A DNA stretch of 38,484 nucleotides from Alphaproteobacteria bacterium MarineAlpha3_Bin6 (GTDB lineage: Bacteria; Pseudomonadota; Alphaproteobacteria; Rhodospirillales; UBA2165). The notes beneath the pieces are model-generated. The model saw nothing but the letters and a program-made list of their open reading frames with translations, had not been told where the DNA came from and ran no database searches. The position numbers and the translations under genes are program-made. Below, one piece after another: positions 1 through 38,484 of the stretch (its first letter is position 1; each line of letters starts with the position of its first letter). Where the stretch lies: positions 1-38,484 of the forward strand of contig PTLH01000007.1 in NCBI GenBank assembly GCA_002938035.1. The letters are read 5' to 3'.

Positions 1-272
1 TGGTGGCACGCTATGGCGGCGAGGAATTTTCAGTCATACTACCGGAAACCCCCTCTTATTCGGCTTTCTCACTTGCCAAACGCATCTGGTCCGGTGTTGG
101 TAATTTGAACATTGAACATACTGGTTCGGCCCGCGTTGGCCATCTAACAATCAGTACTGGCGCCGCAACAACAATTCCAGATGAAAATCAAAGTATTTCT
201 CAATTCATAGAGATTTCAGATAAAAACCTTTATAAGTCCAAAAGTGAAGGTCGAAACCGTATCACGGGGTAA
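1..272 (+). CDS. Diguanylate cyclase, GGDEF domain, C-terminal fragment
   Basis: This is the last part of a gene that begins before the window. The first visible residues are RYGGEEF, the GG[D/E]EF active-site loop of diguanylate cyclases, which make cyclic di-GMP from two GTP. About 80 residues follow, including the typical end of the domain (DKNLYKSKSEGRNRI resembles the family's 'ADxALYxAKxxGRN' ending). The protein stops right after the GGDEF domain, so any sensor region lies upstream and its input cannot be inferred. The GTG at position 3 is only an internal Val codon. The active-site loop appears intact, so activity is plausible. Confidence 0.9.
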   Translation, partial: VARYGGEEFSVILPETPSYSAFSLAKRIWSGVGNLNIEHTGSARVGHLTISTGAATTIPDENQSISQFIEISDKNLYKSKSEGRNRITG

Positions 273-441
273 CCCTTCTCGGGTATTTCGAAAACACCAT
301 CTATTTAGCAATTATTATAGGTCCGCATTCATTAATCGAGTAGCGACAGAAGAACAACCGCTGCAGTCACGCTTTTAATGACATATGTTGCTAGTTGATT
401 TGCTTCTATCTTTCTATAATTAATAGTCGTATATTCTGTTC

Positions 442-864
<423 letters not shown>

Positions 865-1019
865 TTTATTTTGAAACGCCCTGCCTAATACGCTGGGCAA
901 AATACAAATTAAAAGACACGTCAAAAACTCACTACATAATTGACTCCGCCTGGTTAGGGCTTCATCTTCAAACCTCGACACACAGAAAATATTATCGCAA
1001 TTTTCGGGAGGCTGTTATT

Positions 1020-1688
1020 ATGGGACGGTTGATTGATCTAGCTGCCAGCGATGGACATAAATTTTCGGCATACCAAGCTGATCCTAGCGGCGCTCCTAAG
1101 GGTGGTTTGGTCGTGATCCAAGAAATCTTTGGTGTAAACTCCCATGTCCGAGAGGTATGTGATGGGTTTGCCGCAGACGGCTATTTGGCTATCGCCCCCG
1201 CGTTATTCGACCGAGCAGAGCGAGATGTCGAACTAGGCTATGAAGAGGAAGACCGCCAAAAAGGCCTGAAACTCCGGGGACAAGTCGACTGGGACGAAAA
1301 CACAAAAGATGTCATCGCCGCACGGAAAGCTATTTCTAGCGCCGGAAAGATTGGCATCGTCGGTTATTGCTTCGGCGGCACAGTAGCGTGGCTCGGAGCA
1401 TGTTCTGGTAGTTTCGACGCTGCCGTCGGTTATTACGGCGGCTTCATCCACACCTTCTTGGACCGTAATTCAACATGTCCGGTGCAACTCCATTTTGGTG
1501 CCGAGGACCAGGGTATTCCTCAAGAAAATGTGGAAAAAATCCGTGCCGCTAAACCGGACGCTGACATATACGTTTATGATGATGCGGGCCATGGGTTCAT
1601 CTGCGACCACCGAGCGAGTTATCACGAGGGCGCAACAAAGACCAGTCGATCTCGAACTTTATCATTTTTTGAAGAACACTTGAACTAG
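1020..1688 (+). CDS. Dienelactone hydrolase family protein
   Basis: This is a 222-residue alpha/beta hydrolase of the dienelactone hydrolase family, probably cytoplasmic because no signal peptide is visible. The expected Cys-Asp-His triad is in place: Cys117 in GYCFGG, Asp163 in GAEDQGIP and His191 in AGHGFICD. Glu36 in QEIFG matches the conserved Glu that holds the nucleophile in this family. The length is normal. A GGGAGG ribosome binding site lies 8 nt before the ATG. The neighbours (rnpB, dcd) show no aromatic ring-cleavage pathway, so the substrate is unknown and 'carboxymethylenebutenolidase' would be over-precise. Confidence 0.9.
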   Translation: MGRLIDLAASDGHKFSAYQADPSGAPKGGLVVIQEIFGVNSHVREVCDGFAADGYLAIAPALFDRAERDVELGYEEEDRQKGLKLRGQVDWDENTKDVIAARKAISSAGKIGIVGYCFGGTVAWLGACSGSFDAAVGYYGGFIHTFLDRNSTCPVQLHFGAEDQGIPQENVEKIRAAKPDADIYVYDDAGHGFICDHRASYHEGATKTSRSRTLSFFEEHLN

Positions 1689-1830
1689 TAAGTTGTTTAA
1701 AACTTTTCGTTACGCTCGGTTAAGAAGAAAGGTTTTCTATTGAGCATCTACATCAAAATTTTTGCCTCCAGACGTTGTAAGTAGTGTAATAAAAAATATT
1801 GATAGTCGATTTTAAGGGCTTACAAGTTTG

Positions 1831-1859
1831 TTGAGGTTAGAGCCGACGCTTGATATTTT
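1831..1859 (+). promoter_or_regulatory. Candidate sigma-70 promoter for dcd
   Basis: TTGAGG (1831-1836) and TATTTT (1854-1859) are separated by exactly 17 nt and lie about 45 nt before the dcd start. They match the -35 and -10 consensus at most positions. The rest of the 1689-1903 gap is AT-rich and shows nothing else recognisable. The call rests on motif spacing only. Confidence 0.3.
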
Positions 1860-1903
1860 TGTATCGTAAAGATCGTATTTCTGAGCCATGACGGGGTCTT
1901 GTA

Positions 1904-3076
1904 ATGACCGACACTACCCAACTTCCCTTTAACGACCAACAACCAACCGCTTCCGCAATTAAAAAAGGAAACACAAAAGAACACACAACCGGTATCTTGC
2001 CATCTCAAGCCATAAGAAATCTCATAGCTGCTGGTGAAATTACCGCTCAAAACCCCATTCCAGAGCAACAAATTCAACCTGCTAGCATTGATCTCCGCTT
2101 GGGCGTTGTGGCCTACCGAGTGCGAGGTAGCTTTTTACCGGGTCCGCACTCTACGGTCCGTAAACGCCTCGCAGACTTCACTATGCACGAGATTGACGTA
2201 ACCGATGGCGCGGTTTTGGAAAAGGGCTGCGTCTACGTGGTCCCGTTACAGGAAAACCTAAACCTGAGCAAGGATATATCAGGCCTAGCAAATCCTAAAA
2301 GTTCAACCGGACGGCTCGATATTTTTACCCGGGTTATCACGAATTATGCCGCGGAATTTGATCGAATACCACCGGGGTATAAAGGGGGGCTATTTGCGGA
2401 AATTTCTCCACTCACCTTCAGTGTTAAAATTCGCACAGGTACTTCTCTCAGCCAACTTCGCTTTCGTCGTGGCTCACCGCCATCCTTTGAAGCTGCAATG
2501 CGACGACTACATGAACGTACTCCTTTAATCACAACCAAAGATGCGGGTAAAGCAGATATAACCAAGACCGGCGTTGCGTTTACCGTGGATCTGATGGGTG
2601 ACCCAGATACCGGCATAGTGGGTTACAAAGCTAAACGCCATGCTGATGTGGTAGATCTGGAAAAGATTTCTCACTACGAGGTGGACGATTTTTGGGACCC
2701 CGTCTACAGTCGTAACAGTAACAGCCTCATTTTGGATGTAGACAACTTCTATATATTGGCGTCAAAAGAAGCGGTTACCATACCCCCTGATCACGCTGCA
2801 GAGATGTGCCCTTATGACACCTATGTAGGGGAATTTAGAGTCCATTATGCAGGATTTTTTGATCCCGGGTTTGGTCTCGATAACGCAGGCGGTCACGGCA
2901 GCCGTGCCGTCCTTGAAGTACGCTCTCATGATGTGCCATTCGTGTTGGAAGACAGCCAACGGGTGGGCCGTTTAGTCTATCAGCGACTTACAGCAGTACC
3001 CAATCAACTTTACGGGCAAGAAATCGGTTCAAATTACCAAAAACAAGGTCTCAAACTTTCAAAACATTTTAAATAG
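1904..3076 (+). CDS. dcd: 2'-deoxycytidine 5'-triphosphate deaminase, long form
   Basis: The enzyme deaminates dCTP to dUTP, which Dut (encoded at 25777-26232) then hydrolyses to dUMP for thymidylate synthesis. Family motifs are visible: QPASIDLRLG (about 58-67), NPKSSTGRLDIFTR (about 130-143) and GLFAEISPLTF (about 162-172), where Glu166 is the likely catalytic acid. At 390 residues it is about twice the classical enterobacterial Dcd. This matches the long Dcd form found in many alphaproteobacteria, whose second half repeats the dUTPase-like fold (IVGYKAKRHADVVDLEKI and onward). The first 30 residues are low-complexity and probably not part of the fold. No strong Shine-Dalgarno precedes the ATG. 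Confidence 0.92.
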   Translation: MTDTTQLPFNDQQPTASAIKKGNTKEHTTGILPSQAIRNLIAAGEITAQNPIPEQQIQPASIDLRLGVVAYRVRGSFLPGPHSTVRKRLADFTMHEIDVTDGAVLEKGCVYVVPLQENLNLSKDISGLANPKSSTGRLDIFTRVITNYAAEFDRIPPGYKGGLFAEISPLTFSVKIRTGTSLSQLRFRRGSPPSFEAAMRRLHERTPLITTKDAGKADITKTGVAFTVDLMGDPDTGIVGYKAKRHADVVDLEKISHYEVDDFWDPVYSRNSNSLILDVDNFYILASKEAVTIPPDHAAEMCPYDTYVGEFRVHYAGFFDPGFGLDNAGGHGSRAVLEVRSHDVPFVLEDSQRVGRLVYQRLTAVPNQLYGQEIGSNYQKQGLKLSKHFK

Positions 3077-3442
3077 CGTCGAATCCGCCAACTTTTGCTA
3101 GTTAGCCAATCCTACATGGTTCACACTCTCGTTATTCTAGGGCTTGCTCAGAACTTTTCCCATAAACTCTGTACCTGTGCTATTCTATGAGAAGTGGAAC
3201 GAATCGGGATTCTTTGGGGAACATTTTATATAAAACATGGAATATATTTGTATTCAAGGAGCAAATATAATCCTGATAAGATTTCTAACCGTTTGATTTT
3301 ACGCTTCGTTCCATCAAGCTAAATTTCCGGTTGTTGTTAATAAAGCAACGTAGATTATAAAAACTTCTCATCTTGTGCCTTTGCTATTTAACGGTACAGT
3401 GCCGGCGGAAAGTCTACCACCAAACGATACGGGATCCTTATT
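3077..3442. other. Intergenic region, no gene seen
   Basis: This 366-bp AT-rich gap lies between dcd and lsrF. It holds a distant inverted repeat, TGGAACGAA (3195-3203) against TTCGTTCCA (3305-3313), too far apart to be a terminator. It also has a 19-codon open frame at 3237-3296 with no support. No tRNA or convincing operator is visible. The lsrF promoter presumably lies in the last 150 bp. Confidence 0.5.
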
Positions 3443-4330
3443 ATGGCAGATAAAGATGATGTAAGGCTTGGAAAACATTTTTTTGAAGATATCCCTAGCA
3501 AAAACGAGGCCTTTTTCCTTAAAGGAGCTGGGGCTCTGGATTGGGGAATGCAAAATCGTCTTTCACGCATTTTTAATCCGGAAACCGGAAAAACCGTCAT
3601 GCTTGCCTTTGACCATGGCTACTTTCAGGGTCCAACCACGGGCATTGAGCGGCTCGATCTTAATATCGCACCTCTAATCCCCTACTCGGATGTACTTATG
3701 TGCACTCGCGGGGCGCTAAGATCCTCAATCTCGCCAACAGTTTGCAAACCCATTGTATTAAGGGCCAGTGCTGGGCAGAGTATTCTCAGCGAATTATCTA
3801 ATGAACTGATCGCAATAGATATTCAAGATGCTATTCGGCTGGATGCATCCGCACTGGCAGCGCAAGTGTACATTGGCGCAGAATATGAGCACAAATCTAT
3901 TGGGAACGTAACCAAGTTAATCGATATGGGATCTAAATATGGAATACCCACTCTAGCCGTTACGGGCGTTGGTGAGAAAATGTCCCGGGACCAACGTTAT
4001 TTCGGATTAGCCACCCGTATCTGCGCAGAAATTGGCGCTCATTATGTCAAAAGTTATTATTTTGAGCCTGGCTTCGAAAAAGTAGTTGCGGCTTGTCCTG
4101 TTCCTATTGTCATAGCCGGTGGCAAAAAGTTACCCGAAAAAAAGGCCTTGGAAATGGCTTATAAGGCTATTGACCAAGGGGCAGCGGGAGTTGACATGGG
4201 CCGCAATATATTTCAGTCCGACTGCCCCGTCGGTATGATCCAGGCGGTAGGTGCCGTCGTCCATAACAGCGTAAAACCAGATAAAGCCATTAAGATTTAC
4301 GAAGAAATTAAGGTGCAAGAAAAAACTTAA
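3443..4330 (+). CDS. lsrF: LsrF-type 3-hydroxy-5-phosphonooxypentane-2,4-dione thiolase
   Basis: The 295 residues follow E. coli LsrF, as I recall its sequence, almost without gaps: [21 protein letters not shown], [44 protein letters not shown] and [12 protein letters not shown]. LsrF is a class I aldolase-fold thiolase that passes the acetyl part of phosphorylated AI-2 breakdown product to CoA, giving DHAP and acetyl-CoA. Lys203 in [11 protein letters not shown] sits at the number of the Schiff-base lysine in E. coli. No lsrACDBK/R genes or luxS are present in this window, so the real substrate may be another phosphorylated dione. The gene converges with the aldolase/dehydrogenase at 4336, leaving only 5 bp between them. 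Confidence 0.9.
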
Positions 4331-4335
4331 CTACA

Positions 4336-6372
4336 TTACCTCAACGCTGCTTCGATATTCCCCCCATCAACCGTTAAAATCGCTCCTGTAGTACTAGGAG
4401 AAAGGGCTAGGTCAAGAAAAGCTTTTGCTACATCATTGGCGGTCACCTCCCGACCCAACAGGTTACCCCTTAAATACTCGTCTTCACTTAACTTTCGTGC
4501 TTTCGATCTCATAGCAATCATTTCATCGCTAAGTAAGCCAGAACGAACTCGGTCCGCATTAACCCCACTCGCGCGAATGCCATGTTTACCGTGGTCGAGC
4601 GCGTATTGTCTCACCAAGAATAAAGTTGCAGCTTTTGGAAGGCCATATGGACCAAAGTTTTTTCCAGGATTTACGGCCTGCTTAGACGTATTGAAAAGAA
4701 TACAGCCACCTGAACCACCTGCCGAGTGTTGTGCTCGCATAACTCGAACCGCATTTTGGGCAATCGTCTGATGAGCAAAAAAGTTGAGCTCAAAACTTTT
4801 TCGCAAAACTGACTCTGAGACCGTCCCAATTTCTCCTTGCCATGCCCCTCCAGCGTTTGAAACAACAATATCCAGTCCACCAAAGGAAGAAATTACTCGC
4901 TTAAACGCTTGGCCTACGGCAATCGCATCCGTTACATCCACTACTAAACCTAGACCATCCAATTTCTCGGCAACTGACCTAGTTGCATTGGCATTGACAT
5001 CCAAGACTACTACTTCCGCACCGGCGTCTCGGAAGATTTGAGCCGTGGCTTGACCAATGCCTGAACCGCCGCCCGTTATTAAAGCTACGCGTCCTTTAAG
5101 AGGTGGAGAAATTGCTACTTCTAATTTTGCTGATTCTGGAGACCAATACTCTATATCGAACATGTCTCTAGTTGATATAGATGAAAATTTACCTATCGAT
5201 TCAGCCGCCGTTATAACCTCAATCCAGTTTTCTGCTAGATCTGCTATCATACTGGCGTTCTCGGCCGTATCGCCGGCTCCGTACAATCCTTGCCCCGGAA
5301 CCAAAACCACCCGAGGCGAGGCTTCCCGCATAGTCTTAGTATTTCCAAATCGTTGATTGTTCTTTGTAAAGTACCGCTTGTACGCAACGGTAAATTTTTC
5401 TACCGCTCTACGAACGGTTATCGCATCAAACTCTGACGGCAGGATAAGTGGTTTAGGCTTGGTCCAAATCACATGATCAGGAGTGACTGGTCCAGTATTA
5501 GCATAACGAGTTAAATCCTTCCCATCTAAAAACTTTCGGATCAGTTGGTTCGTCCTAAATTCCAAAATCACACCGGAGGTTTCACCCGTGCTACTGATTA
5601 GCGCACCCCGTAGAAGGGGCGCTAGCTTCTGCCTGGAATAGGGTAAAAAAGGCTGAGAACGCCCCACAAAAACACGTTTGCGACTACGTTTGACACTCGC
5701 TTTGGCAAAATTAACTACCCTGATCATATTACCATAAGCTTCCTTAGCAGAGATGCCAAATGTGAATACGCCGTGTTTAATTACAACAAGTGCTGAAACA
5801 TCTGGATATTTTCGAGCTGCAATAGCCGCTTTCTTTGCTAGCTCAAACCCAGACATTGCATAAGGTAAAACTATAACATTGGGTCCAAAAACCTTCGCTG
5901 CCTGCGTCTTACCATTTGGTTGGTTGGTTACCGCCAGTACTGAATTTGCATGCGTATGAAATATGTAGGGCGCCGGTAGAAAAACATGCATTAATGTTTC
6001 CACGGATGGCGAAGGCGATCTAAAATCCAGTTTTGCTTGGTTAAACACGGCTAACATGTGGTCGTCACTAAGCCTATTAAGGCCTTCAAGCTCTTTAAGT
6101 TTATCTAGATCAAGGGCGGTAAAACCATCAATATTGATCCCCGCCAGATCATGTCCGCTAGCTTTGATATATATCGTGTTTACCTCTCGGCCCAACACAT
6201 CTCGTGTGGTTGTCTTCACGGACGTATTGCCCCCCCCGTGAACCACCAATGTCTTGCTAGCGCCGATAAGACGTGAAGCATGTATACATTGTGCTAGTGG
6301 CGCCGAGGCACCCTGGCGACCAAACATTTTAATAGCCGACACCTCCTCTTCATATAACCATTTGATAGTCAT
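4336..6372 (-). CDS. Bifunctional class II aldolase / short-chain dehydrogenase (RhaD-like)
   Basis: This is a two-domain cytoplasmic enzyme of 678 residues. Residues about 20-400 are a class II (zinc) aldolase domain: GGGNTS (46-51), Glu125, and His139/His141 in FHTHAN as metal ligands, with a further His in KHGVFTFG. Residues about 425-678 are a short-chain dehydrogenase: TGGGSGIG nucleotide loop, NAGG, a Ser in FNTSKQ, and YGLPK carrying the YxxxK pair. This matches the rhamnulose-1-phosphate aldolase/lactaldehyde dehydrogenase fusion family, but no rhamnose genes are nearby, so the sugar is uncertain. The first ATG aligns with the family N-terminus. An alternative ATG at residue 16 has a strong AGGAGGTG upstream, but about 13 nt away. 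Confidence 0.88.
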   Translation of the reverse strand: MTIKWLYEEEVSAIKMFGRQGASAPLAQCIHASRLIGASKTLVVHGGGNTSVKTTTRDVLGREVNTIYIKASGHDLAGINIDGFTALDLDKLKELEGLNRLSDDHMLAVFNQAKLDFRSPSPSVETLMHVFLPAPYIFHTHANSVLAVTNQPNGKTQAAKVFGPNVIVLPYAMSGFELAKKAAIAARKYPDVSALVVIKHGVFTFGISAKEAYGNMIRVVNFAKASVKRSRKRVFVGRSQPFLPYSRQKLAPLLRGALISSTGETSGVILEFRTNQLIRKFLDGKDLTRYANTGPVTPDHVIWTKPKPLILPSEFDAITVRRAVEKFTVAYKRYFTKNNQRFGNTKTMREASPRVVLVPGQGLYGAGDTAENASMIADLAENWIEVITAAESIGKFSSISTRDMFDIEYWSPESAKLEVAISPPLKGRVALITGGGSGIGQATAQIFRDAGAEVVVLDVNANATRSVAEKLDGLGLVVDVTDAIAVGQAFKRVISSFGGLDIVVSNAGGAWQGEIGTVSESVLRKSFELNFFAHQTIAQNAVRVMRAQHSAGGSGGCILFNTSKQAVNPGKNFGPYGLPKAATLFLVRQYALDHGKHGIRASGVNADRVRSGLLSDEMIAMRSKARKLSEDEYLRGNLLGREVTANDVAKAFLDLALSPSTTGAILTVDGGNIEAALR

Positions 6373-6626
6373 GAGCTAAGGAGTTTGCAGGTATTCAGCC
6401 GCGACACAATTACTTTTTTATCTTTAACAAATCTCGTAACCCGTATTTTTATAATTCATCTATTTAGCTCAGTTGACGGATTTCTGCTATAAGCTATTTG
6501 GATCTTAGCTAACAACTCTTAGCCTCTACCGACACCTCAATTAAATGAGTAGTCAAAGGTCAACCACACAAATGGTCTTGGAAAAGAAAATAATTTTAAG
6601 TCTATTTATAAACTTAACGATAAATC

Positions 6627-6860
6627 CTAATTTGAAGTAACGCCAGCCACTGTCGGCAAATCAAATGCAAGAATAGACATGTTAAAATCATAGGAAACGT
6701 CACCATCTTCATCATCTTTGTATATGATGCCGATGAATTCTTCACCGAGATACACCTCGACAGACCCATCCGATTGGGGACGCTCTTTTACATTAATGCT
6801 ATCATTACCAAACTTGTCCTGCAGGTATCTTTGTACCCGTGCCATTTCTGACTCTTCCAT
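6627..6860 (-). CDS. DUF3126 family protein
   Basis: This 77-residue acidic protein has the DUF3126 pattern: an N-terminal helix with RYLQDKFGN, then VEVYLGEEFIGIIYKDDEDGDVSYDFNMSIL. As far as I recall the family is confined to alphaproteobacteria and has no known function. AAGGAA lies 7 nt before the ATG. It is transcribed in the same direction as, and about 140 bp downstream of, the GST gene. No membrane segment or cysteine is visible. Confidence 0.85.
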   Translation of the reverse strand: MEESEMARVQRYLQDKFGNDSINVKERPQSDGSVEVYLGEEFIGIIYKDDEDGDVSYDFNMSILAFDLPTVAGVTSN

Positions 6861-7003
6861 AGACTTTTCCTTATTAATTAGCTTTCAAATACATTTTTTA
6901 TAGTTGAATAACATCGTCGAACATCGGGATTAGAACAAGCTGTAAAGTTTGTGAATTCGTGTTTGTTAATTTAACTATTTTTTTGAAACAGAATAAAAAG
7001 TTT

Positions 7004-7702
7004 CTAGTTAATCTGTCGTAGATTTTTGTCCAAAATCTTGGCAGCGTAAGCATTCCTTTTGCGAAGATTGTTTTCGAAAACTTCCAAGAACTCCGGCACA
7101 ACCGAGCCTTTTACTATATCATCATCGACCAGCGCTTGCCGCCAGGAATCAACCTTAGGAAAATCTTTCATAGTTCCTGTTTCACATAAATTTTCAATCA
7201 AAGTAAATCTCATGAGAAAGGGTGCATACGCAGCATCTACAATGCAAAGGTCCCTTCCGTTGAAATAGGGGCCCGCATTGCCCCGCTCTACGGTTAAGGC
7301 CTCTTCCAGCCTGGCAAGTGCCGGTCGTGCGTTCTCTGCCGCCTTTTCCTGAGTTTGCTTAGTTTCAGCATAGCTGACTGCTCCTAGTGATTTAGAGAAA
7401 TCTGGTGTAAAGTCTGTCCAAGCGCGGTTGCGTGCTCGCTTAATAGGATCCATAGGATGCAACCTGGGTTTTACCGTCTCGTCGAGAAACTCAGTGATTG
7501 CACACGATTCAAATAGGACTTCGTCATCCACCCATAATACAGGCACTTTACCATGAGGCGATATTTCCAAAAACCACTCCGGCTTGGCGTCCGCAGTAAT
7601 ATGAGTTACTTCAAATTCAACACCCTTAGCCCGCAATACAATCACGGCACGCTGGACCCAGGGTCAAGTTTTAAAACTGATAATATGGTATTTTTTTAGC
7701 AA
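7004..7702 (-). CDS. Probable selenocysteine-containing glutathione S-transferase
   Basis: A conventional reading gives 213 residues from a GTG at 7645, beginning mid-domain (VIVLRAKGVEFEVTH). Continuing upstream in frame gives ISFKT-TGA-PWVQRAV, with no other stop until TAG at 7718-7720. Cys-type GSTs begin with 'xISFxxCPyVQR', so the TGA (7664-7666) falls exactly on the catalytic Cys and the first beta strand is restored. A SECIS-like hairpin follows (7623-7663). The start is uncertain: TTG at 7702, with CGGAAG just before, gives 232 residues with Sec13. HGKVPVLW (cis-Pro) and LFESCAITEFLDE (glutathione contact) are intact, and the C-terminal helical domain is full length. The alternative is a recent nonsense mutation or sequencing error. 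The GST family is certain; Sec is strongly inferred. Confidence 0.8.
7623..7663 (-). promoter_or_regulatory. Candidate bacterial SECIS hairpin
   Basis: On the minus strand directly after the TGA, CCCT can pair with AGGG, GC with GC, then CCGTGA with TTGCGG (including two G-U pairs), around an apical loop TTGTA at 7637-7641. A 3-nt bulge and an internal loop interrupt the stem. The loop begins 22 nt after the TGA, inside the 16-37 nt spacing described for bacterial SECIS elements. If the weak inner pairs open, the loop is GATTGTATT and begins with the expected G. I folded this by eye and did not calculate an energy. Confidence 0.5.
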
Positions 7703-7808
7703 AGCTTCCGTACTTTCCTAATGTTGAAGTTCATTAATGCTCGCACAAGGGTCCAATATGATCAAACACCTTTGCATAAGACGTTGAAATCGGAGTAAAA
7801 GAGCTTCT

Positions 7809-9959
7809 ATGAAACAAGTTATCCAAAGCGCACGGAACGGAAAACTGGAAGTAAAGGAAGTGCCCCCCCCTAAAGCAGGGACACGCGAGATCCTAGTTCG
7901 CACCACAGCTTCTCTTATTTCGGCAGGAACCGAGCGGATGGTAGTAGATTTTGCTAAAAAATCGATGCCAGCAAAGGCTAAAGCCCGGCCGGATTTGGTT
8001 AAAAAAATATTGACTAAAGCAAAGACTGACGGCGTAACCGCAACGTTCAAGGCGGTTATGTCCCGTCTCGACGAACCACTTCCGTTAGGGTATTCGGCCG
8101 CAGGGAGCGTAGTTGAAGTTGGCGAAGGGTTGGAAGGTTCTTTCCGAGTTGGCGATAGGGTTGCGATATCAGGTGCAGGCATTGCAAACCACGCCGAATT
8201 ATGTGCCGTTCCCCGCAACCTTGCCGCCCCCATCCCAGAAGGCGTATCAGACCAACAAGCGTGTTACGGTACCTTATCAGCAATCGCGCTGCACGCTGTC
8301 CGCAATCTAGACCCCGGATTAGGTGACATGGTTGCGGTGTTAGGCCTTGGTTTAATCGGTCAACTTGCCTGCCAACTGCTTGGCGTGGCTGGTGCAAGAG
8401 CCATCGCCATGGACTATGACGACGAACGCCTCAAGACAGCCAAATCGAATGGCGCAGAACTCGCTATAAACCTTCAAGTGCCCGATTTAATCAATCGGGT
8501 AATGTCTCACACATCAGGACGAGGCTGTGACGGCATTCTGATAGCGGCAGCCACACCATCAAACCACCCTTTCGAAACTGCCGCAGATCTTGCCCGAGAC
8601 CGCGCTAGAGTTTGTTTGGTTGGGTTCAGTGGCACTGAGTTTCCCTATGCACCATTCATGCAAAAAGAACTTTCCATCATAGTATCCCGGTCTTATGGCC
8701 CCGGCCGGTACGACGAGGACTACGAGAACCGTGACGTGAAGTATCCGGAAGGTTTTGTTCGCTGGACAGAAACTGAAAACCTTACCGAGTCATTACGCCT
8801 TATGTCGCCAACTATAAATCCGCGTCTAAATATAGCAGCGCTAACCACCCATACCTTTAAAATTTCTGAAGCAGAGAAAGCGTATAAACTCGTTATTGAA
8901 AAATCCGAGCCTCATCTGGGTATCGTTCTAACTTACCGAGACACTAAGCAAGTTCCCAATAAACCCTCCCAACATGTTCAAACCTCAGTAAAAAATGACG
9001 CGTGCGTACTTGGGGTGATTGGCGGTGGTAACTTTGCTCGTAATACGTTGCTACCAGAAATTTCAAAAGTGCCTGATGCCATACTCCATACACTAGTTAC
9101 TAAAAGAGGCGCGTCCGCAGATTTCAGCCAAAACAAATTTGGTTTCACAAGAGCGTGTTGCGAAGAAAATGACATATTCGAGAACCCAAGCATCAATGCC
9201 GTACTTGTTGCTAGCCGCCATAACAGTCACGCACGTCTAACGGTGGAAGCTTTGTCCGCTGGCAAATCTGTTCTGGTAGAAAAACCACTTGGTCTTAATA
9301 AAGAAGAACTTCAAGCTATCCGTCTTGCCCGGAAGGACGCGAACGCTTTTTTCCAAGTTGGTTTTAATCGTCGATTTGCTCCTCTTGCTGTTAAAGCCAG
9401 AAATATGCTGGCAGCAATCAGCGGACCCAGATTTATGGTTTTCCGAATAAACGCTGGATCCGTACCAGTCGGGTCCTGGCTTCACTCACCGAATGAAGGT
9501 GGTGGGCGAATTATTGGTGAAATGTGCCATTTTATAGATCTTGCAAGATTCTTCGCTAATAAACCCATCGTATCGGTAATGGCAGACTCCCCTCGCTCAA
9601 ATAATAACATTTGTGATGATGTAACAGCCACACTCCGGTTTGATGATGGTGGTTTGGGTGTTGTTGTCTATACCTCTCTTGGGGATAATGCATACCCTAA
9701 AGAAAATTATGAGATTTATGCTGGCGGTTCGGTTATTGCCCTCAATAATTTTAGAACCCTAACTGTAACTTCCGGAGGCACAACCCAGAAGTCTGGCGTC
9801 AACCAAGATAAAGGTTATAAGAGTTCACTGATTGCTTTTGTCGAAGCGGTCAAATCTGGTGGACCCGCACCTATCGATGAGGAAGAATTACTGGAAACAA
9901 GTCACGCTACCTTGGCCATCCTAGAATCATTAAGGACTGGTCGTCGGGTTAAGCTGTGA
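7809..9959 (+). CDS. Bi-domain oxidoreductase: MDR-type dehydrogenase fused to Gfo/Idh/MocA
   Basis: This 716-residue fusion has residues 1 to about 370 as a medium-chain (zinc-type) dehydrogenase, with ISAGTERM, PLGYSAAGSVVEVG and an NAD loop VLGLGLIGQL at about 177-186. The usual catalytic-zinc and structural-zinc Cys clusters are not seen, so zinc binding is doubtful. Residues about 397-716 are a Gfo/Idh/MocA domain: LGVIGGGNFARN nucleotide loop, VLVEKPLGL (about 488-496, with the EKP motif) and GGGRIIGEMCHFIDLARF. Such fusions are typical of surface-polysaccharide loci, where they probably act on nucleotide sugars or cyclitols. The hldE gene follows after 24 bp on the same strand, probably as one operon. 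The substrate is unknown. Confidence 0.85.
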   Translation: MKQVIQSARNGKLEVKEVPPPKAGTREILVRTTASLISAGTERMVVDFAKKSMPAKAKARPDLVKKILTKAKTDGVTATFKAVMSRLDEPLPLGYSAAGSVVEVGEGLEGSFRVGDRVAISGAGIANHAELCAVPRNLAAPIPEGVSDQQACYGTLSAIALHAVRNLDPGLGDMVAVLGLGLIGQLACQLLGVAGARAIAMDYDDERLKTAKSNGAELAINLQVPDLINRVMSHTSGRGCDGILIAAATPSNHPFETAADLARDRARVCLVGFSGTEFPYAPFMQKELSIIVSRSYGPGRYDEDYENRDVKYPEGFVRWTETENLTESLRLMSPTINPRLNIAALTTHTFKISEAEKAYKLVIEKSEPHLGIVLTYRDTKQVPNKPSQHVQTSVKNDACVLGVIGGGNFARNTLLPEISKVPDAILHTLVTKRGASADFSQNKFGFTRACCEENDIFENPSINAVLVASRHNSHARLTVEALSAGKSVLVEKPLGLNKEELQAIRLARKDANAFFQVGFNRRFAPLAVKARNMLAAISGPRFMVFRINAGSVPVGSWLHSPNEGGGRIIGEMCHFIDLARFFANKPIVSVMADSPRSNNNICDDVTATLRFDDGGLGVVVYTSLGDNAYPKENYEIYAGGSVIALNNFRTLTVTSGGTTQKSGVNQDKGYKSSLIAFVEAVKSGGPAPIDEEELLETSHATLAILESLRTGRRVKL

Positions 9960-9983
9960 AAATCAAATAATAAGGCGTGTTAT

Positions 9984-11447
9984 ATGAGTGACGTTGCCCC
10001 ATTGCTTTTATGTATCGAAAAACTCGAAAAAGGCCGCGTTTTGTGTATCGGTGACGTTATGCTGGATCGCTTTGTGTACGGAAATGTAGAGCGTATTTCG
10101 CCGGAAGCACCTATACCTGTGTTCCAAAAATTGAGTGAAGTGGTCATGCTAGGAGGGGCGGGTAATGTCGCGCGTAATATCGCGGGATTAGGTGGCAAAA
10201 CTCATTTTATCTCGGTAGTTGGCAATGACCAAGCAGGTCGTGACCTTACAACCCAAATAGGAAGTCTTGAGAATTTAGATGCCCGACTAATCACTGATGC
10301 GTCTCGCAAGACTTCAATCAAGACCCGCTATATCGCATCGGGCCAGCAGATGATGCGAGCCGATGATGAAACAATTTCCCCGATCGACGAGAATATTAGG
10401 AAAATGGTATTGGATGCTGCCGCTCTTGGGCTAGAAGACTTCTCAGCTTTAGTTTTAGCAGACTATGGGAAGGGGGTCTTATCTGCAGGAATTGCTGGAG
10501 AGCTGATTCAAATAGCCCGCCTAAAGGGCATACCTGTCATCGTAGACCCACAGGGTAGTAATTACGATAACTATATGGGTGCAACGCTTGTAACCCCTAA
10601 CCGCAAAGAATTAGCTGATGCTATTGGTCTTCCTGCTGATAGTACCGAGGAAGTCGTCTCCGCCGCCGCACAAATTGCTCGGCAATCAGGTATAGACGCC
10701 GTTCTTGCTACCCGTTCCCATGACGGGATGACCTTGGTGCGCAATGCTCACAATTACAAACATTTTCAAACGAACGCGAAAGAGGTTTTTGACGTCTCCG
10801 GCGCAGGTGATACTGTTGTTGCCTGCATAGCCACAGCTGTTTCGGCCGGTATTTCAATCGAAGATGCGGTTGCTCTCGCTAACGCAGCAGCTGGCATCGT
10901 CGTCGGCAAAGTCGGCACTGCTGTTGCCTACGTGGAGGATTTGACTGCGTACCTACAACAGCAAGAGCGTGCGACAGGAGAGGCAAAAATTCTTAACTTG
11001 GCGTCCGCACTAGACTGCGCAAGTGTCTGGCGTAACCGAGGATTAAAGCTCGGGTTTACAAATGGCTGTTTTGACCTTCTTCACCCAGGCCATCTCGCGG
11101 TTTTGAACCAAGCAAAAGCAGCCTGCGATAAGTTGATTGTTGGTCTAAATAGCGATGCATCGACCAAGCGGCTTAAAGGTGACGAACGCCCAATTCAAAC
11201 GGCGTCTGCACGTGCTGCCGTCCTCGCTTCTCTAGAGATCGTGGATCTTGTGGTGATTTTTAAAGAGGATACTCCCGCCACATTAGTTGAAGCTCTACGG
11301 CCTGAAGTTTTCGTCAAAGGATCAGATTATAGCCTTGAACAAATACCGGAAGCTAAAGTAGTTCAAGGCTATGGAGGTGAAATTGTCCTAGCTAAACTTG
11401 CTCACGGTCACAGCACATCAGCCACAATAGCGAGGATTGTAGACTAA
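9984..11447 (+). CDS. hldE: Bifunctional heptose-7-phosphate kinase / heptose-1-phosphate adenylyltransferase
   Basis: HldE carries out two steps in making ADP-L-glycero-D-manno-heptose for the LPS inner core. The N-terminal PfkB kinase domain (about 15-325) shows GDVMLDRFVYG, GGAGNVARN and the anion-hole motif DVSGAGDT with catalytic Asp276. The C-terminal nucleotidyltransferase (about 345-487) shows NGCFDLLHPGH, with the HxGH motif at 367-370, and STKRLKGDERPI. The length of 487 is standard. AAGG lies before the ATG. The gene is co-directional with the bi-domain oxidoreductase, which supports an envelope role for both. It implies an LPS with heptose, although gmhA and gmhB are not in the window. 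Confidence 0.95.
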   Translation: MSDVAPLLLCIEKLEKGRVLCIGDVMLDRFVYGNVERISPEAPIPVFQKLSEVVMLGGAGNVARNIAGLGGKTHFISVVGNDQAGRDLTTQIGSLENLDARLITDASRKTSIKTRYIASGQQMMRADDETISPIDENIRKMVLDAAALGLEDFSALVLADYGKGVLSAGIAGELIQIARLKGIPVIVDPQGSNYDNYMGATLVTPNRKELADAIGLPADSTEEVVSAAAQIARQSGIDAVLATRSHDGMTLVRNAHNYKHFQTNAKEVFDVSGAGDTVVACIATAVSAGISIEDAVALANAAAGIVVGKVGTAVAYVEDLTAYLQQQERATGEAKILNLASALDCASVWRNRGLKLGFTNGCFDLLHPGHLAVLNQAKAACDKLIVGLNSDASTKRLKGDERPIQTASARAAVLASLEIVDLVVIFKEDTPATLVEALRPEVFVKGSDYSLEQIPEAKVVQGYGGEIVLAKLAHGHSTSATIARIVD

Positions 11448-11464
11448 TTGGGGAAAGGACCTGA

Positions 11465-13438
11465 TCAGCGGCCGGTAAAATTATGTAAAATGCGACCCCA
11501 GAAAGAAGCATTCTCTCGAGAATTTCTCGGAGCAATGGAATGGTACTGATCGGAAAGCCCTAGTAGAGGATGCCGCGGAAGCCCTTCGTGAGCTTCCATC
11601 ATAACCGATTTCCATAGCCCGGCAGGCAGACTGCCCCCTGAGACGCGTTTCATGGGCGATCGATTGTCGTTGCCCAGCCATACGCCGGCAATAAGATTAC
11701 CAGTGTAGCCCACAAACCATGCATCCCGAAACTCTTGGCTTGTGCCCGTCTTTCCTGCTGCCGGTCTGTTTATTCGGGCTTTCTTACCGGTACCCCGTGT
11801 TATGACCCCAGATAACATTTTGTTCATCTGGCGCACATGCTTTTCAGCCACAACCTGTCCTACACCGGACCCACTCCGACGATATAAAAGATTACCCTCT
11901 GAATCATTTATTTCTTTAATTCCGTGAGCCCAAACACCTTTGCCGCCATTGGCAAATGGAACATAGCAAGTAGTCAAGTCGAGTAAAGTTACTTCACTTG
12001 ATCCAAGCGCTATACTGAGATCAGCACGCATAGGTGATGACACACCAAGCCGCCTGGCAACGGAAATAGTTTTGTTTACCCCCGCCCTCTCCGCAACTTG
12101 GACAGCAATGCTATTCGAAGAGACTGCCAAGGCTTCCGATAAAGTAAGGGTTCCAAAATATTTTTCGTTATAGTTTTTAGGTTCCCATTTTCCATACTTG
12201 AGAGGTTTGTCGGATAATATTTTATCAGGCGACAATCCAACTTCTAGTCCAGCAAGGTATACAAAAGGTTTAAAAGCAGAACCAGGTTGACGTCGTGCTT
12301 GTGTTGCTCGATTAAATTGGCTTTTGGCATAACTCCGACCACCCACCAAGGCACGAATCGCACCATTTGGCGCCAGTACCAAGAATGCGCCTTCCGATAC
12401 ATTTAAAGACCCGCCATGCCGGGAAAGTATCCCTTCTAGTTTTTTTTCCGCGATTATTTGAATATGTGTGTCAAGTGTGGTTTTCACAGTAATATCGCCT
12501 GCAGAAGGACCTACATAGCTCGGCAACCGTTCCACAACCCAATCTATAAAATATTGTCCGTAACGTTTAGATTCATCCGCCCGCACTAAATCAAAACGGG
12601 GGTTTTTTGCAGTTAATACCCTTCCCTCTTTTAAATACCCCGCAGACACCATATTGGTTAGTACCTGTTGGGCCCGTTTAGTGGCTCCTTTTAGGTTTAT
12701 TAGAGGATTTAGCCTAGACGGTGCTTTCAATAGCCCCGCTATCAGAGCAGATTGGTACAAATTAATCGATGTCGCCGATTTTCCAAAATATTTTTTAGAG
12801 GCGGCCTCAACCCCGTAGGTGCCAGCGCCTAGGTAAACACGATTTAGATAAATTGTGAAAATCTGATGTTTCGTAAAATTCCGTTCCAGCCATAGCGCTA
12901 ATAGAATTTCTTGTACTTTTCGCTTTAACGTACGCTCTGGTGATAGAAATAAGTTCTTTGCTGCCTGCTGTGTGAGAGTACTTCCGCCTTGGATAATCCT
13001 TCCGGCTCGAATGTTAGCTATCGCAGCACGAGCTATCCCAACCAAGTCAATTCCAAGGTGATCAAAATATCGTCGATCCTCCGTTGCTATAATGGCTTGG
13101 GGCAAATAGACAGGTAGATCTTTGTATTGGACAATTGTTCCACGAACTTCTCCAATTTTGGCGATTTTTTTTCCATTGGCCGCCAATAATGTGATCACCG
13201 GCTTTCGGAACTCTGAAAGTGCTGTATCTATGCTAGGGAGATCATGAGCAAAGAATATTACCGCAACGCCCAGAACTAATGCACACCAAATGCTCGCAAC
13301 TACGCTCCACTTAATAAAAAAACCTGCGGAACGTAAGAAAGCGGAGCGTTTTTGATGTTTTTTCCGACGTTTTCTATTAGCTATTTTAATTGGTTGCTTC
13401 ACAGTGGCCTTACTATTGGCCAACTTTGTGATATTCAA
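11465..13438 (-). CDS. Class A penicillin-binding protein (PBP1A family)
   Basis: This is an inner-membrane enzyme that polymerises and cross-links peptidoglycan. It has a basic N-terminus, one membrane segment at about 40-63, then a GT51 transglycosylase (Glu120 in ATEDRRYFDH; QGGSTLTQQ at 150-158) and a transpeptidase with Ser387 in SAFK, SSN at 440-442 and KTGTS at 563-567. All catalytic motifs are intact and 657 residues is ordinary for the family. The TTG at 13438 has no Shine-Dalgarno. A GTG at 13402, preceded by TAAGG, is an equally good start and would keep the membrane segment. The gene converges with hldE. Confidence 0.93.
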   Translation of the reverse strand: MNITKLANSKATVKQPIKIANRKRRKKHQKRSAFLRSAGFFIKWSVVASIWCALVLGVAVIFFAHDLPSIDTALSEFRKPVITLLAANGKKIAKIGEVRGTIVQYKDLPVYLPQAIIATEDRRYFDHLGIDLVGIARAAIANIRAGRIIQGGSTLTQQAAKNLFLSPERTLKRKVQEILLALWLERNFTKHQIFTIYLNRVYLGAGTYGVEAASKKYFGKSATSINLYQSALIAGLLKAPSRLNPLINLKGATKRAQQVLTNMVSAGYLKEGRVLTAKNPRFDLVRADESKRYGQYFIDWVVERLPSYVGPSAGDITVKTTLDTHIQIIAEKKLEGILSRHGGSLNVSEGAFLVLAPNGAIRALVGGRSYAKSQFNRATQARRQPGSAFKPFVYLAGLEVGLSPDKILSDKPLKYGKWEPKNYNEKYFGTLTLSEALAVSSNSIAVQVAERAGVNKTISVARRLGVSSPMRADLSIALGSSEVTLLDLTTCYVPFANGGKGVWAHGIKEINDSEGNLLYRRSGSGVGQVVAEKHVRQMNKMLSGVITRGTGKKARINRPAAGKTGTSQEFRDAWFVGYTGNLIAGVWLGNDNRSPMKRVSGGSLPAGLWKSVMMEAHEGLPRHPLLGLSDQYHSIAPRNSRENASFWGRILHNFTGR

Positions 13439-13826
13439 ATTGTCTTTTTAGCATTTGCCAATGATCAGCCCTAGACGGTTAGAAAAGTGTTAACTGGAAC
13501 CAGATCTTTATTTACTTAAGTGTCACTATAAAATATCACCCGCAAAGCGTCTTGTACGATATGGCTATGTTTCATATTGATGCCAAAGACGAAAGTGCAT
13601 AATGGGCTTTTTTTTGCAAATGTCAGCAGCTTTCAGATTGGACCAAAAACCCTGAATTCCGCAGCTGAACTATAAGCTAATCTTAGACTTTCCCGAATTG
13701 ACACGCAGTTATTCTGACCTTTCCCACCCAAACGGCCATTCGCAATTGCTGGATTTTCTCAATCAGATAAAGGAGGTCAGGATTATGGTTAAAGAATGAA
13801 ATTTGCGAGATATAAAACACTAGCTG
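13439..13826. other. Intergenic region between gyrB and the PBP gene
   Basis: This 388-bp gap lies downstream of gyrB and upstream of the PBP gene, so it should hold the gyrB end signal and the PBP promoter. Neither is clear. The one striking feature is a consensus ribosome binding site on the plus strand (AAAGGAGGT, 13769-13777) followed by ATG at 13785 and a frame of only four codons. That frame is open upstream for about 44 codons without a start codon. Confidence 0.5.
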
Positions 13827-16289
<2,463 letters not shown>

Positions 16290-16298
16290 TTATTAATC

Positions 16299-17513
16299 CT
16301 AATTATCTTCTAGGCTCTGTTGGATTTTAGTTTGTTCAATTTTTGCATCGCTAATACTAAAATGTTGGACCCGGGTTCCGAGAGACCTAAAAATCTGCTC
16401 ATCCGTTCCCGTCATCCAAGCCTGGATCCCCATCTTACAAATAGTATCAAACAAAGCTTTCCGACGAGTAGTATCTAAATGTGCGGCAACTTCATCCAAT
16501 AATAAAAGCGGAATCTGCCCTTTTTCCAGGGCATTAAGAGAGGTGGCCGCCAAGATAATCCGAACGAGCAAGGCCTTTTGTTCACCTGTAGAGCATTGGC
16601 TCGCTTCTAAGCCGCTGGTAACATTCAGGACTACCAAATCACTCCTGTGGGGACCTATCTTAGGACCTCTCATGTCATTATCAGTGGATCGTAAGGTTAC
16701 CAATTCCGAGCGCACTCTTTCCTCTACTTCAAGAGCTGGAAACTCGTCCAGCAGTGATTCTATCAAACCGATAATAGTTATATGAGCACTTGGAAAGGTG
16801 CCTGGATCTGCCAGTGCCAATTGATTAAGTCGTTCTACCACGTCTTGGCGTTTAGCAGCCACCGCCACACCATACCGCGCTATATCTTCTTCTATTGAAT
16901 CTAGCCACTTTTCGTCGCGCCTTTTTTCTTTCAAGAGCTTATTTCGGCTGCGCATACTGTGTTCATACGCAGAAACTAACCCTGCATGATCACGGTCAAT
17001 CCCAATAATCAAGTTATCCAAAAACCGCCTTCGGCTAGAGCTTCCCCCTATAAACAGCTGATCCATTTGAGGGGTTAGCCACAAGGCACTCGCATATTTC
17101 CCGAGTTCAGATTGCCTCATGCGGTTTTTACCATCAATCTTGATGACCCGCCGTTCTCGATTTGGGTCTGAGTATCCGGTATCCAAACCGGTTCCGATAT
17201 CAACAATTTTACCATCATGGCTAATCTGTGCCGCTACCGCCCAACCGCGCCTATTTTCACCTAATACGCTAACATTACGACCCACATCGCTTAATTTTGC
17301 GCCCCGGAGACCTCGACCTGGCACCAGATAAGAAATGGCCTCCAAAAGATTCGTTTTACCGGCGCCATTAGGTCCAGTAAGAACCACAGGCCGGTCATCT
17401 ACCTCTAACCTCGCAAATTCATAACACCTATAATTCGTCAGTTTCAGGCGTTTGATTGACAACGCGCCATTAACAGTGCCTTCGTGCGATCCGAAAGTTA
17501 CGGTCTCGGCCAT
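16299..17513 (-). CDS. recF: DNA replication and repair protein RecF
   Basis: RecF is an SMC-like ATPase that helps load RecA at gapped DNA. Walker A GPNGAGKTN lies near residues 47-55, the signature ASQCSTGEQKAL in the C-terminal third, and Walker B LLLLDEVAAHLD at about 333-344. I use the ATG at 17513 (404 residues) rather than the TTG three codons upstream, since neither has a clear Shine-Dalgarno and ATG is the likelier start. The N-terminal extension of about 20 residues before LSIKRLKLTNYRCYE is slightly longer than usual. It sits between dnaN and gyrB in the classical order. Confidence 0.95.
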   Translation of the reverse strand: MAETVTFGSHEGTVNGALSIKRLKLTNYRCYEFARLEVDDRPVVLTGPNGAGKTNLLEAISYLVPGRGLRGAKLSDVGRNVSVLGENRRGWAVAAQISHDGKIVDIGTGLDTGYSDPNRERRVIKIDGKNRMRQSELGKYASALWLTPQMDQLFIGGSSSRRRFLDNLIIGIDRDHAGLVSAYEHSMRSRNKLLKEKRRDEKWLDSIEEDIARYGVAVAAKRQDVVERLNQLALADPGTFPSAHITIIGLIESLLDEFPALEVEERVRSELVTLRSTDNDMRGPKIGPHRSDLVVLNVTSGLEASQCSTGEQKALLVRIILAATSLNALEKGQIPLLLLDEVAAHLDTTRRKALFDTICKMGIQAWMTGTDEQIFRSLGTRVQHFSISDAKIEQTKIQQSLEDN

Positions 17514-17614
17514 TTGTGACAAAATATCCGATACGTCTATATTCTCTGAGATGATTTGGCCCTACTCCTCGTGGAAACCACGTTCCCAAATATTTTACCT
17601 GAGAATTTAATCTC

Positions 17615-18733
17615 TCACACTCTCATAGGCATCAAGACATAGAGCACGCTCTCATCTCCCACTTCCTGCACCAGGGTTGGCGAGGCCGCGTCGGCTAGGG
17701 TTAAGCGAGCAGAAGGACCAGAGATTTGTTGCGTAATGTCTTGAAGGTACCGAGAATTAAAACCTATTTCCATTTCCTCTGCTTTATAATTGACCGACAG
17801 CTCTTCCACAGCTAAATCATTTTCTGAGCTGCTAGCAGAGAGCGTTAAATTGTCATTTGCTAGTGCTAACTTGACAGTTCGGGATTTTTCCGTCGAGATG
17901 GCAGAAACACGCCCAATCGCGTCAGCAAAGCTTTTAGTATCGACCTCCAGAACCTTGTCGTTTGCCGTTGGTATTACGCGATCATAGTCAGGAAAGGTGC
18001 CATCAATAAGTTTAGACGTAAGCACGGTTCCCTCGAAGGAAAATCTGATTTTTGTATCAGACATCGCAATAGCAATGTCCTCACTTGTTTCTTCTATGAG
18101 TTTGCGCAACTCGGTCACCGTTTTTCTCGGAATAATAATACCGGGCATACCCTCAGCACCCTCGGGTCGTGGTACTTCCACACTTGCCAGTCTGTGACCA
18201 TCCGTTGCAACAGCCCGCAATACCGGTTCTTTAACTTTAACCGCCTCATGAAGATAAATGCCGTTAAGGTAATAACGAGTTTCTTCCGTGGAGATTGCGA
18301 ATCGCGTGCAGTCAATAACATCGCGAAGATTACCCGCCGAAATATTAAAATTATATGGTAGTTCACCACTAGAAAGAATGGGAAAATCTTCTGTTGGTAG
18401 GCAGGTCAACGTAAAACGAGAACGACCGGACGTTAGCACCAAGCTTCCGCTATCTCCTGTACTCTCCAACTTCACCTGGGACCCTTCGGGAAGCCTGCGA
18501 ACAATATCAAAGAGGGTATGAGCAGGTGCTGTGGTAGTGCCATGGACCTCTACATCAGCTGGCACTGTTTCAACTATATCCAAGTCCATATCGGTCGCAT
18601 TCAAGCTCAAATTTTCGTCCGGAGCATCAAATTTTACGTTAGAAAGAATTGGAATGGTGTTACGGCGCTCCACCACACTTTGAATGTGTGTCAGCATCTT
18701 CAAAAGCATTCCACGTTCTATAGTCAGTTTCAT
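17615..18733 (-). CDS. dnaN: DNA polymerase III beta subunit (sliding clamp)
   Basis: The 372-residue clamp begins MKLTIERGMLLKML and ends in the typical YVLMPMRV, the C-terminal rim that binds client peptides. The three repeated clamp domains are recognisable (for example TDMDLDIVETV, ATDGHRLASVEVPR and IGFNSRYLQDI). It tethers the replicative polymerase and other enzymes to DNA. AGGT precedes the ATG by 5 nt. It lies 284 bp downstream of dnaA, with recF following after about 100 bp. Confidence 0.98.
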   Translation of the reverse strand: MKLTIERGMLLKMLTHIQSVVERRNTIPILSNVKFDAPDENLSLNATDMDLDIVETVPADVEVHGTTTAPAHTLFDIVRRLPEGSQVKLESTGDSGSLVLTSGRSRFTLTCLPTEDFPILSSGELPYNFNISAGNLRDVIDCTRFAISTEETRYYLNGIYLHEAVKVKEPVLRAVATDGHRLASVEVPRPEGAEGMPGIIIPRKTVTELRKLIEETSEDIAIAMSDTKIRFSFEGTVLTSKLIDGTFPDYDRVIPTANDKVLEVDTKSFADAIGRVSAISTEKSRTVKLALANDNLTLSASSSENDLAVEELSVNYKAEEMEIGFNSRYLQDITQQISGPSARLTLADAASPTLVQEVGDESVLYVLMPMRV

Positions 18734-19017
18734 GGCAACCTATCGATCTTTCTTCCACATTAGCTTTTCCATTCCAATTTATATCAAACTGGCTTAAACA
18801 CCCACGGAAAACTATCTGCTAATGCGTTAATATTATTGGCAGCGATACGATTCTCTTACACAATGCAGTTTAGTGTTTAAGGACACATAAATATAATAAA
18901 GAGGAGTATAACAAATAGAACCGCAATCCGAAGCCATTTTACGAAAAAAAACTTTCGTTACGTTTTCGTTCTGAAATGTACTCCTGTAAGTGAAATCCTA
19001 ACAGACATATTTAGATT

Positions 19018-20412
19018 TTATCCTTCAAGCATTCGCCTCAATAGCTCCACGTCCTCTGAGAAGGAAGCATCAAGATCACGAAGCTCATCAACTTTCTTAA
19101 CGGCATGCATTACTGTCGTATGGTCTCTACCGCCAAATTTTCGACCGATTTCTGGCAAAGAGCGGGCGGTCAGTTGCTTTGCCAAATACATGGCTACTTG
19201 CCGGGGACGTGCTACGGACCTCGCGCGCCGAGCTGAGTGCATATCGGCAATACGGATATTAAAGTGCTCCGCTACGCGTTTTTGTATCTCCTCGATAGTC
19301 ACCCGCCGATTATTTGCTCGCAATAAATCATGTAGAATTTCCTGACAAGTTTCCAAAGTAAGTTCTCTACCCACAAGTTGCGTGTGAGCAGCTACGCGGT
19401 TTAGGGCACCTTCGAGTTCGCGAACATTCGCTGTAATTTTATGAGCGAGGAACTCCAGCACTTTGCTTGGCGCGTTCATACGCATTTTTTCAGCCTTCGA
19501 TTCGAGAATAGCAAGCCGGAGTTCATAAGTTGTGGCGTGAATATCCGCTACCAAACCACAATTCAGTCGGGACTTCAGTCGGTCCTCGACCCCCTCAAGG
19601 TCAGACGGGGATTTATCAGCCGAGAGAACAATCTGGCGCCCTTGATCTACTAATGCATTAAACGTATGAAAAAACTCCTCTTGGGTTGCCTCTCGACCGC
19701 CGATAAACTGCACATCATCAATCATCAGAACGTCAACGGACCTAAACTGGTCTTTAAAATCAACGGTGTTTTGTTCTCGGAGAGCGCGAACGAAACGGTA
19801 CATAAACTTCTCTGCGGATAAATACATAATAGTACGAGATGGGTCCCGTTCTACAATTTCCCAGGCGATCGCGTTCATTAAATGGGTCTTGCCAAGACCA
19901 ACTCCACCATAAAGAAATAGCGGGTTGAACTGAACGGACAGTGCTTCCGCTACGCGCCGGGCCGCGGCGTAGGCAAATTCATTGGGCTTGCCGACAACAA
20001 ATTGGTCGAATGTAAACTTGGGGTCGAGAGGTGCAGCTATGCGTCCATTTGAATGCCAATCATTCACAGGTTTAACGTTTGCTGTCCCTTGGGACGGAGC
20101 TAATCCTACCATCTCATCGACAACCCTTTCTCCGTTTTTGGCCGTTAAGGTTGAAGACGGTTGAATAGACAAAGCTATGGATTGAACGCTGCTATTTTCA
20201 CCATTCCATAGTTCTTTCAGCCTATCCAGATAATTTGCCAGTACCCAATCGCGCATAAACCGGCTTGGCACAGCCAAGTTGACTTCAGATCCGTCAAATC
20301 CAAAAACTTTAATGGGCGTTACCCAATTTTCGAATGCCGAGTCCCCTATCTCGGCTCTTAGGCGGCTACAAACTCGATACCATTGGGTCTGCAGTTGGCG
20401 ATCGTCCACCAT
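19018..20412 (-). CDS. dnaA: Chromosomal replication initiator protein DnaA
   Basis: DnaA binds the origin and melts it to start replication. Numbered from the ATG at 20412 (464 residues), domain I covers about 1-80, Walker A GGVGLGKT 169-176 and Walker B VLMIDDVQF 228-236. Domain IV carries the DNA-binding signature GGRDHTTVMHAVKK near the end. The frame extends 11 codons upstream to a TTG, but the ATG has GAGGA 8 nt before it and MVDDRQ is a normal beginning, so the ATG is chosen. A perfect hairpin (20429-20443) overlaps the rejected start. No DnaA-box cluster was found on either side. Confidence 0.97.
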   Translation of the reverse strand: MVDDRQLQTQWYRVCSRLRAEIGDSAFENWVTPIKVFGFDGSEVNLAVPSRFMRDWVLANYLDRLKELWNGENSSVQSIALSIQPSSTLTAKNGERVVDEMVGLAPSQGTANVKPVNDWHSNGRIAAPLDPKFTFDQFVVGKPNEFAYAAARRVAEALSVQFNPLFLYGGVGLGKTHLMNAIAWEIVERDPSRTIMYLSAEKFMYRFVRALREQNTVDFKDQFRSVDVLMIDDVQFIGGREATQEEFFHTFNALVDQGRQIVLSADKSPSDLEGVEDRLKSRLNCGLVADIHATTYELRLAILESKAEKMRMNAPSKVLEFLAHKITANVRELEGALNRVAAHTQLVGRELTLETCQEILHDLLRANNRRVTIEEIQKRVAEHFNIRIADMHSARRARSVARPRQVAMYLAKQLTARSLPEIGRKFGGRDHTTVMHAVKKVDELRDLDASFSEDVELLRRMLEG

Positions 20413-20428
20413 TTTATAATTCCTCGAT

Positions 20429-20443
20429 GGTTCCTCAGGAACC
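20429..20443 (-). promoter_or_regulatory. Perfect hairpin in the dnaA leader
   Basis: GGTTCCTCAGGAACC is a perfect inverted repeat: a 6-bp stem with a 3-nt loop. In the dnaA mRNA it lies just before the GAGGA ribosome binding site, with 4-5 nt between them, and itself contains a second GAGGA-like sequence. It could affect ribosome access or RNA stability. No U-run follows, so it is not a terminator. A regulatory role is inferred from position only. Confidence 0.5.
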
Positions 20444-20795
20444 AAAACGACTTAGTACAAACGCCATATCGACGTGCGAGAAGCCGCCGATAACGACCCC
20501 AGTGTTACTCTACTTGAACCTTTAAAGAGACAAAACGACCCGCCTCCCTGAATGCTGTTGGCCCGAAGGCTAAACTCCAATGTCCAACTCTGCCTAAGCT
20601 ATCGGCAAAAGTTGGCACCAATTTCTTGGAAATTTAAGCCTTCTCTTCCTGTAACTCTACTAGCGCAATATTTTTGATTCAAGCGGATCGAAAAGAGAAC
20701 GTTTAAAATAATTTTCTTGACAGCTGGGTGAATATAGAATCCTGCACCAATAAAACTGTCTGAAAAGACAAGGCCTCGTCCAAAATCATTTGCCC
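20444..20795. other. Intergenic region between rpsT and dnaA
   Basis: This region of about 350 bp should hold the rpsT terminator and the dnaA promoter. A weak candidate terminator on the minus strand is GACGAGGCCTTGTC then TTTT (20767-20780). I looked for TTATCCACA-type DnaA boxes on both strands and found none, so there is no sign of oriC here. Confidence 0.4.
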
Positions 20796-21062
20796 TTACG
20801 ATTGTAGAGTTTTAATACGTGCCGATAGACGTGATAGTTTCCGAGATGCGGTGTTGGGATGCAAGACACCTTTTTGTGCCCCTCTCATTATGACGGGCTG
20901 AGCAACACCAAGGGCCTCTTTAGCGATTTTTGGATCACCTTTCTCGATAGCTTGTTCAACTTTTTTTATGAAAGTTCGAACTCTACTCAATCGGCTACTA
21001 TTTACGGCGTTGGAACGATTAGTTTGGCGAATGCGTTTTTTCGCCGAAGCATGATTAGCCAT
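20796..21062 (-). CDS. rpsT: 30S ribosomal protein S20
   Basis: The 88-residue basic protein begins [21 protein letters not shown] and ends [12 protein letters not shown], the standard S20 sequence pattern. It binds 16S rRNA early in 30S assembly. AGGT lies 8 nt before the ATG. Its place between mutM and dnaA is usual in alphaproteobacteria. Confidence 0.98.
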
Positions 21063-21166
21063 TGGGTTTACCTGTTGGTCTTGTTTCCAGAAAGTGCGGC
21101 GTTATATAGAGTGGTTTTTAGAGCCTCACAACCCCCAAGCGGACATGCTTTTCTAAAATAACTACT

Positions 21167-22015
21167 TTATCTTTGTTTGCGGGGACAATAAAACGTGCTT
21201 CGGCCAGCCTGAATAATACGTTTTATCCCGCCAGTAACTAGCCAATCACAATTGCAAGTTGGACAAGGCGCTCCCTCCCGACCATAAACTTGGAAACATT
21301 TCTGAAAATATCCTAGTTTGCCATTTGGTTGGATATGATCCCGAATGCTCGAACCCCCTGCCTCCAGGGCCTCTGTTAAAACACTCTGGACGGCTTGCAT
21401 CAATTTGATTGCACGAATTCCTTGAACGTTTTTTGCCCTACGATTTGGTGAGATACCGGAGCGAAACAAGCTTTCACAAGCATAGATATTGCCGAGACCA
21501 GCTACTTTTCTCTGGTCCAGTAACGCAGACTTAATTGACGATTTGCATCCCTTTAAACGATCGGCTAATGCTGCGCCAGTAAAATCAGGATTGAGAGGTT
21601 CTGGTCCCAAGTTTTTTATAAGGGCATGTTCCTTTAAAATCCCAGCCTCCGTCAGGATCATTAAACCAAAGCGGCGTGGATCAGAAAACCGCACTAGATC
21701 ACCACTAACAACTTTAAAGTCAATATGATCGTGTCGTCCCGGTAATGGCACATTGTCACCTACTCGGTAAATCGTCATCCTCCCAGACATGCCCAAATGT
21801 CCAATTATTACTCCTCCGTCATCCAGTTCAATTAACAAATATTTTGCCCGTCGTTGCACTTTTACTATTCTGCGCGACACAAGTTTCTCATGAAAGTTTG
21901 GGGGTACGGGAAAGCGTAAAGAAAATTGACGAATGACAACATCCTGAAGAATAGCCCCCTCGAGGACAGGTGAAAGGGCTCGGCAAACGGTTTCCACTTC
22001 TGGTAACTCCGGCAT
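21167..22015 (-). CDS. mutM: Formamidopyrimidine-DNA glycosylase, atypical zinc finger
   Basis: MutM/Fpg removes 8-oxoguanine and nicks the abasic site. The mature N-terminus PELPEVETV (Pro2 nucleophile, Glu3), Lys58 in RRAKYL, the H2TH region GLGNIYACESLF and NRRAK are all intact. The C-terminal zinc finger is unusual: Cys251, Cys254 and Cys277 are present, but the expected fourth Cys in 'CPRCQR' is Lys280 (codon AAA, 21176-21178). Cys256 in CPTCNC could be a substitute ligand. The length of 282 is normal and the protein ends at the usual place. The gene lies about 100 bp upstream of rpsT on the same strand and is divergent from ubiE. Confidence 0.95.
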   Translation of the reverse strand: MPELPEVETVCRALSPVLEGAILQDVVIRQFSLRFPVPPNFHEKLVSRRIVKVQRRAKYLLIELDDGGVIIGHLGMSGRMTIYRVGDNVPLPGRHDHIDFKVVSGDLVRFSDPRRFGLMILTEAGILKEHALIKNLGPEPLNPDFTGAALADRLKGCKSSIKSALLDQRKVAGLGNIYACESLFRSGISPNRRAKNVQGIRAIKLMQAVQSVLTEALEAGGSSIRDHIQPNGKLGYFQKCFQVYGREGAPCPTCNCDWLVTGGIKRIIQAGRSTFYCPRKQR

Positions 22016-22074
22016 ATCTCTACCGTAGCGGTTTATAGTGAGTTAGGCTATGGTCTCTCTAGAATTACAGGAAA

Positions 22075-22869
22075 ATGGTTAGGAAAATTATTTTGAAACC
22101 AAATAAGAGTAGTCAGGCTAGCGTCGCAACGGCAGAAAAAAACACCCATTTTGGGTATACGGAAGTCACCGAAGATAAAAAGACTTCGATGGTTCGCGAC
22201 GTATTCTCATCAGTAGCCTCTCATTATGATTTAATGAATGATTTAATGAGTGTCGGAATACACAGGCTTTGGAAGATGGACTTAATCCGCGCGATCAGTC
22301 CAGTAATTGGTTGCAATATTGTTGATGTGGGCGGGGGCACTGGCGACATTTCATTGGGTATTCTAAAAAAGAAAGAATGCCGGGTTACTGTATGTGATAT
22401 TAATGAGAAAATGGTTTACGCGGGCCGGGACAAGGCCATAAACAAAGGAGTGCTCAACGCTCCAGAATGGATTTGTAGTGATGCCGCGGCCTTACCATTT
22501 CCGGAATGTTATGCTGATGTCTATGTAACGGCCTTTTGCCTGCGCAATGTGACTCGCCTGGAAGACGCTCTTATAGAAGCCCGACGTATATTAAAACCTG
22601 GAGGACATTTCTTGTGCCTAGAATTTAGCAAGGTAAACTTGCGACTTTTAGACGCTTTATACGACCTTTATTCGTTTCAAGTCCTCCCTTTTTTAGGTCA
22701 AATTATTGCGGGAGATAGAGAGGCATACCAATATTTGGTTGAAAGTATTCGCGGATTTCCCAACCAGGAAACATTTTCGGAGATGATATTTAAAGCCGGC
22801 CTCGATCAAGTTAGTTACCGCAATTTAAGTGGTGGAATTGCTGCCATCCATTCCGCTTGGCGTCTTTAG
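22075..22869 (+). CDS. ubiE: Ubiquinone/menaquinone biosynthesis C-methyltransferase
   Basis: UbiE is a SAM-dependent methyltransferase acting on 2-polyprenyl-6-methoxy-1,4-benzoquinol (and on demethylmenaquinone in other bacteria). Family motifs are VRDVFSSVASHYDLMNDLMS, the SAM-binding loop DVGGGTGD (84-91) and FCLRNVTRLEDAL. The 264 residues include about 30 extra low-conservation residues at the start. AGGA lies just before the ATG. ubiB follows after 12 bp, so the two are surely co-transcribed. With ubiB next door, a role in ubiquinone synthesis is likely. Confidence 0.95.
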   Translation: MVRKIILKPNKSSQASVATAEKNTHFGYTEVTEDKKTSMVRDVFSSVASHYDLMNDLMSVGIHRLWKMDLIRAISPVIGCNIVDVGGGTGDISLGILKKKECRVTVCDINEKMVYAGRDKAINKGVLNAPEWICSDAAALPFPECYADVYVTAFCLRNVTRLEDALIEARRILKPGGHFLCLEFSKVNLRLLDALYDLYSFQVLPFLGQIIAGDREAYQYLVESIRGFPNQETFSEMIFKAGLDQVSYRNLSGGIAAIHSAWRL

Positions 22870-22881
22870 AATCAAAATTTA

Positions 22882-24420
22882 ATGTTTTTATCTGCTAGAA
22901 ATATTTATCGGCTCTTCCGAATTGCCCGTACGCTTGCCCGCCATGACGCGCTATTTCCCCTAGAGGGGTTGGGCGTCGCCAAAGGTGTGATTGTACCATT
23001 GCGCCTTCTAGCCCGTCGAAAAAGAGACGGCCGGCCGGGCCAAAGGCTCGCTCGAGCAATGCAAGAACTAGGGCCAAGCTTTATAAAACTTGGACAAGCT
23101 CTCTCCACAAGGTCCGACCTAGTAGGTGAGGAGGTTGCGTCCGATCTATCCCAACTGCAAGATCATTTGGCTCCCTTTCCTGCGTCATACGCCAAAGCAG
23201 CTATCGAGCAGGAACTAGAATTTAAATTAGAAGATTCGTTCAAGGAGTTTGAAGATCAACCACTCGCGGCGGCATCGATTGCCCAGGTCCATCTAGCTAT
23301 TACCAGCGAAGGTCAAGAGGTTGCAGTAAAAATTCTAAGGCCAGGTATTGAAACGGCTTTTAAGAAAGATATTGAGCTATTCTTTTGGATTGCAGAACTG
23401 ATTGAATATACTCATCCTGACCTGCGTCGCCTCAAGCCAGTTGAGGTGATAAGAACGTTTCAAGAAACCACCCAGGTGGAAATGGATTTGCGCTTGGAGG
23501 CAGCAGCCGCGGAAGAAATGAAAAAGAACTTTGCCGGGGACCCCACCTTTACGGTTCCTTCGGTTGATTGGCACCGAACTGCACAACGGGTTCTCACATT
23601 AGCACGCGTTCATGGTGTGCCGATCGATGAGCGAGAATTATTAATAAAACAGGGCTTTGATCCCAACGATATTGTTGCTCGTGCTGCTACCGCGTTATTT
23701 AAGCAGGTTTTTCGAGATGGTTTTTTTCATGCTGACCAACACCCAGGCAACTTGTTCGTTGGAGAGCAAGGTGAAATTATTGCTGTCGATTTTGGTATAA
23801 TGGGTCGGCTTGATAAGCCGACCCGCCGATATTTAGGCGAAATGTTAATGAGTTTTTTGAACAGGGACTATAGCCGTGTAGCTGAAGTACATTTCGAAGC
23901 CGGATACGTTCCTTCCCATAAATCCGTTGAAGCCTTCACACAGGCTTGCCGGGCAATCGGTGAGCCCATCCTAGATAAACCACAGGCTGAGATATCAATA
24001 GCTCGACTTCTAGCCCAATTGTTCCAAATTACCAAAAATTTTGAAATGGAAACGCAGCCCCAACTTCTACTTTTGCAAAAAACCATGCTAGTTGCGGAGG
24101 GTGTCGGACGGAAAGTTGCTCCTGAATCAAATTTTTGGTTCCTCGCCCACCCCCTTATCGAGAAATGGATGGCCGACAATATGGGAACCGAAGTCCTCGT
24201 TGCAGAAACTATCGGAGAAGTGACCGAAGGTCTTAGAAAGATTCCACGAATGCTCTCAAACATGGAGCAAAATACGGCAGCTATGGCCCGGGATGGAATC
24301 AAGCTACATCCGAACACTATCCGGAACTTGAACCATTCAACTGAACCACATTGGTATGGGTCTCCACGTTTGTATATAGCAGCAATCACCATTCTTACTA
24401 TTGCGCTAATCTTGGCCTGA
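22882..24420 (+). CDS. ubiB: UbiB, atypical kinase-like ubiquinone biosynthesis protein
   Basis: UbiB belongs to the ADCK/ABC1 family of membrane-associated kinase-like ATPases needed for ubiquinone production. The KxGQ motif is KLGQ at 69-72 in GPSFIKLGQALSTRSDL. The ATP-binding lysine region AVKILRPG, the catalytic-loop-like HADQHPGNLF and VDFGIMG follow in order. A hydrophobic C-terminal segment (about 490-511, LYIAAITILTIALILA) anchors it to the inner membrane. The 512 residues are typical. It forms an operon with ubiE. Confidence 0.95.
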   Translation: MFLSARNIYRLFRIARTLARHDALFPLEGLGVAKGVIVPLRLLARRKRDGRPGQRLARAMQELGPSFIKLGQALSTRSDLVGEEVASDLSQLQDHLAPFPASYAKAAIEQELEFKLEDSFKEFEDQPLAAASIAQVHLAITSEGQEVAVKILRPGIETAFKKDIELFFWIAELIEYTHPDLRRLKPVEVIRTFQETTQVEMDLRLEAAAAEEMKKNFAGDPTFTVPSVDWHRTAQRVLTLARVHGVPIDERELLIKQGFDPNDIVARAATALFKQVFRDGFFHADQHPGNLFVGEQGEIIAVDFGIMGRLDKPTRRYLGEMLMSFLNRDYSRVAEVHFEAGYVPSHKSVEAFTQACRAIGEPILDKPQAEISIARLLAQLFQITKNFEMETQPQLLLLQKTMLVAEGVGRKVAPESNFWFLAHPLIEKWMADNMGTEVLVAETIGEVTEGLRKIPRMLSNMEQNTAAMARDGIKLHPNTIRNLNHSTEPHWYGSPRLYIAAITILTIALILA

Positions 24421-24542
24421 TACATCCTCAATCGATGCATTGGTCGGTATTGTAAAGAAATTCACCATAAGCTAAATTAACTACACTTAGCTTTCGTAAA
24501 TTATACATTTTCCCCCAAACTTTAAAATTTCTTGAGTTTTGA

Positions 24543-25784
24543 ATGTCTGTTGAAAAACGCGTACTTTTAATCGTCTCTGGTGGCATCGCCGCCTATAAAT
24601 CTTTAGAACTCGTCAGAAACCTGAAGAACGCGGGGATTGCTATTCGTTGTATTCTTACCCCAGGGGGCGCCCGGTTTGTTACTACATTGTCTTTAGCGAC
24701 GCTTAGCGAGGATAAAGTCTATGAAGACTTGTTCTCTGTCGCTGATCAGGGTGGAATTGGGCATATTGAATTATCTCGGGACGCAGACTTGTTGGTGGTT
24801 GCCCCCGCGACCGCTGATATTATAGCTAAAATGCGGGCGGGTATAGCTGACGACTTGGCCACCGCGGCGTTATTGGCAACGAATAAGCCTGTTCTGATCG
24901 CACCGGCTATGAATGTTCGTATGTGGGTACATGAAGCAACGCAGGAAAATATGGCGATCTTGAACGACCGGGGTGTGAACATAATCGGACCGGATGAGGG
25001 GGACATGGCCTGCGGTGAATACGGTATGGGTCGCATGTCCGAACCTGATGCTATAACAATTGCCATTAAAAAGTTATTTCAAGAGACAAATAGTCGGGAC
25101 ACCGCTCTAATTTGCAAAAGTAACCAAAAGCTGGCCGGGAAAAAAGCTCTGGTAACAAGCGGCCCCACACATGAACCGTTGGACCCGGTTCGTTACATTG
25201 CAAATCGATCTTCTGGCCGCCAAGGCCATGCAATTGCCGCAGCCTTGGCAAAGAAAGGTGCCGATACTGTTATGATTTCAGGGCCTACTAATCTATCCGA
25301 CCCAATCGGCGTGACAGTTCGTAGGGTGGGCTCTGCTGTTGAAATGTTTGAAGCTTGTAAAAGAGAGCTCCCAGCCGACATTGTGGTGTGTGCTGCGGCG
25401 GTTGCTGATTGGCGGGCACTCCACCCAACTGACAAAAAAATAAAAAAGGATGGCGTGGTACCTACACTAGAGCTTACTCAAAATCCCGACATCCTATCGT
25501 TTCTTAGCCAATCAATATCAAACCGACCTCGTCTGGTAGTAGGTTTTGCGGCTGAGACCGGCTCTGTTGTTGACAAAGCACTCGACAAATTGGCAAGGAA
25601 AAAATGCGATTGGATGATTGCTAATGATGTCTCAGTCGGGACACAGACATTCGGTGGTACAAAAAATACGGTTCATATTGTTGATCAAAATGGGATCGAA
25701 AATTGGCCTGAAATGTCAAAAGAATCCATCGGGGATCGGCTAGCCGATCGAATTGCCAATCATTTGAATACAGATCATGACTAA
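24543..25784 (+). CDS. coaBC: Phosphopantothenoylcysteine decarboxylase / phosphopantothenate-cysteine ligase
   Basis: CoaBC makes 4'-phosphopantetheine for coenzyme A. The flavin-dependent decarboxylase half (about 1-180) carries His74 in GHIELSR, Asn124 in APAMN and Cys157 in [13 protein letters not shown]. The CTP-dependent ligase half (about 190-413) carries [28 protein letters not shown] and KIKK. All key residues are present and 413 is the usual length. Its stop overlaps the start of dut by 8 bp, so the two are translationally coupled. The CoA product feeds the fatty acid genes found later in the window. Confidence 0.97.
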
Positions 25785-26232
25785 AGTAACCGTCGCGGTA
25801 AAACGACTACCCCATGGTGCAGGGTTACCTCTGCCCACTTCAGCAACAAAACTAGCAGCTGGCGTTGACCTTTTAGCAGCGTTGGATGAGGATTTAACTT
25901 TGAACCCGGGTGAGCGGCAGATAATCCCTACCGGGATAGCTATTGCACTGCCATCCGGGTTTGAAGCGCAGGTGCGCCCTCGCTCCGGGCTAGCGGCAAA
26001 ACACGGTATAACCTTGGTAAACAGTCCGGGCACGATTGATGCCGATTATCGAGGTGAGATAGGTGCCATTTTGATTAATCACGGAAGCAAGCCCTTTGTT
26101 ATAGAACGTGGCATGCGAATCGCACAATTGATAGTTTCTCCCTTAACAAACTTTTCCTGGTTTGAGCAGGATGAACTTTCCCACACCACAAGAAGTGCTG
26201 GGGGTTTTGGCTCCACTGGTATTAAAAAGTAG
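25777..26232 (+). CDS. dut: dUTP diphosphatase
   Basis: This 151-residue trimeric-type dUTPase converts dUTP to dUMP, keeping uracil out of DNA. Motifs in order are AGVDLLAA (motif 1), [11 protein letters not shown] (2), [11 protein letters not shown] (3, with the catalytic Asp in IDADY) and the glycine-rich [10 protein letters not shown] (5) at the C-terminus. The dCTP deaminase at 1904-3076 supplies its substrate. The start ATG lies inside the end of coaBC. Confidence 0.97.
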
Positions 26233-26241
26233 GATCCCATA

Positions 26242-26697
26242 GTGTTAACGCTCTCCAACAAAATCATGTATTCCATAGAGGCTGTGGTAGACATTGCTTA
26301 CTATTCAAACGGGCAGCCTGTGCAAAGTCAGCGGATATCTAGCCGCCAACGCACCCCTGGTCGTTACCTCGAACAGTCTTTACAGAAACTCGTGAAGGCT
26401 AACATTCTAACCGGGGTACGTGGACCGAGAGGCGGATACCAACTAGCTCGGGAACGCCGTCGTATTAGCGTTGGAGAAATAGTTTGCATTGTAACAGACT
26501 TAGAAACAGAAAATGCAGTAGAAAACAACTTAACTGACTCAGAGATTTCCGGAAAAGTGCTAAACCCCATGTGGGGGAAAATACAAAACACCATCTTGGA
26601 GCAGCTGGACAAAATCACTATCGAGGACCTATGTATTAAAGCTAACGAACGAGGTATCCAAAGCGAGGGTCGTCAGACCTTAGACTACGCAATTTAA
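26242..26697 (+). CDS. Rrf2 family transcriptional regulator
   Basis: This 151-residue winged-helix regulator begins with GTG. The Rrf2 features are MYSIEAVVDIAYY, ISSRQRTPGRYLEQSLQKLVKANILTGVRGPRGGYQLAR and ISVGEIV. The three closely spaced cysteines that hold the Fe-S cluster in IscR, NsrR and RirA are missing; only two isolated Cys are present. That makes it more like the cysteine-metabolism branch of Rrf2. Consistent with this, the next gene downstream is a wrecked cysteine synthase, the likely former target. It follows dut by 9 bp. Confidence 0.85.
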   Translation: MLTLSNKIMYSIEAVVDIAYYSNGQPVQSQRISSRQRTPGRYLEQSLQKLVKANILTGVRGPRGGYQLARERRRISVGEIVCIVTDLETENAVENNLTDSEISGKVLNPMWGKIQNTILEQLDKITIEDLCIKANERGIQSEGRQTLDYAI

Positions 26698-26725
26698 TAG
26701 AAATTTTCTGGTATGGCAGTAAACA

Positions 26726-26961
26726 GTGGAAAATAGCCTTGTGGCAAACCCCGTGGCCAAAGTGGCTGCCTTCAGGGGTAAAATTTATGATAGCATTTTA
26801 GATACCATAGGTATGACGCCCTTAGTTTGCCTCCATCAAATCACAGAAGAAGTCGGTCAGCGAACAGAAATGGCCGGTAAGATTATAGTCACAATTTGGC
26901 TTTCTCCGCCGAGCTATACTTATCAACAGCGTTATTTGACGGTCTTTCCGAAGGGAAATGA
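26726..26961 (+). pseudogene. cysK: Cysteine synthase A remnant with internal deletion
   Basis: The first 45 or so residues from GTG 26726 are a CysK N-terminus (GKIYDSILDTIGMTPLVCLHQITEE). The catalytic core, including the PLP lysine, is missing. The sequence then jumps to the family's C-terminal end: IIVTI in frame, and after a single-base shift near 26893-26896, AELYLSTALFDGLSEGK and TGA (26959-26961), matching the usual 'ERYLSTALF' end. About 230 codons are therefore deleted and the frame is broken. The open frame runs on to 26977 but encodes nothing meaningful. cysK between an Rrf2 gene and a ThiF-type gene would be an ordinary ancestral order. Cysteine must be made by another enzyme or taken up. 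Confidence 0.88.
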
Positions 26962-26973
26962 TGCCTCGTCATC

Positions 26974-27774
26974 ATGAAAATTTCTGATTTACAGATTGAA
27001 CGTTATGCCCGACACATATTGTTGCCCGAAATTGGTGGTGCCGGACAAACAAAAATCATGGATGGGCGTGTTTTGGTTATTGGTGCAGGTGGACTGGGAT
27101 CACCTGTTCTTCTCTACTTAGCCGCGGCGGGTGTCGGAACCATCGGCATAATTGATGATGACAAGATAGAGCTTAGCAATCTTCAGCGCCAAATCATACA
27201 TACGACACCAAGGGTTGGTAAACCCAAGGTTGAGAGTGCCCGCGATGCCGTTGAAACAATTAACCCGGACGTTAAATTACAAATATATGAGGAGCGATTT
27301 ACGGCTGACAATGCTTTCAAGTTGCTCAAACACTATGACATCGTAGCAGACGGTAGTGACAATTTTGAAACCCGCTTTTTGGTTAATGATGCCTGTTATC
27401 TAACAGGGACTACACTAGTTTCAGCAGCAATTTTAAGATTTGATGCCCAACTCGGCACCTACAAAGCCCATCTAAAAACAAGCCAAGAAGACCATCCATG
27501 TTACCGTTGTATATTTCCGGAAGCCCCCCCGGCGGATACAACCCCGTCCTGTGCCGAGGCCGGTGTTTTAGGTGCGCTATGTGGTGTTGTTGGTTCCCTG
27601 CAAGCTACAGAAATTTTAAAAGAACTTACCGGTGCTGGAACATCTCTGTCAGGCTACTTATTGATTATCGATGGACTTGGCTGTGAGTTCCGCAAGATAA
27701 AGGTTAACCCTGACCCCGATTGTGCTCTTTGCGGCATTCAACCGACAATTAAAGACCTTTCCTTACACACCTGA
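26974..27774 (+). CDS. HesA/MoeB/ThiF family E1-like adenylyltransferase
   Basis: Such enzymes adenylate the C-terminal glycine of a ubiquitin-like sulphur carrier (MoaD or ThiS) before sulphur transfer. Visible features are RYARHILLPEIGGAGQ, the nucleotide loop VIGAGGLGSPVLLYLA (about 31-46), DDDKIELSNLQRQI and ADGSDNFETRFLVNDAC. Zinc ligands are CYRC and CALC, and PSCAEAGVLG carries the conserved Cys loop. At 266 residues it is the simple form without a C-terminal rhodanese domain. It lies between two gene wrecks but is itself intact. MoeB, ThiF or a cysteine-linked role cannot be separated from sequence alone. Confidence 0.92.
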   Translation: MKISDLQIERYARHILLPEIGGAGQTKIMDGRVLVIGAGGLGSPVLLYLAAAGVGTIGIIDDDKIELSNLQRQIIHTTPRVGKPKVESARDAVETINPDVKLQIYEERFTADNAFKLLKHYDIVADGSDNFETRFLVNDACYLTGTTLVSAAILRFDAQLGTYKAHLKTSQEDHPCYRCIFPEAPPADTTPSCAEAGVLGALCGVVGSLQATEILKELTGAGTSLSGYLLIIDGLGCEFRKIKVNPDPDCALCGIQPTIKDLSLHT

Positions 27775-27788
27775 TATCGTTTAGGCGT

Positions 27789-28220
27789 CTAGCCTGTCCA
27801 GGCGCCTGCTCTTACCATACGCTCGCATTCTCCAAAACGTCGAGAAGCCATTATAAATGAGCCCATTGCTAAATCAGCTGTATCCTCGGTAAGTACATCT
27901 GGCGTATTAGATACTTGAATTCCTTTGGCCTCGGCAGCCTCCAAATCTATGTGGTTAACACCAACACCAAAATTAGCGATGAGTTTAAGGTTCGGACCAG
28001 CAGCGTTTATAACCTTTGCATTTACTTGGTCGGTAACTGTTGGGATCAATATATCTGCCCAACTTACAGCCCTTATAAGCTGAGGTTCAGAATATGGCGT
28101 GTCATCAAGATTGAACTTGGCGTCAGATAATTCTTCCAACTGGGTTTCAACGGTAGCGGGTAATTTTTGCGTAACGGCAAATTTGCCTTTTTTTTGATGT
28201 GTTACTCCTTTATCATTTAC
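27789..28220 (-). pseudogene. D-isomer-specific 2-hydroxyacid dehydrogenase remnant
   Basis: Only the N-terminal part of the catalytic domain remains, about 140 codons of an expected 320 or so: FAVTQKLPATVETQL, ADILIPTVTDQVNAKVI, LKLIANFGVGVNHID, VSNTPDVLTEDTADLA and RMVRAGAWTG, then TAG. This is the glyoxylate reductase-like subfamily. The NAD-binding domain and catalytic Arg/Glu/His are gone. The start is lost as well: AAAGGAG is followed 6 nt later by ATC and a run of eight A, where one more A would restore the frame. The first usable start is a TTG at 28139. It ends 14 bp from the thiF stop, so the missing two thirds were deleted. Confidence 0.85.
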
Positions 28221-28282
28221 CTATTGGCAAATAGCAATTTGGGAAATACCTAGCAGGGGTTTGCTTTTATTCTTCAACAAAT

Positions 28283-28792
28283 ATGAACAAAATTTTAAAG
28301 TTTTCGGTTATCTTGGTGTTATCATTGTTCGTTCTCCCAGATGTTGCCACTGCCCAAACTGAACGGGCTGCCAGTGGCTTACCGTTGCCGCGGTTTGTCT
28401 CTTTGCGCTCGGATAAAGTCCGTATGCGAACGGGTCCAGGTGTTCGTTACCCCATAGATTGGGTTTACAAAAGGCAGAACATGCCTATGGAGGTCGTTGC
28501 CGAATTTGGAACATGGAGAAAGGTTCGGGATTTCCAGGGAACGGAAGGTTGGATGCATCAAAGTATGCTTAGTAACAAACGAACTCTAGCGGTAACAGGC
28601 CAAACAAGAACACTCCGTTTTAACTCTGATAGTAAGTCCCCCGCAGTAGCCCGGATAGAGCCCAGTGTGACAGGAAAAATAACTCGATGCCGAAAAAACG
28701 CTGGCTGGTGTAAATTATCTTTTGGTAAATATGAAGGTTGGCTTCGAAGAGTAGAGTTCTGGGGGGCTTATCCGACGGAAAAGATCAATTAG
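28283..28792 (+). CDS. Exported SH3-like domain protein
   Basis: This 169-residue protein has a clear signal peptide (KILKFSVILVLSLFVLPDVATAQ, probable cut after ATAQ near 25). Two bacterial SH3-like repeats follow: RSDKVRMRTGPGVRYPIDWVY...WRKVRDFQGTEGWMHQSML (about 42-105), then a second, weaker copy ending in CKLSFGKYEGWLRRVEFWG. Such proteins act in the periplasm, where the domains often bind cell-wall peptides or partners; no enzyme domain is present. It is divergent from the dehydrogenase remnant, a pairing I recall from other alphaproteobacteria. The ribosome binding site is weak. Confidence 0.88.
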   Translation: MNKILKFSVILVLSLFVLPDVATAQTERAASGLPLPRFVSLRSDKVRMRTGPGVRYPIDWVYKRQNMPMEVVAEFGTWRKVRDFQGTEGWMHQSMLSNKRTLAVTGQTRTLRFNSDSKSPAVARIEPSVTGKITRCRKNAGWCKLSFGKYEGWLRRVEFWGAYPTEKIN

Positions 28793-28811
28793 AACACCTA
28801 ATGGCAGGTAT

Positions 28812-29402
28812 TTATTCGAGATCGTCCGACAATTCTCTTTTGATATAATCAGGTAAGACGGCCAGATGGCCGTAATTAGGGTGATCAATCCCAATAACCA
28901 CTCTCGTGTCGGAACGTTTAAATGCGTTAACTTGAATTGGATTCATCAAAAAATGAATAAAATGAACCGAGGAGGTCTTGCCGGCAGAACTAGTTCGATC
29001 GACGTCATCTTCCGGTTTGGCGTAAATTGTCTCTTTCCCAATTTCCATCTTAATTGTCTGCTCGACGCCGCCTAAATCAGCCAGAATTTTAGCACGGGCT
29101 TGTGCATCTGGTATTTCAAACATAACTGTCGCAACAAGTTCAGTTCCCTTAGGAATCAACGAGTTATATACTTTAATTTCGTCCTGTATTTGACATTCCC
29201 CGCCCTTTTCAATGCGAAGCATTTCGTGGATTTGATACCACATGGTCTGGTAGCATTCAAAATAAAATGATGCGTGAGGTCCAACGGCTAAACGACGGTT
29301 TTTCTTAATTTTGGCTATTTCCGCGCGCCTTTTATCCCTAATTTGTTCATAATCTGACATATCTAGGATGTCGTCGCGGGTTATATTTGTTTTATTTATC
29401 AT
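28812..29402 (-). CDS. DUF3501 family protein
   Basis: The core matches DUF3501: ITRDDILDMSDYEQIRDKRRAEIAKIKKNRRLAVGPHASFYFECYQTMWYQIHEMLRIE and, near the end, RVVIGIDHPNY. The family has no established function but is repeatedly found with rubrerythrin and a two-cluster Fe-S protein, as here. The frame is open 24 codons further upstream, but that part overlaps the preceding gene. I use the ATG at 29402 (196 residues), which leaves 13 bp after the upstream stop; ATG 29429 is possible too. It is soluble, with no signal peptide. It is last in the rubrerythrin cluster and converges with the SH3 gene. Confidence 0.85.
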   Translation of the reverse strand: MINKTNITRDDILDMSDYEQIRDKRRAEIAKIKKNRRLAVGPHASFYFECYQTMWYQIHEMLRIEKGGECQIQDEIKVYNSLIPKGTELVATVMFEIPDAQARAKILADLGGVEQTIKMEIGKETIYAKPEDDVDRTSSAGKTSSVHFIHFLMNPIQVNAFKRSDTRVVIGIDHPNYGHLAVLPDYIKRELSDDLE

Positions 29403-29415
29403 AACGGTGTTTTTG

Positions 29416-30753
29416 TTACTGAAGACCATAAGACTTGGCCAAAATTTCGATAGGATGGGAAACAACAGCGACATTTTTTCCCGACTTTGAACCTCCTAAT
29501 TGTTTCATGCCCTGAACAATGTGCTCACGGGCCAGGGGACATTCTGATACCACGTTGCTGTGATTGGCTTCAACAGCCTTATTAGCAACAGGTCGACCCA
29601 CCTTGAGCGCTGTTTCAAAGTTGCTTTTCATGATCCCCCAAGAACCACCATGGCCTGAACAACGATCCACAACAACCACCTCTGTATCTGGAATCAGGCG
29701 AAGCATATCTGCGGCTTTAGGCCCCATATTCTGAGCCCTAGAATGGCATGCTAAGTGAACGGTCACACCGCCCTCGATTTTTTTTAACCCGCCCCGCAAT
29801 TGTTTTTGCCTCGCCATATCCATAATATATTCCGAAATATCGAATGTTGCATTGCTAAGTTTCTTGATATCTTGATTTTCCGGCAAAATAAGAGGCCATT
29901 CAAACTTCAGCATAAGCGAACAAGAAGGAACTAATGCAATGACATCATATCCATTATCTACCCATGGCAATAACTCGGCAGTGATTTTTATTGCATTGTC
30001 AGCTACCCGGCTAATATCACCTTGTTCTAATTGCGGCATGCCACAGCAAGAAGGATAAAGGATTTTTGTTTCAACGCCATGATTTGAAAGAACTTTTTGT
30101 GTAGCTTCACCTATACCTGGATTATTATAATTTATAAAGCAAGTGCTATAAAGAATGGCCTTGCGAGTTGTAGCGGGCCCGTTAATTTCGCGCTTCGAAT
30201 GGTCGCGCTTCCCAAACGTCTTGTGATGGTACTTAGGGAGTTCGGAATTCCGATCAACACCCGTTAAAATTTCCATGATGAAACGGGTAATCTTATTCCT
30301 CCGGCTAGTGAACCAGTTGACAAAAGGTGCCAAAAAACTGGCAAGTTTTCCGTTTCGATCTGTCTCCGTTAACTGAATGAGTGAAGTGCTCACGTTACCC
30401 CGTTTGAATTCCATTGCACGGTAACGCAACATCAAATGCGGAAAATCCAAATCAAACTCATGAGGAGGGACATAAGGACATTTAGTCATAAAACACATAT
30501 CACAAAGTGTACAAGCATCCGCAACGTGCCTAAAACTAGCACTGTCCACAGAATCTAGTTCCCCGGTCTCGGAGGAATCAATTAGATCAAATAAACGCGG
30601 GAAAGCATCGCAAAGATTGAAACAGCGTCGGCATCCGTGACAAATATCAAACACTCTGCGAAGTTCAACGTCCAAGTCCTCTGGATTTGTAAACGCCTCC
30701 TCTTGCCACTGGATCGGACGACGGATGGGCGCTTCGAGACTTCCTTCACTCAT
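29416..30753 (-). CDS. Two-cluster Fe-S oxidoreductase with CCG domains (GlpC/HdrD-like)
   Basis: This 445-residue electron-transfer protein carries two 4Fe-4S motifs at the N-terminus: Cys38/41/44/48 and Cys81/84/87/92. Cysteine-rich (CCG) motifs follow, including LYPSCCGMPQLEQGD, LACHSRAQNMG and DRCSGHGGSWG, as in heterodisulfide reductase subunit D and GlpC. It lies between rubrerythrin and DUF3501 on the same strand. The rubrerythrin here has no rubredoxin domain, so this protein may be its electron supplier; that is inference from context. No membrane segment is visible. Confidence 0.88.
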   Translation of the reverse strand: MSEGSLEAPIRRPIQWQEEAFTNPEDLDVELRRVFDICHGCRRCFNLCDAFPRLFDLIDSSETGELDSVDSASFRHVADACTLCDMCFMTKCPYVPPHEFDLDFPHLMLRYRAMEFKRGNVSTSLIQLTETDRNGKLASFLAPFVNWFTSRRNKITRFIMEILTGVDRNSELPKYHHKTFGKRDHSKREINGPATTRKAILYSTCFINYNNPGIGEATQKVLSNHGVETKILYPSCCGMPQLEQGDISRVADNAIKITAELLPWVDNGYDVIALVPSCSLMLKFEWPLILPENQDIKKLSNATFDISEYIMDMARQKQLRGGLKKIEGGVTVHLACHSRAQNMGPKAADMLRLIPDTEVVVVDRCSGHGGSWGIMKSNFETALKVGRPVANKAVEANHSNVVSECPLAREHIVQGMKQLGGSKSGKNVAVVSHPIEILAKSYGLQ

Positions 30754-30798
30754 GCCTAATCGTCTTTCGATTTACTTATTTCTGCCTGGACCAAAATA

Positions 30799-30820
30799 GG
30801 GGACCTGCGATCGGGTCCCC
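30799..30820 (-). terminator. Stem-loop after rubrerythrin, possible leaky terminator
   Basis: GGGGACC (30799-30805) pairs perfectly with GGTCCCC (30814-30820) around an 8-nt loop, about 30 nt past the rubrerythrin stop. On the minus strand TATTTT follows, a short U-run. It may reduce read-through to the Fe-S gene or protect the rubrerythrin message, allowing more rubrerythrin than Fe-S protein. The stem is certain; its role is inferred. Confidence 0.55.
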
Positions 30821-30848
30821 TGTTAGTTTAACCTGTAAAAGTCTTGGG

Positions 30849-31271
30849 TCAGGTATCAAGTGTATCTAAGGCCTTTTGGAAACGTCCAGCGTGGGATCTT
30901 TCGGCTTTTGCCAAGGTCTCAAACCAGTCGGCGATTTCGTCAAAACCTTCATCGCGCGCCGTCTTTGCCATACCCGGATACATATCCGTATATTCATGGG
31001 TTTCACCAGCAACAGCAGCCTTAAGATTTGCAGCCGTTGGTCCTATGGGCTCCCCGGTTGCTGGATCACCCGTTTCTTCAAGATATTCCAGATGCCCGTG
31101 GGCATGGCCGGTTTCACCTTCCGCTGTAGAACGAAATACAGAAGAAACATCATTGTACCCTTCGACGTCAGCCTTTTGGGCAAAATATAAGTAACGGCGG
31201 TTGGCCTGAGATTCTCCCGCAAACGCGTCTTTAAGATTTTGTTCGGTCTCAGATCCTTTAAGCGCAGGCAT
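30849..31271 (-). CDS. Rubrerythrin family protein, diiron domain only
   Basis: This 140-residue four-helix diiron protein is of the kind that reduces hydrogen peroxide. Iron-ligand Glu/His motifs are visible as [42 protein letters not shown] and [11 protein letters not shown]. The C-terminal rubredoxin domain of classical rubrerythrin is absent, so an external electron donor is needed. GGAG lies 7 nt before the ATG. It is the first gene of the rubrerythrin/Fe-S/DUF3501 series, directly downstream of irr on the same strand with its own candidate promoter between them. Confidence 0.92.
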
Positions 31272-31354
31272 ATGTGTTCTCCATTCGATTGTTCATTTAT
31301 CGAAAACGTCGGGGGAACATCCTAACGTTCAACTTTCCCCATCCTAAGAATTTA

Positions 31355-31383
31355 ACTATGAGGGCTAACTCAAAAGATGTCAA
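31355..31383 (-). promoter_or_regulatory. Candidate rubrerythrin promoter with adjacent palindrome
   Basis: On the minus strand a perfect -35 TTGACA (31378-31383) is followed after 17 nt by CATAGT (31355-31360; four of six -10 positions). Just upstream lie the palindrome AACAATTGTT (31389-31398) and a TTTAGAA half-site (31397-31403), which resembles one half of the iron control element bound by Irr. Irr is encoded immediately upstream. Regulation by Irr is a guess from this half-match. Confidence 0.4.
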
Positions 31384-31423
31384 CAACTAACAATTGTTCT
31401 AAAAACCGCACTAATTCATTGAT

Positions 31424-31846
31424 TTATCGTGATTTTTTCCCAACCTTAACCACAACGTCTACACGGGTGATTTGACTACCTTCTGGTGGGGTGGGCAAAC
31501 GGTCAATTCGGATATCATTTTCATGAATGTCTATTAATTCTTGGGTATCTTCATGGTAGAAATGATAGTGGTTACTAGTGTTGGTATCAAAATAGGAACA
31601 ATCTGAGGCAACAATGATTTCACGTAACAACCCCAATTCTGTAAATAGATGCAAAGTATTATATACTGTCGCAAGCGATACCTTTTTCTGAGACTTCAGA
31701 ACTTCATAGTGCAGCATTTCCGCTGTAACGTGCTTGTCAGTGCCGTCAAACAGAATTTTTGCTATAATCATGCGTTGACTAGTCGGTCTCAAGCCCACTG
31801 AGTTCAACTGCTTTAAAGGCCTTGAATAAGGGCGTTCTAACGTCAT
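31424..31846 (-). CDS. irr: Iron response regulator Irr (Fur family)
   Basis: This 140-residue Fur-family repressor is closest to Irr of alphaproteobacteria: GLRPTSQRMIIAKILF, HVTAEMLHYEVLKSQKKVSLATVYNTLHLFTELGLLREI (DNA-binding helix), YFDTNTSNHYHFYHE and the LPTPPEG region. Irr controls haem synthesis and iron genes, sensing haem rather than iron directly. The N-terminal haem regulatory Cys-Pro of the Bradyrhizobium protein is absent, as in many Irr proteins; the His-rich HYHF segment is retained. It lies downstream of fabI on the same strand, about 120 bp away. Confidence 0.9.
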   Translation of the reverse strand: MTLERPYSRPLKQLNSVGLRPTSQRMIIAKILFDGTDKHVTAEMLHYEVLKSQKKVSLATVYNTLHLFTELGLLREIIVASDCSYFDTNTSNHYHFYHEDTQELIDIHENDIRIDRLPTPPEGSQITRVDVVVKVGKKSR

Positions 31847-31969
31847 CCGTACTCTCTAAAAACAGGGGGAATAAAAAGCGTTACAATTTAAAACTATTAA
31901 GCCTTGTACATAAAACTGTTAGTTGCGTCCAGTACCTAGGCTAGTCACAAATTAACGATTGAACACACT

Positions 31970-32776
31970 TTATTTCTTATTCTCTGATAAATAAGGAAGT
32001 CCTATGATATTGTAACCCGCGTCAACGTGATGAATTTCACCGGTTACTCCTTCGGACAAATCACTTAAAAGGTAAAGCGAGGCCATCCCCAACTGATCAA
32101 GTGTAACTGAACGGCGGAGAGGGGCATTTGCCTCACTCCACTTGTAAATCTTACGGGCGCTGCCAATGGCACTCCCCGCTAGTGTTCTTACGGGACCAGC
32201 TGACAAGGCGTTTACCCTTATATTATTTGGACCCAAGTCTGCCGCAAGATATTTGACACTGGTTTGAAGGGCTGCTTTTGCAACACCCATAATATTGTAA
32301 TTAGGCATTATTCGCTCAGCGCCATAATAAGTGAGTGTAATCAGACTACCGCCATTATCTACCATTAGTGACTGGGCGAGGTTTGCCATTTCAGTAAACG
32401 AAAAACAAGAAATATGCATTGTCCGGACAAAATTGTTTACCGACGTGTCCAAATACCGACCGCTGAGTTCGTGTTTATCTGAATATGCAAGGGAATGAAC
32501 AACAAAGTCCAGCGTCCCCCATTCATGATATAAAATTTCAAAGACGTTTTTTTGGCTCTCCTTATCTTCTACGTCGCACGGGATCACTAAAACTGAGCCT
32601 GCCTGCTCAGCTAAGGGCCTTACCCTTTTTTCAAATGTTTGATCTTGGAAAGTAAAAGCGAGTTCAGCACCGTGGTTTCGGAGGACCTCGGCGATGCCCC
32701 AAGCTATGGAGTGGTCATTCGCAACACCCATTACTAGACCACGCTTGCCTGACATTAGGTTCGTTTTTTCTATCAT
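31970..32776 (-). CDS. fabI: Enoyl-[acyl-carrier-protein] reductase FabI
   Basis: FabI carries out the last reduction in each round of fatty acid elongation, using NAD(P)H. The 268 residues show the FabI form of the SDR fold: LVMGVANDHSIAWGIA nucleotide loop, SLAYSDKHELSG, and the Y-x6-K pair Tyr160 and Lys167 in YNIMGVAKAAL, with Tyr150 nearby. ALSAGPVRTLAGSAI is also typical. It is third in the series fabA-fabB-fabI. The ATG at 32776 has only a weak ribosome binding site; another Met lies at residue 8. Confidence 0.95.
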   Translation of the reverse strand: MIEKTNLMSGKRGLVMGVANDHSIAWGIAEVLRNHGAELAFTFQDQTFEKRVRPLAEQAGSVLVIPCDVEDKESQKNVFEILYHEWGTLDFVVHSLAYSDKHELSGRYLDTSVNNFVRTMHISCFSFTEMANLAQSLMVDNGGSLITLTYYGAERIMPNYNIMGVAKAALQTSVKYLAADLGPNNIRVNALSAGPVRTLAGSAIGSARKIYKWSEANAPLRRSVTLDQLGMASLYLLSDLSEGVTGEIHHVDAGYNIIGLPYLSENKK

Positions 32777-32818
32777 GGAAACTTGTGTATAATCGAGCTA
32801 TTAAATTGATCTCAAAAA

Positions 32819-34042
32819 CTATGATTCTACACGCTTAAAAACTAAACTTGCGTTGGTTCCACCAAAACCAAAACTATTGGAAAGCACGCAGTTAATTTCC
32901 ACATTATTCATTTGTTCTTGAACGATAGGCATGCCCTGGGCGGCCGGTTCAAGTTCTTCTATATTCGCCGATGCGCAGATAAAGTTATTGTTCATCATTA
33001 GGAGACTGTATATCGATTCGTGCACCCCAGCTGCGCCCAAAGAATGGCCCGTCAAAGATTTAGTGGAATTAAAATGTGGGATTCTGTTTCTGTCTTTAAA
33101 GGCTTCTCGAATTGCTTCCAATTCCTTAACATCACCTACCGGCGTGCTAGTACCATGGGTATTGATATAGTCAATTGGTTCCTCAACACCCTCCATGGCC
33201 ATTTTCATGCAGCGGACAGCACCTTCACCGGAAGGCTGAACCATATCAAACCCATCAGAGGTCGCGCCGTAGCCACCAATCTCGGCATAAATCCTAGCAC
33301 CCCTCGCCTTAGCCCGCTCACATTCCTCAACGACTACAACTCCTCCACCGCCTGCTATAACAAAACCATCCCGATTTACATCAAATGCTCTGGAAGCCAC
33401 ACACGGTTTGTCATTATATCTTGAAGATAGTGCCGGCATTGCATCAAACAAAACTGACATACTCCAATGCAACTCCTCACCACCACCGGCAAAGACTATA
33501 TCTTGCTTACCCCACTGCACAAGCTCCGCGGCATTGCCTATACAGTGTGCGCTTGTGGAGCATGCAGAACTAATTGAATAGTTGACGCCCTTTATTTGAA
33601 AGGGTGTCGCTAGGGTAGCGGAATTAGTACTCGACATGGTTCGGGGCACCATAAATGGGCCAATCTTTCTGGGGCCCTTTTCCCGGGCGGCATCTGCAGC
33701 CTGTATTAAATTTCGGGTTGAGGGACCACCCGAACCCATAATTAGTCCTGTACGTTCATGGGAAACCTCTTCTGCCAACAGCCCTGAATCTCTGATTGCC
33801 TCTACCATTGCTAAATAGTTATATGCAGCACCATCCCCCATAAATCGACGAAGTTTTCGATCGATAATATCATCCAAATTCACTTTAGGAAGACCATAAA
33901 CGTGGCTTCGAAACCCCATTTTTGCGTATTCCTCGGCAAAAGAAATTCCGGAGCGACCGGCTTTAAGAGAGTTTAAAACTTCGTCTTTATTGTCCCCTAT
34001 ACTCGAAATAATGCCGATACCTGTGATGACCGCTCTTCTCAC
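32819..34042 (-). CDS. fabB: Beta-ketoacyl-ACP synthase I
   Basis: FabB condenses malonyl-ACP with acyl-ACP and is needed to extend the unsaturated chain made by FabA. The Cys-His-His triad is present: Cys161 in SSACSTSAH, His in [11 protein letters not shown] and His in [12 protein letters not shown] start at the GTG at 34042 ([10 protein letters not shown], the usual FabB beginning; 407 residues), which has GAGG about 5 nt before it. The frame is open 14 codons further, but that part overlaps fabA. It begins 10 bp after the fabA stop, so the pair is co-translated. Confidence 0.96.
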
Positions 34043-34052
34043 AATGACCTCG

Positions 34053-34610
34053 CTACATATCGTCCGTTGATAAAAACGTGCCAACCTTCATATTTTTTAC
34101 ACCATAGACTATTTCACCGTCCACCGACATTGTTCCATCAGCTATTGCCAAGGCCACTTGCCGGTTAATAACCCGACGAATATCAACATGATAACTGACC
34201 AACTTATTCTCTGGCGTAACCTGGCCAGTAAACTTGACCTCACCGACGCCAAGAGCACGGCCCCTTCCAAAAGCCCCTGTCCAGCCTAAGTAAAAACCTA
34301 CTAATTGCCAAAGAGCGTCCAAACCAAGACATCCTGGCATTACGGGATCGTTAACAAAGTGGCACTCAAAAAACCACAAATCCGGCTTTATATCGAGCTC
34401 CGCGTCAAGCTGCCCTTTTCCGTAGGAACCTCCTTCACTATTGATATGAGTGATGCGGTTGAACATAAGCATGGGTGGGGCCGGTAATTGCGCATTACCT
34501 AGCCCAAATAACTTGCCGTTTGCACAGTTAATCAAATCTTCGAATACAAAGCTATTTTTATTTGTAACCCTCTTGGAGAGCGGCTCCGAAGTTGCTAACC
34601 CATTCATCAT
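34053..34610 (-). CDS. fabA: 3-hydroxydecanoyl-ACP dehydratase/isomerase
   Basis: FabA dehydrates 3-hydroxydecanoyl-ACP and isomerises the product to the cis-3 form, the branch point to unsaturated fatty acids. Motifs are [52 protein letters not shown] (active-site His and Asp) and [11 protein letters not shown]. From the ATG at 34610, preceded by GGGGA, the protein has 185 residues; a TTG 11 codons earlier is less likely. In either case it is about 15-25 residues longer at the N-terminus than typical FabA. It is first in the fabA-fabB-fabI series. Confidence 0.96.
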
Positions 34611-34734
34611 CTGTCCCCGTACAAAATTCTCGAGGCCGCTCAAAATAACGCTTTGAAGTTAGATTATTTCAGAACGACACCCTCCCAATACTATATATAT
34701 GTACCGGGGAGATAAAAGACGAGTCGCCAGTTGT

Positions 34735-36846
34735 TTATTGTTCCGTAATAACCTTACCTGTTTCCTGATCAACGGCTTTCATGGACAACTTTACTTTGCC
34801 CCGGTCATCAATACCTATCAGCTTAACTTTTACCTCATCGCCAACATTAACAATATCTGTGGTCTTTTCGACACGCTCCGGTCGAAGTTCACTGATATGT
34901 ACGAGACCGTCTTTAGAGCCCAAAAAATTGACAAAAGCCCCAAAATCAACGGTTTTTACCACCTTACCGTGATAAATTGTTCCGATTTCCGGCTCAGCCG
35001 TAATATTTTTAATTTCATTGATGGCTGCTTCAGATGCTGCTTCATCAACAGCCGAAACCTTCACGGTGCCATCATCTTCTATATCAATCTTCGCGCCAGT
35101 ATTCTCACAAATTTCGCGAATCACCTTTCCACCTGGACCAATCACCTCGCGTATTTTGTCCTTTGGAATGCTAATTACAGTAATGCGCGGAGCATTTTGA
35201 CTAACATCATCCCGAGCAGATGCGATCGCTTTTGTCATCTCATCTAGGATGTGGAGCCGGCCATTTTTTGCTTGTTCAAGCGCGACCTTCATTATTTCTT
35301 CCGTGATAGAAGTGATCTTTATGTCCATTTGTAGAGAGGTGATCCCTTTCTCTGTGCCAGCAACTTTAAAATCCATGTCACCGAGATGGTCCTCGTCGCC
35401 TAGAATATCCGAAAGCACGGCAACCCCTTCATCTTCTTTTATCAAGCCCATAGCTATTCCCGCCACAGGCCCAGACATTGGCACACCCGCATCCATCATG
35501 GAGAGAGAAGTGCCGCAAACGGTTGCCATCGACGATGAACCATTTGATTCTGTAACTTCTGAAACCACTCGAATTGTGTAGGGGAAATCTACTTTTTCTG
35601 GCAAAAGGGCTCGAATTGCTCGCCATGCCAATTTGCCATGGCCTATTTCCCTGCGACCCGGACCCATCATGCGACCTGCTTCACCGACTGAATAGGGGGG
35701 GAAATTATAGTGAAGCATGAAATGTTCACGGTAATCTCCATCCAGACCATCAATAATCTGTTCATCCTGTCCTGTACCCAGTGTGGTAACTACCAAAGCT
35801 TGGGTCTCACCACGGGTAAACAATGCACTACCGTGGGCTCTGGGAAGAACCCCGACTTCACAAGCTATAGGCCGGACTGTTTTAGTATCGCGGCCATCAA
35901 TCCGCTGACCAGTGCGCAAGATATCCTGACGAACAATCTCTTTTTCCAAATTTTTGAATGCGTCAGAGACCAAAGATTCATCAACCTCTTCATCTGCCGC
36001 ACAGGTGTCCAAAACATTCCTCTTTACGGCGGCAATCTTTTCCTGTCGAGAAGCTTTCTCCGTCTCCGCATAAGCTACCCTTAGATCCGACTCGGCCATT
36101 CCGTTCACCTTCGCAACAGCTGTTTCAATTCCTTCAGGCGGCGGCGGGATATCCCACGGTTCCTTAGCGCAAGCCTTTGCCAGGTCAATAATTCCGTCAA
36201 TTACAGCTTGGTAGGCGGTATGCCCAAACATAACTGCACCGAGCATAATTTCTTCTGATAACTGGTTGGCCTCAGATTCCACCATCAACACTCCCTCATG
36301 GGTACCTGCTAAGACCAGATTCAGATCTGAAGACGTCAACTCGTCTACCTTTGGATTTATGATATACTGCCCATCAATATAGCCAACACGGGCCGCCCCT
36401 ATTGGTCCCATAAAGGGAATACCTGAAATTGTTAACGCAGCGGAAGCTCCTATCAAAGCCACTATATCTGGATCATTCTCTAGATCATGTGCCAGAACAG
36501 TGCAAATTACTTGGGTTTCATTCTTATATCCACCGGCAAACAAAGGTCTGATTGGCCGGTCGATCAGCCTCGAGGTTAGGGTATCTTTTTCAGTCGGACG
36601 GCCTTCTCTTTTAAAGAAACCACCCGGAATTTTACCAGCGGCAAAGGTCTTCTCTTGATAGTTTACCGTTAGCGGAAAAAAATCTATTCCTTTTTTTGGT
36701 GACCGGGCTCCCACCGCTGTACACAATACAACGGTCTGACCATAGGTTGCCATCACTGCACCATCTGCCTGGCGGGCAATTTTACCCGTTTCCAGGATCA
36801 AAGATCGCCCGCCGAAATCAATTTCTTTTTTAAACTCTTTAAACAT
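34735..36846 (-). CDS. pnp: Polyribonucleotide nucleotidyltransferase (PNPase)
   Basis: PNPase is the 3'-5' phosphorolytic exoribonuclease of mRNA turnover. In 703 residues it has two RNase PH-like domains ([19 protein letters not shown] at the start; [13 protein letters not shown] and [14 protein letters not shown] in the second), then a KH domain ([31 protein letters not shown], about 560-590) and an S1 domain ([31 protein letters not shown], about 623-690). All parts are complete. It is downstream of rpsO, the classical arrangement, with a hairpin in the space between. Confidence 0.98.
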
Positions 36847-37029
36847 ATTTCTATCTTCCTTCCTTCATACAAAAAATATCTGCACCTAGTTCACAATCCT
36901 TTAAGTATCCGCAATCCAAATTCAACTAGCACACTAACTGAAGCGCCAATGGTAAAGTCTCCAAAATTCCGTGATAGAAGAATGTATGAATATACCCTCT
37001 CTACCCATAGTATGACGGCAAGCAATCGG

Positions 37030-37054
37030 GTTGCCTTAACAAATTAAAGGCAAC
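37030..37054 (-). promoter_or_regulatory. Hairpin between rpsO and pnp
   Basis: GTTGCCTT (37030-37037) and AAGGCAAC (37047-37054) pair perfectly over 8 bp with a 9-nt loop, beginning about 20 nt after the rpsO stop. No U-run follows, so simple termination is unlikely. In E. coli the rpsO-pnp spacer carries a hairpin cut by RNase III for pnp autoregulation; a similar role here is inferred from position. Confidence 0.55.
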
Positions 37055-37074
37055 TAACCCACGCAAGCCTGACC

Positions 37075-37344
37075 CTAACGGCGTAATCCCAACCGCTTAA
37101 TTAGCCCATGATATCGTTGGGCATTCTTATTATTCAGGTAATCCAACAATCGTCGCCTTTGCCCAACCATCACCAGAAGGCCGCGCCGCGAATGAAAGTC
37201 CTTTTTGTGACTTTTCAAATGCTCAGTTAAATTAGTGATGCGTTCGCTCAGAATTGCAACTTGTACTTCTGGAGACCCAGTGTCGTTCTCTTGCGTGGAA
37301 AATTCTGCAATAAGATCTTGCTTGCGCTCTGCTGTAATCGACAT
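37075..37344 (-). CDS. rpsO: 30S ribosomal protein S15
   Basis: The 89-residue protein is standard S15: [37 protein letters not shown] and [28 protein letters not shown]. It binds the central domain of 16S rRNA. The gene lies 18 bp after truB and upstream of pnp in the conserved rbfA-truB-rpsO-pnp order. Confidence 0.98.
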
Positions 37345-37362
37345 CGCATTTTACTCCGTTAG

Positions 37363-38289
37363 TCATAGGTTAAGCACTCTAACGGGACGAATCACTCCAT
37401 CTTCCACACAAGCTAAGGCCACTGGTTTCCCCCCCGCCATGGCAACCACAAAATCACCTTGGCTCAAAAAATTGAGGGGAACCCGCTCAGCTAACTTTAA
37501 GACGGAAAGTGGTTGCCCGCATCTAAGCCTTCGAGCTTCTTCTTCGATCAAGGTCAGTGCCGGGATGTCGTCCAGCGCAGTCTCAACCGGCCGAATTAAC
37601 TTATCGGCGCGCGCGGTATGCCCTAATTCCACAAGTTTGTCCAGCGAAATAGAATCTTTCTCACCAAAGGAGCCTACACGGAGCCGTCGCAACTGTGCTA
37701 TGTGTCCCCTAGTGCCGAGTGCAAGTGCAAGATCTCTAGCCAAAGCTCTCATATATACACCTTTACCCGAAACTACCCGGAAACTTGCGTGATCCCTATC
37801 CAATATCTCCAAAAGCTCAAATTCACTAATTTGAACCAGCCGAGCTTTAAGTTTGAACTTTTGCTTCTTCCTGGCTAAGTCATAAGCTCTACGCCCTTTA
37901 ATTTTTACCGCTGAATATGCTGGAGGAACCTGATCTATTTTACCAATAAAACGCGGCAAAACTGATAAAACATCCTCCTCTTTCGGTCGATATTCCGACG
38001 TTTCTGTTACCATCCCCTCTGCATCATCAGTATCCCGGCTTTCACCCCAACGAACAGTGAACCGGTATTCTTTCACACCGTCAAAGACATACGAGATGGC
38101 TTTTGTAGCTTCTCCAAAAGCCAAAGGTAGAACACCGGTTGCCATTGGATCTAAGGTGCCACCGTGACCCACCTTGGCAGCTTTCAAGACAGATCGCGCA
38201 GTGTTTACTACACCGGTGGAGGTTATACCTACCGGTTTATCAATTATTAACCAGCCATGGAGAGGAAACCCTTTTTTTCTACGGCCCAA
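37363..38289 (-). CDS. truB: tRNA pseudouridine(55) synthase
   Basis: TruB makes the pseudouridine at position 55 of the T loop in tRNAs. Motifs are HGWLIIDKPVGITST, GHGGTLDPMATGVLPLAFGEATK (catalytic Asp in GTLDP), QVPPAYSAVKIKGRRAYDLAR and GVYMRALARDLA. The 308 residues start at a TTG (38289): the family begins 'GRRKKGxPxxGW', and no ATG or GTG lies between this codon and the in-frame stop at 38308. AAGG lies about 11 nt upstream. The start is 18 bp past the end of rbfA. Confidence 0.95.
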   Translation of the reverse strand: MGRRKKGFPLHGWLIIDKPVGITSTGVVNTARSVLKAAKVGHGGTLDPMATGVLPLAFGEATKAISYVFDGVKEYRFTVRWGESRDTDDAEGMVTETSEYRPKEEDVLSVLPRFIGKIDQVPPAYSAVKIKGRRAYDLARKKQKFKLKARLVQISEFELLEILDRDHASFRVVSGKGVYMRALARDLALALGTRGHIAQLRRLRVGSFGEKDSISLDKLVELGHTARADKLIRPVETALDDIPALTLIEEEARRLRCGQPLSVLKLAERVPLNFLSQGDFVVAMAGGKPVALACVEDGVIRPVRVLNL

Positions 38290-38307
38290 GATATTTATAC
38301 CTTGTTT

Positions 38308-38484
38308 TCACCTCTTAGAACCGGAAACAGCAGATCTCAAAACTTCGCTAATGCGTTCAGCATAGTCAAATGAGTGATCGGCCTGAAAAGATATGGTCGG
38401 TACAAATTTGAGTGTCAACTCCTGACCTAGGCGGTGTCTAATGAATGGGGTTGCCCTGCCCATAGCCGTTATCAGAGGCTCAGC
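38308..38484 (-). CDS. rbfA: Ribosome-binding factor A, C-terminal fragment
   Basis: The last 58 codons of a gene that begins beyond the window end translate to RATPFIRHRLGQELTLKFVPTI and HSFDYAERISEVLR, the conserved end of RbfA, which helps 16S rRNA maturation in 30S subunits. The usual neighbour truB follows directly. The N-terminal KH-like half is outside the window. Confidence 0.92.
   Translation of the reverse strand, partial: AEPLITAMGRATPFIRHRLGQELTLKFVPTISFQADHSFDYAERISEVLRSAVSGSKR

Follow-up and report, generated by a model that had tools for sequence, protein, structure and literature searches.

Background

The selenoproteins listed in the Global Ocean Sampling (GOS) survey of 2008 (Zhang and Gladyshev, PMC2398784) include a glutathione S-transferase (GST), in line with what the preliminary description of the present locus had said of marine selenoproteome surveys. 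Selenocysteine (Sec)-containing GSTs were listed again in reviews of 2022 (PMC9312934, record PPR62222.1) and 2026 (PMC13188914, record MEK9676863.1). The accessible portions of the text of these three papers do not give the lineage, the invariant loop motif or the Sec/Cys exchanges described here, and the literature found beyond the three lists holds no details on the GST.

The window analysed here is a stretch of 38,484 nucleotides from Alphaproteobacteria bacterium MarineAlpha3_Bin6. It carries a gene that resembles the bacterial GST-like selenoprotein family (COG0625/PF13409) in being a Sec-GST, predicted computationally, of the same COG/Pfam family and from marine bacteria; its match to the listed records is by COG/Pfam name only. 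We propose that this gene very probably encodes an omega-like GST selenoprotein, in which codon 13, a UGA, specifies Sec. The kind of protein is known, and the window gene is a new, well-documented member of a listed but unstudied selenoprotein family; the lineage, the SECIS motif, the Sec/Cys exchange and the omega-like assignment are new here.

Gene structure and protein family

The following two features define the gene:

7004 to 7702, minus strand: predicted Sec-containing GST gene, with a single internal stop, GST_N and GST_C domains and full-length homologues
7664 to 7666, minus strand: in-frame TGA, predicted to be read as Sec, in the column of the GSTO1 Cys

The minus-strand frame running from 7702 to 7004 comprises 232 codons, and its sole internal stop is the TGA at 7666-7664 (codon 13, in the context ISFKT-TGA-PWVQRAV). 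It translates as LLKKYHIISFKT-TGA-PWVQRAV... and ends with TAG at 7004-7006, so that reading through the TGA would give a product of 232 residues with Sec at position 13. Because an in-frame TAG 15 nt upstream closes the frame and TTG 7702 falls in the same alignment column as the ATG start of the nearest relative, TTG 7702 was taken as the start codon. Mechanical ORF calling placed the start at GTG 7645, which is also where the preliminary description had begun the longest stop-free frame. That description had further put the TGA six codons upstream of this GTG: the TGA is indeed upstream in the same frame, but the GTG is the seventh codon after it, with six codons between them.

The read-through product is a two-domain GST, with an N-terminal thioredoxin-type domain and a C-terminal helical domain (Pfam GST_N_2, residues 12-76, 7.9e-20; GST_C_3, 2.1e-5). 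Among solved structures it is closest to omega GSTs (GSTO1, 2.7e-21), and codon 13 aligns with the Cys of their CPFAQR/CPFAER motif, the established catalytic Cys of GSTO1; the placing of the TGA at the catalytic position in the preliminary description agrees with this. GSTO1 and other Cys-type GSTs (DHAR; the SspA fold) share with the window GST the fold as judged by sequence, a CPxxQR-type active-site motif and the glutathione-site motifs VPVL and ES, whereas the window GST differs from them in its predicted Sec in place of Cys, its distant sequence and its bacterial origin. Nearer to it are Cys-type GSTs of Alpha- and Betaproteobacteria (SFKTCPWVQRAAIVLRxK), full-length homologues that are 43-60% identical to it, which have TGC or TGT at codon 13 and usually Ala rather than Val at residue 20, and which are without GCCGTGAT.

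The source genome also encodes a second GST (L133, C52 1711-2223), 39% identical and with TGT at the active-site column, which is a Cys-type paralogue. Two domain fusions lie near the GST gene in the window: a class II aldolase joined to a short-chain dehydrogenase (4336-6372, minus strand), and a zinc-type alcohol dehydrogenase joined to a GFO/IDH/MocA oxidoreductase (7809-9959, plus strand).

Conservation of the TGA codon

Alignment with GST homologues showed either Cys or TGA in the codon-13 column. TGA is present in 25 distinct genes, the window's included, the relatives being 53-70% identical to the window gene; 88 other distinct homologues have TGC or TGT, and TAA or TAG occurs in none of the genes compared. 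Across 84,980 species genomes, TGA occupies this codon in each of the nearest 8 loci (70-53% identity), and Cys in each of the 72 that follow. Within the window's GTDB family, TGA was found in 16 of the 19 genomes with a GST match and TGC in two, the remaining GST being cut off before codon 13 by a contig end; further Cys and TGA forms are present elsewhere in the order. As the same TGA recurs in 25 distinct genes, it is neither a chance event nor a sequencing error.

Among the TGA genes, differences fall mainly at third codon positions, upstream of the TGA as well as downstream (codon positions 1/2/3: 0.20/0.12/0.53 upstream and 0.16/0.09/0.48 downstream). The upstream part is therefore selected as protein in the same frame, in keeping with the earlier statement that the frame stays open and coding beyond the TGA. 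These data bear directly on the view that the TGA is a genuine stop, or else the result of codon decay, and that the gene is either a pseudogene or expressed as a truncated GST from the internal GTG 7645. Such a view would account for the start given by ORF calling and would fit with the failure to find selA and selB in the source genome (89% complete). However, the same TGA, with no other stop, is kept in 25 distinct genes diverged to 53% identity, purifying selection acts on either side of it, and a truncated product would have neither the first strand nor the catalytic residue; we regard this view as very unlikely.

A single in-frame TGA cannot by itself distinguish Sec from another residue, such as the Trp of genetic code 4. 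This reading was rejected, since TGA is in ordinary use as a stop, ending 6 of the 20 large ORFs in the window. Moreover, the tRNA with anticodon TCA is a tRNA-Sec, and at the homologous position 88 genes have Cys and none has Trp, which leaves genetic code 4 with next to no probability. Judging from these comparisons with relatives, the codon-13 TGA of the window gene almost certainly encodes selenocysteine.

Invariant motif and predicted SECIS hairpin

Two further features lie immediately downstream of the TGA:

7641 to 7648, minus strand: GCCGTGAT, invariant motif at the predicted SECIS loop (codons 19-21)
7622 to 7664, minus strand: predicted SECIS hairpin, lying within the gene immediately 3' of the TGA

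The motif lies 15 nt after the TGA in 25/25 distinct TGA genes and in 0/88 distinct Cys genes. Synonymous variation, measured in 23 TGA genes over 96 conserved codon columns, is lowest at codons 20, 19 and 18, where GTG (23/23), GCC (23/23) and CGC (21/23) are used; the constraint is also high at codon 24 (CGT, 19/23). A peak of synonymous constraint at this motif is as expected of a SECIS loop. The apparent SECIS constraint reaches the protein level: residue 20 is Val in all TGA genes and Ala in 77 of the 88 Cys genes.

In the window gene, the hairpin has a predicted energy of -16.1 kcal/mol and a 7-nt loop (CGUGAUU) located 17 nt after the UGA. The majority fold, with codons 17-19 as 5' arm, codons 19-20 at the loop start and codons 23-25 as 3' arm, has six pairs, 94% of which are standard across the stem columns. 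The bacterial SECIS model asks for a G in the first two loop positions, a loop of 3-9 nt and a distance of 16-37 nt after the UGA (PMC13188914). The window hairpin fits this model, a lax rule that 67% of synonymous shuffles pass and that 62 of 76 Cys genes also follow. Compared with synonymous shuffles, the hairpin has no extra stability in most genes; stem covariation is not significant, with one compensatory change, and an Rfam search of the region gave no match. Discrimination between Sec and Cys genes thus comes from the motif and the synonymous constraint, not from energy, covariation or the generic SECIS rule.

In seven Cys-GSTs of family f27 (L193, L194, L196-L198, L201 and L202), whose genomes gave no selA match, Val is found at residue 20 as GTC and not GTG. 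This Val is possibly a relic of a Sec ancestor from which the SECIS constraint has been lifted.

Selenocysteine machinery in the source genome

The source genome (2.2 Mb, 89% complete) contains a tRNA-Sec (79.4 bits) with anticodon TCA (UCA) and a SelD (405 bits) whose frame contains a single TGA, in GGGUGCK. This SelD (L001 1402-2448, contig C92) is itself a predicted selenoprotein. No match to selA was found in this 89% complete genome, and the selB search returned general elongation-factor-type matches and no true selB. The preliminary reading of the gene as a probable selenoprotein is supported by the TGA conservation, the alignment and the search for sel genes, which yielded tRNA-Sec and SelD but neither selA nor selB.

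The source genome's selC sits on a 5-kb contig that breaks off 152 bp past it, in the direction in which selA is found in relatives. In three of them (G013, G028 and G029) the corresponding GST gene is located near selC, with selA 9-23 kb past selC. Because the contig breaks on the selAB side known from relatives, selA and selB are likely missing from the source assembly through an assembly gap, and the organism would possess both. In the nearest relative (G026/G001, 85% complete), selA, a true selB and selC were not found, and SelD with TGA is present.

The failure to find selA and selB in either genome would also be explained by a recent loss of the machinery in the genus, the GST and selD being relics and Sec in the course of being lost. 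Against such a loss, the tRNA-Sec and the Sec-type SelD are intact, the GST gene has kept both its frame and its loop motif, the break in the selC contig is on the selAB side, and both genomes are incomplete (89% and 85%); we give it only a slight probability. It is more improbable still that the genus has no canonical SelA or SelB and relies on divergent or unknown factors to read UGA as Sec.

Distribution of the machinery and Sec/Cys exchange

Most relatives have selA and selB, selA being found in 16 of the 24 genomes of the window's family, and 17 of the 19 SelD matches in the family have one in-frame TGA. In two genomes whose GST has TGC at codon 13 (G014 and G015, 100% and 90% complete), selA, selC and selD were not found, and the eight family f27 genomes without selA have a Cys-type GST. 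Across the order's genomes of at least 90% completeness, selA accompanies the TGA-GST in 8/8 cases and the Cys-GST in 4/13 (9/13 being without it; Fisher p = 0.0046, with genomes counted regardless of kinship). The association has exceptions on both sides: selA occurs together with a Cys GST in four genomes (G052, G057, G072 and G077), and G074 (82% complete) has a TGA GST and no selA match. A GST tree with codon 13 masked requires at least three Sec/Cys changes, of which only one is forced by well-supported branches alone.

The GST of G072 (L204) was rejected as a TGA gene: its codon 13 is TGT, and its TGA occurs much further along the frame, close to a contig end. This late TGA is followed by unrelated sequence and looks like a frame break or an assembly-edge effect, not Sec. 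Elsewhere, G025 has two tRNA-Sec genes (L152 and L166) on separate contigs, both with anticodon TCA, and G016 has selA and a SelD without in-frame TGA (L179), the family's SelD otherwise having the TGA.

Proposed mechanism and significance

In the proposed Sec reading, SelD would supply selenophosphate and SelA would make Sec-tRNA. The tRNA-Sec (UCA) would then read the UGA at codon 13, brought there by SelB, which would bind the hairpin immediately 3' of this UGA; the invariant GCCGUGAU is in the loop region of the hairpin. The product would be a 232-residue GST in which the nucleophile, at the N-terminal end of helix 1, is a selenol in place of the usual thiol. By analogy with omega GSTs and DHAR, this selenol would form a selenenylsulfide with glutathione, and the enzyme would most likely act as a GSH-dependent reductase or thioltransferase, in a glutaredoxin-like way. 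The motifs predict glutathione binding and thioltransferase/DHA reductase activity, and the omega-type active site suggests selenol-based GSH-dependent reduction. The glutaredoxin-like action would be monoselenol, since there is no second Cys to complete a UxxC motif.

The window gene and its relatives offer a clean comparative case for a family that is otherwise only listed, in metagenomic surveys and as single accessions, in the accessible literature. They reveal an order of Alphaproteobacteria whose GST appears to alternate between Sec and Cys, for the most part in step with selA. In the Sec forms, the presumed SECIS loop imposes a pair of invariant codons, GCC for Ala and GTG for Val. All such Sec-GST genes would be cut short by ORF calling. 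Finally, the natural Sec/Cys GST pairs would make possible a direct test of the benefit that Sec brings to a GST.
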